A DNA stretch of 64,000 bases from Balneola sp. GTDB lineage: Bacteria > Bacteroidota > Rhodothermia > Balneolales > Balneolaceae. Made by a program: the position numbers and the translations under genes. How positions within the stretch are numbered: the first letter of the stretch is position 1; every line of letters starts with the position of its first letter. The notes beneath the pieces were generated by a model. The model made no database searches and had not been told where the DNA came from. It saw only the letters and a program-made list of their open reading frames with translations. The stretch lies in the NCBI GenBank assembly GCA_017640785.1, contig JAEPPZ010000006.1, positions 1-64,000 on the forward strand. The letters run 5' to 3'. Of this stretch, positions 1-64,000 are shown in pieces.

Positions 1-3000
1 AGGTTTGTAACCGGAAAATAAAACTCCATTTCCTTTAACAAAGAAGACTCATCAAGATCTTCAAGTCTCATATTATCGAATAGAGTGTGCTCTAAAATCT
101 CAAACACCCATTCGCTTAGCACTTCTTTCCAATCAAAATCAAATCTTAGCTGTGTTAGCTTTTCTGATACTACATTATCTACGCTAGAATGGTTGCCGAA
201 AGAAATATCTTCAAAAATGAAATGGAGTAAATTTCCTGTATCCGCTCCCTTAGGAAAGGTAAGTTTAGATCTACTCGATTCTTCAACTTCATCCGAAATG
301 GTTTCCTCAACCGTCATTTCAAATTCATCATAATCTTTATGGTTATCAGTTTCATGATTCGAAGAAATAGAAGAAAAACTCAAAACTCTTTTGAAATCAA
401 AGAGATCTCCTCTTTTATTCTCCTGTACCGCCAAACCATGTGAAAAGTCATTGTTAAGTTCTCTCTTTATCTCTTCCACATCGATAGAAGCAATTAATTT
501 ATCCTTTGAAGTCAAAAACTCAATATTCTCACTTTCATTTAACACAGAAAAACTCTCTTCCAAAAGCTGTTTTTTGTCTTTAGGCTTGAAAGATTTATCA
601 AAAATTATCTCAGGTTCACAAAGAGTGCCAAGTAATGATGAATTATAAATGCCTTTATAATTAGCAAAAGGAACTATACATGCATATTTAGCTCTTGTAA
701 AGGCAACATAATTTAATCGGATAGCATCTGCTAATGACTCCCTCCTGCTTTGTAAAACAATTTCTTCGTCCGGGTTTTTAGAAAGATCAATACAAAGCCG
801 ATTCTCTTTATCATGATATTCGGTAAGTTTTAATCCTTTTGAACCCGAGCTTTCGAAATCATCCCATAAAAAAGGAATTAACACAATGGGATACTCTAGT
901 CCTTTACTGGAATGAAGAGTTGAAATTGTAACAAGATCTGAATCACTTTCCAGCCTTATTAATTCATCATCAGTTACATTTGAATTCTTTTTTGACTTCT
1001 TACTCAAGTATCTGATCAATGTATAAATAGAAGCATTGGTCTTTTGCTCTTCTTTCGACAGAAGTTCCAGTATATGTTCTAAATTAGTTAACCGACGTTC
1101 AGGCTGTTCTTTTTTGGCCAAATTCTCTCTTATCTTAAAAAAAGAATCCAGAACTTTAAATCCTGAGATCAACCCTTTTTCAGTAAAACTGTCTTCTGCT
1201 TGTAAAAAAACACGGATGATCTCTATCCATCTTTTATCATTTTTCTCGAGATCAATTATATCTTTTGCATTGAAACCGATTAAAGAGGTAACAAGTGCCG
1301 CCCTGACTAATCCCGGGTTTGAATTATCGGCAACTGCTTTTAAAATGATCAGGAGGTCTTTGCTTTCCTTACTATTAAAAACTGATTCCCGGGCTTTTAC
1401 CGAACTTTTAATATTCTTTGCAATTAAAGCCGACTGAATAGCTTGCGCTTCTACTCCTTTCCTAACTAATACAGCAATATCCTTTGGTTGTACAAGACGA
1501 TCAGCAATTCTAAAATCTTTACTTAATAATTCTGAAATTTGCTCAGAAACGTATTCACAAATAACATCTGAACATTCTTCTTTTTTACCGTCAAATTCAC
1601 AATCAACTATAGAAAAAGGGACACAAGGGTTTCCATTTAATTTTAACTGAGGTGTTTTTTTATTCTCAGGATATTTAGCTGCCCGAAACTTCGGGTTTTG
1701 ACCTACAAAGGGAGTTTCTTTGTTCGCAAATATCTCATTTACTGATGAAATCATCTCTTTATTTGAACGATAATTATGATCCAAAGAGTATTTTCTTTCA
1801 TCAGGCACATCTTCCGTAGCTTGAAAGTATGTAAACAAATCGGCTCCCCTGAAACTATATATCGCCTGTTTAGGATCGCCAATCATGAACAAAGATGATG
1901 AAGATCCTTTAAAAATACTTTTGAAGATAGAGTACTGAATCGGATCAGTATCCTGAAACTCATCTACCAAAGCAACCGGGTAGAGAGCTGAAAGTTTATT
2001 TTGCAGATCTTTTCTCAGGTTTTCATCTACCTTTTGAAGAATGTCATCGAATGTAAGAACATTGTCTTTTTCCTTTTGTGCAGAGATCTTTTTCTGAACT
2101 TCCTGAATACATTCTATTTCAAAGTGTGATACGATCTTATCCATTTCTGCAGATCTACTTAAAAAGACATCTATCAGCTCACAAATCTCGGGGAATTCAG
2201 GGTTATAACCTTTAGTCGTTCCCCTATCCATCTTTGTAAGTCCAAATGATTCTAGTTTTTCAAAACCACTTAACGGAGTTTCTGATTGACTTATCCAATC
2301 TTCAAAATTTTGAAAATAGATCTTAAAAGATCCCGGTCTGTACCACCCACCATGCATTTTCCCTGAAAATATAATTTCTTCAAGTTCTGTTTTATCCTCT
2401 TGCCATCTTTCCTGAATTCTTAAATAAGCTTCCTTTATGTCATTAAAAATGAGTTCTCTTTCAGTTTTAGTGAGCAAAGCCGGCTTTAAACTGGCATATG
2501 GCTTATTAATTACTTGTTTTAAAAGTCCTGCTAAATTATCAGGATTTATCTTATCTGAAATAAAATGATCAATTAATTTTCTACCGAAACTAGATTCAGA
2601 ATGATCACGAATAAATTTTCTCCAAAACTCATCTACATTTTCTTGTATCAGATCAGAAGGATCGGTCAAAATTTCAAAATCAGATTGGACATTAAGTTCG
2701 GTACTGAATTCTTTCAATAACTTTTGACAAAATCCATGAATAGTAGAAATAACGGACTCATCGAAAGTAAAAAGTGCAGATTGTAATTGTTTTAATGATT
2801 GTTTTGGATCTCGTCTTAATAATTCCTGAAGAAAAGGATCGTTGTTCGGGTTGCCACTCTTAAATGCATCTATACATTCTGAAATTCTTGATCGGATGCG
2901 TTGTTTAAGCTCTGCCGTAGCATCTTCAGTAAATGTAAGTACAAGGATCTCAGAAGGTGTTAATTCCTGATCAATTAAAGCTCTGATATACAGAGAAGTG

Positions 3001-3086
3001 ATATTGTATGTTTTTCCGGTCCCTGCACTCGCCTCTACAAGATTAAGGCCTTTAAACTCAATATTAAAAACATCTAGAGACTTCAA
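1..3086 (-). CDS. recB: RecB-like helicase/nuclease subunit, C-terminus beyond window edge
   Basis: UvrD/Rep-type superfamily 1 helicase subunit of the RecBC(D) DNA end-resection and repair enzyme. I read it by translating the minus strand: no stop occurs before base 1, so the gene runs out of the window. Walker A is EASAGTGKT at residues 18-26 and the Walker B stretch reads LVDEFQDTD. A segment with GADTGNLLHFIFEDI near the window edge resembles the start of the RecB nuclease domain, with the metal-ligand His; the later nuclease motifs would lie outside. The start chosen is TTG at 3086, which overlaps the recC stop as TTGA and has TAGGA a few bases upstream; no ATG gives a better N-terminus. 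It is translationally coupled to recC. A recD may follow outside the window. AddA is the alternative, but the adjacent RecC argues for RecB. Confidence 0.9.
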   Translation of the reverse strand, partial: MKSLDVFNIEFKGLNLVEASAGTGKTYNITSLYIRALIDQELTPSEILVLTFTEDATAELKQRIRSRISECIDAFKSGNPNNDPFLQELLRRDPKQSLKQLQSALFTFDESVISTIHGFCQKLLKEFSTELNVQSDFEILTDPSDLIQENVDEFWRKFIRDHSESSFGRKLIDHFISDKINPDNLAGLLKQVINKPYASLKPALLTKTERELIFNDIKEAYLRIQERWQEDKTELEEIIFSGKMHGGWYRPGSFKIYFQNFEDWISQSETPLSGFEKLESFGLTKMDRGTTKGYNPEFPEICELIDVFLSRSAEMDKIVSHFEIECIQEVQKKISAQKEKDNVLTFDDILQKVDENLRKDLQNKLSALYPVALVDEFQDTDPIQYSIFKSIFKGSSSSLFMIGDPKQAIYSFRGADLFTYFQATEDVPDERKYSLDHNYRSNKEMISSVNEIFANKETPFVGQNPKFRAAKYPENKKTPQLKLNGNPCVPFSIVDCEFDGKKEECSDVICEYVSEQISELLSKDFRIADRLVQPKDIAVLVRKGVEAQAIQSALIAKNIKSSVKARESVFNSKESKDLLIILKAVADNSNPGLVRAALVTSLIGFNAKDIIDLEKNDKRWIEIIRVFLQAEDSFTEKGLISGFKVLDSFFKIRENLAKKEQPERRLTNLEHILELLSKEEQKTNASIYTLIRYLSKKSKKNSNVTDDELIRLESDSDLVTISTLHSSKGLEYPIVLIPFLWDDFESSGSKGLKLTEYHDKENRLCIDLSKNPDEEIVLQSRRESLADAIRLNYVAFTRAKYACIVPFANYKGIYNSSLLGTLCEPEIIFDKSFKPKDKKQLLEESFSVLNESENIEFLTSKDKLIASIDVEEIKRELNNDFSHGLAVQENKRGDLFDFKRVLSFSSISSNHETDNHKDYDEFEMTVEETISDEVEESSRSKLTFPKGADTGNLLHFIFEDISFGNHSSVDNVVSEKLTQLRFDFDWKEVLSEWVFEILEHTLFDNMRLEDLDESSLLKEMEFYFPVTN

Positions 3087-6000
3087 GACAGATATCCTAT
3101 TGCTTTTAAAATTGGGAGCCATAACTCTTTAGATGACTTTTGAAAAGACTCACTTTCTATGAAATCAATGTCAGAAAACATTAGACTATTATAGTAGCTA
3201 TCGCTTTCTGAAAATTCTCCCCAACCATCCCAGATTGCTTGTGCACTTTTGATCGCCTCTTTATCTGATCCGGTTTTGAAATGAGTTTTTGCAAACTCAA
3301 AGCTGCTTTCAACTGGGTAAACATGATTTACAGGATGTTCAAGGGCGTTATGATAGAATTTGATCAAACGCATTAACTCAGCGTCAGGACTTGTGGTAAC
3401 TGCGTTTATTTTTAAACTTTTGAGCTCCTCTTTTTCAAAATAAAACAACTCACTGGTAAAATCGGCTTCAAGGTTTAAGGAAATATGATTTAACCATAGT
3501 TTTAGTACGTTCTTCCCTTTTAATGAACCTAATCTGATCTCTACATGTGAATTTTCAAAAACATTACTGACTATTCCATTAAGAGTATAGGGCTTTAAAG
3601 TTGAACCACTATTTATCTCTATCCTGGTTTTTGTTTGTAAGTTATATTTTTCCCGAACCAGATTGAGCTTATTTATAAGCATCAGGTTAGTATTAAAATC
3701 AATTTCTCCAGGATAACCCTCAGGAACAAGTCCTTTACTTTTAGAAGCTGACCTGATCTGATCAAAGTCTACATTTTCAAATAGTGCATCCTGTAGAAAA
3801 TCCTTTAGAAAATACTTATCGAGCATTTGTGTTTCGAAGAGTTCACGATCGCTAGGATCATTAAAATCATCATAGTTAGAAATGCCAAGCTTTTCTCTGC
3901 ATAAAGTTTTTGGTGGATCTGAAAAAAATGAAATGAGTTCATTAAGAGAAATTTCAAATTTATTTGCGTCTTCCGAAAAAGTCAGATCTTGCTCGAATAA
4001 ATTGTCGTTCTCAGGATCGTTTTCATAAATAAACTTTGTAAGCATCTTTCTTCTATCAGAAAAGCTTATTAGTTCTGTATCATTTTCGTTGAAATATTCT
4101 TTTTCGAAACCGTGCAACCTGTGCTTTTGAATACTTAAAGATATCCCATTAGCCTTGCAGGTCTCTATTAATTCCTGAAGAAGTACAGATGGCATTGATT
4201 CAACAATTGACTGGCTATTCTGCCCCAAATAACTAATATGTAATTTCTCTTTTGCAGAATTGATCATATCAAAGAACAAATACCTTTGCTCATGTTTTTC
4301 AATTCTGTCGCCGGGAACCGGATGCCGATGTATTAAGTCGTAATCAGGTCGTAAAACAGGCGATGGAAGCACTTTATCATTAAGACCAAGTATTGCAACA
4401 AATTTATATGGAATATTACGGTTAGGTACATACTCGCTTATGTTTACACCATGTCCGAATGAGACGTTAGCAGAATTAGATTCCTTAAATTGTTTCTTTA
4501 GCCATATGGAAAACAACTCAAAATTTATAGTTCGGTTAATATCAACAGTATCTATTTTTGTTTGTATCTCTTGAAGCCTGCTTATCAAACTTTTAACCTG
4601 AAACACACCATCATATTCTTTTAATAAGAAATTCTCAGCGACCACAACCATTTTTTTTAACCAATCTGAAAATGTATTTGATCCTTGCAACGAAGAAATG
4701 TGGTCTTTAAGGCTTGATACAAACGATGATAATTTAGCAAGCAAGGCAAGAGATTCTGAATTCAAAAACTTTGAATAAACAGATTTTCCTTCTACAAGAT
4801 TGAACGGATCTGATTCTATTGCATAACCAAGGAATAGTCTGTCTAAACCGGTTATCCATGAGAAGACAGAATCATCTACTCCACGATGTACATGAAGATC
4901 AACTACCCATTCCCGTATTGTTTTTTGGTCATCCTCTGAGAACTTCCATTTATCTGATATAATTGGATTGTTAATGAGCTCCAGAACGGAGTTAACTTTA
5001 AAATCTGAATTCAAAACAGATAAAAGTTCTAAAAAAGTATTTTTTGGTAATTGAGAACGATCCTCAAATGCTTTTCCCAGAGGAATATTAGGTTCATTTA
5101 CAGCTTCTGATAAAACATCACTCAATACATTTTTATAGTCATCTAATTTAGGAACCAGAATCATACATTCTTCCGGTTTTAGGTCATGATCTTCATTAAA
5201 AGCTTTAAGTAACTTGTCTTTTAATAATTCCGCTTCTCTTCTGATATTAAAGCAGGAATGAATTTGCAAGGTGTTGTCTAATCGAACTGAATCTGTTGTA
5301 ATCCTATTCTGAAGAATCCTCTGAACGTATTTTAACATTGTAAATTCAAACTTCTCTTCCGGAATTGACACTTCCTGAACATCACCCCCTGCACTTTGCA
5401 GGCTGTCATCAACAACCAGTTTATTATCAAGATGTGTTTTTAAAAGCGATTTTGAGAAAGAATTGTCATCAGAAGTATTTATCAACTTTTCGTAAGCATA
5501 TCCAAAATCATGAACGTCAATTTTGTTAGCTAAAAAAGATATAATATCTGCAAAGGGTTTTGAGTAATGAGGAAGACTAAAAATCCATATTTTGTCCGGT
5601 AATTTATTAAATGGAAAAGAGCCAACACTGATCCATTCTTCCAGCGAATTAAATGCATCAACTCTAGTTACAACCTCCTCTTTTGTAGACCAGAAATCTG
5701 ATAATTTTCGCCACAACTTCGCTTGCCAAATTTCATGCTTTGTATGATAATTGAGCTTATTCTCCTCCCATTTCTGAATCAATTTAGGCCGAAACACCTG
5801 ATACAAATCAAAAACGTCCGAGATAGAGGTGCTGAGTTGAAGTAATAACTTTGGATCTAAAAATTCTTTACCTGTGATCTCCTTAACCAAATAATTATCA
5901 TTATTAAATATCTCAAATATAGATACTTGCATAGGTAATCGATCGGATGGCAGATCCTTTGGCAGTTCAGGTCTGTGTAACCTATACAGTTTCCATAAAA

Positions 6001-6202
6001 ACTCCGATGGCAATATGAATTCGTTATTAGCAGAAATTGATCGTTTGCTAGCTTCCTGCAACTTCATCCACTGTTGCATTTCATTGTTTTGAACAATAAT
6101 CCAGTTTTTGGAAAAAGGATCCAGTGGAGAATTCTTAGATAGTACATCCAAGAATTTATCAGACAGGTTTATAATAGAGTTAGAAGTATATTTGAAAAAC
6201 AT
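3083..6202 (-). CDS. recC: Exodeoxyribonuclease V subunit RecC
   Basis: RecC is the Chi-recognition scaffold of RecBCD, with an inactivated helicase fold. The protein is 1039 residues, slightly shorter than the roughly 1120 of E. coli RecC. The N-terminus (IVQNNEMQQWMKLQEA, then EFILPSEFLWKLYRL) matches the conserved RecC opening, where the family has a VQS-GM-QWL segment and a P-x-FIW segment. The middle contains EECMILVPKLDDY and ILGLNDKVLPSPVLRPDYDL, also typical. It lacks a Walker A motif, as expected. It is the first gene of the recC-recB pair, lies 51 bases downstream of the RHH gene on the same strand, and overlaps the recB start. No reason to doubt the ATG at 6202. Confidence 0.92.
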   Translation of the reverse strand: MFFKYTSNSIINLSDKFLDVLSKNSPLDPFSKNWIIVQNNEMQQWMKLQEASKRSISANNEFILPSEFLWKLYRLHRPELPKDLPSDRLPMQVSIFEIFNNDNYLVKEITGKEFLDPKLLLQLSTSISDVFDLYQVFRPKLIQKWEENKLNYHTKHEIWQAKLWRKLSDFWSTKEEVVTRVDAFNSLEEWISVGSFPFNKLPDKIWIFSLPHYSKPFADIISFLANKIDVHDFGYAYEKLINTSDDNSFSKSLLKTHLDNKLVVDDSLQSAGGDVQEVSIPEEKFEFTMLKYVQRILQNRITTDSVRLDNTLQIHSCFNIRREAELLKDKLLKAFNEDHDLKPEECMILVPKLDDYKNVLSDVLSEAVNEPNIPLGKAFEDRSQLPKNTFLELLSVLNSDFKVNSVLELINNPIISDKWKFSEDDQKTIREWVVDLHVHRGVDDSVFSWITGLDRLFLGYAIESDPFNLVEGKSVYSKFLNSESLALLAKLSSFVSSLKDHISSLQGSNTFSDWLKKMVVVAENFLLKEYDGVFQVKSLISRLQEIQTKIDTVDINRTINFELFSIWLKKQFKESNSANVSFGHGVNISEYVPNRNIPYKFVAILGLNDKVLPSPVLRPDYDLIHRHPVPGDRIEKHEQRYLFFDMINSAKEKLHISYLGQNSQSIVESMPSVLLQELIETCKANGISLSIQKHRLHGFEKEYFNENDTELISFSDRRKMLTKFIYENDPENDNLFEQDLTFSEDANKFEISLNELISFFSDPPKTLCREKLGISNYDDFNDPSDRELFETQMLDKYFLKDFLQDALFENVDFDQIRSASKSKGLVPEGYPGEIDFNTNLMLINKLNLVREKYNLQTKTRIEINSGSTLKPYTLNGIVSNVFENSHVEIRLGSLKGKNVLKLWLNHISLNLEADFTSELFYFEKEELKSLKINAVTTSPDAELMRLIKFYHNALEHPVNHVYPVESSFEFAKTHFKTGSDKEAIKSAQAIWDGWGEFSESDSYYNSLMFSDIDFIESESFQKSSKELWLPILKAIGYLS

Positions 6203-6253
6203 ATGCCATTTTATCTGGCAAAAGTATACAAAATTGGAAGGGTCAAATCAGAA

Positions 6254-6526
6254 CTATTCTTTCTGATTTTCTTTATCTAGCATTACTTTTAAGAAATCAT
6301 TTACAACAGAACTATATGATTCTCCTTTCTGATCAGCAATAGCTTTAATTCTGTTAATAGTCTCTTCTTGCAAATAATAGCTTGTCACTTTTTTTTGGTT
6401 TGACTTTTCGACTTCACTAGTCCCATTATCAGAAGTGTCCTGAGTATTTTTAATAAAATCGAATGAGGCATGACTCTTTAAGCTGTAAGCTAAAGGATTA
6501 TGTCCCAAACTCGTTTTTTTAGACAT
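6254..6526 (-). CDS. Ribbon-helix-helix-type small protein, likely ParA partner
   Basis: A 90-residue basic protein. The first 45 residues are polar and probably disordered. The C-terminal half reads KKVTSYYLQEETINRIKAIA followed by a second helix (SYSSVVNDFLKVML), the strand-helix-helix pattern of the CopG/Arc ribbon-helix-helix fold. It begins 3 bases after the parA stop, so the two are surely co-transcribed. Many small partition cassettes have ParA followed by an RHH centromere-binding adaptor (ParG, omega type) instead of ParB, and I infer that role here. Plain transcriptional repression of the pair is the alternative. The fold is supported by pattern only. Confidence 0.65.
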   Translation of the reverse strand: MSKKTSLGHNPLAYSLKSHASFDFIKNTQDTSDNGTSEVEKSNQKKVTSYYLQEETINRIKAIADQKGESYSSVVNDFLKVMLDKENQKE

Positions 6527-6529
6527 TTT

Positions 6530-7285
6530 CTAATGGCCGTTCTTTATTTCCTTAGCTAGTGCAAAGTAATCTTTTGCTCCATTACTCTTCCCATCATATT
6601 CAAAAATTGTTTTGTGATGACTTGGAGCTTCTGCCAGCGCAACATTATCTCTTATAATTGTACTAAACACCTTATCTCCAAAATAGTCTTGTATATGCCC
6701 TACTACCTCTTTGTTAAGGTTTTTACGACTGTCATAGAGTGTACAAATAATGCCTCCTACTGCTAACCTATTGTTCAACCTTTGTTGTACTATTTTTATT
6801 AAGTCCAACAATTTAGATAATCCATGAAGTGCTAAATACTCTGATTGAAGCACTATAAATATATCTTCAACAGCAGTAAAAGCATTTAAAGTCAAAAGAC
6901 CAAGATTAGGGGGGCAATCAATAAGTACAAAATCATACTCATCATCTTTAATTTGATCAAGGACATTCTTAAGCAAACCTTCTCTGGCTGGTTCGTTTGC
7001 CAATTCAAGTTCTGCTCCTGATAATTCTAAAGATGAAGGGATAAAATCAAAACCATTATGTTTTACAATAGCTTCATGAGCCTTAGCCATGCCTTTTAAG
7101 GTATGGTAGATAGTCTTTTCCATACGATTGGAGTGCATTTTTAATGAGTAAGTTAGATTGGCTTGAGGATCAAGGTCAATTAATAATACTTTTTTTCCCA
7201 ACTTAGCTAACCCGGCACCAATATTAATGGTTGAAGTGGTTTTCCCAACACCACCCTTTTGGTTTGTCAATGCAATAGTTTTCAT
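6530..7285 (-). CDS. ParA/Soj-type ATPase
   Basis: 251-residue P-loop ATPase of the ParA/MinD group. The N-terminus carries the deviant Walker A KGGVGKT (residues 10-16) directly after MKTIALTNQ, then LLIDLDPQANLTYSL (the Walker A' aspartate region) and the Walker B stretch VLIDCPPNLGLLTLNA. Length and lack of an N-terminal helix-turn-helix domain match Soj and small plasmid ParA (type Ib) proteins. ATP-driven binding to nonspecific DNA positions cargo or replicons in the cell. No parB-like gene is adjacent; the partner is the 90-residue RHH gene behind it. It could be an orphan chromosomal locus, a plasmid remnant, or a system positioning another cargo. Confidence 0.88.
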   Translation of the reverse strand: MKTIALTNQKGGVGKTTSTINIGAGLAKLGKKVLLIDLDPQANLTYSLKMHSNRMEKTIYHTLKGMAKAHEAIVKHNGFDFIPSSLELSGAELELANEPAREGLLKNVLDQIKDDEYDFVLIDCPPNLGLLTLNAFTAVEDIFIVLQSEYLALHGLSKLLDLIKIVQQRLNNRLAVGGIICTLYDSRKNLNKEVVGHIQDYFGDKVFSTIIRDNVALAEAPSHHKTIFEYDGKSNGAKDYFALAKEIKNGH

Positions 7286-7412
7286 TCTGTATAGAAAATT
7301 TTGTCCTAGTTCTGAGTATTTCTTCTATACTTATAGAGATTGAGGAATCCCCATTGTTACATTTCAGTTCTAAACTTTAAATTAAAAAATGCTTAAGTAT
7401 TAGAATCTACAT

Positions 7413-7437
7413 ATTGAACAAACCTAATTGGTTCAAT
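7413..7437 (-). promoter_or_regulatory. Candidate parA promoter with overlapping inverted repeat
   Basis: ATTGAAC (7413-7419) and GTTCAAT (7431-7437) form a perfect 7-base inverted repeat with 11 bases between the arms. On the minus strand the interval contains TAGGTTTG (7419-7426), which fits the TAnnTTTG -7 box of Bacteroidota promoters. A repressor bound at the repeat would cover the -7 box of the parA-RHH operon; the downstream RHH protein is the obvious candidate for autoregulation (inference). The -33 element is not clear. The same segment lies upstream of the divergent thioesterase gene and might control it too. Confidence 0.35.
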
Positions 7438-7473
7438 GTTGATAAACATCGTACATTAATTAAAAAAAGTTAG

Positions 7474-7845
7474 ATGAGATTTTTTAGTAGAAAACTTATT
7501 AAACCACAAGATCTTAACGCTCACGGAACGTTGTTTGGAGGAACTGTACTGAGTTGGATTGATGAAGAAGCAGCTATTTTTGTTTTGTGTCAACTGGGCA
7601 AAGGCAATATAGTTACTAAATATATGTCTGAGATCAATTTTGTGAATTCAGCACCATTAGGTGAAGTTATTGAAATCGGAATGGAAACAGTTAAGTTTGG
7701 AACAACTTCCATAACCGTGAAATGTGAAGTTCGAACAAAGTTTGAAAAGAAAACGATTATCACAATAGATGAGATAATTTTTGTTCATTTGGATGAGTTT
7801 GGCAAACCCTCCCCTCATTTTATAAAACAAGCAGTAAACGAATAA
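7474..7845 (+). CDS. Acyl-CoA thioesterase (hotdog fold)
   Basis: 123 residues, one hotdog domain of the acyl-CoA hydrolase (YciA/BACH) group. The motif NAHGTLFGGTVLSWIDEEAAI (from about residue 15) corresponds to the family N-x-x-G-x-x-FGG-x-x-x-x-x-D signature, with the acidic residue in WIDEEA as the expected catalytic base. These enzymes hydrolyse acyl-CoA to free fatty acid and CoA in the cytosol. It is divergent from parA and separated by 2 bases from the HPt-like gene, so these two are probably one transcript. Substrate chain length cannot be read from sequence. Confidence 0.85.
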   Translation: MRFFSRKLIKPQDLNAHGTLFGGTVLSWIDEEAAIFVLCQLGKGNIVTKYMSEINFVNSAPLGEVIEIGMETVKFGTTSITVKCEVRTKFEKKTIITIDEIIFVHLDEFGKPSPHFIKQAVNE

Positions 7846-7847
7846 AT

Positions 7848-8195
7848 ATGGCAAAACTAATAGACTTTACTGCTTTAAATGAGATGTTATATGGCGATGA
7901 ACGCTATATAAAGGAGTTCGCGGAAGCGGCCGTTATTTCCTTTTCGGAGTTCAAAACGAACTACTCAAAATATCTCGCGTTAAGAAATGAAGAAGCCTTT
8001 CGTAAAGCCGGTCATAAGATAAAGCCTGTAGCTCAGATGCTGGGACTGAATGAAATTATTGTGGAATATGAGTATGCAAAAACATTGCTCTGGGAAGAAA
8101 AAGATGATTCCGATATCCGTATCTCCATTACTAAAATGGACAAGATTTGTAGCACCGTACTTAACGAGCTTGAAAACTTGTCTGATGATAAATAA
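7848..8195 (+). CDS. HPt-like phosphotransfer protein
   Basis: 115 residues, predicted all-helical. The segment EEAFRKAGHKIKPVAQMLGL (residues 48-67) fits the HPt signature, in which a helix carries the phospho-accepting His followed three residues later by Lys, then a small or hydrophobic turn and Leu-Gly; here His56 and Lys59. Length also suits a free-standing HPt module. HPt proteins shuttle phosphate between receiver domains in multi-step phosphorelays. It sits 2 bases after the thioesterase gene and 61 bases before the response regulator, so coupling to that system is plausible. The kinase next door is not a hybrid kinase, so a donor receiver domain is missing locally. The fold call rests on one motif. 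Confidence 0.6.
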   Translation: MAKLIDFTALNEMLYGDERYIKEFAEAAVISFSEFKTNYSKYLALRNEEAFRKAGHKIKPVAQMLGLNEIIVEYEYAKTLLWEEKDDSDIRISITKMDKICSTVLNELENLSDDK

Positions 8196-8210
8196 TGTTA
8201 TTTCTGTGTG

Positions 8211-8258
8211 ATACTTTTATTTTGATGAAGACTTAGTTTCTCATTAAAATAAAAGTAT
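8211..8258 (+). promoter_or_regulatory. 13-base inverted repeat reaching into the response-regulator start codon
   Basis: ATACTTTTATTTT (8211-8223) and AAAATAAAAGTAT (8246-8258) are exact reverse complements, 22 bases apart. The right arm ends within the ATG of the response-regulator gene (8257-8259). In RNA the hairpin would hide the start codon and the region where a ribosome binding site would lie; in DNA it could be an operator for the regulator itself. No T-run follows, so a terminator for the preceding gene is less likely, though the arm is A/T-only apart from one G/C pair. Confidence 0.5.
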
Positions 8259-8982
8259 GAGTTCAACAGCTTATCCAATTCTTATTGTTGAAGATGATTC
8301 TGACCTTTCAGAATTAATTAAAATTCAACTTACCGATAATGATTACGAAATAGAACAAGCTTTCAACGGAAGAATAGCTCTGAATAAAGCTCTAGGAAAC
8401 AGGTACTCTCTGATCATACTGGATGTAATGTTACCTGAAGTCGATGGATTTGAAATTTGTAAATCAGTCAGAAAAGAAGATCGACAGATCCCAATTTTGA
8501 TGCTTACGGCAAAAGCTGAGGAGGCAGATAAAATAATGGGATTGGACTATGGAGCTGATGATTATTTGACCAAACCTTTCTCCATAAAGGAACTTATTGC
8601 AAGAGTAAAAGCTCTTTTAAGAAGGGCATCTGCTTCTGAAACAGAAGATAGTTCAAAACTCGATCAAATGGATTTTGGTGACTTGGTTATTTATCCAAAA
8701 AAAAGATCTGTTCAGTTGCAGGATGAACTCATAGAGTTGACTACCAAAGAGTTTGAGCTTCTACTGCTTTTTGCAAACAATCCCGGCAGGGCGTACAGCA
8801 GACAAGAATTACTTGATGTGGTTTGGGGATATCAATACAGTGGATACAGTCACACCGTAAATTCACATATCAACAGATTGAGGAGTAAGATTGAGAAAAA
8901 CCCTTCAGAACCTAAGTATATTACAACCGTTTGGGGAATGGGTTATAAATTTGCTGAACTGGATGAATTAGGTATACAATGA
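8257..8982 (+). CDS. OmpR/PhoB-family response regulator
   Basis: 241 residues: receiver domain (about 6-120) and C-terminal winged-helix DNA-binding domain (about 140-237). Receiver landmarks are visible: acidic pair E12/D13/D14, phospho-acceptor Asp56 in LIILDVMLPEVDG, Thr84 in LMLTAKAEE and Lys106 in LTKPFS. The output domain has LTTKEFELLLLFANNPGRAYSRQELLDVVWG and the C-terminal TTVWGMGYKF hairpin of the Trans_reg_C family. Its gene overlaps the histidine kinase gene by 4 bases (ATGA), so they form a cognate pair. It likely activates or represses its targets by binding direct repeats. Target genes are unknown; galE downstream is one possibility. Confidence 0.95.
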   Translation: MSSTAYPILIVEDDSDLSELIKIQLTDNDYEIEQAFNGRIALNKALGNRYSLIILDVMLPEVDGFEICKSVRKEDRQIPILMLTAKAEEADKIMGLDYGADDYLTKPFSIKELIARVKALLRRASASETEDSSKLDQMDFGDLVIYPKKRSVQLQDELIELTTKEFELLLLFANNPGRAYSRQELLDVVWGYQYSGYSHTVNSHINRLRSKIEKNPSEPKYITTVWGMGYKFAELDELGIQ

Positions 8983-10454
8983 ATTTTAAAAAAAGCTTTT
9001 ATACAAAGATTTCCACCACCTTTCTGATCCTGGTATTAGCATTAGGAATTTCATTTGCATACTTAGGGGTATCATCATCGCTAATGTTTGTTGATGAAAC
9101 CGGACAAAAGGTAAACAAAATGCTTGCAGACGATATGTCTTCACATTTTCAACCTTATCTCATGGATTCTATCGAAGGCGACAGTATCATATCTGTGATA
9201 AAGTATTTAAATGGAATTAATCCTGAGATCGATATTTACCTTTTGTCAAGTAATGGTATGATCAAGTGGTTTTATCCTAGTCAAGATCCTGAAGCGAAAC
9301 TAGAATTATCAACTGTTAATACAGAGCCTCTTGATCAATTTTTGAATGGAAAGACCTTACCCATTTATGGGGATGATCCGTTAAACGCTGGAGTTAAAAA
9401 GCCATTCTCCGTTGCTCCAATTTCTATTATGGGAAGCGAAGGTTGTTATTTATATGTAATTCTATCAGGACAGCAGTATGATGAAGCAGCCGGTATGGTC
9501 CAAAATAGTTATATCCTTAGAAATACTTTTATTGGCTTAGGGCTGATCCTGATAGTTACTTTGATTCTTGGATTAGTGGTTTTCAGATTATTGACCGGGC
9601 GTTTAAGACATGTGAGTGAAACAGTTAAATCATTTGAACAAGGTCAGTTAGACAAACGAGTAAAAGTTAATTCTGAAGATGAAGTAGGTTTGCTTGGCTC
9701 TTCCTTTAATCAAATGGCAGACACCTTAGTTGCTAACATGGACGAGATAAAACAAATCGATAAGTTGAGAAGAGAATTAGTAGCAAATGTTTCACACGAT
9801 CTCAGAAGCCCACTGGCCTCAATACAAGGCTACTTAGAGACTATACTTCAAAAAGAACCTTCCATTGATCCTGAAGAAAGATCCAAATACTATGAGATCG
9901 TTCTTAGAAATACTAAAAAATTAGGCACGCTGATCGAAGAACTGTTCGAGCTCTCTAAATTTGATGCTCAGGATGTTCAGCCCGATATGGAAAAGGTTTC
10001 CATGGCAGAACTTGCTCAGGACCTTGTGCAGCAATTTAAACCTCTTGCAGAACAAAAAGGGATCACACTTGAAGCAGTATTGTCTGACGAACCTACAAAT
10101 CTTGTATATGCAGACATCGCACTTATGGAAAGAGCAATTTCAAATCTTATTGACAACGCTCTTAAACATACTCCTGAAGGTGGTACAGTTTCTATCATTT
10201 CAAAAAATGATGATAACAATGTAAGTTTTACCATTTCGGATACAGGAAAAGGAATTGCCGAAGAAAACATTCAGAGAATATTTGATCGTTTCTATCAGGA
10301 AGACCCTAGCAGAACGGTTGGAGCGGGAGCCGGTTTAGGTTTATCTATCGCTCAAAAGATTCTTGAACTACACGGATCCGAGTTGTCTGTCGAAAGTGGA
10401 TCAGGAAAAGGCACAACTTTTTCTTTTATACTCTCTCCACAATTGAACTATTAA
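8979..10454 (+). CDS. Membrane sensor histidine kinase
   Basis: 491 residues. TM1 lies at about 13-35, a periplasmic sensor loop of about 150 residues follows, and TM2 is at about 184-204. A HAMP linker (RLRHVSETVKSFEQGQLDKR) leads into a HisKA domain with the H-box VSHDLRSPLASIQGYLETIL, phospho-accepting His273, and a C-terminal HATPase_c domain with N-box NLIDNALKHT, G1 DTGKGI and G2 GLGLSIAQKI. No receiver or HPt domain is fused, so it is a classical orthodox kinase that passes phosphate to the regulator encoded just upstream. The periplasmic loop shows no domain I recognise, and the signal is unknown. Confidence 0.95.
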   Translation: MNFKKSFYTKISTTFLILVLALGISFAYLGVSSSLMFVDETGQKVNKMLADDMSSHFQPYLMDSIEGDSIISVIKYLNGINPEIDIYLLSSNGMIKWFYPSQDPEAKLELSTVNTEPLDQFLNGKTLPIYGDDPLNAGVKKPFSVAPISIMGSEGCYLYVILSGQQYDEAAGMVQNSYILRNTFIGLGLILIVTLILGLVVFRLLTGRLRHVSETVKSFEQGQLDKRVKVNSEDEVGLLGSSFNQMADTLVANMDEIKQIDKLRRELVANVSHDLRSPLASIQGYLETILQKEPSIDPEERSKYYEIVLRNTKKLGTLIEELFELSKFDAQDVQPDMEKVSMAELAQDLVQQFKPLAEQKGITLEAVLSDEPTNLVYADIALMERAISNLIDNALKHTPEGGTVSIISKNDDNNVSFTISDTGKGIAEENIQRIFDRFYQEDPSRTVGAGAGLGLSIAQKILELHGSELSVESGSGKGTTFSFILSPQLNY

Positions 10455-10522
10455 GTTGATAATCGGTTTTGTTTTAAAATTTCAAAATCATAAACTGATT
10501 TGAATTTAAATAAAGGCAAAAT

Positions 10523-11533
10523 ATGGCAATATTAGTTACCGGAGGCGCAGGTTATATCGGAAGTCATACCGTACTTGAACTCCTTGAATTAGGCAATGAA
10601 GTAATTGTAGTTGATAACCTTTCTAACAGCAGTAAAGAATCGTTGATCAGGGTTGAATCTATAACAGGAAAATCTCCGATCTTCTATGAACAAGATCTCT
10701 TAGACAGAGCTGCGTTAGAGAACGTTTTTTCAAGTCACAAAATTGATTCTGTGATTCATTTTGCAGGCTATAAAGCTGTAGGTGAATCTGTTCAAAAGCC
10801 GATGATGTATTATCAGAACAATTTGGACAGCACCCTTATTCTCTGTGAAGTAATGAAAAAATTTGATGTGAAAAACCTAGTTTTCAGTTCTTCAGCTACA
10901 GTTTATGGTGATCCTGAATCTGTGCCCATCACAGAAGAATCTTCATTGTCTGCAACTAATCCTTACGGAAGAACAAAGCTCTTTATCGAATATATTCTAA
11001 AAGACTTGTATACGTCAGATGACAGCTGGAACATAGCTCTGCTCAGATATTTCAATCCGGTTGGTGCTCATAAAAGTGGTTTGATAGGAGAAGATCCCAA
11101 CGACATTCCAAATAATCTTATGCCATATGTTTCTCAGGTAGCAGTTGGTAAGTTAAAACAATTGTCTGTTTTTGGTGATGACTACCCTACCCCGGACGGA
11201 ACCGGAGTTCGTGATTACATTCATGTGGTAGATCTTGCGCTTGGTCATCTGAAAGCTATTGATAAACTCAGATCTGCTCCTGGTCTGGTTATCTATAACC
11301 TGGGAACAGGAAAAGGAACCAGTGTACTTGATATGATCAAAGCTTTTGAAAATGCTTCGGGTAAAAAAGTAGAATATAAAATAGGTCCTCGACGATCAGG
11401 CGATATCGCAACATGTTATGCTGATCCTTCCAAAGCAGAAAAAGAACTAGGATGGAAAGCAGAACGCGGTATCGAAGAGATGTGTGTAGATGCCTGGAAA
11501 TGGCAATCTGAAAATCCTAATGGATATAATTAA
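10523..11533 (+). CDS. galE: UDP-glucose 4-epimerase
   Basis: 336 residues, extended SDR fold. NAD-binding GGAGYIGSH is at residues 7-15, the catalytic pair is Tyr148-x-x-x-Lys152 in NPYGRTK, and SSSATVYG (122-129) supplies the active-site Ser. The family motif NPVGAHKSG and the C-terminal [16 protein letters not shown] are typical of GalE, and the length equals that of E. coli GalE (338). It interconverts UDP-glucose and UDP-galactose, feeding surface glycan synthesis. It starts 68 bases after the histidine kinase and may have its own promoter. Activity on N-acetylated sugars cannot be excluded. Confidence 0.95.
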
Positions 11534-11541
11534 GAAAACGG

Positions 11542-11572
11542 TTGTTAAGAATTTCAAACACACTTATCTTTG
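11542..11572 (+). promoter_or_regulatory. Bacteroidota-type promoter of tRNA-Leu
   Basis: TTG at 11542-11544, then 20 bases, then TATCTTTG at 11565-11572. This fits the Bacteroidota housekeeping promoter (TTG about 19-20 bases before TAnnTTTG) exactly at the -7 box. The tRNA begins 12 bases downstream. The fit helps to place the organism. Confidence 0.65.
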
Positions 11573-11583
11573 GAATCTCTTAA

Positions 11584-11665
11584 GCCAAAGTGGCGGAACT
11601 GGTAGACGCGCACGACTCAAACTCGTGTTCCTCACGGAGTAGGGGTTCGATTCCCCTCTTTGGTA
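11584..11665 (+). tRNA. tRNA-Leu, anticodon CAA
   Basis: Acceptor arms GCCAAAG (11584-11590) and CTTTGGT (11658-11664) pair over seven positions, with G-T at position 1-72 and A as discriminator (11665). The anticodon stem CACGA/TCGTG encloses the loop CTCAAAC, giving anticodon CAA. The extra arm is long, as in leucine tRNAs, and the T arm contains GGTTCGATTCC. CCA is not encoded in full after the discriminator. It is 82 bases long and reads UUG codons. Confidence 0.97.
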
Positions 11666-11668
11666 CAA

Positions 11669-11705
11669 AAAGCCTTGTAGATTTAATATTTACAAGGCTT
11701 TTTTA
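11669..11705 (+). terminator. Intrinsic terminator of tRNA-Leu
   Basis: AAAGCCTTGTA (11669-11679) pairs with TACAAGGCTTT (11691-11701) around an 11-base AT-rich loop, followed by a T-run. It begins just after the tRNA 3' end, as expected for a monocistronic tRNA transcript. Confidence 0.85.
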
Positions 11706-11745
11706 TTTATATTGAAGGGTATCAATCTTAATTAAATTTAAATAA

Positions 11746-11910
11746 ATGAGTCTGTTACGAATTATACTCGCAATATTTCTACCACCGGTTGGTGTCTTTT
11801 TAACCGTGGGAATTGGTTCTGCTTTCTGGATCAATATTTTGTTAACTATTCTGGGTTATATACCCGGAATCATTCATGCTGTTTGGGTGATCGCTAAGGC
11901 TGATCAATGA
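11746..11910 (+). CDS. Pmp3/YqaE-family small membrane peptide
   Basis: A 54-residue protein found by direct translation. It begins MSLLRIILAIFLPPVGVFL and contains GYIPGIIHAVWVIAKAD. Two transmembrane helices, the PPVGV motif in the first and GYIPGIIHA in the second, are the hallmark of the Pmp3/YqaE (UPF0057) proteolipid family, linked to membrane potential and salt or cold stress in yeast and plants. Its stop overlaps the start of the aldo/keto reductase as ATGA, so they share a transcript. The exact role in bacteria is unsettled. Confidence 0.9.
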   Translation: MSLLRIILAIFLPPVGVFLTVGIGSAFWINILLTILGYIPGIIHAVWVIAKADQ

Positions 11911-12767
11911 GCTTACCCGAGCCAAGAAATATTGGCTTTGGTTGCATGTCTTTGGATCCGAAGGCGTCTGACAATATCAAATTATTAAGATCTGCTGTGG
12001 ATAAAGGAATCACTTTGTTCGACACAGCCGATCTATATGATAATGGCCTTAATGAAGAAATAGTCGGTAAGGCACTCTCTCCTGTTCGAAGTAAAGTTCG
12101 TATTGCTACTAAAGTAGGCAATGAATTGAATGAATCCGGAACTGATTGGAGATGGAACCCTACCAAAGAATATATTCTTAAGGCTGTAGATAAGAGTTTA
12201 GAGCGACTAAAAACCGATTATATTGATACCTATCAGTTGCATGGCGGAACGCTGGATGACCCAATTGATGAAACCATTGAAGCTTTTGAGATCCTTAAAA
12301 AACAAGGAAAAATTCTTGAATACGGTATCTCCTCTATCCGACCAAATGTGATCAGAGAATGGATCAAAAGATCTAATATGAGTTCGGTGATGATGCAGTA
12401 CAGTTTATTGGATCGACGTCCTGAAGAAGAATGTCTGGATATGTTAAACAAATCAGATATCTCCGTAATTACCCGAGGAACTCTTGCAAAAGGAATGTTA
12501 ATTGACAAAGCCGCTAAAAATTATCTGGAATATTCTGAAAAGGAAGTAAAGCTGATGCAAAAAGCTATATCTAAAACTGATAATCCACTTTCAGCTTCTA
12601 TTCAGTATGTGAATCAACATCCGGCTGTAGAATCTGCTATCATCGGGATAAGAACAATGGAACAGTTACACGAGGTAATTGAATCACAATCATTAACAAT
12701 TCCTTCCGAAACATTAACTGAATTATCTGAAGTTTTAAAACCAAATATATATGAGAAGCATCGGTGA
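11907..12767 (+). CDS. Aldo/keto reductase
   Basis: 286 residues, TIM-barrel NADPH-dependent oxidoreductase. The catalytic tetrad is visible: Asp39 and Tyr44 in FDTADLYDNG, Lys69 in IATKVG and His112 in YQLHGG. The C-terminal part has SIQYVNQHPAVESAIIGIRTMEQL, the family's nucleotide-binding end where I-x-G-x-x-x-x-x-Q/H-L is typical. It resembles the YajO/Tas-type subgroup that reduces sugar or lipid aldehydes. It is coupled by a 4-base overlap to the Pmp3-type gene. The substrate cannot be told. Confidence 0.9.
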   Translation: MSLPEPRNIGFGCMSLDPKASDNIKLLRSAVDKGITLFDTADLYDNGLNEEIVGKALSPVRSKVRIATKVGNELNESGTDWRWNPTKEYILKAVDKSLERLKTDYIDTYQLHGGTLDDPIDETIEAFEILKKQGKILEYGISSIRPNVIREWIKRSNMSSVMMQYSLLDRRPEEECLDMLNKSDISVITRGTLAKGMLIDKAAKNYLEYSEKEVKLMQKAISKTDNPLSASIQYVNQHPAVESAIIGIRTMEQLHEVIESQSLTIPSETLTELSEVLKPNIYEKHR

Positions 12768-13158
12768 AAATCTCCCTTTGAGGGGAGCTCAAAATCATTG
12801 TCCAAATGATTTTGCGAGGGGTGTTTTAGGCTCCAAACCCCAAAAACATCCCTCTGATCTCGTACAAGCACTCGATCTGTCTCCCTTCGAAGGGAGAATT
12901 TTCTTTCTTCGTATTCCTGAATTTGATTCAGGATCTGTAAGAAATATAGTTTTGAGCTAGCACAGATTCCGGATCAAGTCCGGAATGACCACAAGGCTGT
13001 CATTTCGACCGGAGGGAGAAATCTATAGATTTGCTTTAAAGGCTTTGATTTAATTATTCAGGTAAAATGGGACTAACAGTCTCCACAAAGATCCCGAAAC
13101 AAGTTCGGGATGACGAGTTCATTTCCGTGCCTTTGTGCTTCTGTGGCTTAACAAACCA
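12768..13158. repeat. Gene-free mosaic of dispersed repeats
   Basis: 391 bases without a convincing gene. It holds, in order: a composite element (12771-12897) bounded by TCTCCCTTTGAGGGGA and TCTCCCTTCGAAGGGAGA, also found at 16178-16307 and as an inverted partial copy from 31927; a palindrome TTCCGGATCAAGTCCGGAA (12967-12985); a half unit of the GTCATTTCGA...GAGAAATCT family (12999-13030); and CACAAAGATCCCGAAACAAG... (13084-13115), whose core CCCGAAACAAGTTCGGG is palindromic and which recurs at 15171, 15369 and 16136. A 69-codon open frame across the area is not a gene: it runs through repeat units. Confidence 0.8.
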
Positions 13159-13878
13159 CTACACCAAATAACTACCCGAGTTAATATGAAAAGTTTGTCC
13201 CGTAGCATGGGTAAGTTTTCCCGAAGCTAGTAACAGCACCATTTCAGCGATTTGTTCCGGTGGAGCGATGGAATCTAATGCAAGATCTTTTGTGAGATAA
13301 TCTTCTCCGTACACTTCGATTGAACCTTGAGCCATATCGGTATTCACAAAACCCGGAGCAATGGAATAAGCAGTAATTCCATCTTTGCCGGAGCTCCGTG
13401 CAATGCTTTTGGTGAAAGCGATCATTCCGGCTTTACTGGCTGCATAAGCTGCGTATTCGCCCGTGTCGCCTCGAACTCCGGCTCTGCTGGCAATGTTGAT
13501 GATCCTCCCTTCTATTCCACGTTCTTTCCACGCATTGATCGCCCATTTCGAGATCAAAGCCATGGACCGAAGATTTACTTGCTGGGTTTTATCCCATTTA
13601 GTCATCCAGTCTTCATCAGAATCCTCAAACTGAGCTTCTATGAATATTCCGGCATTGTTAATTAATACCTTCGGGACTTCGTCTTCGCTGAATAGCTGCT
13701 TTAGTTTGTTTACTTCTGTTGGGTTAGATAAATCACAAATCGTATGTCGGTATTCGTTATTGGTGAATTGGTTATTGTGTGATGTCGATACACCAATCAC
13801 CTCATAACCATTATCCAATAACAAATCAGCGATCGATTTACCTATTCCGCGGGAAGAGCCTGTAAGGAGTGTTTTCAT
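13159..13878 (-). CDS. Short-chain dehydrogenase/reductase
   Basis: 239 residues, classical SDR with a Rossmann fold. Cofactor motif TGSSRGIG is at residues 6-13, NNAG at 74-77, and the catalytic Ser131 and Tyr145-x-x-x-Lys149 (YAASK) are present. After the active site comes SIAPGFVNTDM, the usual PG segment. FabG-like 3-oxoacyl reductase or a general alcohol/ketone reductase are both possible. Its start region (13830-13878) is duplicated at 14416-14464 with three synonymous changes. The gene is divergent from the DUF4160 gene with only 25 bases between start codons, so the promoters must overlap. Confidence 0.9.
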   Translation of the reverse strand: MKTLLTGSSRGIGKSIADLLLDNGYEVIGVSTSHNNQFTNNEYRHTICDLSNPTEVNKLKQLFSEDEVPKVLINNAGIFIEAQFEDSDEDWMTKWDKTQQVNLRSMALISKWAINAWKERGIEGRIINIASRAGVRGDTGEYAAYAASKAGMIAFTKSIARSSGKDGITAYSIAPGFVNTDMAQGSIEVYGEDYLTKDLALDSIAPPEQIAEMVLLLASGKLTHATGQTFHINSGSYLV

Positions 13879-13903
13879 TTTTTAAATCTTTATATTAAAC
13901 TAA

Positions 13904-14146
13904 ATGAGTCCAACAATATTCAGATATAAAGGTTACAGATTCTTTTTCTTTTCCAGAGAAGAAGAAAGAATACACGTCCACGTTATACATGCTGAAGGCG
14001 AAGCTAAAATTTGGTTAGAACCAAAAATTGAACTCAATAAATCAGTTGGTTTGAATTCTAAACAAATTAGTGAGATTTTAGATCAAGTTGAAAAACACGA
14101 AAAAGAAATAATAAAGAGCTGGAATGATCACTTCAACAAAACATAA
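13904..14146 (+). CDS. DUF4160 protein
   Basis: 80 residues. The core FRYKGYRFFFFSREEERIHVHVIHAEGEAKIWLEP is the DUF4160 signature: a short beta-rich fold in which G-x-x-x-x-F-x-S-x-E-x-x-x-x-H-I-H-V precedes a small acidic strand carrying W-L-E-P. It overlaps the DUF2442 gene by 23 bases. DUF4160 and DUF2442 genes are commonly neighbours in mobile or accessory regions and are suspected to be a toxin-antitoxin-like or regulatory pair; that function is not proven. The local G+C seems lower than that of the neighbouring SDR, consistent with a later arrival. Confidence 0.8.
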   Translation: MSPTIFRYKGYRFFFFSREEERIHVHVIHAEGEAKIWLEPKIELNKSVGLNSKQISEILDQVEKHEKEIIKSWNDHFNKT

Positions 14147-14372
14147 AACAGAAGTAACAAATATATCTTCACACGGTATTTGGTTGTTTTATGAAAGAAA
14201 GGAATATTTTCTTCCATACAGTGAATTTCCATGGTTCAAAGACGCCAAAGTTCAGCATATACTAAATGTTGAAACCCCATCTGAAAACCATTTTTTCTGG
14301 CCTGATCTGGACATTGATCTAAGTTTAGATTCCATAAACAACCCTGGAAAATATCCTCTTGTAGCGAGCTAG
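14124..14372 (+). CDS. DUF2442 protein
   Basis: 82 residues. It has the DUF2442 pattern: an N-terminal strand, then LFYERKEYFLPYSEFPWFKDAKVQHILNV, where the family shows L-x-F-D/E-x-G-x-x-x-x-L-P-x-x-x-F-P-x-L, and a C-terminal HFFWPDLDIDLSLDSI, where the family has I-H-WP-x-L-D-x-D-L-S. The start at 14124 lies inside the upstream DUF4160 gene, so the two are translationally coupled. Described members sit next to DUF4160 proteins. Function unknown. Confidence 0.82.
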   Translation: MITSTKHKTEVTNISSHGIWLFYERKEYFLPYSEFPWFKDAKVQHILNVETPSENHFFWPDLDIDLSLDSINNPGKYPLVAS

Positions 14373-14415
14373 CTCACAATTCTATCTCCATAGCATCTAT
14401 CCAATTACAATTAAT

Positions 14416-14464
14416 CGATCGATTTTCCTATTCCTCGGGAAGAGCCTGTGAGGAGTGTTTTCAT
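14416..14464 (-). pseudogene. Duplicated 5' edge of the SDR gene
   Basis: 49 bases that match 13830-13878 with three differences. They encode MKTLLTGSSRGIGKSI, identical to the first 16 residues of the SDR at 13159-13878; all three changes are at third codon positions and synonymous. The frame then leaves the SDR sequence, so this is a fragment, on the same strand and in the same orientation as the intact gene. Synonymous-only divergence suggests the piece comes from a working SDR allele of a relative, not from a freshly decayed copy. Confidence 0.85.
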
Positions 14465-14503
14465 TTAACTATCTTAATTTAAATTTTAACGAATTTTAGA
14501 AGT

Positions 14504-14947
14504 ATGCCAATCGAAATACCAGATGGATATCCAAATAACTTAGAAGATGATATACTTTTAGCAAAGATTAAAGAATTTCAAACAGAAGTAGCAAAAGTTT
14601 CTAGATCTAAAAATTACTCAAAAGGTTCAAGCTATTGGAAAAATGTAGCAGACATAGGACAGAATGAGTTAATGCTAAGACTTCAAAGAAAACAAATTAA
14701 AGCAAATAAGAACTCAAGAATTACTAGTTATATTATCAATTTAGCATCAATAGCAATGCTTTTAACGTCTCTCTGGATTGCAAATGATACTCGTAAATTA
14801 GCGGAAGCAGATCAAACTTCAGATGAGAATTGGAGAACCGAACAGTTGAATACATTATTGGAAAGTAATAGACTATTACAAGAAGTGAATACTAGATTTG
14901 AAAATATACCAATTGTATTCTTATCTGATTCAGTTGAAGTAAACTAA
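14504..14947 (+). CDS. Single-pass membrane protein of unknown function
   Basis: 147 residues, not recognised. A charged N-terminal domain (1-70) precedes one hydrophobic helix at about 76-93 (ITSYIINLASIAMLLTSLWI) and a polar, probably coiled-coil tail (LNTLLESNRLLQEVNTRFE). The layout suggests an inner-membrane anchor with a cytoplasmic N-terminal part. It sits inside the cassette bounded by duplicated edges of the SDR and DUF2480 genes, so it is probably accessory cargo. Lys and Asn are frequent and the DNA is AT-rich. Confidence 0.6.
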   Translation: MPIEIPDGYPNNLEDDILLAKIKEFQTEVAKVSRSKNYSKGSSYWKNVADIGQNELMLRLQRKQIKANKNSRITSYIINLASIAMLLTSLWIANDTRKLAEADQTSDENWRTEQLNTLLESNRLLQEVNTRFENIPIVFLSDSVEVN

Positions 14948-15543
14948 CCATTTAACCCGTTTCTCAACCTCGCTCTAAGCTCTGCTTGGGAACGCCCACG
15001 TGAAGATCCTGCTTCCCATCCCTTCTTTGTCATTTCGATCGGAGGGAGAAATCTAAAGTTTACCTTCAACAGCTATCTTAGATTTCTTGGTCATCAGCCG
15101 ACTGGCTGATTCAACTCGAAAGGACGGAGACTCTGACTAATTTACTGAATAGATTGATACTAAAAGCCTTCACAAAGATCCCGAAATAAATTCGGGATGA
15201 CGTGCTATTATTTTTGTGTCTTTGTGTTTCCGTGGTTAACTAAAAAATCAACCTTTCCAAACAGGTACAAAAGAACAAGCTTCGCCCCAACGTCATGCTG
15301 AACTCGTTTCAGCATCTTAAGTCAACGACTTTGATTTACTAAACAGGTTAGGATAAAGATTAAGGCTTCACAAAGATCCCGAAACAAGTTCGGGATGACC
15401 ACTTTTTTTTGTGAGTTAGTGTTTCCGTGGCTACCCAACCTAGCGCAGGCGTTGCGCTTGTGCGGGATTATTATACTAGCCTTAATACAAAAATAGTCCA
15501 AGCGAGACGCTTGAACTATTAACTAGTATCCACTACCTAAAAA
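14948..15543. repeat. Gene-free mosaic of dispersed repeats
   Basis: 596 bases without an intact gene. Contents: a TGTCATTTCGA...GAGAAATCTA unit (from 15032); CACAAAGATCCCGAAATAAA... (15171-15202) and its relative at 15369-15400, each followed by a GTGTCTTTGTG/TTTCCGTGG stretch also seen near 13124; the DUF2480 3' fragment (15248-15286); GTCATGCTGAACTCGTTTCA... (15292-15321), repeated at 16059-16088; and a two-part palindromic element (15441-15464 with GCGCAGGCGTTGCGC, and 15494-15520 with CAAGCGAGACGCTTG) that has a counterpart at 32032-32095. Confidence 0.8.
15248..15286 (-). pseudogene. Duplicated 3' edge of the DUF2480 gene
   Basis: 39 bases encoding GEACSFVPVWKG and a TGA stop, identical in protein to the last 12 residues of the DUF2480 gene at 15544-16053. 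The DNA differs from 15544-15582 at four positions, all third codon positions and all synonymous. Orientation is the same as in the intact gene. Upstream the frame is not DUF2480. Confidence 0.85.
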
Positions 15544-16053
15544 TCATCCCTTCCATACAGGTACAAAAGAACAAGCTTCTCCGTACATTATCTTCTTGGC
15601 TGTTCCCATTAACTTATTGGTAGCCAGTAAATAGATAGAATCAGGTACATGAATATCTCCACAACCTTTGAGGAGTACAAATTTATCTTGGTAGGCGCTC
15701 CAATCAAAAGCTTCTACCCTTCTTCGGTAGAGTTCGTGAGTGACTTCTTTTGGGGTAAGATGAAATACTTCTTCGGCAAATTGATTGGCATAACTAGTGA
15801 TCAACATCCAAGCCCATGGAGCAATAATGGCATCGGTTGAGCAGAACACAGATAAGTACTTTCCTTCAAACTGCGACCAATCAAAATCCTTCAAATGCTG
15901 ACGAAAATCTTTTTCCTTCAACAACATTTCCATATGCAGGAATTGCTTGATGTCCAGCTCCGCAATTGGAGTGGGATCATGGAATAACTTAGCCAGGTCT
16001 ACGGTGACCAGCTTTGTATTCGCTTTTACTTTGTTGATGATTGGTTCTTGCAT
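15544..16053 (-). CDS. DUF2480 protein of the suf region
   Basis: 169 residues. It matches the Bacteroidota family DUF2480: IINKVKANTKLVTVDLAKLF at the start, then LHMEMLLKEKDFRQHLKDFDWSQFEGKYLSVFCSTDAIIAPWAWML, and CGD-x-x-x-P near the C-terminus (LKGCGDIHVPDSIYLL). The family commonly sits in suf Fe-S assembly clusters of this phylum, and here it follows sufB-C-D-S, nfu and iscA on the same strand after a repeat-filled 258-base gap. Conserved cysteines (CSTDAI, GCGD, GEACSF) would allow metal or sulfur handling, but the function is not known. Confidence 0.85.
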   Translation of the reverse strand: MQEPIINKVKANTKLVTVDLAKLFHDPTPIAELDIKQFLHMEMLLKEKDFRQHLKDFDWSQFEGKYLSVFCSTDAIIAPWAWMLITSYANQFAEEVFHLTPKEVTHELYRRRVEAFDWSAYQDKFVLLKGCGDIHVPDSIYLLATNKLMGTAKKIMYGEACSFVPVWKG

Positions 16054-16311
16054 AATAGGTCATGCTGAACTCGTTTCAGCATCTTAAGAATTAGCTTTAA
16101 ACTATATAATTAATTGTTTTACTGTTTGAAGTCCTCACAAAGATCCCGAAACAAGTTGGGGATGACGTTAAACTTATTCTCCCCTTGAGGGGAGCTCAAA
16201 ATCATTGTACAAATGATTTTGCGAGGGGTGTTTTTAAAGCTCAGAAGCCTAAAAACATCCCTCTGATCTCACGCAAGCGTTCGATCTGTCTCCCTTCCAA
16301 GGGAGATTTCA
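16054..16311. repeat. Repeat-filled gap between iscA and DUF2480
   Basis: It contains GTCATGCTGAACTCGTTTCA... (16059-16088, second copy of 15292-15321), CACAAAGATCCCGAAACAAG... (16136-16167) and the second full copy of the composite element (16178-16307). In that element CAAAATCATT and AATGATTTTG form an inner hairpin and the ends carry TCTCCC...GGGAGA arms. The repeats stand between the stop of iscA and the start of DUF2480, so co-transcription is uncertain. Confidence 0.8.
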
Positions 16312-16647
16312 TTAAATACTAAAACTCTCTCCACAAGAGCAGGTTCTGGAGGCATTGGGATTATGAAAATGGAATCCCTCTCCTTCTAAACCGTCAGTGT
16401 AATCAAGCTCGGTTCCGGCCAGATACAGAAAACTTCTCATATCTACCAGAACTTTCATTCCGTTCAACTCAAAAACTTTGTCATTTTCCTGAGGTTCAAC
16501 GTCGCTGTCAAAATCAAGATCATAGGTTAAGCCGGAGCAACCTCCGCTAACCACACCTACTTTCAGAAACGCATCTTTCGGCACGTTTTGTTCGGTGCGA
16601 ATCTCATCGATTCTTTTTATAGCTCTGTCGCTTATGGAAATATCCAT
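16312..16647 (-). CDS. A-type Fe-S carrier (IscA/SufA family)
   Basis: 111 residues of the HesB/IscA family. The three ligand cysteines are present: Cys37 in GGCSGL, and Cys103 and Cys105 in TCSCGESF near the C-terminus, with the family spacing. A-type proteins accept Fe-S clusters or iron from the scaffold and pass them to apo-enzymes. It is the last gene of the tight suf run, 11 bases after nfu. SufA or ErpA naming cannot be separated by sequence alone. Confidence 0.93.
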   Translation of the reverse strand: MDISISDRAIKRIDEIRTEQNVPKDAFLKVGVVSGGCSGLTYDLDFDSDVEPQENDKVFELNGMKVLVDMRSFLYLAGTELDYTDGLEGEGFHFHNPNASRTCSCGESFSI

Positions 16648-16658
16648 GATATTGCCTT

Positions 16659-17210
16659 CTATACTGAAATTACCTGAATTTCGGGATCAACACGTCTTAC
16701 CATACTTTCGATGGCGTATAACGTTCCTGTGGTTGCTGTAGGACAAGTTCCGCAAGCTCCCTGATAGTGAACCTTCAAACGGTTTTCTTCCAGTCCGAGA
16801 ACTTTCAGACCACCACCATCAGCCAACAGATACGGACGCACTTGTTCATCCAGCATTTTATTGATCTCGATCAAACGGGGATCATCAGATTCCTGAGCTT
16901 CTTTACTCACATGAACTTCAGAATCGTCTTCCACACCCATTTGCGGTTCAGCTTCACGAATCGGAGGAGCTAATTTTCTGAGTAATTCAGACCAAACAGC
17001 TTTTCCGTCCTGCGTAACCGTTACGTATTTATCAACATAATACACATTGATAACGCTGTCGATAGCAAACAAAGCAGACGCAAGGTTGTCGCCTTCTGCT
17101 TCCACACTGCTTTCGAACGAACGGGTGGTTCCGTTTGTAAGCGGTTCATCCAATACAAATCGCATTGCATCAGGATTAGGAGTACGTTCTATTTCTTTAA
17201 TTTTAGCCAT
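16659..17210 (-). CDS. Nfu-type Fe-S scaffold/carrier
   Basis: 183 residues with two domains: an N-terminal Nfu domain (IKEIERTPNPDAMRFVLDEPL) and a C-terminal NifU-like domain with the CxxC cluster ligand Cys153/Cys156 in GACGTCPTATTGTLYAIE. This is the Nfu1/NfuA architecture that carries [4Fe-4S] clusters to late targets such as lipoyl synthase and aconitase. It lies between sufS and iscA, 13 bases after sufS. It is not a SufE or SufU sulfur acceptor. Confidence 0.92.
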   Translation of the reverse strand: MAKIKEIERTPNPDAMRFVLDEPLTNGTTRSFESSVEAEGDNLASALFAIDSVINVYYVDKYVTVTQDGKAVWSELLRKLAPPIREAEPQMGVEDDSEVHVSKEAQESDDPRLIEINKMLDEQVRPYLLADGGGLKVLGLEENRLKVHYQGACGTCPTATTGTLYAIESMVRRVDPEIQVISV

Positions 17211-17223
17211 AATGTTTACTTAT

Positions 17224-18471
17224 TTATCCAAAAAATTCTTTTACTAATTCAATTCCTTCTACCAATCTGTCGATGTCCTCTTCGTTATTATAAAACGAAA
17301 TGGAAGCTCTTAACGTGCCCGGAATCTCATAATGCTGCATGATCGGTTGTGCACAATGATGTCCTGTTCGAACTGCAATTCCCTGCTGATCCAGAATAGT
17401 TCCGGCATCGGTCGGGTGAATTCCATCTAACAAAAATGAGATCACAGAAGCTTTTTTATCAGCGGTGCCTACAATTTTCAAGCCTTCGATATGATTTAAT
17501 TTCTCAGTTGCGTATTCTAGCAATTCATGCTCTCTTTCAGCAATGGCTTCCATTCCTATCTGATTCAGGAAATCAATTCCTGCGCCCAATCCAACTCCTG
17601 CTGAGATCGGCGGAGTACCCGCTTCAAATTTGTGTGGAAGATCATTCCAGGTTGTTTTTTCAAACGTAACCTTGTCGATCATATCGCCACCACCTCTGTA
17701 CGGAGGCATTGCGTTCAGCAGATCTTTCTTGCCGTATAAAATTCCGAACCCTGTTGGTCCACACATTTTATGAGCCGAGAATGCATAGAAATCAACGTCC
17801 AAAGCCTGAACATCCACTTTAGAATGAGGAACAGCTTGTGCTCCGTCAATAAGTACGGGGACATTTCGTTTATGAGCTGCTTCTATAATTTCTTCTACAG
17901 GATTGATGGATCCCAGTGCATTCGAAACATGAACAACCGCAACCATTTTGGTTTTATCAGAAAACAATTCATAGAACTTGTCCATGATGAGCTCGCCTTT
18001 GTCGTTCATTGGAATGACTTTCAGCTTCGCTCCTGTTTCTTCGGCAATCATTTGCCAAGGCACGATATTCGCGTGATGTTCCATTTCTGAAACCAGGATC
18101 TCATCACCGGCTTTAAAATTCTTACGTCCGTAGCTTTGGGCAACTAGATTGATAGAATCCGTAGTTCCGGTCGTGTAGATGATCTCTTCCAGGCTTCCGG
18201 CGTTGATGAAATCACGAACCTTAGTTCGGGTTGCTTCAAAAGCATCCGTAGCTTTCTGGCTCAGAGAATGAATTCCTCTGTGCACATTAGCATGTTCATT
18301 TTTGTGATAAGCATCAATGCGATCACTCACCGATTTCGGCATCTGACTGGAAGCACCATTATCCAGATATACCAATTTCTTACCGTTCACTTCCTGCTGA
18401 AGTACGGGAAACTGAGCTCTTATTTCTTCCCAGTTTATTTTAGTTGGTATGTCTGTTGTTTGATTGTTCAT
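17224..18471 (-). CDS. sufS: Cysteine desulfurase SufS
   Basis: 415 residues, fold-type I PLP enzyme, group II cysteine desulfurase. The PLP Lys235 lies in AFSAHKMCGPTG and the catalytic Cys373 in RTGHHCAQPIM, which is the short group II loop. EMEHHANIVPWQ and DGAQAVPH (PLP Asp and His region) are also typical. It takes sulfur from cysteine to give a Cys-persulfide for SufBCD. No SufE or SufU gene is in the cluster, so the sulfur acceptor must be encoded elsewhere or be replaced. A repeat hairpin separates it from sufD. Confidence 0.96.
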   Translation of the reverse strand: MNNQTTDIPTKINWEEIRAQFPVLQQEVNGKKLVYLDNGASSQMPKSVSDRIDAYHKNEHANVHRGIHSLSQKATDAFEATRTKVRDFINAGSLEEIIYTTGTTDSINLVAQSYGRKNFKAGDEILVSEMEHHANIVPWQMIAEETGAKLKVIPMNDKGELIMDKFYELFSDKTKMVAVVHVSNALGSINPVEEIIEAAHKRNVPVLIDGAQAVPHSKVDVQALDVDFYAFSAHKMCGPTGFGILYGKKDLLNAMPPYRGGGDMIDKVTFEKTTWNDLPHKFEAGTPPISAGVGLGAGIDFLNQIGMEAIAEREHELLEYATEKLNHIEGLKIVGTADKKASVISFLLDGIHPTDAGTILDQQGIAVRTGHHCAQPIMQHYEIPGTLRASISFYNNEEDIDRLVEGIELVKEFFG

Positions 18472-18483
18472 CTATATTTTATC

Positions 18484-18564
18484 TGTCATTTCGAGCGGAT
18501 GCGAGAAATCTAAAAATTTACTTCGACAGCTATTTCTAGATTTCTCCCTCTGGTCGAAATGACA
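18484..18564. repeat. REP-like hairpin between sufD and sufS
   Basis: The outer arms TGTCATTTCGA (18484-18494) and TCGAAATGACA (18554-18564) are exact complements, and an inner pair GAGAAATCTA / TAGATTTCTC extends the stem. It is the clearest copy of a family seen also at 20700, 37352, 42782 and 44095, with half units near 12999 and 15032. It fills most of the 98-base gap between two genes of one operon. Confidence 0.9.
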
Positions 18565-18569
18565 AAGAT

Positions 18570-19880
18570 CTATTTATTATCCCTATTCGTGTATTCAATA
18601 ACTTCGTTCAGTAAAAGCTTCTCTACTGATTCTACTTCCATACTTTCTACGCTTTCAAGAGCAAATGCATACACTAAAAGCTCGCGTGATTTCTGCTCTG
18701 TCAATCCACGACTTTGAAGATAAAATACCTCTTCGTCCTGAAGCTGACCGATGGTAGCACCGTGCGAACACAATACATCATCAGCAAAAATTTCAAGCTG
18801 TGGCTTAGTATTTACTTTACCATTCTCAGAAAGCAATAAATTTCTGTTTTCCTGGAAAGAATCGATCTTCTGAGCATCTTTAGCTACAAAGATCTTTCCG
18901 TTAAACACTGAATGTGCACTGTCATTAACTACTACTTTATGTAGCTGGTGACTTCCTGCATGCGCAAATCTGTGATCCATAATTGAATGCGTATCTGCAA
19001 TTTGATCTCCATCAATCAATACCAATCCATCAACAGTGAAATTCACTTCTTCAGCATTCTGAATTACTCTTGGATCGTTTCTGAACAATTTAGCTCCCAA
19101 ACAGATCGTGTAAGAATGATATTCAGCGTTCTTGTCCAGTATTGCGATCGGACGAGATACGTGAGAAGCTTTCTTGCTGTCTCTTTGAATTCTTGCATGA
19201 TGCACATTTGAACCTGTAAACATCTTGAATTCAGTAACAGGAACATTCAAATACTGATTATCAGCTAAGCCGATATGCTCTTCAATGATCGTAGACTTAG
19301 AGAACATTTCTCCAACGTACAACAAACGAGGAGTTGCATAAAATGCTTTTTCAGCATCTGTAAATACATTCAGAATATGAATTGGAGTTCTTACTACTGT
19401 CTCTTCAGGAACATAAATGAAAGCTCCGTCTGTAAAAGCTGCATCGTTAAAAGGAGCAAATACATCATCGTCGTAATTTGTGATGGTTCCCAAATGCTCT
19501 TTAACTGAATTGTTATCAGCGTTAGCAGCAAGGTTACCTACTATAACATTGTTTGGAAGATCTTCAACTGAAGACAATTCTTCGCTGTACACTCCATTCA
19601 CAAAAACCAATCGGCAATTCATCGCCTCCGGCAGATAATGATCAGAAATATCTCCAACATCAGCTGCATTGGCTTCTTCCAGCTTACAAAACTGACTTTT
19701 GGTGATGGATTTCAGATCAACAAATCTCCAGTCTTCATCTTTACGAGTTGGAAATGGAGTATTTTCGAGATCTTCTCTTCCTCTTTCGTTAATTGCACGA
19801 ATCGCTACACTTTCAGCACTGCTTTCCACAGAGCCTGTTATGTACGATAACATCGTGTCTCTTTGGATTACTTCACTCAT
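18570..19880 (-). CDS. sufD: Fe-S assembly protein SufD
   Basis: 436 residues. SufD of the SufBC2D scaffold: an N-terminal helical part (RKDEDWRFVDLKSITKSQF, the family's TR-x-E-x-W-R/KYT/D segment) followed by a right-handed beta-helix core and the C-terminal CSHGATIGQLQDEEVFYLQSRGL, where the conserved His/Cys of SufD lies. SufD helps Fe acquisition by the complex. Its ATG overlaps the sufC stop as TAATG. Confidence 0.94.
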   Translation of the reverse strand: MSEVIQRDTMLSYITGSVESSAESVAIRAINERGREDLENTPFPTRKDEDWRFVDLKSITKSQFCKLEEANAADVGDISDHYLPEAMNCRLVFVNGVYSEELSSVEDLPNNVIVGNLAANADNNSVKEHLGTITNYDDDVFAPFNDAAFTDGAFIYVPEETVVRTPIHILNVFTDAEKAFYATPRLLYVGEMFSKSTIIEEHIGLADNQYLNVPVTEFKMFTGSNVHHARIQRDSKKASHVSRPIAILDKNAEYHSYTICLGAKLFRNDPRVIQNAEEVNFTVDGLVLIDGDQIADTHSIMDHRFAHAGSHQLHKVVVNDSAHSVFNGKIFVAKDAQKIDSFQENRNLLLSENGKVNTKPQLEIFADDVLCSHGATIGQLQDEEVFYLQSRGLTEQKSRELLVYAFALESVESMEVESVEKLLLNEVIEYTNRDNK

Positions 19881-20653
19881 TATTGAGCCTCGCCATTTAG
19901 TACTAATTCTTTTTCCAGTGCATCGTATCCGTTCGCTTCAAGCTCTTCAGCTAATTCAAATCCACCTGATTTGATCAACTTACCAGCCATCATCACATGC
20001 ACATAATCCGGCTTGATGTAGTTTAGTAATCTTTGGTAATGCGTGATCATCACAATAGCATTTTCATCATTTGCGATCTTATTCACACCATCAGAAACAA
20101 CTTTAAGAGCATCGATATCCAATCCTGAATCAGTTTCATCTAAGAAAGAAAGAACAGGGTTCAACACTGCCATCTGGAATATTTCATTCTTTTTCTTCTC
20201 ACCACCGGAAAAACCAGTATTGATAGAACGGCTTAAGAATTCATCCTTCATTTCGATCACATCCAATTTCTCAGTGATGTAATCTTCAAACTCAAGCGGA
20301 TCTAGTTCTTCACGATCATTTGCTCTGGCGATAGTGTTGTAAGCTTCTCTAAGCAAAGTTTTATTCGTGATGCCCGGAACTTCAACTGGATATTGGAATG
20401 CAAGAAATAAGCCCAAGTGCGCTCTTTCATCGGCATCCAATTCAGTAATGTCTTCACCGTTGAACAGTATCTCGCCCTCGGTTACTTCATATTCCGGATG
20501 ACCTGATACAACTTTTGAAAGGGTACTTTTACCACTTCCGTTAGGTCCCATTATTGCATGGATTTCACCGGCATTAACTTTCAGGTTAACACCCTTTAAA
20601 ATTTCAATGTCTTCGCCTTCAACTTTGGCGTGTAAGTTTTTAATTTCTAACAC
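19880..20653 (-). CDS. sufC: Fe-S assembly ATPase SufC
   Basis: 257 residues, ABC-type ATPase. Walker A is GPNGSGKS (36-43), the SufC-specific signature [11 protein letters not shown] starts at residue 148, and Walker B is [12 protein letters not shown] (168-179), with the Asp/Glu arrangement characteristic of SufC. It powers conformational changes in SufBC2D. It sits between sufB, from which it is separated by a repeat hairpin, and sufD, to which it is coupled. Confidence 0.97.
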
Positions 20654-20699
20654 TATTCTGCTTTTTACTTTTGTTTGTTTATTTAATTTCTTTTTTACC

Positions 20700-20780
20700 T
20701 GTCATTTCGAACGGATGTGAGAAATCTAAAGAATTGCTTTTACAGCGTATTTTAGATTTCTCCCTTTGGTCGAAATGACA
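20700..20780. repeat. REP-like hairpin between sufB and sufC
   Basis: Arms TGTCATTTCGA (20700-20710) and TCGAAATGACA (20770-20780) enclose an inner GAGAAATCTAAA / TTTAGATTTCTC pair. Same family, length and orientation as the unit between sufD and sufS. Confidence 0.9.
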
Positions 20781-20801
20781 AAGGCAGTCTATCTACAATC
20801 T

Positions 20802-22259
20802 TTACCCCACACTACCTTCCAGTTTCACATCAAGCAATTTGTTTGCTTCTACAGCGAATTCAAGTGGTAGTTCTTTCAATACGTCTTTAACAAATCCATT
20901 GATGATCATGGAAATGGCATCCTGCTCACTGATTCCACGCTGCATCAGATAAAAGATCTGCTCTTCTCCCACTCTGGATGTTGTCGCCTCATGCTCAACA
21001 CTGCTGGAAGGATTTTCTGATGAAATATACGGGAAGGTATGAGCTCCACATTCTTGTCCGATCAACATCGAATCACAAACCGAGTAATTCTTTGATCCTG
21101 TAGCATTCTTTGAGATTTTTACTTCTCCACGGTAACTGTTGTTAGACTGTCCCGCCGAAATACCTTTAGAAATGATCGTGCTCTTGGTGTTCTTACCAAG
21201 ATGAATCATTTTTGTACCGGTATCAGCTTGTTGTCTTTTTGTAGTAACAGCTACAGAGTAAAATTCACCAACTGAATTATCACCTTTCAAGATCACAGAT
21301 GGATATTTCAGCGTTACTGCTGAACCTGTTTCCAACTGAGTCCATGAGATGTGAGAATTCTTTCCTTTGCAGATACCACGCTTGGTCACAAAGTTATAAA
21401 TACCGCCTTTACCGTTTTCATCACCGGAATACCAGTTCTGAATGGTTGAGTATTTAATATCGGCGTCATCCAAAGCTACAAGTTCTACAACCGCAGCATG
21501 TAATTGGTTTTCGTCATACATCGGAGCCGTACAACCTTCTAAATAGCTTACGCTTGCTCCTTCTTCTGCTACGATCAATGTTCTTTCAAACTGACCAGAT
21601 TCCATATTGTTAATACGGAAATAGGTTGAAAGCTCCATTGGACATTTAGTATTCTTTGGGATGTAGCAAAACGATCCGTCAGAAAATACAGCTGAGTTTA
21701 ATGCTGAATAAAAGTTATCCCGAACTGGAACTACAGAAGCTAAATACTTCTTAACCAATTCCGGATGTTCTTTTATAGCTTCAGACATTGAGCAAAAAAT
21801 TACGCCTGCTTCAGCTAACTTCTCTTTGAAAGAAGTAAAAATAGAAACACTGTCAAATACAGCATCTACAGCAACTCCGGACAGCATTTTTTGCTCTTCC
21901 AATGGAATTCCAAGTTTTTCATAAGTCTCACGGATATTAGGATCCACATCATCCATACTATCCAATTGAGGCTTTTTCTTCGGAGCTGAATAATAAAGTA
22001 AATTTTCGAAATCTGGTTTCTTGTAAGTGGCATTGAACCAGGTTGGCTCTTCCATTTCTTTCCAAGCATGATAAGCTTTAACACGAAATTCAGTCATCCA
22101 TTCCGGCTCTTCTTTTACTCTTGAAAGCTCACGAACGATCTCTTCGCTGATCCCTTTTGGAAAATCTTCATATTCAACATCGGTAGTAAATCCATACTTA
22201 TACTCTTCGCCGATCATCGACTCGAGTTCTTTTACACCGTCGCTTAATTCTTCACTCAT
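20802..22259 (-). CDS. sufB: Fe-S scaffold protein SufB
   Basis: 485 residues, the scaffold subunit of SufBC2D on which clusters are built. Typical segments are [23 protein letters not shown] near the N-terminus, [36 protein letters not shown] in the beta-helix, and [25 protein letters not shown] with the conserved C-terminal Glu/His. EGCTAP carries the Cys thought to accept sulfur. It is the first gene of the suf operon, preceded by a promoter with a TATCTTTG box. No Rrf2 regulator is encoded next to it. Confidence 0.96.
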
Positions 22260-22350
22260 GTAGGTCTATAATTTTATCTTGATTTACGCTGATATAACCA
22301 ACTTTAACAGGTGTTCATTCAGCGTTTTATATGCTTATTTAGATTCTGTC

Positions 22351-22383
22351 CAAAGATACAAAATATCCGCTTCAGAACTAAAT
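22351..22383 (-). promoter_or_regulatory. Candidate suf operon promoter
   Basis: On the minus strand TATCTTTG (22358 down to 22351) matches the TAnnTTTG -7 box, with a TTTAG about 19 bases upstream as a weak -33 box. It stands about 90 bases before the sufB start. The long leader could hold further control, but I see no clear repressor palindrome. Confidence 0.5.
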
Positions 22384-22437
22384 TAGATGTGATTGAGAAA
22401 GTTTATTAGACAGATAGAACACTCAATGATCTTAGTT

Positions 22438-23412
22438 TTAAGGAATTCTTACTTCAAGTAGCTTTGAAGTAGTCTCTGGAGTTATTGAAATAGTATTAAT
22501 CACATGAGGAATTAAAATAGAATCTCCCAATTTATAAGACAATGATTCCTCTCCAAAATTTATACCACCTTCACCTTCTAAACACATAAGAATTATACAG
22601 GAGTCTATATCACTATAATCCCTTTGTTCGATTTCATTTAATACTAATCGATTTGTAACGAAGTATGCACTTTTACCTATCTCAACTTCTTTGGCAGATT
22701 TATCATATAAAGTTTTGTACTCTTTATAGAAATTGTAATCTATAGCATCTACAGCTTCTTCCACATGAAGCTCTCTTCTGTTTCCATCAGCATCAACCCG
22801 ATCAAAATCATATATCCTGTAAGTGATATCAGAAGTTTGTTGAATTTCAGCTATTAAAAGTCCTTTACCAATAGTATGCACTCTTCCTGCAGGCAAATAG
22901 AATACATCGTCATTAATGACATCTTCGCGGTTTAGAATATCAGTGAGATTACCTACTTCAAATACTTCAAGATATTCTTCTTTACTGGTTGGTTTATTAA
23001 ATCCGGATATCAAGCTAGCACTATCTTCAGCATCCACTACATACCACATTTCTGTTTTTCCAAATGAATTATGTCGCTTCATACCTAATTCATCATCAGG
23101 ATGAACCTGAATACTTAGATCATCGTTGGCATCAATAAATTTAATCAGCAGTGGAAATTTATTTCCGAAAGTTTCATAAACCTTGTTGCCGATCAACTCT
23201 CCTTTATATTCTTCGATCAATTCAACCAGACTTTTTCCTTTTAATAAACCATTAGATACAACCGAAATATTACCCTCAACTCCAGAAACCTCCCATGACT
23301 CTCCACAAGTTTGGGATTCACCTATCGGCTTATCAAGTACGATTCCTAGTTTGTTTCCACCCCAAATTTTATCTTTTAAGATGGGATTAAATTTTAATGG
23401 ATATAAGTTCAT
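22438..23412 (-). CDS. manA: Mannose-6-phosphate isomerase, class I
   Basis: 324 residues, short bacterial type (about 310-330). Zinc ligands are recognisable: QVHPDDE in SIQVHPDDELG, Glu in GKTEMWYVVD, and His in LPAGRVHTIGKGLLIAEIQQTSDITYRIYDFDR. It interconverts fructose-6-P and mannose-6-P, feeding mannose-containing surface glycans or mannose use. It lies 71 bases downstream of pta on the same strand and may be the last gene of that long transcript. Confidence 0.93.
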   Translation of the reverse strand: MNLYPLKFNPILKDKIWGGNKLGIVLDKPIGESQTCGESWEVSGVEGNISVVSNGLLKGKSLVELIEEYKGELIGNKVYETFGNKFPLLIKFIDANDDLSIQVHPDDELGMKRHNSFGKTEMWYVVDAEDSASLISGFNKPTSKEEYLEVFEVGNLTDILNREDVINDDVFYLPAGRVHTIGKGLLIAEIQQTSDITYRIYDFDRVDADGNRRELHVEEAVDAIDYNFYKEYKTLYDKSAKEVEIGKSAYFVTNRLVLNEIEQRDYSDIDSCIILMCLEGEGGINFGEESLSYKLGDSILIPHVINTISITPETTSKLLEVRIP

Positions 23413-23483
23413 TATTTATAGTAATTTTTTTGTCAGATTAAAATTCCGAATGGATATTCATTGTATAAATTTTTGTAAAGGAG

Positions 23484-24443
23484 CTACCTCATCAACGAAC
23501 ACACACATGCCGTATTCACAATATCATCCCATTCGCAACCGCGGGAAAGGTCCATCATAGGTTTTGCGAGTCCTTGTATGATTGGACCTGTTGCTGTAGC
23601 TCCGGCCAAGCGTTCCGTGATCTTGTAAGCAATATTTCCTGCATCCAGATTCGGAAAAATATATACATTTGCATGACCGGCTACTTCTGAGTTTGGTGCT
23701 TTTCGTTTTCCAACTGATTCAACAAAAGCCGTATCGAATTGAAGCTCTCCATCAACTGCAAAATCTATATTGTATTCTTTCAATTTCTCGAAAGCTTGCT
23801 GAACCAGTTCCACCCTTTCGTGTTGAGCACTTCCTTTAGTACTGAATGAAAGCATGGCAACTTTAGGTTCGTCTCCGGTTATCAATTTGTGTGAAACCGC
23901 AGAATCAAAAGCTATGGTAGCTAATTGATCTGAGGTTGCATAAGGAACAACGGCACAATCACCATAGGAAAACACTTTACCATCCGGAAAACTCATCAGG
24001 AAAATACTGGAAACTACGTTAGAGCCTTTTTTGAGTCCGATGGTTTGAATGGCGGCTTTCAGAACATCACCGGTAGTTGAAACTGAACCGGCAACACAAC
24101 CATCAGCATATCCCGCTGAAACCAAAGACGCTCCAAAAAACAAAGGATCTTTTACTATCTCTAAAGCTTGCTCTTCGGTGATTCCTTTATGTTTTCTTTT
24201 CTGATAAAAAGCTTCTGCAAATTCTTTGAGCTTCTCATCAGTTTTAGGATCAAGAACTTCGATATTCTGAGTTTCAACCTTGGAATCTTTATTTCTGAGA
24301 AGAATCACATCTGCCAATCCTTCATCCTGCAGAAACTGAGCAGCTTTAATTACTCGCTCATCGGATGATCGTGGGAGTACAATTCTCTTTTTATGTGATG
24401 CGGCTTTTTCTCTAATAGATTCAATGATACTCATATCAGGCAA
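23484..24443 (-). CDS. pta: Phosphate acetyltransferase
   Basis: 319 residues, the short single-domain phosphotransacetylase. Family segments: KRIVLPRSSDERVIKAAQFL, DPLFFGASLVSAGYADGCVAGS, FLMSFPDGKVFSYGDCAV and the C-terminal PNLDAGNIAYKITERLAGATATGPIIQGLAKPM with catalytic-region residues. It converts acetyl-CoA and phosphate to acetyl-phosphate for AckA. Its gene overlaps the EamA gene by 8 bases, so it lies in the same operon as ackA but is separated from it by two genes. Confidence 0.95.
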   Translation of the reverse strand: MPDMSIIESIREKAASHKKRIVLPRSSDERVIKAAQFLQDEGLADVILLRNKDSKVETQNIEVLDPKTDEKLKEFAEAFYQKRKHKGITEEQALEIVKDPLFFGASLVSAGYADGCVAGSVSTTGDVLKAAIQTIGLKKGSNVVSSIFLMSFPDGKVFSYGDCAVVPYATSDQLATIAFDSAVSHKLITGDEPKVAMLSFSTKGSAQHERVELVQQAFEKLKEYNIDFAVDGELQFDTAFVESVGKRKAPNSEVAGHANVYIFPNLDAGNIAYKITERLAGATATGPIIQGLAKPMMDLSRGCEWDDIVNTACVCSLMR

Positions 24444-25290
24444 CCAGTAAAAAAATTGAAATTGAAGCTAATGCCAAACCGACCCATTGTCTTTTATCAG
24501 GTCGATCTTTCCAAAAGATAACACCTATGAAAGTTCCTGCAAAAACAATACTCAAGTTCACCAAAGGAAAAACAACTGACCCCGGGATTTCCTTCAAAGC
24601 CAATAAAATAAAATAGGAAGAATACAGATTCACCACTCCCAATAGAACTCCATAGATCAACTCTTTCCGTTTGAAATTAAATTGATCCCGAACTAAAAGA
24701 ACTACAGATCCGGTTAAAAAAGCGAAAAAGAAGAGTGCTGATAAAAACTGAGATTCATCAAAAAGCATAGAAAATTCCTGTTCAAAAACCTTTAGCCCCG
24801 AATCTGTGATCCCTGAAATAAAGAAAAGCAGAACAGGTAATACAGCGAACTTTAATTGTACTCTACGTTCTTTTTTAAGTGATGGAACCAATAGTAATAA
24901 AGAAACGAAAGAGAGTATTATCCCAAGGATGAGCCCTGTTGTTACATCTTCATTATAGATCACCAAACTAAGAAGAATAGGAAACACTAATGACATTCTC
25001 ATCGCGGCAATACTGATTCCCATTCCGTTTTTATCTATACTTTTGCTGTAGATCATGAAATTGGCAATGAACAAAAACCCGAGAATTGCAGAATGGATAA
25101 GAATTGGGATCAAGCCTGTCTGTTCTTCAAAACCATTCCAATCGGTCGAAAAAACACTAATTACAACAGCAACCAAATAATTGATCACCAGTACATTTAA
25201 TACCCGTAAGGAACGCACTTCTATTAATTTTAATACCTGAGCAACAGAAAGAGAAAAAACGGCACTCAGTGTAAGAAACAAAAATCCCAT
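24436..25290 (-). CDS. EamA/DMT-family transporter
   Basis: 284 residues, about ten hydrophobic helices in two repeated halves, the drug/metabolite transporter layout. The C-terminal half ends PGSVVFPLVNLSIVFAGTFIGVIFWKDRP, as in EamA proteins. It is an inner-membrane permease of unknown substrate. It sits between the pseudo-caspase lipoprotein and pta, so export of an overflow metabolite is an attractive but unproved idea. Confidence 0.82.
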   Translation of the reverse strand: MGFLFLTLSAVFSLSVAQVLKLIEVRSLRVLNVLVINYLVAVVISVFSTDWNGFEEQTGLIPILIHSAILGFLFIANFMIYSKSIDKNGMGISIAAMRMSLVFPILLSLVIYNEDVTTGLILGIILSFVSLLLLVPSLKKERRVQLKFAVLPVLLFFISGITDSGLKVFEQEFSMLFDESQFLSALFFFAFLTGSVVLLVRDQFNFKRKELIYGVLLGVVNLYSSYFILLALKEIPGSVVFPLVNLSIVFAGTFIGVIFWKDRPDKRQWVGLALASISIFLLVA

Positions 25291-27008
25291 CAGTCAATAA
25301 GGCTTAAGGAATCACTTCCAAAAAAGCGAATATCCTGAGCTGCATTAAAAATACTGCGTGAAGTAAATGACACGTTTCTATCCAGATAATTTCTGATATC
25401 AGACCAGTTTACATTTCTTTTTTTGAGGGCATCAGCAAGAAAATAGGTGAATATGCTATGTCTTTTTTGTACTCCGTTAGGCTCAGCATAGATATATGAC
25501 CTTTGATCAGTGCTGGAAGCAAAGACTACCGTAGAATTTGGAATTTGATTTGTAATGGTAGCAGCAAGAAGGTCAAGTGAATTTTGTTTTGAAGAGCCCC
25601 GAATAAAATCTATATCTGCTATTATGGTCAGGTTTTGGACTGGTAGATTGGCAAACCCGTCAAGTAGTGAATTCAAATCTATTCTTGAAGCGGCACTATC
25701 TGATGTCGTTCCCAAAAAATATACTTTATCAGTTCTGGGATCAATTTCTGCATAACCATTTAAATATACCATCAGGTCTACCTGACGATTATTGATCCTG
25801 GAAACCAATCGATTAAAACCATTTACGGCTGTTTGGTTACCTGATATATCCTGAAATTTGATCGTTTGAGTCGGAACAATTCCTAAAGCATCGTTCATGT
25901 ATTTCTCTATCAGTTGTCCGTCACGGTGTGCATAGGCCTTTTCAGGTAGGTCACCTTCATAAGCCTGATTAGCTATGATAAATCCCCATCGACTTCTGTC
26001 CTCTTCTGTCAAACTTGGTATATCTCTTTCAACATCCACACTTCCAAAAGGCACATTAGGAATAGCGACTACAGATAATTCTCGCGAAAATTGAGACGGA
26101 CGCCAAATAATATCCACGTCGCTAGAAGAGACCCAGTTTTCAGAAATACCATATAAAACCTTGATCCAATCTCCCTGTGTTTCAACTAATTTCAGCTGAC
26201 TTCCCTGAGCAAGATCCGTAAGAATATTATTTGAGCTTATCCTGGCTTGATTCCTTAAAGCAGTTACAGTGGTTTTTACTACTACAAACGGGTCAAATAC
26301 CGATTTAATAGGAACCTCATAGTTATATAAACTATCATTGAATGTCACATCAAGTTCAATAAATATATCTTCCTGACCGGGGAAAATATCGGGATTTAAT
26401 TCTTCTAAAAAATTAACGGTCAAGCTGTTCTGAGATAAGCTCACATTATTTTTCTCCACCAAAACCTGATCATTATAATGGATCAAGTAAGATGCATTTT
26501 GTGGAGTATTTACAACTGCATCTAAAGTGTCTGTATCTACAAAATCACCGGTTTTTCGCAACAACCTTGTTTCTCCCGTTGGTTGAGGATCTCCAATAGG
26601 CTTCATATTCAAAAAAGAGATTCCCAATAAAGCCGAACTGGCTCCCAGTAGTGCGATCTGTTGACCTTGTTTATTCGGATCTGAAAACTCTAACGCAGTA
26701 TAACCTCCCAATGCAGCGGCACTAATACCTAGTGCCATGTATCCTAACCTTGGACGATACCGTTGTATGTATCGGTTGGTTTTTATTCTTAAAGCGTATT
26801 CAAATGTATTTGCTGATTTAAGTTTAAACTGAGCTACAGGCAACTCAGGAGTAACCGTTCCTGTTTTTTGCAAAAAGAGCTTTGATTCCAACAGCTTATA
26901 ATCTCCACGATCAACTTCTTCCTGACTTTCTACTATCCATGTTGTAGTGGAGCATGCCATCAGAAAAAACATCGGAAAAAGAAGTAAAATACTGATATTA
27001 TTTTTCAT
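25290..27008 (-). CDS. Lipoprotein with SH3-like and catalytically dead caspase-like domain
   Basis: 572 residues. Lipobox LMAC gives lipidation at Cys19. Two glycine-rich hydrophobic stretches are at about 89-105 and 117-133. A bacterial SH3-type segment spans about 245-300 (LAQGSQLKLVETQGDWIKVLYGISENWV). From 341 to about 565 it follows the caspase (peptidase C14) fold: WGFIIANQAYEGDLPEKAYAHRDG at the start, VVFASSTDQRSY and a helix SIFTYFLADALKKR at the end. The catalytic His position of the canonical YYSGHG reads YLNGYA (Tyr419), and the Cys position of the canonical LDACxSG reads ADIDFIRG (Asp467). Both nucleophile and base are gone. Its start overlaps the ackA stop (TGATG). Confidence 0.75.
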   Translation of the reverse strand: MKNNISILLLFPMFFLMACSTTTWIVESQEEVDRGDYKLLESKLFLQKTGTVTPELPVAQFKLKSANTFEYALRIKTNRYIQRYRPRLGYMALGISAAALGGYTALEFSDPNKQGQQIALLGASSALLGISFLNMKPIGDPQPTGETRLLRKTGDFVDTDTLDAVVNTPQNASYLIHYNDQVLVEKNNVSLSQNSLTVNFLEELNPDIFPGQEDIFIELDVTFNDSLYNYEVPIKSVFDPFVVVKTTVTALRNQARISSNNILTDLAQGSQLKLVETQGDWIKVLYGISENWVSSSDVDIIWRPSQFSRELSVVAIPNVPFGSVDVERDIPSLTEEDRSRWGFIIANQAYEGDLPEKAYAHRDGQLIEKYMNDALGIVPTQTIKFQDISGNQTAVNGFNRLVSRINNRQVDLMVYLNGYAEIDPRTDKVYFLGTTSDSAASRIDLNSLLDGFANLPVQNLTIIADIDFIRGSSKQNSLDLLAATITNQIPNSTVVFASSTDQRSYIYAEPNGVQKRHSIFTYFLADALKKRNVNWSDIRNYLDRNVSFTSRSIFNAAQDIRFFGSDSLSLID

Positions 27009-28225
27009 CAGGCCCAGGGAGTTTGCTTTGATGTAATTGCAATCTTTGCAGCATCAATAGCGATTACAAGTTCTTCATTGGTTGGGATAACATACACTCC
27101 AACTTTAGAATCTTCAGAACTGATCAATGGTTTCTCTCCGGATAAATTATTTTTACTCTCGTCAATTTCTATACCAAACGAACTCATATCCGAAAGTATT
27201 TTAGATCTTATTAAAGAAGAATTTTCTCCAATCCCTCCGGTAAAGATAATTGCATCCACCCCATTCATACTAGCAATGTACGACCCTATGTATTTCTTAG
27301 CCCGGTAACAAAAAACGTCGATTGCTTCCTGAGATCGCTTGTCGCCATCTTCCGCTTCTTCAATCAAATCTCTCATATCTGCGGCATAACCACTGAGTCC
27401 AAGCAAACCACTGTGTTTGTTTAAAAGTGCATGAACGTTAGCCAAAGATAATTCCTCTTTCTCTATGAGGTAGAATAAGATAGAAGGATCAATATCACCG
27501 GAACGCGTTCCCATTACCAAACCTTCTAATGGGGTAAAACCCATACTTGTATCGATAGATTCTCCATCTTTAATGGCAGTGATAGAGGCTCCATTTCCTA
27601 AATGACAAGTAATAATTTTGGAGCCCTTCTTTCTTACATCAGCTAATTTGTAATACTTCCGACTTACGTAATAATGTGAAGTTCCGTGAAATCCGTATCT
27701 CCGAATTTTATACCTGCGGTAAAGTCGGTTTGGAATACCATACAAGTACGCTTTTGAAGGTAACGTTTGATGAAAAGCTGTATCAAAAACGGCTACATGC
27801 GGAACATCAGGAAGGTGCTCTTTAGCAGCTCTTATTCCCTGTAAATTAGGGGGATTATGCAAAGGAGCGATATCAAAAGCTTCCTGTATAGCTTCTTCAA
27901 CATCTTCATCAATCAGAACTGAATCTTTAAATGTCTCGCCACCATGAACAACCCGGTGCCCAACAGCCTCAATTTCATCCAGCGACGACAGATAATCATT
28001 ATCAGCACCAACAAGTAACTCCATAACGGTCTTAAGAGCAATCGCATGATTGTCCAGAGCAAGAGATTTCTTTACCGGCTTCTCTCCTTTCCATTCCTGC
28101 CTTATTATTGAAGTTACTGCTCCAATCCTTTCCACCAAGCCTTTGCAAAGCGTTTCTTTGTCTTCAGTATGTATCAATTGATACTTAATAGAAGAACTAC
28201 CACAATTTATAACCAGTACTTTCAT
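27008..28225 (-). CDS. ackA: Acetate kinase
   Basis: 405 residues, ASKHA-fold kinase. Signature pieces: VLVINCGSSSIKYQLI at the N-terminus, HRVVHGGE, FDTAFHQTLP with the catalytic Asp, HLGNGASITAIKDGESIDTSMGFTPLEGL and FTGGIGENSSLIR. It makes ATP and acetate from acetyl-phosphate, or the reverse. It is the fourth gene of a same-strand run greA, Nudix, barrel, ackA, pseudo-caspase, EamA, pta, with the barrel gene ending 1 base upstream of its start. Confidence 0.97.
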   Translation of the reverse strand: MKVLVINCGSSSIKYQLIHTEDKETLCKGLVERIGAVTSIIRQEWKGEKPVKKSLALDNHAIALKTVMELLVGADNDYLSSLDEIEAVGHRVVHGGETFKDSVLIDEDVEEAIQEAFDIAPLHNPPNLQGIRAAKEHLPDVPHVAVFDTAFHQTLPSKAYLYGIPNRLYRRYKIRRYGFHGTSHYYVSRKYYKLADVRKKGSKIITCHLGNGASITAIKDGESIDTSMGFTPLEGLVMGTRSGDIDPSILFYLIEKEELSLANVHALLNKHSGLLGLSGYAADMRDLIEEAEDGDKRSQEAIDVFCYRAKKYIGSYIASMNGVDAIIFTGGIGENSSLIRSKILSDMSSFGIEIDESKNNLSGEKPLISSEDSKVGVYVIPTNEELVIAIDAAKIAITSKQTPWA

Positions 28226-28226
28226 A

Positions 28227-29432
28227 TCAAAGTGAGATTACAGCTCCAAAACCGATCAAATTCCTAAACTCAAAGTTTGATTTTCCGGCATCAGGTTCTG
28301 ATATCCAGAAAGGAACTTCATATCTGATGGCAAACCCCCGGGGCTTTCCCAGAAAATCAGGAATATTTATCGAAAACTGAAGTCCGATTCCCGCGTCAAG
28401 TAATACAGGATTGTCTTCAAAAACAGTACCTGCATCCGCAAAAACATAACTTTTTAAAAACACGAACTCCCCAATCATTCCATTCTTCAATGAACTGTTG
28501 ATCGGATTCGGAAATTCTAATTCGGTATTCAGAGCTACAATGGAATTAAAACCGGCAACACTCAAATCAGAATATTGAGTATCAGTATAACCTCTGAGGT
28601 TCCCACCACCTGAAAACTGAGCTAAACCATTATCAAGCCAGCTTATTGGAATTGTTCCTTTGGCTCTGCTGATACCGTTTCCAAGCCAGTTGATCGGTTG
28701 AGCATAACTAGCCGTGTATAAAAATTCAGGAGCTGTATTTTCAGAAGTAAATCCCCCAAATACTCGTAATGCTAAACCAAATTGTTCATTTAAAGATAAC
28801 ACATTCCATATTTCAGCATTTAAAACCGAAAATGAAGGGCTTTCAGGATTGAGATTCTGTTGGAAATCCAGGTTTAATTCAAAAGTCTTCTCATCAGATT
28901 CGTTGTGCAACATAAACTCAATGCCTACTAATGATTTCCAAGTTGAAGACCATTGTATTGGATACGGCCGGTACGCAACATCGTACATCTTTTGTTGAGA
29001 AAAAGAAGCGGAAAATTCTTTGTATCTGAGTTCATTAAAACCGTCTTGCCAGCGTTTATTCAATGAAAGAGAATGACTTGAAAATCCTGTTCTTATACTG
29101 GAAATTGCCTGAATGCTTCCCTCTTCACCAAAATCCGATATTGATTTTATGGGCTCTGTGAAACTCAGATAGTAAGAAACCGGATTGTCGGGAAAATTTG
29201 TCCCCACCCATAAACCGGCGTCAAGTCGATGTGGACCATCTTTAAAAGAACCTTCGTGTTCACCTAAAACTCTGATTCCCAATCGAACTCCGTCAACAGA
29301 GTTGTACCATACATCCGGTGCAGGTATAAATTTATATTTACCGTAATTATCCTGAGAGAGCAGTGAACTGCAGGTTATCAACCAAACAAAAATGAAAGAA
29401 AATAATTTAGTTATTTCAGATCTATGATCCAC
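28227..29432 (-). CDS. Outer-membrane beta-barrel, Omp85/BamA-like C-terminal domain
   Basis: About 401 residues from the start chosen here. After a signal peptide (KLFSFIFVWLITCSSLLSQ) the protein consists of alternating strands with aromatic girdles and ends in a hydrophobic strand (FEFRNLIGFGAVISL). The stretch GGGNLRGYTDTQ matches the VRGY/RGY loop of Omp85 barrels, and GEFVFLKSYVFADAGTVF is typical of their last strands. No POTRA domain is present, so it is a barrel-only member. The open frame extends back to an ATG at 29501, but that would overlap the Nudix gene by 91 bases and put 33 residues before the signal peptide; I prefer GTG at 29432. Confidence 0.7.
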   Translation of the reverse strand: MDHRSEITKLFSFIFVWLITCSSLLSQDNYGKYKFIPAPDVWYNSVDGVRLGIRVLGEHEGSFKDGPHRLDAGLWVGTNFPDNPVSYYLSFTEPIKSISDFGEEGSIQAISSIRTGFSSHSLSLNKRWQDGFNELRYKEFSASFSQQKMYDVAYRPYPIQWSSTWKSLVGIEFMLHNESDEKTFELNLDFQQNLNPESPSFSVLNAEIWNVLSLNEQFGLALRVFGGFTSENTAPEFLYTASYAQPINWLGNGISRAKGTIPISWLDNGLAQFSGGGNLRGYTDTQYSDLSVAGFNSIVALNTELEFPNPINSSLKNGMIGEFVFLKSYVFADAGTVFEDNPVLLDAGIGLQFSINIPDFLGKPRGFAIRYEVPFWISEPDAGKSNFEFRNLIGFGAVISL

Positions 29433-29869
29433 TCTGGTAGGATTTGTTGGTTGATTAGGATATCGTTTATCAGTCGTATCAATCTTTTTTGTTCCGGCCA
29501 ATGAATATACTCATTGATTTGGTCAGCTTTAACCCATAAATATCCGGTATGTTCGTCATCCAGTTTAATACGTTCATCAGTCCATTCTATTTTTGCTGCA
29601 AATGCCGGAATTTGGTGAATGGTATCAGTTTTGTGTTCATAAAAAGAGTTAACCGATGGAACTGTCCAGAAACTAGAAGGCTTTTCTGAAATCTCTTCCT
29701 TCAACTCTCTTAAAGCAGCTTGCCAAAAGGTTTCCTCTTCTTCAACTTTACCGCCTACCATTCGCCATTGATTGGCATATATTTTTTTGGATGAACGCTT
29801 TAAGATCAAAAACTCAACGTTCTTGCCGTTTATTCTGTAAGGATATACGTCAATGAGCTTTTTTTCCAA
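29411..29869 (-). CDS. Nudix hydrolase
   Basis: 152 residues. Nudix box GGKVEEEETFWQAALRELKEEI matches G-x5-E-x7-R-E-U-x-E-E, although the usual final Gly is Ser. The context of the box (LILKRSSKKIYANQWRMVGGK) resembles dihydroneopterin triphosphate/dATP pyrophosphohydrolases. It cleaves nucleoside diphosphate-linked compounds; the substrate is unknown. It starts 12 bases after greA and overlaps the barrel gene start. Confidence 0.88.
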   Translation of the reverse strand: MEKKLIDVYPYRINGKNVEFLILKRSSKKIYANQWRMVGGKVEEEETFWQAALRELKEEISEKPSSFWTVPSVNSFYEHKTDTIHQIPAFAAKIEWTDERIKLDDEHTGYLWVKADQINEYIHWPEQKRLIRLINDILINQQILPEWIIDLK

Positions 29870-29881
29870 AGCCTGGCCTAT

Positions 29882-30355
29882 TTAGATTTCGATTTTCTTG
29901 ATCTCTAATTCAAGCTCGCCTGCAGGTACTTTCACTGTTACTACATCTCCAACTGCTTTCCCTACTAATGCCTGACCGATCGGAGATTCAATAGAAATTT
30001 TACCGGCTTTAAAATCAGCCTCATTCGGAGAAACCAAAGTATATTGCATCTCCTTATTCATCTTTTTATTCAGAATAGTGACTTTGGTTAAAACACGTAC
30101 CTGTGACAGATCAAGTTCTGTCGCATCTAATACACGAGCGTTTGCAAGAATGTCTTCGAGTTTTGTAATACGATCTTCCATGTGTCCCTGCGCCTCTTTA
30201 GCGGCATCGTATTCCGCATTCTCACTTAAATCACCTTTTGCACGTGCTTCAGCGATATCTTCAGCAACTTCTTTTCTACCTCTTGTTTTAAGGTCTTTTA
30301 ATTCTGCATCTAGTTTATCGTACCCTTCCTGCGATAAATATTGGATCTTACTCAT
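29882..30355 (-). CDS. greA: Transcription elongation factor GreA
   Basis: 157 residues, usual length. N-terminal coiled coil with the acidic tip (DIAEARAKGDLSENAEYDAAKEAQGHMEDRI) and C-terminal FKBP-like domain (SPIGQALVGKAVGDVVTVKVPAGELELEI). GreA enters the RNA polymerase secondary channel and rescues backtracked complexes. It is the first gene of the ackA-pta transcript, separated by 118 bases from the MFS gene upstream, with that gene's terminator in between. Confidence 0.97.
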   Translation of the reverse strand: MSKIQYLSQEGYDKLDAELKDLKTRGRKEVAEDIAEARAKGDLSENAEYDAAKEAQGHMEDRITKLEDILANARVLDATELDLSQVRVLTKVTILNKKMNKEMQYTLVSPNEADFKAGKISIESPIGQALVGKAVGDVVTVKVPAGELELEIKKIEI

Positions 30356-30383
30356 GATCTTTCTTGTATTCGGTTTCTGAAAT

Positions 30384-30414
30384 AAAAAGAAGAGCTCACC
30401 TTTCGGCTGCCCTT
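30384..30414 (-). terminator. Probable intrinsic terminator of the MFS gene
   Basis: On the minus strand AAGGGC and GCTCTT pair (one G-T), with an inner GCC/GGT pair around a GAAA tetraloop, followed by CTTTTTATTT. It lies 60-90 bases after the MFS stop and just before greA, so it separates the two transcripts. The stem contains a bulge, hence moderate confidence. Confidence 0.5.
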
Positions 30415-30473
30415 CAACTCTCTGAAAATAAGAGTTATTAGAGTGTTTTTCTAATAATTAATAGAATTTCTGT

Positions 30474-31700
30474 TTATGCGTCAACTACGCTTTTCCTACT
30501 GAGAATTCGAATGGCAAATACAAGAGCTCCTAAAACCAGAACTGCTCCCATAAAAAATGGCGCTCCTGAAAACTGAAAAGGTGCCGCATCTGAAGTAAAA
30601 TATCCGAACAGACCAGTCATCATGGGCGGACCAAAGATAGAAGTAAAACTAACCAGACTGGTTAAAGCTCCCTGCAATTCTCCCTGCTGGTTTTGCGGAA
30701 CCTGGTTAGACACAATTCCCTGTAACGATGGCCCTGCAAATCCTCCCAGACAATATGGAACTATCATTGCCATCATAATGGCTCCGGTGGGCGAAAAAGC
30801 AAAGCCTAAAAAGCCTAAGCAATACATTATCAGTCCAAAATAAACTGATTTAACTTCCCCAATCTTTGGAATTACAATTCGTGTTAATCCTCCCTGGACG
30901 ATGGCAACACAAAATCCAACAATACCCAACGAAATACCTACCATTTTCTCATCCCATAGGAATTTCTCCATTGTGTAATAAGTCCATGTACTTTGAGTGG
31001 CATGGCTGGCGAGATATATCAATCCAAAAACGATCACTAATCCTGAAATCCCGGGAAATGATTTCAATTGCTTTAGTGAGCCCATCGGATTAGCTCTTTT
31101 AAGTTCAAACTTACGTCGGTTTTCTTTGGGAAGTGATTCTGGAAGAATAAAATATCCATATGCTACATTCAGTAATGTAAGTCCTGCGGCAGCAAAAAAC
31201 GGGACTCTGGTTCCGTATTGTCCTAAAAGTCCTCCGATCACTGGACCGATTATAAATCCTAAACCAAAAGCGGCTCCGATCAACCCGAAGTTTTGTGAAC
31301 GTTTTTCGGGAGAACTGATATCAGCAATGTAGGCGCTTGCCGTAGTTATGCTCGCTCCTGTTAATCCTGAAATAAAGCGGGCGATAAACAGCCAGAAAAT
31401 ATTTGGAGCAAAACCGATCAATATGTAATCGATTCCAAATCCGAACAGCGATAACAACAGAACCGGTCGCCGACCAAAGCGGTCACTGAGAGCTCCGATC
31501 AAAGGAGCACATATAAACTGAGTGAATGCATACACAAACATCAGCCAACCGCCGTACAGAGCAGCTTTTGATAGTCCTTCACCTGTAAGCTCTACAATAA
31601 GTGCGGGAATGATCGGGATTATAATTCCAAGTCCGATCACATCAATTAAAACGGTAATAAAAATAAAAGCCAGTGCGGCTTTGCGTGGTTCTTTGGACAT
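30474..31700 (-). CDS. MFS transporter of the TetA type
   Basis: 408 residues, 12 predicted helices. The loop 2-3 motif [14 protein letters not shown] (69-82) is the MFS signature and [35 protein letters not shown] at the start matches the TCR/Tet drug-efflux group. The family exports small drugs by proton antiport; resistance to tetracycline cannot be claimed from this. It appears monocistronic, with a terminator after it and a repeat-rich 485-base gap before it. Confidence 0.88.
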
Positions 31701-32185
31701 GGTATAAATTTGTGTCCAATGATAGGCTTTTGACTTCCTAATTGGAAGCAGGAATCTGATGTAAAAGTACTGGTTTTTGTGAGCTGATTGTTCTGCTATA
31801 GATGTAGATGCTAGATAAATCGTCTTTAGTATTTAAAACGACGAAGCTCCTTTTTTGCCTATTAATATCAACCGCAGGACTAAAGATCTTGCTTGTTTAT
31901 GTACGAGTTTAAGGCAAAGAACAAAAATCTCCCTTAGAAGGGAGACCTATCGAACACTTGTGTGAGATCAGAGGGATGTTGTGCAGTTTCTGAGCTTATA
32001 AACTGCACAACATCCTCCGTCCGCCCTAACTAACGCAAGCGTCTCGCTTGTGCACTTCTTGCAAAACATTCGTCCAAGCGTGACGCTTGAACTAGAAAGG
32101 GAGCTAACTCACTATCCCAAAACCCTTCAAAGAAACCGTACAAAAGTATGTATTAGTTTCTATTTTAAGGCAAATAAAAGCGAAG
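31701..32185. repeat. Gene-free region with inverted composite repeat
   Basis: 485 bases. 31701-31920 show nothing recognisable. From 31927 comes an inverted partial copy of the composite element of 12771 and 16178 (TCTCCCTTAGAAGGGAGA then GTGAGATCAGAGGGATGTT). It runs into a perfect 16-base inverted repeat: GGATGTTGTGCAGTTT (31974-31989) and AAACTGCACAACATCC (32000-32015) with a 10-base loop. A two-part palindromic element follows (CAAGCGTCTCGCTTG within 32032-32053, CAAGCGTGACGCTTG within 32071-32095). The last 90 bases precede the methyltransferase and must hold its promoter. Confidence 0.75.
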
Positions 32186-32716
32186 ATGCCTAAAAAACTA
32201 ACTACCAAAGAAATACTTGAAGAGAATCTGTCTCAAAAACCACCGGCTAAATTAGCTGAGGTAAAAGTGATCCTTCATAATATTAGAAGTCTGCATAATG
32301 TGGGCTCTGTTTTTCGTTCTTCGGATGCATTCGGAATTTCTGAATTGATTCTAACCGGATATACTCCCACTCCTCCCCGACCTGAGATCAACAAAACAGC
32401 CATTGGTGCGGAAGAATTTGTGGAATGGAGACATTTTGAAAGGGCAACTGAGATCATTGAATCACTTAAGGAAGATGGATATTCCATTTTGGGGATGGAA
32501 CAGACAACAGGAAGTATTTCCCTCAACAAACTTGATGTTAATAACTACGATAAGATCTGTCTGGTGATGGGAAATGAAGTCACCGGTATCGATTCCGAAA
32601 TTCTCGAATTGATGGACGAATTTGTAGCCATCCCACAGTTTGGCCAAAAGCACTCGCTTAATGTTTCAGTTGCCGCTGCGGTGATGCTTTATGCGTTGTT
32701 GGAGAAGCTGAGTTAA
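32186..32716 (+). CDS. TrmH/SpoU-family RNA 2'-O-methyltransferase
   Basis: 176 residues, SPOUT trefoil-knot methyltransferase without extra N-terminal domain. Motif 1 is HNVGSVFRSSDAFG with the catalytic Arg region, motif 2 LVMGNEVTGIDSE, motif 3 IPQFGQKHSLNVSVAAAVMLY. These bind S-adenosylmethionine in the knot and methylate a ribose in tRNA or rRNA. The size suits small TrmH-like proteins that act on tRNA. Specific target unknown. It stands alone between repeat regions. Confidence 0.92.
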   Translation: MPKKLTTKEILEENLSQKPPAKLAEVKVILHNIRSLHNVGSVFRSSDAFGISELILTGYTPTPPRPEINKTAIGAEEFVEWRHFERATEIIESLKEDGYSILGMEQTTGSISLNKLDVNNYDKICLVMGNEVTGIDSEILELMDEFVAIPQFGQKHSLNVSVAAAVMLYALLEKLS

Positions 32717-33429
32717 GGAAATGATATATATAACCCTGACAGGGTTATAATTTACTTATTTCGTGATTTATACCATCTACAAACCCTGTCAGGGTTATAA
32801 ATAGACAAAGTCATCTCGTGGCGTATGCCCGAGATCTGGATCTAGTTGAAGCTTACCGTCTATTATTACAATTCAGATTCCTGCCTTCGCAGTAATGAAT
32901 TTAATTATAAAATGTTAAAGACCTCCTCTGTCTCCTCCTGCATCAGGAGGAGAACTCGTTGATAAAATTTTCAATATGCTTGGGATTTCCCCTCCTTATC
33001 CAAGGAGGGGTGAACTACTTACTGCCCAACAATTTGTTGCGGAATTGGGGAGGTCCAAATCTTGCTCTGCCTCGACTGGAATTAACCCTGACAGGGTTAT
33101 AATTTACTTATTTCGTGATTTATACCATCTACAAACCCTGTCAGGGTTGTAAACTCGAGAAACTTAACCTAGCTCTTTATCACATTTTTAAGTTTTTGAA
33201 CCACTGATTTAATGGATTAAAGGATATCAAGGATATCAAGGATATTTTATCCAAAAAAATCCGTGTTAATCCGGCTATCTGATTAATCCGCGGTTCAAAA
33301 TTGATAGTGAGTTATTTATTTATTCAGCAAAAGCTATTCATTAACAAAAAGTATTAAAATCCGAAACTGATTTCCCTATTTACTTGTTAGACAAGTAGAA
33401 CAAAGAAAAATTTAATCTAACTACAAAAA
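32717..33429. repeat. Gene-free repeat region with two 70-base direct repeats
   Basis: 713 bases without a gene. A 70-base unit at 32731-32800 recurs at 33083-33152 with one difference. Each unit begins and ends with an AACCCTGACAGGGTT-type palindrome. Between them lie two other palindromes (CTCCTCCTGCATCAGGAGGAG core, CCCCTCCTTATCCAAGGAGGGG core). After the second copy, 33193-33300 has GAACCACTGATTTAATGGATTAA at one end and its partner TTAATCCGCGGTTC at the other, enclosing a short tandem GGATATCAA. The last 120 bases are the upstream region of the 68-residue gene. Confidence 0.85.
33381..33397 (+). promoter_or_regulatory. Palindromic operator candidate
   Basis: TACTTGT (33381-33387), spacer TAG, ACAAGTA (33391-33397): a perfect 7-base dyad with 3-base spacer, 33 bases before the start of the 68-residue membrane protein gene. 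The size and spacing suit a dimeric repressor of TetR or MarR type. No such regulator is encoded in the window. Confidence 0.45.
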
Positions 33430-33636
33430 ATGAGTTTGAAAGAGAAGACTATTAGCGAAGTGGAAAACAGAATCGAAAAAATTGAAAGAGCTATTGCAAA
33501 AAACGGCGTTGGTTCAAGTTATCTGTCTAAAGCAGAACGTGTACAAAGAGATGTGAACATTGGGTTGGCTTTAGGTGGACTAGCTTTAATTGCAGGAGTA
33601 ACAGCCTGGGCTTTATTATCAAATAACGAAGACTAA
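33430..33636 (+). CDS. Small single-pass membrane protein, unknown
   Basis: 68 residues. The N-terminal 45 residues are charged and helical (SEVENRIEKIERAIAKNG), and one hydrophobic helix (IGLALGGLALIAGVTAWALL) lies at about 44-63, followed by a short acidic tail. No family recognised. An operator-like palindrome precedes it and a strong terminator follows, which supports that it is a real, separately regulated gene. Confidence 0.65.
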   Translation: MSLKEKTISEVENRIEKIERAIAKNGVGSSYLSKAERVQRDVNIGLALGGLALIAGVTAWALLSNNED

Positions 33637-33654
33637 TCTGACCGAATTAAAATT

Positions 33655-33688
33655 AAAGAGGCGATACTAACTATCGCCTCTTTTTTTG
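33655..33688 (+). terminator. Intrinsic terminator
   Basis: AGAGGCGATA and TATCGCCTCT pair around a CTAAC loop, followed by seven or more T. It ends the 68-residue gene; the convergent 177-residue gene stops right beside it and may share it. Confidence 0.9.
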
Positions 33689-33690
33689 TT

Positions 33691-34224
33691 TTATGTTATT
33701 ATAGAATTGATGGCACTTACCATTTTCTTAGCCATAGACTCCTCTTCTGTGTAAGCCAGATTCTTCTTCATTTTATAAATTATAAGATCTACCGGTTGAG
33801 TTCTAGCGTCATTAAACTGAAGTCTCAAAAACCCAATTTTATTTATGTCCGAATCTTTATCTGTCAATTCAGATTGATGCAATCTGCAATTTGATATTTG
33901 GTTCAGATCGTATACGCTCTCTACTGATTCATTGATTTCTTTACTTAAATAGATCAATGTTTTCTGTTTGGTATCTATTCCCAGCGCATATTCATGTTGA
34001 AATACAGCAGATTTTTCAACGGTTAATTTTAGTGTTTTTGCGTAGCTGATCAACTGTTTAAGGGTTTTAGAAGTCTTCCTTTTATTTCTCTGATCAATTG
34101 TTACTGGAATAATAAATGCTAACAGTGCAATTGCTGTTATAATTAATGAACTTAAATCGAATTTCATATTTGATATAATTATAGATAATAGTGACATACC
34201 GACATATTGATCCTTTGGATTCAT
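33691..34224 (-). CDS. Membrane-anchored protein, unknown
   Basis: 177 residues, not recognised. One hydrophobic segment (LSSLIITAIALLAFIIPVTI, about 24-43) is followed by a basic stretch (DQRNKRKTSK) and a soluble C-terminal domain of alternating strands (ALGIDTKQKTLIYLSKE, FLRLQFNDA, VDLIIYKM). A later start at the Met just before KFDLSSLIIT would give a standard signal anchor. The soluble part resembles PH-like small domains in its strand pattern, but I would not assign it. Confidence 0.6.
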   Translation of the reverse strand: MNPKDQYVGMSLLSIIISNMKFDLSSLIITAIALLAFIIPVTIDQRNKRKTSKTLKQLISYAKTLKLTVEKSAVFQHEYALGIDTKQKTLIYLSKEINESVESVYDLNQISNCRLHQSELTDKDSDINKIGFLRLQFNDARTQPVDLIIYKMKKNLAYTEEESMAKKMVSAINSIIT

Positions 34225-34277
34225 CGGTATTAATTAAAAAAAGTTTGATTGAACGGTGTGTTCAGTTTGTCACTCTT

Positions 34278-34652
34278 CTACAAAAAGGAATGGAAAGGAT
34301 AAATCAGTTTTTTAATGGATAAACCGACATCAATCTGATTGTTGGAAACTATGAATGATTCGGTGTTATTTGGATGTGAAGTCCTGTTTTGGGCTTCTTT
34401 TGAAAATCGGTCCTGTAATTTCTCAGAAACTTCCGGCTTTGGAATTCTAACTGAAAAAGAAAAATTAGCCTCTGCACTAAAAAGCAAAAATGGATCGTAA
34501 ATTCCATTCGCAGGAACTCCCGTATCGGAAGTGGCTGTCGCTGTTTGAACAAGCTTAAATTCATCTGCTTTAGAGGCTGTATAGTCCGATTGTACCAGAG
34601 ATGGTAATGCAACCAGAACGGCCAGAAAGAATATGTTTGCGAAATTTTTCAC
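34278..34652 (-). CDS. Secreted protein, unknown
   Basis: 124 residues with an N-terminal signal peptide (NIFFLAVLVALPSLVQS). The rest is polar, with no cysteine and no domain I recognise. It lies 53 bases upstream of the 177-residue gene on the same strand. It may be lineage-specific. Confidence 0.5.
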   Translation of the reverse strand: MKNFANIFFLAVLVALPSLVQSDYTASKADEFKLVQTATATSDTGVPANGIYDPFLLFSAEANFSFSVRIPKPEVSEKLQDRFSKEAQNRTSHPNNTESFIVSNNQIDVGLSIKKLIYPFHSFL

Positions 34653-35071
34653 AACAGAAAGATACAGCTTGAAAAGATTGGAATTAGTTTAAATCTGTTA
34701 AACCGGATGGGATTGTATTTATCCTGGAGTGGATTGAGTTTCGCAGTAGATATGTAATTCTCTCAATTCATTGAAGCAAAATTTTTGTGGGATTAATTGA
34801 TCAGCAGGATTATTTCTCAGCTAATTTTCAATCCTGCTCATCTTGTAAATCCTTTAAAATCTTGGTCAAAAGCGAATTGAGATAGAATTATAGCAGGATT
34901 TATTAGGAGCAGGAGCCTGTCTGCCGACAAAGGCAGGCTGCAATTGAGCATTCCGCAGCATGGCTAGGAATGAAATAAAACTTAGAGGATGTGATGGAAG
35001 TCAGGAGACTTCCTGAGGTGTTTCTTTTAAGTCACCGCTATCGCTTAAGACTTAAAAGATCTTGGGGGCTT
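34653..35071. other. Gene-free stretch with degraded repeats
   Basis: 419 bases without an open frame of note. It contains AATCCTGCTCATCTTGTAAATCC, related to the AATCC-rich repeat type at 33193-33300, and GCCTGTCTGCCGACAAAGGCAGGC with complementary GCCTG/CAGGC ends. A hairpin-prone CTTAAGAC stretch is near 35040. No RNA gene recognised. Confidence 0.6.
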
Positions 35072-35455
35072 TTAAAGAATATTCAATAAAAATAAAATAA
35101 TGGGATTTATTATAGGAAATATAAGAAAAGATAAAACTATGGAATTCTTTTTAAGAGAACGCTTTTGATTATTAGCCTTATAAATCTGCAAATATTTTTT
35201 TTCTTTCAAATATATAAACCAATTCACAAAACCGATTACAAACACGGCTATTAAATAGCTGAATAAATTAAAACTTTCCCAATTGAGATTTAATTGAGGA
35301 ATTAATTCAGACATTAAAAAAAAGTTTATGACCCAAATACTTTCTATTAATGTGATAAATAGAAATGCTTTAAACTCAGGAATATCATCTTCTCCTAAAA
35401 ATTTTTTAGAAAAATCATATATAAGAAAATAGACATACTCAAATAGAGATTTCAT
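35072..35455 (-). CDS. Polytopic small membrane protein, unknown
   Basis: 127 residues, three hydrophobic helices (about 30-50, 62-82, 107-126), strongly basic in the loop KEKKYLQIYKANNQKRSLKKN. No family recognised. It follows the 91-residue membrane gene on the same strand 45 bases on. The DNA is AT-rich, which together with the lack of homologous features suggests accessory origin. Confidence 0.5.
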   Translation of the reverse strand: MKSLFEYVYFLIYDFSKKFLGEDDIPEFKAFLFITLIESIWVINFFLMSELIPQLNLNWESFNLFSYLIAVFVIGFVNWFIYLKEKKYLQIYKANNQKRSLKKNSIVLSFLIFPIINPIILFLLNIL

Positions 35456-35500
35456 GTCATCGTTTAAAGTTGGGCAGCACGGGTGGTTAGGATAACTATT

Positions 35501-35776
35501 TTAATCATTATTCTCTATTCCGAGTTTAATGTCTTTTAGTAAAAGAATGACAGACTCCATGAATTTGAACAAAAAAGAAAACAATATTGTGTTTACTCCG
35601 ATTGTGAGAATAATTGAAAAATATTCTTCAATAAATAGTGCTATAAATGTAGCAGAAATTCCAAGTGTTAAAAAAACTATAAATAAAACCTTGAATAATG
35701 TTTCTCCATAGTTGATTTTCGTATTACCTAGCTGTCTATTCCGCATAGAAGGTAAATTTTTCGCATTTCTGTTCAT
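35501..35776 (-). CDS. Small membrane protein, unknown
   Basis: 91 residues with two hydrophobic segments (FKVLFIVFLTLGISATFIALFI and FSIILTIGVNTILFSFLFKF) after a short basic N-terminus (MNRNAKNLPSMRNRQLG). Not recognised. It forms a same-strand pair with the 127-residue membrane gene. Confidence 0.5.
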   Translation of the reverse strand: MNRNAKNLPSMRNRQLGNTKINYGETLFKVLFIVFLTLGISATFIALFIEEYFSIILTIGVNTILFSFLFKFMESVILLLKDIKLGIENND

Positions 35777-36043
35777 AAGTTTGTCTATAATTTTTTTTTT
35801 TTAAAATTAGTCTAAGATATTTTTAAATAACTATTACATCCTCACTAAAATAAACAAAATCAGATAAGAAACACCTAATCCCTTAAACCAGTTTAACAAT
35901 TTATCCATCTGTCGGGCTTTGCACGGCTGATGGAGTTAAACTATGAGAAAAGAAGTTTAGTTTGATAAAGGAATCTGAACGTTGTTCAAGTCTCCATCAC
36001 CCCGCTTTCAGCGGAATGATGGAATGAACCGGAATTTAAAGAA

Positions 36044-37309
36044 TTAAACCAACTCCCCGATCTTCCCATAGATCATATCCAGCTCGTCTTCGGTAACACA
36101 GTAAGGAGGCATCAGGTACAACACATTGCCAAGTGGTCGAAGTAGCAATCCATGATCCACACATTCTTTTTTGATGCGGGATGCTACAGAATTCAGATAT
36201 CCGCCCTCTTCTTCGTTTATGATATCCATCGCAGCGATGGTTCCTTTTACTCTGAATTTTTCTAAGCGTGGATGATCGGCAAGCTTTTCCAGATGTTTGG
36301 TGTGAATGGCTTCCATTCCTTTGAATACCGGAGCATTTTCTCTCAATAATTTCCAGGAAGCAATTCCGGCCGCACAACCCAATGGATTTCCGGTATAACT
36401 GTGTCCGTGCCAAAAGGTTTTTATAGGATCGTCAGAATTAAAGCTTTCGTAGATCTCATCACTACTCACAGTAACCGAAAGCGGCATAAATCCGCCAGTA
36501 ATTCCTTTACTCAGGCAAATGATGTCCGGTTGTACTTGAGCTCGTTTACAGGCAAAATAGTCGCCCGTGCGACCAAATCCCGTCATTACTTCATCAAACA
36601 ACAGCAAGGTATCAAACTGACGATTGCTCCAGTGCACTTTTTGGAGAAACTCTTCGGAACACATTCGCATCCCTCCTGCGCCCTGAACCAACGGCTCCAT
36701 CAGAATTCCGGCATACTTTTCGGGATATTTGGTTAACAAACCTTCTAATTCTTCAATGACGGCATCTTCTTTATTTGCCCGATTCTCATCTCCGATCCAG
36801 GTTTCCGGATACGGGATCACTTCCACATCAAACATCCAGTCTTTGAATACATCCGTGAAAATAGATCGTTCTCCGGCCGACATCGCCCCTAACGTATCTC
36901 CGTGATAGGCGCCTTCAAAACAAATAAAAGTCTTTCGCTCCTGACCAATATTCTTCCAGTATTGATAGGCGATCTTCATCCCTACTTCAACAGCGGTTGA
37001 TCCATTATCAGAAAAGAATACCTTATTCAGGTTTTTGGGAAGTTCCTGGGTGATCAACTCCGCCAATTGCTCCGCAGGATCGTGCGTAAATCCGGCAAAG
37101 ATCACGTGTTCAAGCGTTTTAGCCTGCTCATAAATGGCTTTGGCTATATCCGGATGGGAATGTCCGTGCATATTCACCCACCAGCTCGATATACAATCCA
37201 GAATCTCTCTTCCGTCTTCTAAGGTGAGATAAGCTCCCTTTCCGCTCTTTACCTTAAGAGGCTCAGGTGCATCTTTGATGATCGTAAATGGATGCCAAAC
37301 GTTTTGCAT
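36044..37309 (-). CDS. bioA: Adenosylmethionine-8-amino-7-oxononanoate aminotransferase
   Basis: 421 residues, class III PLP aminotransferase. The N-terminus MQNVWHPFTIIKDAPEPL is diagnostic of BioA (W-H-P-F/Y-T/S). ISSWWVNMHGHSHPDI, GAYHGDTLGAMSAG and LLFDEVMTGFGRTG follow, and the PLP Lys lies in ICLSKGITGGFMPLS. It converts KAPA to DAPA with SAM as amino donor. It is the last gene of the bio run, separated from bioD by a repeat. After its stop, a hairpin CCATCATTCCGCT/AGCGGGGTGATGG (near 36000-36030) may end the transcript. Confidence 0.97.
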   Translation of the reverse strand: MQNVWHPFTIIKDAPEPLKVKSGKGAYLTLEDGREILDCISSWWVNMHGHSHPDIAKAIYEQAKTLEHVIFAGFTHDPAEQLAELITQELPKNLNKVFFSDNGSTAVEVGMKIAYQYWKNIGQERKTFICFEGAYHGDTLGAMSAGERSIFTDVFKDWMFDVEVIPYPETWIGDENRANKEDAVIEELEGLLTKYPEKYAGILMEPLVQGAGGMRMCSEEFLQKVHWSNRQFDTLLLFDEVMTGFGRTGDYFACKRAQVQPDIICLSKGITGGFMPLSVTVSSDEIYESFNSDDPIKTFWHGHSYTGNPLGCAAGIASWKLLRENAPVFKGMEAIHTKHLEKLADHPRLEKFRVKGTIAAMDIINEEEGGYLNSVASRIKKECVDHGLLLRPLGNVLYLMPPYCVTEDELDMIYGKIGELV

Positions 37310-37310
37310 A

Positions 37311-37472
37311 GAATTAAGAATTATTCAATTAAGAATTAAGAATTACTTTTCTGTCATTTCGATCCCGAGAATTCGGGAGAGAAATCTAAAGATATCTTTG
37401 ATAGCAATTTTTAGATATCTCGCTCCGCTCGATATGACAAAAGCAAAATTCTTAATTCTTAATTCTTAATTG
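37311..37472. repeat. Nested inverted repeat between bioD and bioA
   Basis: The core is the GTCATTTCGA-family hairpin: TGTCATTTCGA (37352-37362) with TCGATATGACA (37429-37439). Around it are tandem AATTAAG units on the left (37311-37345) and their complement CTTAATT on the right (37447-37472), making a second, outer stem. The right outer arm overlaps the last codons and stop of bioD. Confidence 0.85.
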
Positions 37473-38087
37473 AAAGTTTTGATTAAAAGCTTTTTTCAAT
37501 GATTCAGAGTCAACATTTTGAAGAGTTTCGATCTCGAATACATCAATGTCCCCAAACCTTTCAATCGTTTCTTTGTTGGATGGATGTTTTTCGCCGTTCA
37601 GGGCTACTGCAAAGACTTTAATTCCACGATCTCTGAGTGCTTTTAGTGATAATAATGTATGATTCAACGTTCCCAAACTGCTTCTTGCGACCAGTAAAAC
37701 GGGAAGTTTCAATCGCTCGATCATATCTAAAACGGTGTGTTCCCAGTTAATCGGCACAATCAATCCGCCGGCTCCTTCTACGATCAGATGCTTTGTTTCA
37801 TATTCAGGCAATTCAAAATCATTCAGAGAAATCTTAACTCCGTCGATGTCTGCAGCTGCATGAGGACTCATTGGCGTTTCCAATCGGTATCTTTCCGGAA
37901 TTATCCTTGAGGGATCAGCTTTCGAAACTCTTTGTACAAATTCAGTATCCGTTTCTTCATCCAGTCCTGCCTGAATCGGTTTCCAGTAAGTTGCATCCAA
38001 AGCAGACATCATCATGCCTGAAACCAATGTTTTACCAATTCCGGTGTCTGTTCCGGTAACAAAAAATTCTTTCGGAAATTCCATCAC
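37452..38087 (-). CDS. bioD: Dethiobiotin synthetase
   Basis: 211 residues. P-loop GTDTGIGKT near residue 12 (FFVTGTDTGIGKTLVSG) is the BioD form of Walker A, and VEGAGGLIVPIN is the substrate-binding loop. It closes the ureido ring of biotin using CO2 and ATP. The gene overlaps bioC by 4 bases. Its final residues (QLRIKN) are encoded by the repeat that separates bioD from bioA, so the true ancestral C-terminus may have been replaced. Confidence 0.95.
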   Translation of the reverse strand: MMEFPKEFFVTGTDTGIGKTLVSGMMMSALDATYWKPIQAGLDEETDTEFVQRVSKADPSRIIPERYRLETPMSPHAAADIDGVKISLNDFELPEYETKHLIVEGAGGLIVPINWEHTVLDMIERLKLPVLLVARSSLGTLNHTLLSLKALRDRGIKVFAVALNGEKHPSNKETIERFGDIDVFEIETLQNVDSESLKKAFNQNFQLRIKN

Positions 38088-38905
38088 ATATCTTTTTTAG
38101 CTGCTAAATAGACCACGTGCCATTTTACTTTAACTTCATTGGAAGTCTTTTCATCCCAAAACTTAGTTAACAGCTTTAATTGTTTAGCAGTTAATTGTTT
38201 ACCCGTTTTAGATTTACGAACTCCGATCTCTTTCAAATGCTTGAAAAAATCCATAGAGTTATCAAATTCCTGATACAGATCGTTCTCGTAATAGTCTACC
38301 TGAACAGGATTCATCGACAGCTTTATCACCACCTCTTCCACATCAGGAAATGCATTAGCCGTAAAAGGCAGTCCGAGTTCCAAACAGTTGGAATACCATT
38401 CTTCAAAAGTATGATTACCGGGGAATGTGCAGAGTAGAAGTCCTTCCGGAACAAGCAATTCACTTAATTTTTCTAAACCTATGGAAGTGTCTTTAAACCA
38501 CTGGGCGGCAAAATTACTAACGATGAGACTGTATTTAGGTTTCGAATCAGAAATCTCATCCACATTCAATGTTTGGAAAGAGACCGAATCATTAAGTAAA
38601 CCTTTTTCTGCGAGTTGATTCTCACAAAATGAAACCATTCCCGCAGCAAGATCGGTAACGAGTTTATTTCGATCAGGAAATTCCTTGATGATCTGCTCCG
38701 ATAAAAATCCTGTTCCACAACCCACTTCCAGAATATCTCCGGCAGGAAGTGTGTCTTTCCAGGGCAAGAGCGACGAAATGAGTCCATCAGCTACTTTTTT
38801 CTGGATCTCGGCTTTCTGATGATACTGTTCAGCAGCTTCAGAGAAGGTTTCGGCAATGCTTTTTGATGAAATAGTTTGTTCAGCGGTTATTTTCATAGCG
38901 CTCAA
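38084..38905 (-). CDS. bioC: Malonyl-ACP O-methyltransferase
   Basis: 273 residues, class I SAM methyltransferase. FSEAAEQYHQKAEIQKKVADGL is the BioC N-terminus, ILEVGCGTGFLSEQI the SAM-binding motif, and YSLIVSNFAAQWFKD the BioC-typical post-I region. It masks the malonyl carboxyl so that fatty acid synthase can build pimeloyl-ACP. It overlaps bioH upstream by 26 bases; a start at Met4 would shorten the overlap. Order F-H-C-D-A is a common bio layout. Confidence 0.93.
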   Translation of the reverse strand: MSAMKITAEQTISSKSIAETFSEAAEQYHQKAEIQKKVADGLISSLLPWKDTLPAGDILEVGCGTGFLSEQIIKEFPDRNKLVTDLAAGMVSFCENQLAEKGLLNDSVSFQTLNVDEISDSKPKYSLIVSNFAAQWFKDTSIGLEKLSELLVPEGLLLCTFPGNHTFEEWYSNCLELGLPFTANAFPDVEEVVIKLSMNPVQVDYYENDLYQEFDNSMDFFKHLKEIGVRKSKTGKQLTAKQLKLLTKFWDEKTSNEVKVKWHVVYLAAKKDM

Positions 38906-39578
38906 AAATAGGAATGATTGAGCACAGATACGACCAACAATCTTGAGGATTTACGAATGGCAACGCATGACCCTCATTCTCAAAAACCTTTACAAATTTC
39001 TTATTGTAATGGCCGTCAAGCATGTTTTCTCCTCTGGGCTCTAAGAGAATCTTGTCTTCTGCACTGTCGATGGCAACCATGGTAGAACCAAAATCCAGAT
39101 CGATGAGAGGGAACCTGGTATTTCTGAGTTTCTTCAGGTCTTCAAGCAGCAGTTCTTTATTCAGGTCAGATGGAATCTCCACTTTGTATTCAGATGGTTG
39201 AAAACAGTTTTCATAAAAACTCTTCAGAACTTGTTCGGGATCAGCTTCAAAGCCTTTGATCATGTATTCTAACCCTTTTTCAGAGACAGACTTAAGCTTT
39301 CCATCACTTGGATGGAAATCATCAAAACCGTTAAATATCACTAACAGATCAGCTTTACTAAGTACCGCTGAATTACTCCAATGCAGTCCGTATGAATGTG
39401 TAAAAACCACTCTGAATTTGGTATCTGCATCAAACCTTGGATAGAACGGCTTTCCGAAATAGCCCCTGTTGGCAGGTTTTAAAGGAATGTTATCCGGAAT
39501 TACAGAAGCTAAGTTGTTCCAAAAATCCTTATTAATCCCCCATCCGTGATAGGCCAATATTTCTACTTTCTTTTCCAA
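38880..39578 (-). CDS. bioH: Pimeloyl-ACP methyl ester esterase (BioH/BioG type)
   Basis: 232 residues, alpha/beta hydrolase: LAYHGWGINKDFW at the oxyanion region, nucleophile Ser62 in FTHSYGLHW (where the family shows G-x-S-x-G) and a C-terminal His in NEGHALPF. It lies between bioF and bioC and overlaps both, so release of pimeloyl-ACP from its methyl ester is the likely role. BioH and BioG are functional equivalents of separate families; the motifs do not settle which, so the symbol is by function. Catalytic Asp not assigned. Confidence 0.7.
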   Translation of the reverse strand: MEKKVEILAYHGWGINKDFWNNLASVIPDNIPLKPANRGYFGKPFYPRFDADTKFRVVFTHSYGLHWSNSAVLSKADLLVIFNGFDDFHPSDGKLKSVSEKGLEYMIKGFEADPEQVLKSFYENCFQPSEYKVEIPSDLNKELLLEDLKKLRNTRFPLIDLDFGSTMVAIDSAEDKILLEPRGENMLDGHYNKKFVKVFENEGHALPFVNPQDCWSYLCSIIPIFERYENNR

Positions 39579-40738
39579 TCAGCCAGTTCCTTTAAAAGTT
39601 TATCCAGATGTTCTTTTGTGTGCTTTACTGAAAGTGTGATCCGAAGTCTTGAAGCATCCTTTTCCACCGTAGGCGGACGAATAGATGAAATCCATAATCC
39701 ATTTTCTTTCAATTGATTAGACAATTCAATTGTTTCTTTCTCATCACCAATAATGATCGGAATAATTTGGCTATCAGAAGCAGCAGTATCGAAGCCAAGT
39801 TTTTGAATTTCAGTCCTTACATACTCTACATTATTCATCAACTGAATTCTTTCCTGATCCATTTCGGGAATCAAGTCCAGAGCTGCATCAATAGCTCCAA
39901 TCACATTTGGCGGAAGTGAAGTTGAGTAAATAAATCCACCTGCAAAGTTGATCAGATAGTCTTTCATTTCTTTTGAGCAAAGAGCAAAAGCACCGAACGA
40001 ACCAAAAGCTTTTCCAAAAGTACCCAATGAGATATCGATTCCCTCCTTTCCAAAATTCAAACCCAAGCCTTTTTCTCCAAGCACTCCAACGGCATGAGCA
40101 TCATCAGAGTACAAAAGAGTATTATACTTTTCAGAAATCTCAATCAGTCGATCGATATCATTTCGGTCTCCATCCATACTGAAAACCGTTTCTGAAACGA
40201 TCCAAATTCGATTGTAACGAGCTCTGTCTGTATTCTTGATTAGTTCCTCAAGATCATCATAGTTATTATGCTCAAAGCGTTTAAAAGTAGCTCTACTGAG
40301 CAATGCACCCTGAATCAAACTGTTATGAATTTTCTTATCAGCTAGGATCAAAGAATTTCTGTCTGCAACTGCCGGTAAAATGCTTGTATTAGCCTGAAAC
40401 CCTGAATTGAAGAGAATAGCTTCTTCTGCATTGAAGACCTCTGCCAGTTTTTCCTCCAGTTCTGAATGAATTGAAAGTGTGCCTGTGACTAATCTGGAAG
40501 CTCCTGAACCAACCCCGAAGTTGACAGCAAACTCGTTCGATCTTTTAATTAATTCCGGATGATTGCTGAGCCCCAAATAATCATTGGAGGAGAAGTTTAT
40601 GTATACAGCACCATCATTCTTGATAATGTGAGCATCTCCCTTATTCTCCACGGGCTTTAAAGTACGAAACTGATGCTCTTGCTTACGTTTCTCAAGAGCA
40701 TCGTTTATAAAAGAATGTTTGTCTTTTTTTTCACTCAA
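39563..40738 (-). CDS. bioF: 8-amino-7-oxononanoate synthase
   Basis: 391 residues, alpha-oxoamine synthase. YINFSSNDYLGLSNHPELI, GVGSGASRLVTGTLSIH, ILFNSGFQANTSILPAVA, DDAHAVGVLGEKGLG and the PLP Lys in LGTFGKAFGSFGAFA are all classical. It condenses pimeloyl-ACP and alanine to KAPA. It starts exactly where the upstream DUF4837 gene stops, so translational coupling is likely. KBL (2-amino-3-ketobutyrate ligase) is excluded by context. Confidence 0.95.
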   Translation of the reverse strand: MSEKKDKHSFINDALEKRKQEHQFRTLKPVENKGDAHIIKNDGAVYINFSSNDYLGLSNHPELIKRSNEFAVNFGVGSGASRLVTGTLSIHSELEEKLAEVFNAEEAILFNSGFQANTSILPAVADRNSLILADKKIHNSLIQGALLSRATFKRFEHNNYDDLEELIKNTDRARYNRIWIVSETVFSMDGDRNDIDRLIEISEKYNTLLYSDDAHAVGVLGEKGLGLNFGKEGIDISLGTFGKAFGSFGAFALCSKEMKDYLINFAGGFIYSTSLPPNVIGAIDAALDLIPEMDQERIQLMNNVEYVRTEIQKLGFDTAASDSQIIPIIIGDEKETIELSNQLKENGLWISSIRPPTVEKDASRLRITLSVKHTKEHLDKLLKELADWKRK

Positions 40739-41833
40739 TTAACTGGATCGTTGATTCCAGGTTGAATCACTTTCAAAGGTTCTTCCCATTGCTCTGAACT
40801 GACGAATAAAAGGAAGCTTCTTTTGTACCGATGGAGCAAACTGAGAATATTCGATCATAAATAATCTGTTTGTAGCAGGATCGTAGTAGGTGAAATTAAC
40901 AAACGGTCCGCCCATTGCAGCATTTTCCATAGTCCACCAGCCTTGTGTTTCATAAGCCAGATATCGTCCTTTCTGAAAACTGTTCACTCTCATCTGAATT
41001 CGGTCGTTATATTCAGTGGTAACGTACTTATTCTCTGTACTTCCTTTAATGTATTGTTGATTCAATGAATCTCTGGTTGCATTGATCCAGTCCGAATCAA
41101 GGAAATTAATATCAGTTACATCGTCTTTCCACCAAACCCAGAACCAACGATCGTTGATCTCCAGGTTTCTTCGAAAAGAAATAAAGTCTGTTGTGTCAAT
41201 TCTCGCTACATAATCGTGCTGAACTCTAACTTTAAATCCGTGATTGATCCACATAGAATCCGAATATTGAGTTTGTTCTTTCTTCTCGTACACATCGTAT
41301 GTCCATCTGCTTAACTCACGTTCCAGAATATCAGCCATTAAAGATCGCTCTGAGTTTATGATCTTTTCTGCAAGAGCTGAATCAGAAGTCGAACTTAATA
41401 TCAATGCGTATTGATCTTTATACCACTGATCTTTTATTGGAAATGCAAAGCTTTCACCGCTTCGTACTCTTTCTTCAACTCCGGCATCTAAGAAGCCACG
41501 GATCGCTCTGGAAACATCTGTGGTATCATCCAAAACCCCGGCAAAGATCACATTTTTCATTCCCTTTAAACGATCCAATTGCGAATTTGATCGAATGTCT
41601 GTGAACGAAAGATTATAATTAACCTCAGGATTCAGCATATGAAACTGATACTTACCATAAGTAGCGCGTATCGCTTCTGCAGTTTTGCTGTCGAAATGAG
41701 CTGAATCCATTACAACAATTACTTCATTAATAGATCCTTGTGCTCTGGATCTGAAATCACCGTCACAAGCAGACAGTATTGTTGCAGCTATACATGTAAA
41801 TAGAAAAACTGTTTTTCTTAAAGACATAGTCAA
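40739..41833 (-). CDS. DUF4837 lipoprotein
   Basis: 364 residues. Lipobox ILSAC gives a lipoprotein signal in the first 22 residues. The body begins GSINEVIVVMDSAHFDSKTAEAIRATYGKYQFHMLNPEVNYNLSFTDI, the DUF4837 opening, in which the family has a strand-rich domain followed by a C-terminal part with WWTMENAAMGGPFVNFTYYD. The family occurs almost only in Bacteroidota and relatives. Role unknown. It lies 4 bases after trpA and directly before bioF, so it is probably read with the trp-bio transcript. Confidence 0.8.
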   Translation of the reverse strand: MTMSLRKTVFLFTCIAATILSACDGDFRSRAQGSINEVIVVMDSAHFDSKTAEAIRATYGKYQFHMLNPEVNYNLSFTDIRSNSQLDRLKGMKNVIFAGVLDDTTDVSRAIRGFLDAGVEERVRSGESFAFPIKDQWYKDQYALILSSTSDSALAEKIINSERSLMADILERELSRWTYDVYEKKEQTQYSDSMWINHGFKVRVQHDYVARIDTTDFISFRRNLEINDRWFWVWWKDDVTDINFLDSDWINATRDSLNQQYIKGSTENKYVTTEYNDRIQMRVNSFQKGRYLAYETQGWWTMENAAMGGPFVNFTYYDPATNRLFMIEYSQFAPSVQKKLPFIRQFRAMGRTFESDSTWNQRSS

Positions 41834-41837
41834 TTTT

Positions 41838-42635
41838 TTAGTTTCCGAATTTTAATGAGTAAACCAGAGAATAAAGATCTTGTTTCCATTCAGGTTTAGG
41901 ATACGAATTTTTGATGGTATTAATTAACGCACTTCCAACTATGAATCCATCGGCATTTGATGCGATACGTTTTGCATCTTCATGTGATTTAATACCAAAG
42001 CCTACCATCACCGGATTACCTATAATATTTTCACGTACACGCTCTATAAACCTATCCACTGAATCTGATACTTCTTTTCCGTCTCTGGCTCCTGTAACGC
42101 CTGTTACTGATACACAGTATACAAAGCCTGATGATTTGGAATCAGCGAGTTTCATGCGGATATCTGAGCTGTTGGGAGCAACTAAATGGATCAGCGGCAA
42201 ATTGTTTGCTTCTGCATGTTCGCGGATTATCTCATCTTCATCAACAGGAATATCAGGTAAGATCAAGCCATCCACGCCAGATCTTGAGGCTTTCTCACAG
42301 AATTCCTGAACTCCGTATCGCAGAACAGGATTCATATATCCCATCAATATGATCGGTATCTCAGATCTCTTTCTGATCTCGACTACCATTTCAAAGATCT
42401 TATCGATGGTAATTCCGTTTTTAATGGCGATATCGCTGGAATATTGAATGGTCGGACCATCAGCTAAAGGATCACTGAAAGGCATTCCAAGCTCGATCAT
42501 ATCCGCTCCTTTTTCTTCCATTCCTAAAACGATCTCAACGGTAGATTCCAGATCAGGATATCCGGCTGTAATGAATAAGCTCATGAGCTTTTCATCAGCT
42601 GCTTTTTCTTTAAACTTTTGTGTAATTCTGTTCAT
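41838..42635 (-). CDS. trpA: Tryptophan synthase alpha chain
   Basis: 265 residues, TIM barrel. Catalytic Glu48 and Asp59 are in MIELGMPFSDPLADGP; GYMNPVLRYG, VDGLILPDIPVDE and the phosphate-binding PVMVGFGIKSHEDA plus GFIVGSALI follow. It splits indole-3-glycerol phosphate to indole and passes it to TrpB through the tunnel. The gene is 243 bases from trpB with a repeat in between, which is unusual for two subunits that must be made in equal amount. Confidence 0.97.
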   Translation of the reverse strand: MNRITQKFKEKAADEKLMSLFITAGYPDLESTVEIVLGMEEKGADMIELGMPFSDPLADGPTIQYSSDIAIKNGITIDKIFEMVVEIRKRSEIPIILMGYMNPVLRYGVQEFCEKASRSGVDGLILPDIPVDEDEIIREHAEANNLPLIHLVAPNSSDIRMKLADSKSSGFVYCVSVTGVTGARDGKEVSDSVDRFIERVRENIIGNPVMVGFGIKSHEDAKRIASNADGFIVGSALINTIKNSYPKPEWKQDLYSLVYSLKFGN

Positions 42636-42689
42636 GTACTGCTTTTGGTGCCAGCGAAAACCTGAAGGATTTCGCTTGTTTAAATTTTA

Positions 42690-42870
42690 AGTTGTCATTC
42701 AGAGCGATAGCGATGAATGACTTTTCTTATAAAAATCTTATTAGTGTCTTTGTGTAATTATGTTCAACTAAAGTTAAGTTTTGTCATTTCGAACGGATGT
42801 GAGAAATCTGAATATCTATTTAAAGGAAATCTTTAGATATCTCTCCCGAATTTCCGGGATCGATATAACA
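42690..42870. repeat. Repeats between trpB and trpA
   Basis: 42694-42722 has GTCATTCAGAGCGATAGCGA with GAATGAC after it, a short unit related to 49850. Then a GTGTCTTTGTG stretch, then the GTCATTTCGA-family hairpin TGTCATTTCGA (42782-42792) with TCGATATAACA (42860-42870). An extra small dyad AGCGAAA/TTTCGCT lies at 42647-42672. Confidence 0.85.
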
Positions 42871-42878
42871 GCAAAGTG

Positions 42879-44081
42879 TTACAAATTTTCTGATATTGTT
42901 CCCATATCCTTATCTCCTCTGCCCGAACAGTTTACGATAACTACCTGATCTTCTGTCGTAGTTGGTATAAGGTTTTCTAACCAAGCAAAAGCATGAGCTG
43001 TTTCCAGTGCCGGAATAATTCCTTCTTTCTTGGAGAGCAACTTCACTGCTTCCATTGCTTCGTCATCAGTTACTGCATGATAACTAACTCTCTTCGTATC
43101 ATGTAAATGAGAATGCTCAGGTCCAATCCCCGGATAATCCAATCCTGCACTTATGGAATGAGCCAGTTCTATCTGTCCGTTTTTATCGTGAAGCAAATAG
43201 CTCATGGAACCGTGAAGAATTCCAGGCGTTCCTTTTGTTAGTGTTGCGGCTGTCTTGCCGGAATCCACTCCGAATCCGGCAGCTTCTATCCCGATAATAT
43301 TCACTGATTCTTCTTCAATAAACGGATAAAAGAATCCCATTGCGTTTGATCCTCCACCAACACAAGCAATTAAGTAATCCGGAAGCTTTCCTTCTGCTTT
43401 CATGATCTGTCGCTTTGTTTCATCGCCAATAACACGGTGAAAGTTTCTAACCATCATCGGGTAAGGATGAGGTCCAACCACAGATCCAATGATATAAAAA
43501 GTATCTTCAACATTGGTCACCCAATCCCGAATTGCTTCATTTGTTGCATCTTTAAGCGTTTTAGAACCACTTTCAACACTTCTGACCTCTGCCCCAAGTA
43601 AATGCATTCGGTCTACGTTCAACTTTTGTCGAACCATGTCTTCAGCTCCCATATAAACCACACATTCCAGACCAAACTTAGCACAGGCTGTCGCAGTTGC
43701 TACTCCATGTTGACCGGCTCCGGTTTCAGCAATAATGCGTTTCTTACCCATTCTCTGAGCTAAAAGTACTTGTCCGATAGCATTGTTGATCTTATGAGCT
43801 CCGGTATGACAAAGATCTTCTCTTTTCATATAGATCCGGGCTTTTCCGTAGTGCTCAGTTAACCTGTTTGCAAAAGTTAGCTTCGTAGGTCTGCCTACGT
43901 ATTCATCGAGCAGCTCATTTAATTGTGAATTAAACGAAGGGTCTTTGCTTGCAAGCTCATATTCTTCTTCTAAAGCTCTTACAGCAGGAATAAGTATTTC
44001 CGGCACAAACTTACCGCCGTATTGCCCGAAATAGCCTCTTGCGTTTGGTTGTTGGTATTTAATTTTGGTTTCTTCAGTCAT
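42879..44081 (-). CDS. trpB: Tryptophan synthase beta chain
   Basis: 400 residues, PLP fold-type II, TrpB1 type. The PLP Lys97 lies in [24 protein letters not shown] is the phosphate loop, [16 protein letters not shown] the substrate Ser loop. It joins indole and serine to tryptophan. Flanked on both sides by repeat hairpins (42782-42870 and 44095-44217). Confidence 0.98.
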
Positions 44082-44094
44082 TATTAAATTAATT

Positions 44095-44217
44095 TGTCAT
44101 GTCGATTGATTCCGATGAAATCGGAAGATTGAGACATCTAAAATTTATTTTGATTTTGCTAAGTCTGTAAGATTTCTCGGTCATCCTGACTACGTCAGTT
44201 TTCATCTCGAAATGACA
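44095..44217. repeat. Repeat hairpin between trpF and trpB
   Basis: Outer arms TGTCATGTCGA (44095-44105) and TCGAAATGACA (44207-44217), with a mismatch in the left arm, and inner GATTCCGATGAAATCGGAAGA hairpin. A longer, less symmetrical member of the family at 18484. Confidence 0.75.
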
Positions 44218-44251
44218 AGAAAGGTTATTAATTCTTTGATCTATATTCATC

Positions 44252-44893
44252 CTAAATCAGCTCTACAGGTTTGACCGTATTCACGAAGATTTCCATTTTT
44301 TCGAGATCTTTTAAACCAGGTTCTTCTTCAATGCTGCTTGAAATATCCACTGCATAAGGATCCAGAGTTTCTATGGCTTCTTTCACATTATCAGAATTCA
44401 ATCCACCGGATAAAAAGAATGGTTTTGAAGTCAGGTCTTTAACGATATCCCAATCAAAAGTCTTGCCTGTTCCACCCCATTGATCACCGACTTTGGTATC
44501 AAACAAAAAGAAATCGACTACATCGTTATATTGATCGATCTTTTCTTGTAATGATTTCTTTGTGGAATCCAGAGTAATATGAATGGCTTTGATGATCGGC
44601 TTTTCAATCAACTCACAATATTCCGGTGTTTCATTTCCGTGAAGCTGAACCAGATCCAATCCTGTTTCTTTGGCAGTGGCATTTACTTCATCAAGCGGTT
44701 GGTTGACAAACACTCCCACTTTCTCAGGACCTTCCAACCAGTTGATAATAGCTCCGGCTTTAGCAGGTTCAATGTAACGTGGACTTTTATCGTAAAATAT
44801 GAATCCCAAATAGTCCACAAACAAACCCGAAGCAAACCTACCGTCTTCGAGATTGGTGATTCCGCATATTTTTATTTTTTTTGATTTACTCAT
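44252..44893 (-). CDS. trpF: Phosphoribosylanthranilate isomerase
   Basis: 213 residues, TIM barrel. KICGITNLEDGRFA with the catalytic Cys at the N-terminus, DLVQLHGNETPEYCE, FFLSGGLNSDNVKEAI and AVDISSSIEEEPGLKD are the family motifs. It performs the Amadori step to CdRP. It overlaps trpC by 8 bases. Confidence 0.96.
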   Translation of the reverse strand: MSKSKKIKICGITNLEDGRFASGLFVDYLGFIFYDKSPRYIEPAKAGAIINWLEGPEKVGVFVNQPLDEVNATAKETGLDLVQLHGNETPEYCELIEKPIIKAIHITLDSTKKSLQEKIDQYNDVVDFFLFDTKVGDQWGGTGKTFDWDIVKDLTSKPFFLSGGLNSDNVKEAIETLDPYAVDISSSIEEEPGLKDLEKMEIFVNTVKPVELI

Positions 44894-45704
44894 TGATCAA
44901 ATTCTTTTCAAAAACTTCATTTCCTGACTCAATTAATTCTCTTACTGCATCTCCGGGATCATTCTGTCTCATAAAATATTCACCGATCAAAGCGGAGTGA
45001 ATTCCTTCTTTTCTCAATAGAGCCATATCTTCTCCTGATGACAAACCGCTTTCTGAAACCAAAATCGTTTCTTCCGGTGCTTGTTGAAGGATGTTGATCC
45101 CACGATGTACATCTACTTCAAAATTCTTTAAATCTCGATTGTTGACGCCCAGAATCTCTACCTGGCTAAAGTCCAACCTGTCAAAGTCTACCTGATCATA
45201 ACATTCAACCAAAGCTGATAATTCGAATTCTTTAGCAGCAGCAAGTAACTCATTCAATTGACTTCCATCTGTAATCGCAACAATGATCAAAACGGCATCT
45301 GCGCCATAAGCTCTTGCTTCTTTGATCTGAAACGGATCAATAATGAAATCTTTTCTAAGTAATGGAAGTTGAACTCGTTTTGAAATCGCATTCAAATACT
45401 CCATATCTCCCATAAAAAATGGTTTATCTGTTAATACAGAAATCGCTGAAGCTCCACCCTCTTCGTATCTGAGGGCAATATCAAGCGGGTCAAAATCTTT
45501 TCGGATCACTCCTTTCGATGGTGAGCCTTTCTTTACTTCTGCTATGATAGAAACTTCATCTTTTTTCTGTAATGCAGATTTAAAGTTGATGCGTTTCTTT
45601 TCGAATCCTTCCAGAGAATGCAGATCATTAAAACTGATCTCTTTTTTGCTTTTGATAAGATCTTCAGAAGTTTGAGCTACTATTTTATCCAGAATGGTTG
45701 ACAT
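44886..45704 (-). CDS. trpC: Indole-3-glycerol phosphate synthase
   Basis: 272 residues. SIIAEVKKGSPSKGVIRKDFDP is the signature with catalytic Lys, then LRKDFIIDPFQIKEARAYGADAVLIIVA, LGVNNRDLKNFEVD and VSESGL. It closes CdRP to indole-3-glycerol phosphate. Its start overlaps the trpD stop by one base. Confidence 0.97.
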   Translation of the reverse strand: MSTILDKIVAQTSEDLIKSKKEISFNDLHSLEGFEKKRINFKSALQKKDEVSIIAEVKKGSPSKGVIRKDFDPLDIALRYEEGGASAISVLTDKPFFMGDMEYLNAISKRVQLPLLRKDFIIDPFQIKEARAYGADAVLIIVAITDGSQLNELLAAAKEFELSALVECYDQVDFDRLDFSQVEILGVNNRDLKNFEVDVHRGINILQQAPEETILVSESGLSSGEDMALLRKEGIHSALIGEYFMRQNDPGDAVRELIESGNEVFEKNLINE

Positions 45705-46744
45705 CAGTACTTAAATACTCCCATTGCATCGTTGGTTGCATCAATAAAGTTATTGAATAATTTTCGGGCATTTCCTGATTCTAAACTTTCCACTGCTTTC
45801 TCTTTAGCTTCTTCGAGTGAGTTCACCAATCCGGATGCTTTGATTGCAAAAGTAGCATTTATCAACACGATATCTTTCTGGGCATCTGTGCATTTATTAG
45901 CCAGAATCTTTTTAAAAATAGATGAATTCTTTTCAGCATCGCCACCCATCAGTTGTTCCATTTCATAGGTTTTAAAGCCCAATGATGTTGGATCGAACCT
46001 GTATGACTCTGATACTTTTTTATCCTCAAGTTCAAAAACAGTAGAATTACCCGTGATGCTAACTTCATCCAAGCCGTCATCTGCATTAAAGGTATAAGCG
46101 AATTCTGTATCAAGATTTGATAGTATTGAAGCCATTTTACCAGCTACTTCGATATCGAAAGCACCGATAACATATTTTTGAACTCCGGCAGGATTAGCCA
46201 TTGGTCCCAGAATATTGAAGAACGTACGAAATCCCAGTTGTCGCCGTGTGGGCATCACATATTTCATAGCTGGATGAAACATTGGAGCAAACATAAAAGC
46301 CATTCCAACTTCACTATAAACCTGTTCTACACCTTCTTTACCAAGTTCAATTGCAGCTCCAAGATGCTCTAAAACATCCGCACTGCCGCATTTACTGGAT
46401 GCACTTCGGTTTCCATGCTTGATAACGGGAACTCCTGCTCCGGCAACTACAAAACTGGCTGCTGTTGAAATATTGAATGTTCCTGATTTATCTCCACCTG
46501 TTCCGACTAGATCGATAGCATTTGTGACGTCCACATCTACTTTAACAGACTTGTCACGCATTACTTTTACGAAAGCGGTTAGCTCGTCAACAGTTTCGCC
46601 TTTCATTCTCATTGCGGTTAGAAATGAAGCTATTTGTTCTTCAGGAACTTCACCTTCCATGATCTGAGTCAGCGCCCAACCTGCTTCGATCAGCGTTAGG
46701 TCTTCTGAAAATGAAAGTTTGTTTAAAATACTTTTGAATGTCAT
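45704..46744 (-). CDS. trpD: Anthranilate phosphoribosyltransferase
   Basis: 346 residues. GTGGDKSGTFNISTAASFVVAGAGVPVIKHGNRSASSKCGSADVLE is the PRPP and anthranilate binding region, with the GTGGD and KHGNRS motifs. NILGPMANPAGVQKYVIG follows. It joins anthranilate to PRPP. Overlaps trpG by 4 bases. Confidence 0.97.
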   Translation of the reverse strand: MTFKSILNKLSFSEDLTLIEAGWALTQIMEGEVPEEQIASFLTAMRMKGETVDELTAFVKVMRDKSVKVDVDVTNAIDLVGTGGDKSGTFNISTAASFVVAGAGVPVIKHGNRSASSKCGSADVLEHLGAAIELGKEGVEQVYSEVGMAFMFAPMFHPAMKYVMPTRRQLGFRTFFNILGPMANPAGVQKYVIGAFDIEVAGKMASILSNLDTEFAYTFNADDGLDEVSITGNSTVFELEDKKVSESYRFDPTSLGFKTYEMEQLMGGDAEKNSSIFKKILANKCTDAQKDIVLINATFAIKASGLVNSLEEAKEKAVESLESGNARKLFNNFIDATNDAMGVFKY

Positions 46745-47304
46745 GATTGAGTTAACCAGTTGGTTATCATTTTTGGTCCTTCTGTGGTTAGAATACTTTC
46801 GGGATGGAATTGAATTCCTTCGATCGGATATTCTTTGTGTCGAACTCCCATAATTACATCTTCAGATCTTGCAGTTATTTCCAATACTTCCGGTATAGAA
46901 TCAGGTGCTAGAACCAGAGAATGATATCGTGTTGCTGTACAATTCTGAGTGATATCCTTGAAGATATTTTTACCGTCGTGTTCAACCTGTGATACCTTGC
47001 CGTGCATAAGTTTAGGAGCATAATCTACTTTTGCTCCGAATACCTCACCTATGGCTTGATGCCCTAAGCAAACTCCCAGGATCGGAGTGGTTTTACCAAG
47101 CTCCTGAATAATTTGTTTACTGACTCCTGCATTATCCGGTCTTCCCGGTCCCGGCGAGATCAATATCTTAGAAGGATTCAGTTCTTTGATCTGATCAAGA
47201 GTAAGCTCATCATTGCGAATTACTTTATAATCATTAGTTACCGTAGCAACTAAGTGAACCAGATTATAAGTGAATGAATCGTAGTTGTCTATAATTAAGA
47301 TCAC
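46741..47304 (-). CDS. trpG: Anthranilate synthase glutaminase component
   Basis: 187 residues, class I glutamine amidotransferase. The nucleophile Cys79 lies in PILGVCLGHQAIGE; DNYDSFTYNLVH and ISPGPGRP at the start are typical of TrpG/PabA, and the catalytic His-x-Glu is in IQFHPESILT. It provides ammonia to TrpE. PabA function may be shared. A 96-base gap with a small inverted repeat separates it from trpS. Confidence 0.95.
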   Translation of the reverse strand: MILIIDNYDSFTYNLVHLVATVTNDYKVIRNDELTLDQIKELNPSKILISPGPGRPDNAGVSKQIIQELGKTTPILGVCLGHQAIGEVFGAKVDYAPKLMHGKVSQVEHDGKNIFKDITQNCTATRYHSLVLAPDSIPEVLEITARSEDVIMGVRHKEYPIEGIQFHPESILTTEGPKMITNWLTQS

Positions 47305-47334
47305 TGAATAGCCCCGTTAATTTTACCATTACGA

Positions 47335-47370
47335 CACACCCCTGAATCCCCTCTCAAGAGGGGACTTTTT
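47335..47370. repeat. Short inverted repeat between trpS and trpG
   Basis: CCCCTCTCAAGAGGGG is a perfect 16-base palindrome followed by ACTTTTT on the plus strand and preceded by CCTGAAT. It looks like one of the dispersed palindromes; a terminator role in the minus-strand trp direction is unlikely because no T-run follows on that strand. Confidence 0.7.
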
Positions 47371-47400
47371 AATAACCTATATGAATAATCGTGTATCATC

Positions 47401-48384
47401 TTAAAAGCTCCTGATGATTCCACATGCTTCACGAATTGGCTCCATCACGGATTCTGCTCTTTCTCTGGCTTTATTTCCACCTTCACGAAGAACATCTTTC
47501 ACATAATCCAGATCTTTTTCCAGTTCTTTACGTTTCTCGTGGGCATCACCAAAATAGCTTTCTATCATTTCAAGCAGTTCCAGTTTAGCATGACCATATC
47601 CGAAACCTCCTGCTCTGTACTTTTCAGCTATTTCTTCTTGCTTCGCTTTGTCTCCAAACAGCTTGATCAGTGCAAAAACGTTATCAGTATCCGGATCTTT
47701 CGGCTCTTCTAATCCTTTTGAATCCGTTTCAATAGACATAACTACTTTTTTGAGCGGTTTACCTTCCGCAAACAAAGGAATGGTATTCTTATAGCTTTTG
47801 CTCATTTTTCGACCATCGGTTCCGGGAACTACGGCTACCGATTTTAGGATATGGTCTTCAGGTATTCTTAAAAGCTCGGAATCATATGCTCTGTTCAATT
47901 TTCCGGCAAGATCTCTGGCTATTTCGATATTCTGTTTTTGATCTTCTCCCACCGGCACTACATCAGAATGGTAAATGAGAATATCAGCGGCTTGTAAGAT
48001 CGGATAAGTAAACAAACCGATATTCGGATTTAATCCTGCAGCGATCTTATCCTTATATGAAACTCCCTTTTCCATCAAACTAACTGGACAAAGTGTTCCC
48101 AATATCCAGGCAAGTTCGGTAACCTGAGGAACATCTGACTGAGCAAAGAACGTTGCTTTCTTGGGATCTAAACCCAAAGCCAAATAATCAAGAGTTACAT
48201 CTATTGTATTTTGGTATAGTTGTTTGCCGTCATTAAGTGATGTCAGGGAGTGAAAATTGGCAATAAAGTAAAAGGCATCACCTTTATCTTGCATTTCTAT
48301 ATGTTGCCTCATTGCTCCAAAGTAGTTTCCGATGTGGAGTTTTCCCGAAGGCTGTATTCCTGATAAAATAGTTTTTTTGCTCAT
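47401..48384 (-). CDS. trpS: Tryptophanyl-tRNA synthetase
   Basis: 327 residues, class I synthetase. HIGH-type motif GKLHIGNYFGAM near the N-terminus and KMSKS-type motif GRKMSKSYKNT. PSGKLHIGN, HYSDVVPVGEDQKQ-like YHSDVVPVGEDQKQNIEIARDLA and the compact length identify TrpRS. It charges tRNA-Trp, the molecule sensed by the leader peptide upstream. It overlaps trpE by 4 bases and so is part of the attenuated operon. Confidence 0.97.
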   Translation of the reverse strand: MSKKTILSGIQPSGKLHIGNYFGAMRQHIEMQDKGDAFYFIANFHSLTSLNDGKQLYQNTIDVTLDYLALGLDPKKATFFAQSDVPQVTELAWILGTLCPVSLMEKGVSYKDKIAAGLNPNIGLFTYPILQAADILIYHSDVVPVGEDQKQNIEIARDLAGKLNRAYDSELLRIPEDHILKSVAVVPGTDGRKMSKSYKNTIPLFAEGKPLKKVVMSIETDSKGLEEPKDPDTDNVFALIKLFGDKAKQEEIAEKYRAGGFGYGHAKLELLEMIESYFGDAHEKRKELEKDLDYVKDVLREGGNKARERAESVMEPIREACGIIRSF

Positions 48385-49841
48385 TCTATATCTAATGCTA
48401 CGCTAAGAGCCTGAACTAATGCTCCTGCTTTGTTCTGTGTTTCTTCAAATTCTTTATCGGGATCACTGTCTGCCACTATCCCTGCTCCTGCCTGAATATA
48501 AACTTTGTTGCCGGTAACAACCATCGTTCTTATGGCAATACATGTATCCATATTTCCGGAGAAGTCAAAGTAGCCTACAGCTCCGGCATAAATACCTCTT
48601 TTGGTCGGTTCCAATTCATCAATGATCTGCATGGCTCTGATTTTGGGAGCTCCGCTTACCGTTCCCGCCGGGAAACATTGCATCAACGCTTCCACTGAAG
48701 ATCGATCGTCTGAAATCTCACCCACAACATCACTTACTATATGCATCACATGAGAATATCGCTCTACAACCTGATTCCGTTCCATTTTAACCGTTCCTGG
48801 CTTTGACACTCTGGACAGATCATTTCTACCCAGATCTACCAGCATAATATGTTCAGCTACTTCTTTGGGATCGTTTTTCAGATCGATCTCCAGTTCCAGA
48901 TCTTCTTCATGTGTTTTGCCACGTGGACGTGTTCCTGCAATCGGCAGAAGTCTCACTTCCTTGTCCTGAACTCTCACCAATACTTCAGGAGACGACCCAA
49001 CGATCTGGAATTCATCGAAATCTAAATAGAATAAATACGGTGACGGGTTTACCATTCTCAACGCGCGATAAAGCATGAAAGAATCACCACTCATATTGGC
49101 TTCAAATCTTTGTGACAACACCACCTGAAAAATATCGCCTTCGTAGATGTGATCCTTCGCTTTTGAGACCATCGCATTGAATTGCTCTCTTTCAATATTG
49201 CTTTCCAGCGAGCCCGGGTCAATTGTAAATTCTCTTCGTTGATATTTCGCTGACATTGCAGCTTTTTCCATCTCATCCAAAGAAATTAGAGCAGATTCAT
49301 ACAGTGCTTCAGGATCAGAATTCTGATCCGTAAATACCGTTTTGATCAAGATCACCTGATGCTTTACATGATCAAAAGCATAAATTTCATCATAGAAACA
49401 CCAAATGCCTTCCGGAAGATCCAGATCATCCTTTGGGACATTCGGCAGATCCTCCACCAGCCTAAAAGTATCATAAGCTGAAAAACCTACCGCTCCACCT
49501 GTTAATCGTGGCAGTTCAGGTATCTTTGGCTCTGTATATTTCGTTGTTTGATATTTAAGTTCTTCAAAATACGGGCGTTCTATTTCAACACTGCCATCTT
49601 TGTTTTTTAACGAAGTGTTCGATCCATCAAAATGAAGAGTTTGATAGGGATTTCTCCCAATAAATGAATAACGAGCAAGTTGCTCTCCCCCTTCAACCGA
49701 TTCCAGCAAAAAAGGATTTCGTGCTCCTTCCCTAATATTCATAAACAAAGAAACCGGTGTAAGTACATCTGCCAGTAATCTCTTATAAACAGGTATCGCT
49801 GAGTAGTCTTTACTAAGTTCTAAAAATTGTTGCTTGTTCAT
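48381..49841 (-). CDS. trpE: Anthranilate synthase component I
   Basis: 486 residues, chorismate-binding enzyme. GDIFQVVLSQRFEANMSGDSF, NPSPYLFYLDFDEFQIVGSSPEVLVRV, LLPIAGTRPRGKTHEEDLELE, HIMLVDLGRNDLSRVSKPGTV and CFPAGTVSGAPKIRAMQIIDELE are all classical. The N-terminal part carries LLESVEGGEQLARYSFIG, the LLES-x-x-x-x-x-x-x-x-S region of the Trp feedback site. It makes anthranilate with TrpG. First enzyme gene of the trp operon, downstream of the leader and attenuator. Confidence 0.97.
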   Translation of the reverse strand: MNKQQFLELSKDYSAIPVYKRLLADVLTPVSLFMNIREGARNPFLLESVEGGEQLARYSFIGRNPYQTLHFDGSNTSLKNKDGSVEIERPYFEELKYQTTKYTEPKIPELPRLTGGAVGFSAYDTFRLVEDLPNVPKDDLDLPEGIWCFYDEIYAFDHVKHQVILIKTVFTDQNSDPEALYESALISLDEMEKAAMSAKYQRREFTIDPGSLESNIEREQFNAMVSKAKDHIYEGDIFQVVLSQRFEANMSGDSFMLYRALRMVNPSPYLFYLDFDEFQIVGSSPEVLVRVQDKEVRLLPIAGTRPRGKTHEEDLELEIDLKNDPKEVAEHIMLVDLGRNDLSRVSKPGTVKMERNQVVERYSHVMHIVSDVVGEISDDRSSVEALMQCFPAGTVSGAPKIRAMQIIDELEPTKRGIYAGAVGYFDFSGNMDTCIAIRTMVVTGNKVYIQAGAGIVADSDPDKEFEETQNKAGALVQALSVALDIE

Positions 49842-49849
49842 ATGTTAAT

Positions 49850-49927
49850 TGTCATTCTGAGCGATAGCGAAGAATCTGCACATTTTATCAATTGTGAAGA
49901 TCCTTCAGCAATAGCTTCAGGATGACT
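49850..49927. repeat. Dispersed repeat between trp attenuator and trpE
   Basis: TGTCATTCTGA (49850-49860) and TCAGGATGAC (49917-49926) are near-complementary ends; inside are GAAGAATCT and AAGATCCTTC. It is a known-looking dispersed type (GTCATTCTGAGCGNNAGCGAAGAATCT) and adds a second stable fold to the trpE leader. Confidence 0.8.
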
Positions 49928-49964
49928 TTTAAATTAATTATGGGATTAACCAAAACTTAAGGTC

Positions 49965-49999
49965 AAAAAAAAACCCACTCTTCCGTAGGAACAGTGGGT
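49965..49999 (-). terminator. trp attenuator
   Basis: In RNA (minus strand) ACCCACU (49999-49993) pairs with AGUGGGU (49979-49973), continuing across a C-C mismatch with UUCC/GGAA around a short loop, and runs into about nine U. The 5' half, CCCACUG (49998-49992), can instead pair with CAGUGGG (50044-50038) just before the leader stop codon, forming an antiterminator. CAGUGGG in turn can pair with region 1 (CCCAACGCUU, 50061-50052). The 1:2, 2:3, 3:4 arrangement of classical trp attenuation is complete. Confidence 0.92.
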
Positions 50000-50025
50000 G
50001 TATGTAATTTCTTAGTTAAAAATCT

Positions 50026-50097
50026 TTATGCAACAATCCCACTGCTTATGTAAGCGTTGGGCCACCACCAAGTGTTATGTAGTTGCTTTTTTAACAT
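50026..50097 (-). CDS. trpL: trp operon leader peptide
   Basis: A 23-residue peptide MLKKQLHNTWWWPNAYISSG plus IVA. Three Trp codons in a row are at 50070-50062. The stop lies about 28 bases before the terminator hairpin. RNA region 1 starts at the base directly after the Trp codons, so a ribosome stalled for lack of charged tRNA-Trp covers region 1 and frees region 2 for the antiterminator. This gives transcription of trpE and the genes behind it only when charging is low. No strong ribosome binding site is visible upstream. Confidence 0.9.
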   Translation of the reverse strand: MLKKQLHNTWWWPNAYISSGIVA

Positions 50098-50273
50098 GGC
50101 TGAAAATATAGCAGGGTAAGAATTTAATAGCAACGATTATTCAAAGAAATAAACTTTCAATATTTAAGTTGCTATCTAAACAATGAATTCCTAATATTTA
50201 AGCGAACCCAAAAAACATCGCCTATTTAGTATCGTTACAATATTTCTTCACCTAAAATTTAAACGCGATCTTT

Positions 50274-51077
50274 TTGTCTTATAAATTCTTTTCTCTGGTT
50301 CTGCTTGCTTTGGTTTGGACTGTGTTTGCTTCTTGCGATGACGCCCTTACCCCCAAAGACTTCGATGAACAACAACCTTATGTTCAAAATCTGGTAGTCA
50401 ATCCTTCCACTATTTCCTTTGATCCTGAAACAGACGGACAGAAAGATACTACTCTTACTTTAGACGTTACCGTAGATGGATTTAATTTTGAAGTAGATTC
50501 AGTTCCTTATTATTCTGTCTTTCTGGGTGATGATGAGAATCCGATTCTTCAGGATAAGTTTCTAGTAAACTTCAGTCCTGTAACTACGTTTCAAGCCAGT
50601 ATTCCTATTGAAACTAAAACCTACTTCTTTGAAACCTATACCGTTTTAATTACACCTTCATTATCAGGTAACTTTACCAATTTTGCACAATCGATAATGA
50701 TTCAAACTGGTGTTCCATTTAATGCCCCTACAATTATTGAAGCAATTAATCCTGAAGAGGTTCAAAGGCCTTCCTCAGGAAACGTAAATGTCCGTTTTCA
50801 AGCTAAAGCAACTGACATTGATCGCCAAAAGAATCTTGATGGTGTTTTTTTAAGACTAATCAGCAGAACCAGCGGTGAGGTCAACAATTCACCTTTCCAA
50901 CTATTTGACGATGGAGAAAGAGCCGGAGATCAATCAGCAAATGATTCGGTTTTCACACTTACTTTTCCGGTAAACTCAGGAAATCAATTGCAAACTTATG
51001 ACATTTTATATTATGCAAAAGACAAAAGTGGTCTGGTAAGTGATACAATTAAAACAGTATTTAAGATAGTAGAATGA
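50274..51077 (+). CDS. Lipoprotein with Ig-like C-terminal domain
   Basis: 267 residues, start TTG at 50274. Lipobox VFASC gives lipidation at about residue 20. The N-terminal half looks like a beta-sandwich; the C-terminal half (about 150-265) carries FQLFDDGERAGDQSANDSVFTLTFPV, a calcium-like DDG-x-x-GD-x-x-x-x-DGxYT type loop found in many surface lipoproteins. Overlaps the next gene by 4 bases. It is the first gene of a four-gene set with a secreted propeller protein and two PorV/PorQ-like barrels, so a surface role is inferred. No named family. Confidence 0.65.
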   Translation: MSYKFFSLVLLALVWTVFASCDDALTPKDFDEQQPYVQNLVVNPSTISFDPETDGQKDTTLTLDVTVDGFNFEVDSVPYYSVFLGDDENPILQDKFLVNFSPVTTFQASIPIETKTYFFETYTVLITPSLSGNFTNFAQSIMIQTGVPFNAPTIIEAINPEEVQRPSSGNVNVRFQAKATDIDRQKNLDGVFLRLISRTSGEVNNSPFQLFDDGERAGDQSANDSVFTLTFPVNSGNQLQTYDILYYAKDKSGLVSDTIKTVFKIVE

Positions 51078-52669
51078 CCAAAAAATTATTCATTACATTA
51101 TTTCTTTTAATACCATTTTATTCTTTTGCTCAATCTGTATATGAGGTTTCCTCCCCTTTTAACAGTATAAGTCAGAATGGAGTATCCAATATTCTTGGAG
51201 CGGGAGATACTTTATGGATCAGTCCATCTTTAAATTACAACGTATCTAACAATATTGACTGGTTACAACCTTCCGGAATAGACAGCATTACAGACGGAGA
51301 CGGTAGAATTTTTTCTATGGATATTTCCGGAACCAATTTTGCAGTCGGTTTAGGTTTTAGTATCGATCTGGATGGAGATCCCATATCATCAGGCTTCGGA
51401 TTTTATTTTTCCTCAGACAATGGTACAAACTGGCAATTTCAGGATTTCCCGCTCGACAGCAAACCATCAGACAGCTGTGATGATGATTCCATTCCTTATA
51501 CAGGAGGTTGCGATATTGTATTTACTTATGGAGGTAGTCAATATTTCAGGATCAGAAACACAGTTCGTCAACAATCTCCTCCTTTTGATATTCAAATAAA
51601 ATCTGACACAGTCTTTGCAGCCGTTTGGGGTTCAGGTTTATTAAAAAGCTCAAACAGAGGATCAACTTGGGATAAAGTAATCCTTCCTCCTTCCGGTGTT
51701 CGTTCATTAACTCCTGAGAATTCGTATTCCTGGTCCTCAAATTATCAGAATACAACTATTAATCGATATGACGCTCGTTCAGATCTAAATTTGCTTGGCT
51801 TTGGTTTGCATTTAGATTCATCGAATAATGTCTGGTTTGGATCAGCCAATGGAATTAATTTTTCTTCTGATGCTTACACCACTTCAACCGACAGTATCTC
51901 TTGGAAACATGTAAATTTCGATAACAGCAATGACGGATTGCTCGGCAACTGGGTTATTGAAATAGAAGAAGATCCCGTAACCAATACTATTTGGATGACC
52001 AACTGGATCACAGATGCATCCAATGGCGAACAATTCGGCATCGTTTCAACTTCAGATAATGCAGAGACTTTTCGTCAGCACCTGATCGGAGAAAAGATCA
52101 ACAGTATTGGTTTCAAAGACGGAGCCGTGTTCGCTGCCGGTGACAACGGATTATTTATATCTACCAATAATGGGGACAGTTGGAGTAAATTTCCACAGAT
52201 CCGTAGCGCCAATACTTTTCTTAAAGAAAATACTGAGTTTCTTTCTGTTGGTTCTACTACAGACAGAGTTTGGGTCGGAACAACCGATGGACTTGCTTCG
52301 ACTGACGACCTTGGCCAAACATGGGAAATCACACGCGTTAATTTCCCGCTCAGCGGAGGCAATGCTTTTGATCCCGATGCTAAGACCGTTCAAACATTTG
52401 CTTATCCGAATCCCTTCTCTCCTTCATTACATGATCTGGTGAGAATTAAATACGAGCTAAAAGAAAGCGGAACGGTAAATATCAGAGTATTTGATTTTGG
52501 GATGAATTTAGTTCGTGAAATCGAAAACGATACTTTTTCTGCAGGCACTTATGAAGCTGTTTGGGATGGCGTGGATAATTCAGGCAGGAAAGTTGCCAAT
52601 GCTCCTTACATCTATATAATTGAAATGCCGGACAGAACCATTAACGGTAAAATTCTGGTGATCGAATAA
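51074..52669 (+). CDS. Secreted beta-propeller protein with FlgD-type C-terminal domain
   Basis: 531 residues with signal peptide (FITLFLLIPFYSFAQS). The middle has BNR/sialidase-like blades: SSDNGTNWQF, SSNRGSTWDKV, STNNGDSWSKF and STDDLGQTWEI. The last ~90 residues (AYPNPFSP, IKYELKESGTVNIRVFDF, YEAVWDGVDNSGRKV, IIEM and GKILVIE) form a FlgD-like Ig domain of the kind found at the C-terminus of type IX secretion cargo in this superphylum. Likely exported to the cell surface with help of the two PorV/PorQ-like proteins encoded just downstream. Ligand unknown. Confidence 0.75.
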   Translation: MTKKLFITLFLLIPFYSFAQSVYEVSSPFNSISQNGVSNILGAGDTLWISPSLNYNVSNNIDWLQPSGIDSITDGDGRIFSMDISGTNFAVGLGFSIDLDGDPISSGFGFYFSSDNGTNWQFQDFPLDSKPSDSCDDDSIPYTGGCDIVFTYGGSQYFRIRNTVRQQSPPFDIQIKSDTVFAAVWGSGLLKSSNRGSTWDKVILPPSGVRSLTPENSYSWSSNYQNTTINRYDARSDLNLLGFGLHLDSSNNVWFGSANGINFSSDAYTTSTDSISWKHVNFDNSNDGLLGNWVIEIEEDPVTNTIWMTNWITDASNGEQFGIVSTSDNAETFRQHLIGEKINSIGFKDGAVFAAGDNGLFISTNNGDSWSKFPQIRSANTFLKENTEFLSVGSTTDRVWVGTTDGLASTDDLGQTWEITRVNFPLSGGNAFDPDAKTVQTFAYPNPFSPSLHDLVRIKYELKESGTVNIRVFDFGMNLVREIENDTFSAGTYEAVWDGVDNSGRKVANAPYIYIIEMPDRTINGKILVIE

Positions 52670-52670
52670 C

Positions 52671-53696
52671 ATGAAATTAACTTCTTTAATATTATTCATT
52701 TTCATCACTACAGGAACTGTGTTTTCACAATCGGGTGGCTTTGCAGGAGCTTCACAACGGATCGGTTATGGTCCTGAAGCGTTAGCAATGAGCAATGCAA
52801 TGACTGCTGTAACTACCCAAGGTTCTAACGCTCACTATAATCCGGCTCATTCTGCCCTCTTCTTAACTCATATTCCTTTAAATTTATCGGTGTCTTCGAT
52901 GAGTTATGACAGAATTCATCAAACTTTTGGAGCTGTATTTCAACTTCCACCTTCTGCCGGAGTTACTGTAGGCTTGCTACGTTCCGGGATAGATGAGATT
53001 GACGGTCGTACAGTAAGTGGTTATCCAAACGGAAGTTTTGATGTATCAGAGTATCAATTATTTACTGCTTTTGGAATTCGTTTAAGCGAAAAGCTTAATG
53101 CCGGGTTTGGTTTTAAACTGAATTACGCCGATTACCATGAAGATCTGGATGCGGAAACTAGTGTTGGTATAGATCTGGGATTTCTTTACAAAATAAACAA
53201 TCACATGAATTTTGGGTTCTCCATTCAGGATATGTTTGCTGAATACAGATGGAATTCAGCTGAACTTTACAATCAAAATGAATCCCGAAATGTGATCAAT
53301 AAATTTCCTACACGCTTTAAATGGGGATTAGCTTATCAGAAAGAACAATATACTGTTTCAGCTGATTATGAAATTCAGGCTTTATCTTCTGAAGTGACGG
53401 AAGAAGAAATATTTATTTCCGGTGGACGTCCGGTTTTGATTTCGACCACTTCAGAACATAAAACAAATGTTCAGCAATTCAGACTTGGAGGTTCTTGGAA
53501 TGTCCATGAGAGATTAACCCTTCGCGGAGGTTATAATTTACCTGACCTTACTAACACCGACAGTTGGGGAGCAAGTAGCGGATTTTCGCTTTATCTTCCT
53601 TTTGATAAATTTTCACCTTCAATAGGGTATGCTTTTGTCCTTGAACCCAACAGAATTTCAAATATGCACGTTTTCTCTTTAAGCTTAAAATTATGA
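52671..53696 (+). CDS. PorV/PorQ-type outer-membrane protein
   Basis: 341 residues with signal peptide (LTSLILFIFITTGTVFSQ). The opening SQRIGYGPEALAMSNAMTAVTTQGSNAHYNPAHSALF matches the PorV family, where G-x-x-A-x-x-MG-x-A-x-x-A-x-x-x-x-x-x-x-x-x-NPA is conserved, and the rest alternates strands like the 14-stranded FadL-type barrel. PorV carries folded cargo from the type IX translocon to the attachment complex. The gene lies 1 base after the propeller gene and overlaps the next barrel by 4 bases, which fits a dedicated shuttle. Function inferred. Confidence 0.7.
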   Translation: MKLTSLILFIFITTGTVFSQSGGFAGASQRIGYGPEALAMSNAMTAVTTQGSNAHYNPAHSALFLTHIPLNLSVSSMSYDRIHQTFGAVFQLPPSAGVTVGLLRSGIDEIDGRTVSGYPNGSFDVSEYQLFTAFGIRLSEKLNAGFGFKLNYADYHEDLDAETSVGIDLGFLYKINNHMNFGFSIQDMFAEYRWNSAELYNQNESRNVINKFPTRFKWGLAYQKEQYTVSADYEIQALSSEVTEEEIFISGGRPVLISTTSEHKTNVQQFRLGGSWNVHERLTLRGGYNLPDLTNTDSWGASSGFSLYLPFDKFSPSIGYAFVLEPNRISNMHVFSLSLKL

Positions 53697-54637
53697 GAGT
53701 TGGTTTAGTCCTTTTATTTCTTTTTACTGCTATCAGCGTCAATGCTCAACAGACCAGTACGGGATTTCCTATGCTGGAAAATGCTCCCACCCCTTCAGGT
53801 TTAGCTATTGGTGAAGCCGGAGCTGCTGTTCCCATGGGATCTGCTTCTATCTATTTAAATCCGGCGTTGTTGATATATAATACTAACTCAACTATTGACC
53901 TCGGGTATTCCAGCTGGATCGATGAAAGTACTTATCTGTTTGGTGGTGCCAACTTTATTAATGGCAACAGAGCTTTTTCTGTTGGAATATACAGTTCTGG
54001 TGTGGGAGGTTTTGAACAACGAGACAGACCGGGTGAACCAAACGGTGATTTTTCTTTGACTTATCTTTCATTAAGCGCTGCCTTAGCCTATGATTTCGAT
54101 TTTATTTCTCTGGGATTAGGCGGACAATTTTTAAATGAGGAGAATGCTCAATATCAAGCCTCGGGATATGCATTTAACTTTGGAGTTGCCGGCAATTTCC
54201 TAGATTCTAAACTGAAAACAGGAATTTCTGTACTGAATATTGGTAAACTTGACGATCTGAATAATCAACCAACAGAGTTACCTGAATTACTACGTGCCGG
54301 TATTGCTTTGGATGTTTTCGAATATACTCACCCAAAGAATACTGATCTTCCTGTTTTAGTAAGTGTAGCTACTGACTTTGTAAAGCCTTTAAATAATCGC
54401 GAGAGCTTATCTTCCGGAGAACAAGAAAATGAACATTACTTCAACCTTGGATTGATCTTAAATGTTGCCGAAGTACTGGAAATTTCCGGCGGGTATAAAA
54501 CCGGAAAAAGTACTGTTAAACCGATTTCATTTGGAGTTGGTTTTATAACAGACCTTATTAAGGTAAATTATGCTTTGGTTCCTTATGAAACAGGCTTCGG
54601 AACCTTACATTCAATTGGGTTACAATATAAATTTTAG
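53693..54637 (+). CDS. PorV/PorQ-family outer-membrane protein, second copy
   Basis: 314 residues with signal peptide (LLFLFTAISVNAQ). PSGLAIGEAGAAVPMGSASIYLNPALLIY again shows the PorV/PorQ N-terminal pattern (A-x-G-E-A-x-x-A ... NPA), and the remainder is barrel-like with terminal aromatic strand HSIGLQYKF. Distinct in sequence from its neighbour, so not a recent duplication. PorQ assists lipopolysaccharide attachment of cargo; by position this could be that partner. Last gene of the four-gene set. Confidence 0.65.
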   Translation: MRVGLVLLFLFTAISVNAQQTSTGFPMLENAPTPSGLAIGEAGAAVPMGSASIYLNPALLIYNTNSTIDLGYSSWIDESTYLFGGANFINGNRAFSVGIYSSGVGGFEQRDRPGEPNGDFSLTYLSLSAALAYDFDFISLGLGGQFLNEENAQYQASGYAFNFGVAGNFLDSKLKTGISVLNIGKLDDLNNQPTELPELLRAGIALDVFEYTHPKNTDLPVLVSVATDFVKPLNNRESLSSGEQENEHYFNLGLILNVAEVLEISGGYKTGKSTVKPISFGVGFITDLIKVNYALVPYETGFGTLHSIGLQYKF

Positions 54638-54648
54638 ACCATCTCTTT

Positions 54649-55665
54649 ATGGAGAAGCAATCTCTCAGTGATATTTACTCGTCTATGGGAATGAAGGATT
54701 GCTCCGTTTACGTAGTGCCTAAGATCAGATCAGACTATCCGAAATCTGATTATCTCTTTTTGCTTTATAAGCCATTACTCAATAATGCTGATTACCGGAT
54801 TCTTAGTTTATCAGTTTTTGGTCACTATAAGTTCGTGATGAAATCCATTACTTCTAAAAATGTAATTCTGCATTATCATTGGCTTGAGTTTCAGGACATG
54901 AAATCACTACTAGGAATGCCATGGAAATTAGTGTGTATTATGTTGTTTAAGCTATTTGGAGGAAAAATTGTATGGACTGTTCACAATCTTGAACCTCATG
55001 ACAGAAAATTTTTAAATCTTCATTTGCGAATACATCGCTGGATGGCCGGAATCTCAAATAAGATCCATATCCATGCTGAAAGCTCCGCTAACCTGATAAG
55101 AGATAAGTTCAAAGCTGATGTTAATAAATTCTGCTTACTTCCCCATCCGAGTTTTCCTGCTCAACGTATAGACAAACAGGAATCAATAAATTACTTAAAC
55201 AGCAGTTTTGGATGGCAGCTCGATCCTTCCCGTCCAATAGCTTTGATCTGGGGAAATATTTCGCTCTATAAAAATATTGAACATCTTCTGAATTTAATTA
55301 CTGAGCAGAACCTTGACGTTCAAGTGATAATAGCGGGACCAATCAAAAAAGGTCAAGAGACACTCACTGAAAGAATAACCCTGAAATGTGATGAAGAAAC
55401 TGATTTTTATTGCAATCCAAGTTTTATTGAGGAGAAGGATATTCCGTTTTTTTTTGGAGCAACTGACTTTTGTCTATTTAATTTTACTCAAATACTAACA
55501 TCCGGGTCGGTTGAAATGGCACTTAGTTATAATAAAGATATTATTGCTCCCAGAACCGGATCTTTAACAGAACTTTCTAACTCTGCTAATGCATTTCTTT
55601 TTTCAAATGAAAAGGAATTAAGCACTCTTATCCGTTCATCAATCTTTACCTTCTATAATGAGTAA
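54649..55665 (+). CDS. Glycosyltransferase, GT4-like
   Basis: 338 residues, GT-B-type. N-terminal half has ILHYHWLEFQD and WTVHNLEPHDR, as in transferases that act on lipid-linked glycans; the C-terminal half has IALIWGNISLYKNIEHLL (donor-binding start) and FGATDFCLFNFTQILTSGSVEMALSYNKDIIAPRTGSLTEL, where GT4 enzymes bind the sugar nucleotide. It transfers a sugar during surface polysaccharide synthesis. First of five polysaccharide genes; overlaps the flippase gene by 8 bases. Confidence 0.82.
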   Translation: MEKQSLSDIYSSMGMKDCSVYVVPKIRSDYPKSDYLFLLYKPLLNNADYRILSLSVFGHYKFVMKSITSKNVILHYHWLEFQDMKSLLGMPWKLVCIMLFKLFGGKIVWTVHNLEPHDRKFLNLHLRIHRWMAGISNKIHIHAESSANLIRDKFKADVNKFCLLPHPSFPAQRIDKQESINYLNSSFGWQLDPSRPIALIWGNISLYKNIEHLLNLITEQNLDVQVIIAGPIKKGQETLTERITLKCDEETDFYCNPSFIEEKDIPFFFGATDFCLFNFTQILTSGSVEMALSYNKDIIAPRTGSLTELSNSANAFLFSNEKELSTLIRSSIFTFYNE

Positions 55666-57061
55666 GTTTAAAGAAAAAGCTTTTTGGATTGCAGCTGGTG
55701 ACTTCGGAGGTCGGGGGTTAGCATTTATTACGACGATTTATTTAGCCCGAACTTTAGGTGCAGAATTCTATGGATTAATTACTGTAGCGGTATCAATTCT
55801 TGGATATGCAACCTGGGGTGCTGATATGGGATTGGTTAATATCGGAGTTCGGGAAATGGCCAAAGAACCACAATTCCGGACCTTCAGGGCTAAAGAGATA
55901 TTTACTACTAAAGTTCTATTAGGGGCTTTAGTGCTCATTTCTTCAACAATTATTCTTTCATTGGTATCGATAGGTTCTTTACAAAAACAAGTTATCCTTG
56001 GTTACTTATACGCTTTGGTTCCTTACGCTCTTCTACTTGAATGGTATTATAGCGGCAGACAGGAATTTGGCAAAATAGCATTATCCAAAATTGTAAATGG
56101 GTTGGTTTATTTTGGACTGATCTTCTGGTTGATCAAAAGCTCCGATGATGTAACTTTAGTCCCTATGCTTTATACCATTGGAATTACCTCCGCTGTAGTA
56201 ATACTGGGTACATTTTCATTGACACATCATCCTTTTACACTGCCATCCAGAGGATTTAAAACTTACATAGAACTTCTTAAGAATGGATCTTTAATTGGAT
56301 TAGGAGAGTTTTTTGTTAAGATCGTTCAACTTTTACCTCCTATTTTAATCGGAATATTTTTCAGTTTAAGAGAAGCAGGAATTTACGGAGCAGCATTCAA
56401 GATCATTCTGGTTGCAATGTTGCTTGACAGGATCTTTGTAAACCTGCTTTTGCCTAATCTCTCCTCACTTTGGACTACAAACAAAGAAGCTGCAATTCAA
56501 AGAGTAAATATGGTATTGAGATTGGTTATCGTTGGTGGAGCCTTGGTTTCAGTTCTAACGGCTATCAATGCAGACAAAATTGTTATTCTTCTTTTTGGTT
56601 CTGAGTTTATTGAAAGCGCTGAGCTGTTACAAATTCTATCGATCTTTATATTTCTCACTTTTGTAAACAGTCTGTTCTCATTTGGGCTTATTGCCACAAA
56701 TAATGACAAGAAATATTTTTTAGCCACAAGTATTGGAGGATCTCTATCGGCAATAATTATTATTCTGATTTCAAGTTATGGCTCTCCTAATCTGGTGGCG
56801 ATTTCAGTTATAATCTCTGAATTTATATTAGCAACTTCTTCATTCATTTGGTTTAAAAAAGTAATTCCTACACAAATTCTCAGACCTTTATTAATAACAA
56901 TCGTTCTTAGTGTGGGCTTATTCTGGATATTTGATCACTTTGAAGTACATTATTTACTAGCCTCAGTCATTTCAATAATATCGATTCCAATTTTAGTCTG
57001 GAAAACCAAAGTGATAAGAATCGGCGAGTTAAACTGGTTAAAAGAAAAGTTATTGAAATGA
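55658..57061 (+). CDS. Wzx-type polysaccharide flippase
   Basis: 467 residues, about 14 transmembrane helices of the MOP/polysaccharide transport family. The N-terminus FKEKAFWIAAGDFGGRGLAFITTIYLARTLGAEFYGLITVAVSILGY matches the Wzx/RfbX pattern, and GIFFSLREAGIYGAAFKIIL is typical of helix 7. It would flip undecaprenyl-linked repeat units across the inner membrane. No Wzy polymerase or ligase is encoded here. Confidence 0.88.
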   Translation: MSKFKEKAFWIAAGDFGGRGLAFITTIYLARTLGAEFYGLITVAVSILGYATWGADMGLVNIGVREMAKEPQFRTFRAKEIFTTKVLLGALVLISSTIILSLVSIGSLQKQVILGYLYALVPYALLLEWYYSGRQEFGKIALSKIVNGLVYFGLIFWLIKSSDDVTLVPMLYTIGITSAVVILGTFSLTHHPFTLPSRGFKTYIELLKNGSLIGLGEFFVKIVQLLPPILIGIFFSLREAGIYGAAFKIILVAMLLDRIFVNLLLPNLSSLWTTNKEAAIQRVNMVLRLVIVGGALVSVLTAINADKIVILLFGSEFIESAELLQILSIFIFLTFVNSLFSFGLIATNNDKKYFLATSIGGSLSAIIIILISSYGSPNLVAISVIISEFILATSSFIWFKKVIPTQILRPLLITIVLSVGLFWIFDHFEVHYLLASVISIISIPILVWKTKVIRIGELNWLKEKLLK

Positions 57062-58596
57062 AACAAAGTCTTTGTACCGGTTTGATCTCTCCTTCTGATT
57101 ATCTGATCTCTCTGTTAGACAGTATTGGAATCTGGTATGAAGAAATAGATTTCAAAAAAGAGCTTTCAAAAAATTATTCTGTAATTATACTTGAAAAAGT
57201 AAGCCTGAATTCCAGTCAGCAAACAAAGGTAAACGATTTCCTGAGGAATGATGGCTCTGTGTTGGAAATCAGCACAAAACCATACTTTTACTCTGATGAA
57301 TTAACTAAATCGTACTCAAAAACTATTTTTAATAACAATTCGGAATCAGGATTCAACCGCGTAGCACCTATTGATATTTATTCTCATTGGGCTTCTGCTA
57401 AAAGCTCCAGTACATTATCAGGATTGGTAGGTTTTCAAAAAACAGAGAACAGTAATTATCAAAATGTGTGTTTCCTGGGTTTGGATATTAACTCACTCCC
57501 GAAAGCTACAAGTTACACCAGAAAGCGGTTTTACAGTCCATCAGGCCTTTTCCCGGATGAAATAGTTAATAAAGTAAGCAGAGATTCTTTGAGTGACCTG
57601 ATCGAGCTGTGTATAAAAAAACTTCTTTACGCCAGGAATCTTCCGTTCATCAAAAAATGGACTTCACCAAAACCCGAACCTGTATTCGGCTTTCGGGTTG
57701 ACAGTGATTTCGGAAGTAAAAAATCGCTCGATTCGATCTATAATTTATTATCTGACTTTGGTATAAAAGCTACCTGGTTTTTACATGTTCAGGCTCATGA
57801 AAACTATTTAGAGCACCTGAAAACGTTTGGAGAACAGGAACTGGCCTTACATGGATATAATCATGGTTACAGTGGTTCCATTGCAAAAATACAAGAAAAC
57901 ATCAGGACCGGACTTTCTGTTCTAGAATCATCAGGGATTCATCCATCAGGCTTTTGTGCGCCCTATGGAATCTGGAACTTTGGATTACAAGAAGTTCTTT
58001 CTGAGTTTAACTTCAATTACACTTCAGAATTTACTTCCGGATATGACAGTGTTCCCTTTGTTGTTCCGAAATCAACCAATCTGCAAATACCCATCCATCC
58101 CATTTGTACAGGAAGTATGAATCGAAAAGGGTACTCATCAGACCAGATAAAAGAGTATTTTTTGTCAGTTTATGAACGAAAAAAATCATTTTATAAACCT
58201 ATTTTCTTTTACCATCATCCCATGCAAAAAGGATTGGATATTTTCGGTGACATTTTCAAGAAAGTTCAGGCTGATGGTTTGACTAATCTTACATTTAATG
58301 AGTACGCTTCCTTCTGGAAAAAAAGACAGGATCAGCAAATTTCGATTTATTCAGAAGGACAAAAGATCTTCATTGAATCAAATGATCTTGAATTATATTT
58401 ATACATTTCAAATACAAATAATGAATTTGATCTGGTGTCTTCAAAAACTCAAATTTTGGAGAAAAGCGTTTATTCTACTTTTAAATACGACACTCCTTCT
58501 CTACCTTCAAATTCAGAAATCGAACAAATTCACCAAAATAGATTCCAACTATACAAAACCAATATTTTAGACTGGAGAAACAGACAACGATTATGA
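57058..58596 (+). CDS. Polysaccharide deacetylase-domain protein
   Basis: 512 residues. The N-terminal ~200 residues are not recognised. From about 208 a NodB/CE4-like domain begins: metal site Asp215 and Asp217 in FGFRVDSDFGS, His265 and His269 in LALHGYNHGYSG, FCAPYGIW at the third motif and FYHHPMQKG at the last. The usual TFDDG is replaced by RVDSD, which keeps two acidic residues. It may remove acetyl groups from a glycan, probably in the cytosol or periplasm; no signal peptide is seen. It sits between the flippase and a glycosyltransferase, overlapping both by 4 bases. Confidence 0.8.
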   Translation: MKQSLCTGLISPSDYLISLLDSIGIWYEEIDFKKELSKNYSVIILEKVSLNSSQQTKVNDFLRNDGSVLEISTKPYFYSDELTKSYSKTIFNNNSESGFNRVAPIDIYSHWASAKSSSTLSGLVGFQKTENSNYQNVCFLGLDINSLPKATSYTRKRFYSPSGLFPDEIVNKVSRDSLSDLIELCIKKLLYARNLPFIKKWTSPKPEPVFGFRVDSDFGSKKSLDSIYNLLSDFGIKATWFLHVQAHENYLEHLKTFGEQELALHGYNHGYSGSIAKIQENIRTGLSVLESSGIHPSGFCAPYGIWNFGLQEVLSEFNFNYTSEFTSGYDSVPFVVPKSTNLQIPIHPICTGSMNRKGYSSDQIKEYFLSVYERKKSFYKPIFFYHHPMQKGLDIFGDIFKKVQADGLTNLTFNEYASFWKKRQDQQISIYSEGQKIFIESNDLELYLYISNTNNEFDLVSSKTQILEKSVYSTFKYDTPSLPSNSEIEQIHQNRFQLYKTNILDWRNRQRL

Positions 58597-59624
58597 AAGT
58601 TGGATTTATAGCACCACAAAGTATTTATGCCGTTAATGGAGGTGTCAGAACTCAAGCACTAATGACTGCCCGGGCACTTACAGATCTGGGAGTAGAAGTT
58701 AAATTTATTTCTCCATGGGATGATATTTCCGAAAATGAATTAGATCTGTTCCATATTTTTACTGCCGGATATGAAACCATCGGAATTATTTCCAGACTTC
58801 AAGAGCAAAAAAAGAAGATAGTTCTTTCTCCTGTTCTCTTTTCAAACAGAAGTTATAAAACTATTCGCAGAGCAATTAATGTTGAAGAAAAATTAACTTC
58901 TGTAAGTGCCGGTATAAGATCAGAGTTTGGTATAAAAAAGGATGTTTGCAAAAAAGCAGATCTTATTCTTCCAAATACTTCATCTGAAGCTAAACTCATT
59001 ACCAAAGCATTTGAACTGGAGCAAGCTAGAATCAAAGTTGTGCCCAATGGTGTGGAGCTCAGATTTAAAGATGCTGATCCGAAACTCTTTTTAGCTGAAA
59101 AAAAGCTTCAGGATTTTGTTCTGTTTACAGGACAGGCTTCTGCTCCTCGCAAAAATGTTTTGTCACTCATTAAAGCTATGCATAATATCGATGCTGATCT
59201 GGTGATCATAGGTAGTTTCAATGATTCTGAGTACAGTAAAGTATGTTTGAAATTTGCTCATGAAAATCCAAGGATTCATTTACTGGAAACAATGGATCAT
59301 AATTCAGATTTACTTCGTTCAGCTTATGCTGCTTCTAAAGTATTTGTATTGGCTTCTCAGTTTGAAACGCCCGGAATTGCTGCAATGGAAGCAGCTTTAG
59401 CCGGAGCAAATATTGTGATCACTGAGGCCGGAGGAACTAAGGATTACTTTAAAGAATTCGCTCATTATGTCTCACATAGTTCAATAGAATCCATTCAAAA
59501 TGGTATCAAAGAAGCTCTTTCTAAGCCAAAGTCTTCAGAGCTCATGTCACATATTTCTGAAAATTATTCTTGGTCAAAAGTTGGCGAGCTTACCATGAAA
59601 AACTATCAGGAATTACTTGCATGA
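58593..59624 (+). CDS. Glycosyltransferase, GT4 family
   Basis: 343 residues. GT-B fold: VNGGVRTQALMTARALTDLG at the start is the GT4 glycine-rich loop; ILFTGQ-like FVLFTGQASAPRKNVLSLIKAM begins the donor domain; FETPGIAAMEAALAGANIVITEAGG is the E-x7-E motif that binds the nucleotide sugar. It adds a sugar to the lipid-linked precursor. It overlaps wecB by 4 bases (ATGA) when the latter starts at 59621. Confidence 0.9.
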   Translation: MKVGFIAPQSIYAVNGGVRTQALMTARALTDLGVEVKFISPWDDISENELDLFHIFTAGYETIGIISRLQEQKKKIVLSPVLFSNRSYKTIRRAINVEEKLTSVSAGIRSEFGIKKDVCKKADLILPNTSSEAKLITKAFELEQARIKVVPNGVELRFKDADPKLFLAEKKLQDFVLFTGQASAPRKNVLSLIKAMHNIDADLVIIGSFNDSEYSKVCLKFAHENPRIHLLETMDHNSDLLRSAYAASKVFVLASQFETPGIAAMEAALAGANIVITEAGGTKDYFKEFAHYVSHSSIESIQNGIKEALSKPKSSELMSHISENYSWSKVGELTMKNYQELLA

Positions 59625-60721
59625 AAAAGATAGTTGTAGCCTTCGGAACCAGGCCGGAAATAATAAAACTGGCACCACTTATAAATGAACTTGAATCTGC
59701 AGGGAAATTCAATGTTATTAAAGTTCATACAGGTCAACATGATGAACTGGCTGTTGATATGCTGAATGTGTTTGGGATTTCTCCCGATCACAATTTAAAA
59801 AGTATGGCTTCTACTTCTGATCTTTTTGAACTGACAGAGTTTCTACTACCTAAATTAAAGGAACTATTTACATCAGAAAAACCCGATGCTGTTGTAGTTC
59901 AGGGAGATACAACTTCATCTTATTTAAGTGCACTGGCTGCCTTTTATTTACAAATTCCCGTTTATCATGTGGAAGCAGGATTGAGATCTTTTGATAATTT
60001 CAATCCATTTCCGGAAGAAATGAACAGAAAGCAAATTAGTTCAATTGCTTGTTTACATTTTGCACCCACAGATTTTGCAGTTCAGAATTTGATTAATGAA
60101 GGGATAAATGAATCTGTAGTATTCAATACCGGAAACACAGTTATTGATGCACTTCATCAAATTAGAAACTCTGAACTATTTGCTAATTCCAGACCGGAAA
60201 TCCTTAATGAGATCGAACCATCTCAAAAACTGATTCTGGTTACAACTCATCGTCGCGAAAACCTTGGCGAACCGTTGTATTCAATAATGAAAGGTTTAGT
60301 TGAAATACTGGAAGCAGATCATTCTAGAATTATCCTTTTACCCGGTCATCCGAATCCAAAAGTTCAGGAAATTCTAAACTCAACTGAGTTCCAGCACAAA
60401 AGACTCAGAATTATTGATCCAATGGATTATTTAACTTTTCAGCACGTACTGGAAAGAGCTGATCTTGTACTCACAGATTCAGGTGGTATTCAGGAAGAAG
60501 CTGCAGCCTTGGGCAAAAAACTTCTGGTTCTTCGCAAAACTACAGAGCGGCAGGAACTTATAGAAAGTGGGTATACTAATTTAGTGGGCTCAAATAGTGC
60601 ACTTATTTCAAAAGAAGCGGATAAAAAACTGAAAGACTTAGATTCTGGTATAGCCTACAATCCGTATGGTACCGGAGATGCTTCTAAAAAGATAGCTGAA
60701 ATTATCCAATCAAATCTTTAA
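59621..60721 (+). CDS. wecB: UDP-N-acetylglucosamine 2-epimerase (non-hydrolysing)
   Basis: 366 residues with the start chosen here (MKKIVVAFGTRPEIIKLAPL). An in-frame ATG at 59570 would overlap the previous gene by 55 bases and add 17 residues before the conserved start; I reject it. GTRPE, HVEAGLRS, E-x-x-NR in FPEEMNRKQ, and LTDSGGIQEEA are the WecB signature. It makes UDP-ManNAc from UDP-GlcNAc for surface glycans. Last gene of the polysaccharide run, 27 bases from the convergent pssA. Confidence 0.95.
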   Translation: MKKIVVAFGTRPEIIKLAPLINELESAGKFNVIKVHTGQHDELAVDMLNVFGISPDHNLKSMASTSDLFELTEFLLPKLKELFTSEKPDAVVVQGDTTSSYLSALAAFYLQIPVYHVEAGLRSFDNFNPFPEEMNRKQISSIACLHFAPTDFAVQNLINEGINESVVFNTGNTVIDALHQIRNSELFANSRPEILNEIEPSQKLILVTTHRRENLGEPLYSIMKGLVEILEADHSRIILLPGHPNPKVQEILNSTEFQHKRLRIIDPMDYLTFQHVLERADLVLTDSGGIQEEAAALGKKLLVLRKTTERQELIESGYTNLVGSNSALISKEADKKLKDLDSGIAYNPYGTGDASKKIAEIIQSNL

Positions 60722-60748
60722 GGAGATCTTTACTTAACTGCTTATCCG

Positions 60749-61576
60749 TTAGCTAAAATCCTGAAATACTTCTTCACCTTCTTCTTCATAGTCCCCAAAG
60801 TAATGGATTGCTCCGATGATCAATCCTTTGAAGATGAAAATGGTGAACACAGCCATTAGTCCATATTCTTTTAAGGTCACGATCAGAATCAGATATAATA
60901 AAAGTAATCCCAGTTTACCTCTGTTTTCACGAATCGAGCGACGATCAAATCGTGGAATTTTATCAAATTTGATAGTACTAACCATAAGGAATGAAATCAC
61001 AATTACTACCGGGATCAGTACTGAATTTATTCCTTGTTCAAAAACTGTAAATAGATCCAGTTCATTTCTGAAAGTGAGGAAAAATGAACCGATAATAATT
61101 GCCTGAGCCGGAATCGGAAGACCAATAAAATGTTCATTGGTTGGTGACAGTCTTGCATTTACATTAAATCTGGCTAAACGAACTGCACCGCACAAAGGTG
61201 GGATTGCACTTATGATCATTCCTAAAACACCAAGCTCATTTAAGCTGAACGTATAGATCAAAAACCCGGGAGCCACTCCAAAAGAAACCATATCACTTAG
61301 CGAATCCAGTTCTATACCGAAATCGCTGGTAGCGTTCGCTAATCTTGCCATTAAACCGTCCATGACATCAAACATTCCCGCGATAGCAATTAACCACGCT
61401 CCCCAGAACAGATTTCCGTCTGCAATGCTAATGATCGCCAGAAAACCACTGAATAGATTCATTAGGGTAAAGAAGCTAGGTACTGCAATGCGTCGGTTTA
61501 CAGGCGGTTTTTCCTGCTTTATACGCTTTCTCTTTTCGCGAAACGAACCATATTTCTTCTGGATCGGATACTTCAC
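60749..61576 (-). CDS. pssA: CDP-diacylglycerol-serine O-phosphatidyltransferase
   Basis: 275 residues, membrane CDP-alcohol phosphatidyltransferase. The motif D70-x2-D73-G-x2-A-R-x8-G87-x3-D91-x3-D95 is complete (FDVMDGLMARLANATSDFGIELDSLSD). N-terminal basic tail and several helices follow. It makes phosphatidylserine for Psd, whose gene overlaps it by 4 bases. Confidence 0.95.
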   Translation of the reverse strand: MKYPIQKKYGSFREKRKRIKQEKPPVNRRIAVPSFFTLMNLFSGFLAIISIADGNLFWGAWLIAIAGMFDVMDGLMARLANATSDFGIELDSLSDMVSFGVAPGFLIYTFSLNELGVLGMIISAIPPLCGAVRLARFNVNARLSPTNEHFIGLPIPAQAIIIGSFFLTFRNELDLFTVFEQGINSVLIPVVIVISFLMVSTIKFDKIPRFDRRSIRENRGKLGLLLLYLILIVTLKEYGLMAVFTIFIFKGLIIGAIHYFGDYEEEGEEVFQDFS

Positions 61577-62226
61577 GATTTGATCTCTCCGATTATAGAT
61601 TCCCCTGCTACTGTACGATCCCCTTCTTTTACTTTGATCTCTACAATAGAAGGAACGATAACATCCATTCTGGAGCCGAATTTCATCATTCCAAATCGTT
61701 CACCTGCTGTTAACTCATCACCTTCTTTAATATGATACACTATTCTTCTTGCCAGAAATCCGGTTATTTGTTTAAAAAAGAATTTAGTCCCTGAAGGATG
61801 AAGAACACCGAAATCTGCTCTTTCATTTAGATCAGAAGCGTGTTCGTTCCAAGCCATCAAATATTTTCCCGGATGATATTTCAGATATTCCAGTTTTCCT
61901 GAAATGGGATTTCTGTTTACGTGTACATCCAAAGGCGAAAGGAAAATACTGATCTGAGTAGTTTTATCTTTTATGTACACATCTTCCTGATACTCTTTTA
62001 CAAGAACAACGACACCATCAGCAGGAGAAATGACTAAGTTTTCGTCAGACGGCGTTTCTCTTTCAGGATCACGAAAAAAATAAATAACGATTCCACAACA
62101 TATACCCACTACAATGTAGATCGGATAAGCGATCCAGTGTGAAACATAAAGTGCTGTAAGAGTGAAAACAATTACTGTAAATAAAACAGCAACTGTCATT
62201 GTGAAATAGCCTTCGCGTGCAAACAT
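61573..62226 (-). CDS. psd: Phosphatidylserine decarboxylase
   Basis: 217 residues, short type II enzyme. The self-cleavage site is Gly184-Ser185 in MMKFGSRMDVIVPS, which yields the pyruvoyl group. FRDPERETP, SPADGVVV and FLSPLDVHVNRNPISG are further family signatures. It has two N-terminal membrane helices. It produces phosphatidylethanolamine. The gene lies 3 bases after rseP. Confidence 0.96.
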   Translation of the reverse strand: MFAREGYFTMTVAVLFTVIVFTLTALYVSHWIAYPIYIVVGICCGIVIYFFRDPERETPSDENLVISPADGVVVLVKEYQEDVYIKDKTTQISIFLSPLDVHVNRNPISGKLEYLKYHPGKYLMAWNEHASDLNERADFGVLHPSGTKFFFKQITGFLARRIVYHIKEGDELTAGERFGMMKFGSRMDVIVPSIVEIKVKEGDRTVAGESIIGEIKS

Positions 62227-62229
62227 AAA

Positions 62230-63561
62230 TTAAAAGAGCTTTATAACATCATTAAATACTACGAAGATCATCAGTGTGACCAATACAAAGAAACCAATAT
62301 TCTGTGCAATTATCCTGACTTTCTCAGTTGGTTCTTTTCGGGTAATGCCTTCGTAGATAAGAAAAACTAAATGCCCACCATCTAAAGCGGGAATAGGCAA
62401 GATATTCATAATTGCCAGTGTAATACTCAGTAATGCAGTGATCGTCCAAAAGCCTATCCAACCATTGGAATCTGTAGCCTGTTTTGTCATTTCAGCAATG
62501 GCAATCGGGCCTCCTAAATTCTGACGTACGGAAATATCACCTTTAATCATTCTGGCAAATCCCTGTATTATACCTGTCGTTTGGTCCGCTGTTTCTTCCC
62601 AACCGGCTGCAATCGATTCAAAGAATCCATACTCAATTCTTGTTCCAAATTGATAGGTTTGAGGAGCGCCAACACCTAGTTTATTATCTTCATTTGGGGT
62701 TATACTAAAAGAAAGTATTTCTCCGCTTCTGTCAATAGTTAGATCTAATGGAACACCCTCTTCATTATTTGCTACTATATTAAAAAAAGCCAACCATGTT
62801 GTTACTTTCTCACCGTTCATGGCTATAACTCTGTCGCCAACCTCAAGGCCAGCTTCTGCTGCCGGAGAGCCTCTTTCTATTTGAGAGAAAATGCTTGGAG
62901 CAATACTTGTTCCGTCAATAAACCCTCTGGTTTGAATGCTGTCTAAAAATGAAGAAGCTACGGGAATAGTAATTTCTTCTCCGTTTCTTATTATCTGATA
63001 ATTCAGATTCTCTGAAGTCAATGCCGATGCAGAAACCAGATCATTGAAATAAGGAACTTCTTCACCGTTTACTCCAATAATTTTGTCGTTATTTCTGAAT
63101 CCTATTTCGTGTAAAATAGATTCTTCAGGTACATAAAGCCCATCAATGTTTTCTAAAGGAACAACGAGCTTACCATTGGTCATGATCATTCCTGAAAAGA
63201 TCACAAAAGCCAGAATCATATTGAAAATAACTCCGGCGGTAATCACAACCATTCTTTGCCAAACAGGTTTACTTCTGTATTCCCACGGCTGGGGTTCTTG
63301 CTCAAGGAATTCGTTATCCATGCTTTCATCCACCATTCCGGCAATTTTCACATAACCGCCTAATGGAGTGGCTCCGATACAATAATCGGTATCTCCTTTT
63401 TTAAATCCCCAAACGCGAGGAGGAAAACCAACCGAAAAGCGTTCTACTCGCATTCCAAATAACTTGGCGGCCAAAAAATGTCCCAGTTCGTGTATGAAAA
63501 CCAGGATCATTAAAGCACCCATAAAGATGCCGATTGTCGATAAAATTTCTATAAACGTCAT
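62230..63561 (-). CDS. rseP: RIP site-2 protease RseP
   Basis: 443 residues, intramembrane zinc metalloprotease. HExxH is H24-E25-L-G-H28 in FIHELGHFLAAKLFGMRVERFSVGFPP; a PDZ domain lies in the middle (IERGSPAAEAGLEVGDRVIAMNGEKV) and NILPIPALDGGHL supplies the third zinc ligand. It cleaves membrane-bound anti-sigma factors or signal-peptide remnants. It is one base after dxr and 3 bases before psd, in an envelope lipid operon. Confidence 0.96.
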   Translation of the reverse strand: MTFIEILSTIGIFMGALMILVFIHELGHFLAAKLFGMRVERFSVGFPPRVWGFKKGDTDYCIGATPLGGYVKIAGMVDESMDNEFLEQEPQPWEYRSKPVWQRMVVITAGVIFNMILAFVIFSGMIMTNGKLVVPLENIDGLYVPEESILHEIGFRNNDKIIGVNGEEVPYFNDLVSASALTSENLNYQIIRNGEEITIPVASSFLDSIQTRGFIDGTSIAPSIFSQIERGSPAAEAGLEVGDRVIAMNGEKVTTWLAFFNIVANNEEGVPLDLTIDRSGEILSFSITPNEDNKLGVGAPQTYQFGTRIEYGFFESIAAGWEETADQTTGIIQGFARMIKGDISVRQNLGGPIAIAEMTKQATDSNGWIGFWTITALLSITLAIMNILPIPALDGGHLVFLIYEGITRKEPTEKVRIIAQNIGFFVLVTLMIFVVFNDVIKLF

Positions 63562-63562
63562 A

Positions 63563-64000
63563 TTACTTAATCTGCGCAGCTAAATCGCGCGTCTCTTTAT
63601 TGATTTCAATTAGTGAGTCAATGTTTACTTCATAACCCGACCCGATTTTTTCAAGACATTCCTCTACAATTTTCGGGATGTCAATATACTTAATTTCTTT
63701 ATCCAAAAAGCGTTTAACTGCTACTTCGTTCGCTGCATTTAAAACCGCCGGAGCAACCCCTCCAATTTCTATAGATTCGATTGCGAGTTTCAGACAAGGA
63801 AACTTCCCGTAATCAACGGGCGAAAAGGTGAGTTCTTGTGCCTGAGTCCAATCCATTCTAGGTGTTTCTAACTTTAGCCTGTCAGGATAAGTCAATGCAT
63901 AGATAATAGGAACTTTCATATCCGGCGGACCAAGCTGTGCTTTGCTGGAACCATCCGTAAAAGTAACTATGGAATGAATAATGCTTTGCGGATGGATGAC
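63563..64000 (-). CDS. dxr: 1-deoxy-D-xylulose 5-phosphate reductoisomerase, N-terminus beyond window edge
   Basis: The C-terminal part of DXR, read to the window edge: VIHPQSIIHSIVTFTDGSSK, then AQLGPPDMKVPIIYALTYPDR, where the family has HPQSIIHSMV-x-Y-x-DGS and GPPDMR-x-PI. The helical C-terminal domain (CLKLAIESIEIGGVAPAVLNAANEVAVKRFL) contains the A-x-LNAANE-x-AV motif. DXR reduces DXP to MEP in isoprenoid synthesis. The Met at 63919 is internal and not a start. Confidence 0.95.
   Translation of the reverse strand, partial: VIHPQSIIHSIVTFTDGSSKAQLGPPDMKVPIIYALTYPDRLKLETPRMDWTQAQELTFSPVDYGKFPCLKLAIESIEIGGVAPAVLNAANEVAVKRFLDKEIKYIDIPKIVEECLEKIGSGYEVNIDSLIEINKETRDLAAQIK

Follow-up and report, generated by a model that had tools for sequence, protein, structure and literature searches.

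The interval between a conserved short-chain dehydrogenase gene (SDR) and its neighbour DUF2480 is supported as a recurrent, integrase-free hot spot for small accessory cassettes in Balneolaceae. We think it probable that the cargo of this slot is gained, replaced and stacked by recombination anchored in the two conserved flanking genes, and that some of these events leave an edge of the recipient's own gene stranded behind the new cassette. The slot was studied in a window of 64,000 nucleotides from Balneola sp. (contig JAEPPZ010000006.1, positions 1 to 64,000), in which SDR (13159-13878, minus strand, ATG at 13878; Pfam PF13561/PF00106) and DUF2480 (15544-16053, minus strand, stop at 15544; PF10652, 2.1e-57) form its borders. 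The SDR-DUF2480 block as a whole is flanked by direct repeats that are 82-96% alike (12771-12900 and 16178-16309).

DUF2480 is present in 86 of 92 Balneolaceae genomes. Its neighbourhood was read in 48 Balneolaceae genomes, in a comparison that runs between species and genera; Balneola itself is represented by eight genomes, among them the window's own (G000, 3.39 Mb). SDR adjoins DUF2480 in the same orientation in 38 of the 48 regions read, and among these syntenic genomes the gap between the two genes measures 1-163 bp in 20 and more than 200 bp in 18, the latter including seven of the eight Balneola species. Because the short gap is the commonest state across genera, it is taken as ancestral. 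The frequency of long gaps and the variety of their contents agree with the original prediction of a hot spot that collects small cassettes without an integrase; neither Pfam searches nor open reading frame lists revealed an integrase or a transposase among the slot cargo.

The long gaps contain twelve unrelated kinds of small gene or gene pair, drawn from many families. Two of them are found together in the window, both on the plus strand. Cassette Y consists of a DUF4160 gene (13904-14146; PF13711, 3.2e-17), located at the same spot in G005, G051, G052 and G055, and an overlapping DUF2442 gene (14124-14372; PF10387, 5.6e-13); cassette X encodes a 147-aa protein (14504-14947) with no significant Pfam or PADLOC family. 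One survey (PMC12654330) includes DUF4160/DUF2442 among toxin-antitoxin pairs, and Y is a likely candidate for such a pair. The other kinds are an RDD membrane protein, DUF3800, RlaP, an erythromycin-esterase-like protein, a TIR-like protein of 289 aa (PADLOC, 7e-6), a pair of 198 and 252 aa whose larger member is PD-T7-3-like (1e-7), a DUF5343 protein (PDC-M34A-like, 5e-9) paired with a DUF4145-like protein, a 166-aa protein without a family, a 105-aa membrane protein and a pair made up of an 80-aa protein and DUF2283. The weak matches of the TIR-like, PD-T7-3-like and PDC-M34A-like proteins suggest defence-like roles. Ten of the twelve kinds lie antisense to the operon and read away from SDR, usually beginning 23-115 nt from its start; the 105-aa gene and the 80-aa/DUF2283 pair read with SDR, and each ends in a stop that overlaps the start codon of SDR.

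Several assignments were tried for this cargo and not upheld. The 80-aa partner of DUF2283 had no Pfam hit that would make it DUF4258, and a comparison of G052 with G057 lent no support to the idea that the SDR 5' region travels with this cassette past the first codons. A promoter role for the SDR-start fragment, from which the cargo reads away, is no more than conjecture after a sigma-70 scan (four promoter-like sites against 7.2 expected, none of them suitable). Nor could a source in phages or plasmids be traced: viral contigs yielded no relative of the DUF4160 protein and plasmids none of X.

Homologs of X were found in only two other genomes of the 92, G062 and G053, which belong to two other genera and carry it in the slot beside the SDR start; in both it is the only cargo there, and Y is likewise the sole cargo in G005 and G051. 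Genomes with a single version therefore exist, as had been anticipated, and the window unites two configurations that elsewhere occur singly. The stacking first described is thereby supported.

Both cassettes are accompanied by displaced pieces of the flanking genes, in the places, order and orientation originally described. The SDR start (13803-13880) recurs on the minus strand at 14389-14466 as an old start comprising the first 26 codons, with a decayed distal half and two stops (86% identity over 78 nt; 90% over the 69 nt of 14398-14466), and the DUF2480 end (15539-15582) recurs, also on the minus strand, at 15243-15286 (91% over 44 nt). Neither edge has a further copy elsewhere in the 3.39-Mb genome, and no relative shows full tandem SDR or DUF2480 copies in decay, so that both observations named beforehand as contrary to the prediction failed to appear. 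When both edges of the 59 called genes in the window were scanned, only the SDR-start and DUF2480-end copies turned up. The claim that the copies differ from the intact genes at synonymous third positions only is correct for the stretches first compared (three changes in 49 nt for SDR and four in 39 nt for DUF2480), where such a pattern has a P of about 0.01-0.02 per fragment under random substitution. It does not extend to the full SDR homology, which beyond 14416, to about 14389, has eight more changes, among them the two stops and amino-acid replacements; once all 75 nt are counted, the excess of silent changes is not significant (P 0.09). As the homology runs past the cut and decays, the appearance of purely synonymous change depends partly on the limits of the comparison.

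In the original prediction, 14416-15286 was a complete second version of the interval, acquired from a relative and placed next to a Y cassette already there. The conserved order and orientation of both fragments, the silent differences over the stretches quoted and the presence of X alone between the two genes in other genera are all in keeping with such an import, which we nevertheless regard as unlikely, because the right-hand part of the supposed block does not belong to X. The intergenic flank to the right of the cargo (14966-15253) is common to G004, G007 and G002, with 92.4% identity to G004 over 289 bp. Moreover, collinearity extends over 14974-15433 in G007 (463 bp, 89.8%) and over 15211-15582 in G002 (372 bp, 94.9%), in each case including the DUF2480 fragment and the junction next to it, which is marked by a pair of REP-like palindromes (15292-15400); the cargo in place of X is the TIR-like gene in G007 and the RDD gene in G002. 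The fragment, junction and flank are thus shared despite different cargo and belong to an older event separate from X; the displaced DUF2480 end is a shared ancestral layer and not the edge of an X block. G002 even has one extra DUF2480-end layer, its first fragment and the following sequence matching the intact end and flank of G000. A REP-like palindrome pair also lies directly upstream of DUF2480 (16059-16167) in G000, G007 and G003 and is absent from G001, G002 and G004; one palindrome of this pair is identical to that beside the DUF2480 fragments.

The order in which X and Y arrived is best approached through relatives in which a stack can be compared with a simpler sister. G004 agrees with G002 in the RDD gene and its flank, down to the final 12 nt of an SDR start that lies 27 nt from RDD in both genomes, and has the 105-aa gene between this 12-nt remnant and its intact SDR. 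The SDR-start remnant beside Y in G052 and G055 (ATGCAGATATTAGTCA) is identical to the start of SDR in G053 and comes after the leader found in G051; the intact SDR of G052 and G055 begins differently (ATGATAGTTTTAATAA or similar). Judged from these alignments (G004 against G002; G052 against G051 and G053), the stranded SDR start adjoins the older cargo and the newcomer adjoins SDR, a polarity opposite to that expected if a block had entered next to an established Y. Applied to G000, this rule makes X most likely the older cassette and Y the newcomer, and the roles originally given to them are probably reversed. Y of G000 and Y of G005 diverge about as much as the core genes of these two genomes do, which gives no direct demonstration that Y was transferred, and the polarity proposed for G000 stands by analogy with these stacks. 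Comparison of the fragments with other species, suggested earlier as a way to the donor, yielded no exact donor of the SDR start, nor was one found for Y.

Displaced gene edges also occur away from the slot. A sample of 400 kb of G000 (346 called genes) contains three more displaced gene ends, all of them flanking small cargo; together with the scan of 59 genes in the window, this shows that gene-edge copies are rare outside the slot. At G000:C10:31982-33381 (L169), a second SDR-like gene has a ParD/ParE-like pair at its 3' end, where the pair separates the end of the gene from an identical 51-nt copy of it (32620-33381). G001 has a single copy and an empty site at this locus; the cassette and the displaced 51-nt end are present in G000, G002, G004 and G007. 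The sequence that follows the gene end in G001 is the one that follows the displaced copy in these four genomes, which indicates that the displaced copy is the original and that the present edge of the gene came with the cassette. Displaced 3' ends of 140 and 95 nt flank 1.1 and 2.1 kb of small open reading frames at G000:C11:152782-154789 and G000:C12:77449-81687, respectively. A copied EF-Tu end at G000:C12:14846-14933 lies beside a run of N and looks like an assembly artefact, and a copied stretch near a gene start at G000:C11:106228-109368 resembles the leader region of small peptide genes (MEFLNVLSREEMKNVKGGSMGV) and probably reflects paralogs rather than a displaced edge.

One feature of the slot speaks against recombination anchored in the flanking genes as the whole account. 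The type-A DUF2480 fragments all begin at the same base after the same repeat, which independent illegitimate junctions do not predict; the most plausible reason for their uniform start would be that a single junction founded them all and that the layers later recombined unequally. A quite improbable alternative is a dedicated route in Balneola that puts small antisense cassettes (toxin-antitoxin or defence-like) at conserved gene edges and always brings a replacement edge; in that case, a recombinase acting in trans would have left its mark in the constant start of the fragments and in the clean duplication of 51 nt.

The alleles of the gene edges bear on whether foreign DNA was involved at all. 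In G002 and G007, the fragment and the intact DUF2480 end of one genome are different alleles that encode the same protein sequence, and the fragments in these two genomes reject neutral decay at about 1e-4. Codon 162 of DUF2480 is TCT, TCA or AGT across five close species, the only switch between TCN and AGY among the 26 conserved serine codons of SDR and DUF2480. DUF2480 is also mosaic at both edges, its first 51 nt being identical in G001 and G002 with 16-18 differences to the others. Such mosaic edges, as read from the alignments, lend support to homologous recombination in the flanking genes, with no donor-recipient pair found. Downstream of SDR in G017 (L082 7507-7940), two tandem layers of the SDR 3' end were observed, the first with mostly silent differences and the second decayed.

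If whole genes had been duplicated in tandem between REP-like elements and had later suffered deletion and decay, with no foreign DNA involved, this would account for the recurrence of the REP-like palindrome upstream of DUF2480 (16059-16088) beside the DUF2480 fragments, and for the tandem units of about 200-300 bp in G007, G002 and G017. We consider it very unlikely, as the alleles of fragment and intact end differ while the protein is conserved (the serine switch included), the cargo differs between species, the empty site of G001 at the ParD/ParE locus shows insertion, and no relative read has a second full copy of SDR or DUF2480. Equally hard to credit is a site-specific or transposition-like insertion with a long target duplication made by a recombinase acting in trans, since the constant start of the type-A fragments and the clean duplication around the ParD/ParE cassette, which it would explain, stand against duplications that range from 12 to 140 nt, affect both the beginnings and the ends of unrelated genes and showed no common core, and against cargo devoid of integrase or transposase.

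We therefore return to recombination anchored in the flanking genes, for which the following course may be proposed. In most events, both ends would recombine homologously and the cargo between SDR and the common right flank would simply be swapped, as in minimal mobile elements. In some, an incoming cassette, possibly acquired by DNA uptake, would carry its own gene edge and recombine on one side within the flanking gene, presumably through RecA, and on the other side would join illegitimately just within the corresponding edge of the recipient. In this way the gene would take on the newcomer's edge, and the recipient's old edge would be stranded beyond the new cassette, beside the older cargo. 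In the window, an arrangement of SDR, X and DUF2480 with its older DUF2480-end layer would have come first, and Y would later have entered beside SDR and displaced the old start at 14389-14466. Unequal recombination, in which a donor fragment pairs with the intact gene end of the recipient, is the probable way in which DUF2480-end layers increase in number. The displaced recipient edges lie on one side of each cassette, and no crossover point could be pinned down within the anchor. Ku-type end joining was discarded as the illegitimate step because no Ku gene was found. DprA is encoded in all eight Balneola genomes and, as it also occurs in species not known for competence, is not diagnostic of DNA uptake.

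The slot shares features with several known systems. SXT-type elements insert in the 5' end of prfC by a tyrosine integrase; there, too, the inserted element provides the gene with a new 5' end, but no integrase is visible in the slot. Integrase-driven genomic islands differ in the same respect, since the cassettes contain no integrase and the edge duplications, at 12-140 nt, have no constant att core. Restriction-modification genes can be inserted with a long target duplication and then resemble our cassettes as small gene units flanked by a duplicated stretch of a neighbouring gene; here, however, the copies are often different alleles and not identical duplicates, the 51 nt being identical at the C10 locus but the alleles different at SDR-DUF2480. 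A closer parallel is found in minimal mobile elements, cassettes that lie between conserved genes and whose exchange is ascribed to homologous recombination in their flanks (Saunders and Snyder 2002; definition in PMC3898611). Like these, the slot has a conserved flanking pair (SDR and DUF2480), differing whole-gene cassettes as well as empty sites (between species, not strains) and cassettes in which no mobility gene was recognised, the 166-aa protein and several small ones having no family. Unlike those of Neisseria strains, the Balneolaceae cassettes vary across species and genera, stack and leave displaced gene edges. Homology-facilitated illegitimate recombination, which has been put forward for the immunity-gene stacks of Vibrio cholerae (PMC5361080), described also in PMC2884548 and reported in E. 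coli conjugation (PMC3240628), offers a counterpart for the stacking. The Vibrio cholerae arrays would similarly combine one homologous with one illegitimate end, the newcomer pushing older genes outward and leaving remnants, so that an array can be read as a sequence of arrivals; in the slot, by contrast, the cargo consists of unrelated and mostly antisense accessory genes, and what stays behind is a conserved neighbour's edge instead of an immunity gene.

In summary, the history of the SDR-DUF2480 slot, which is common to different genera of Balneolaceae, is unusually legible. Its displaced edges preserve the order in which cassettes reached a hot spot that has no integrase, and a search for such stranded edges makes a long-standing question, the entry of small accessory and defence-like genes into conserved gene junctions, testable genome-wide.
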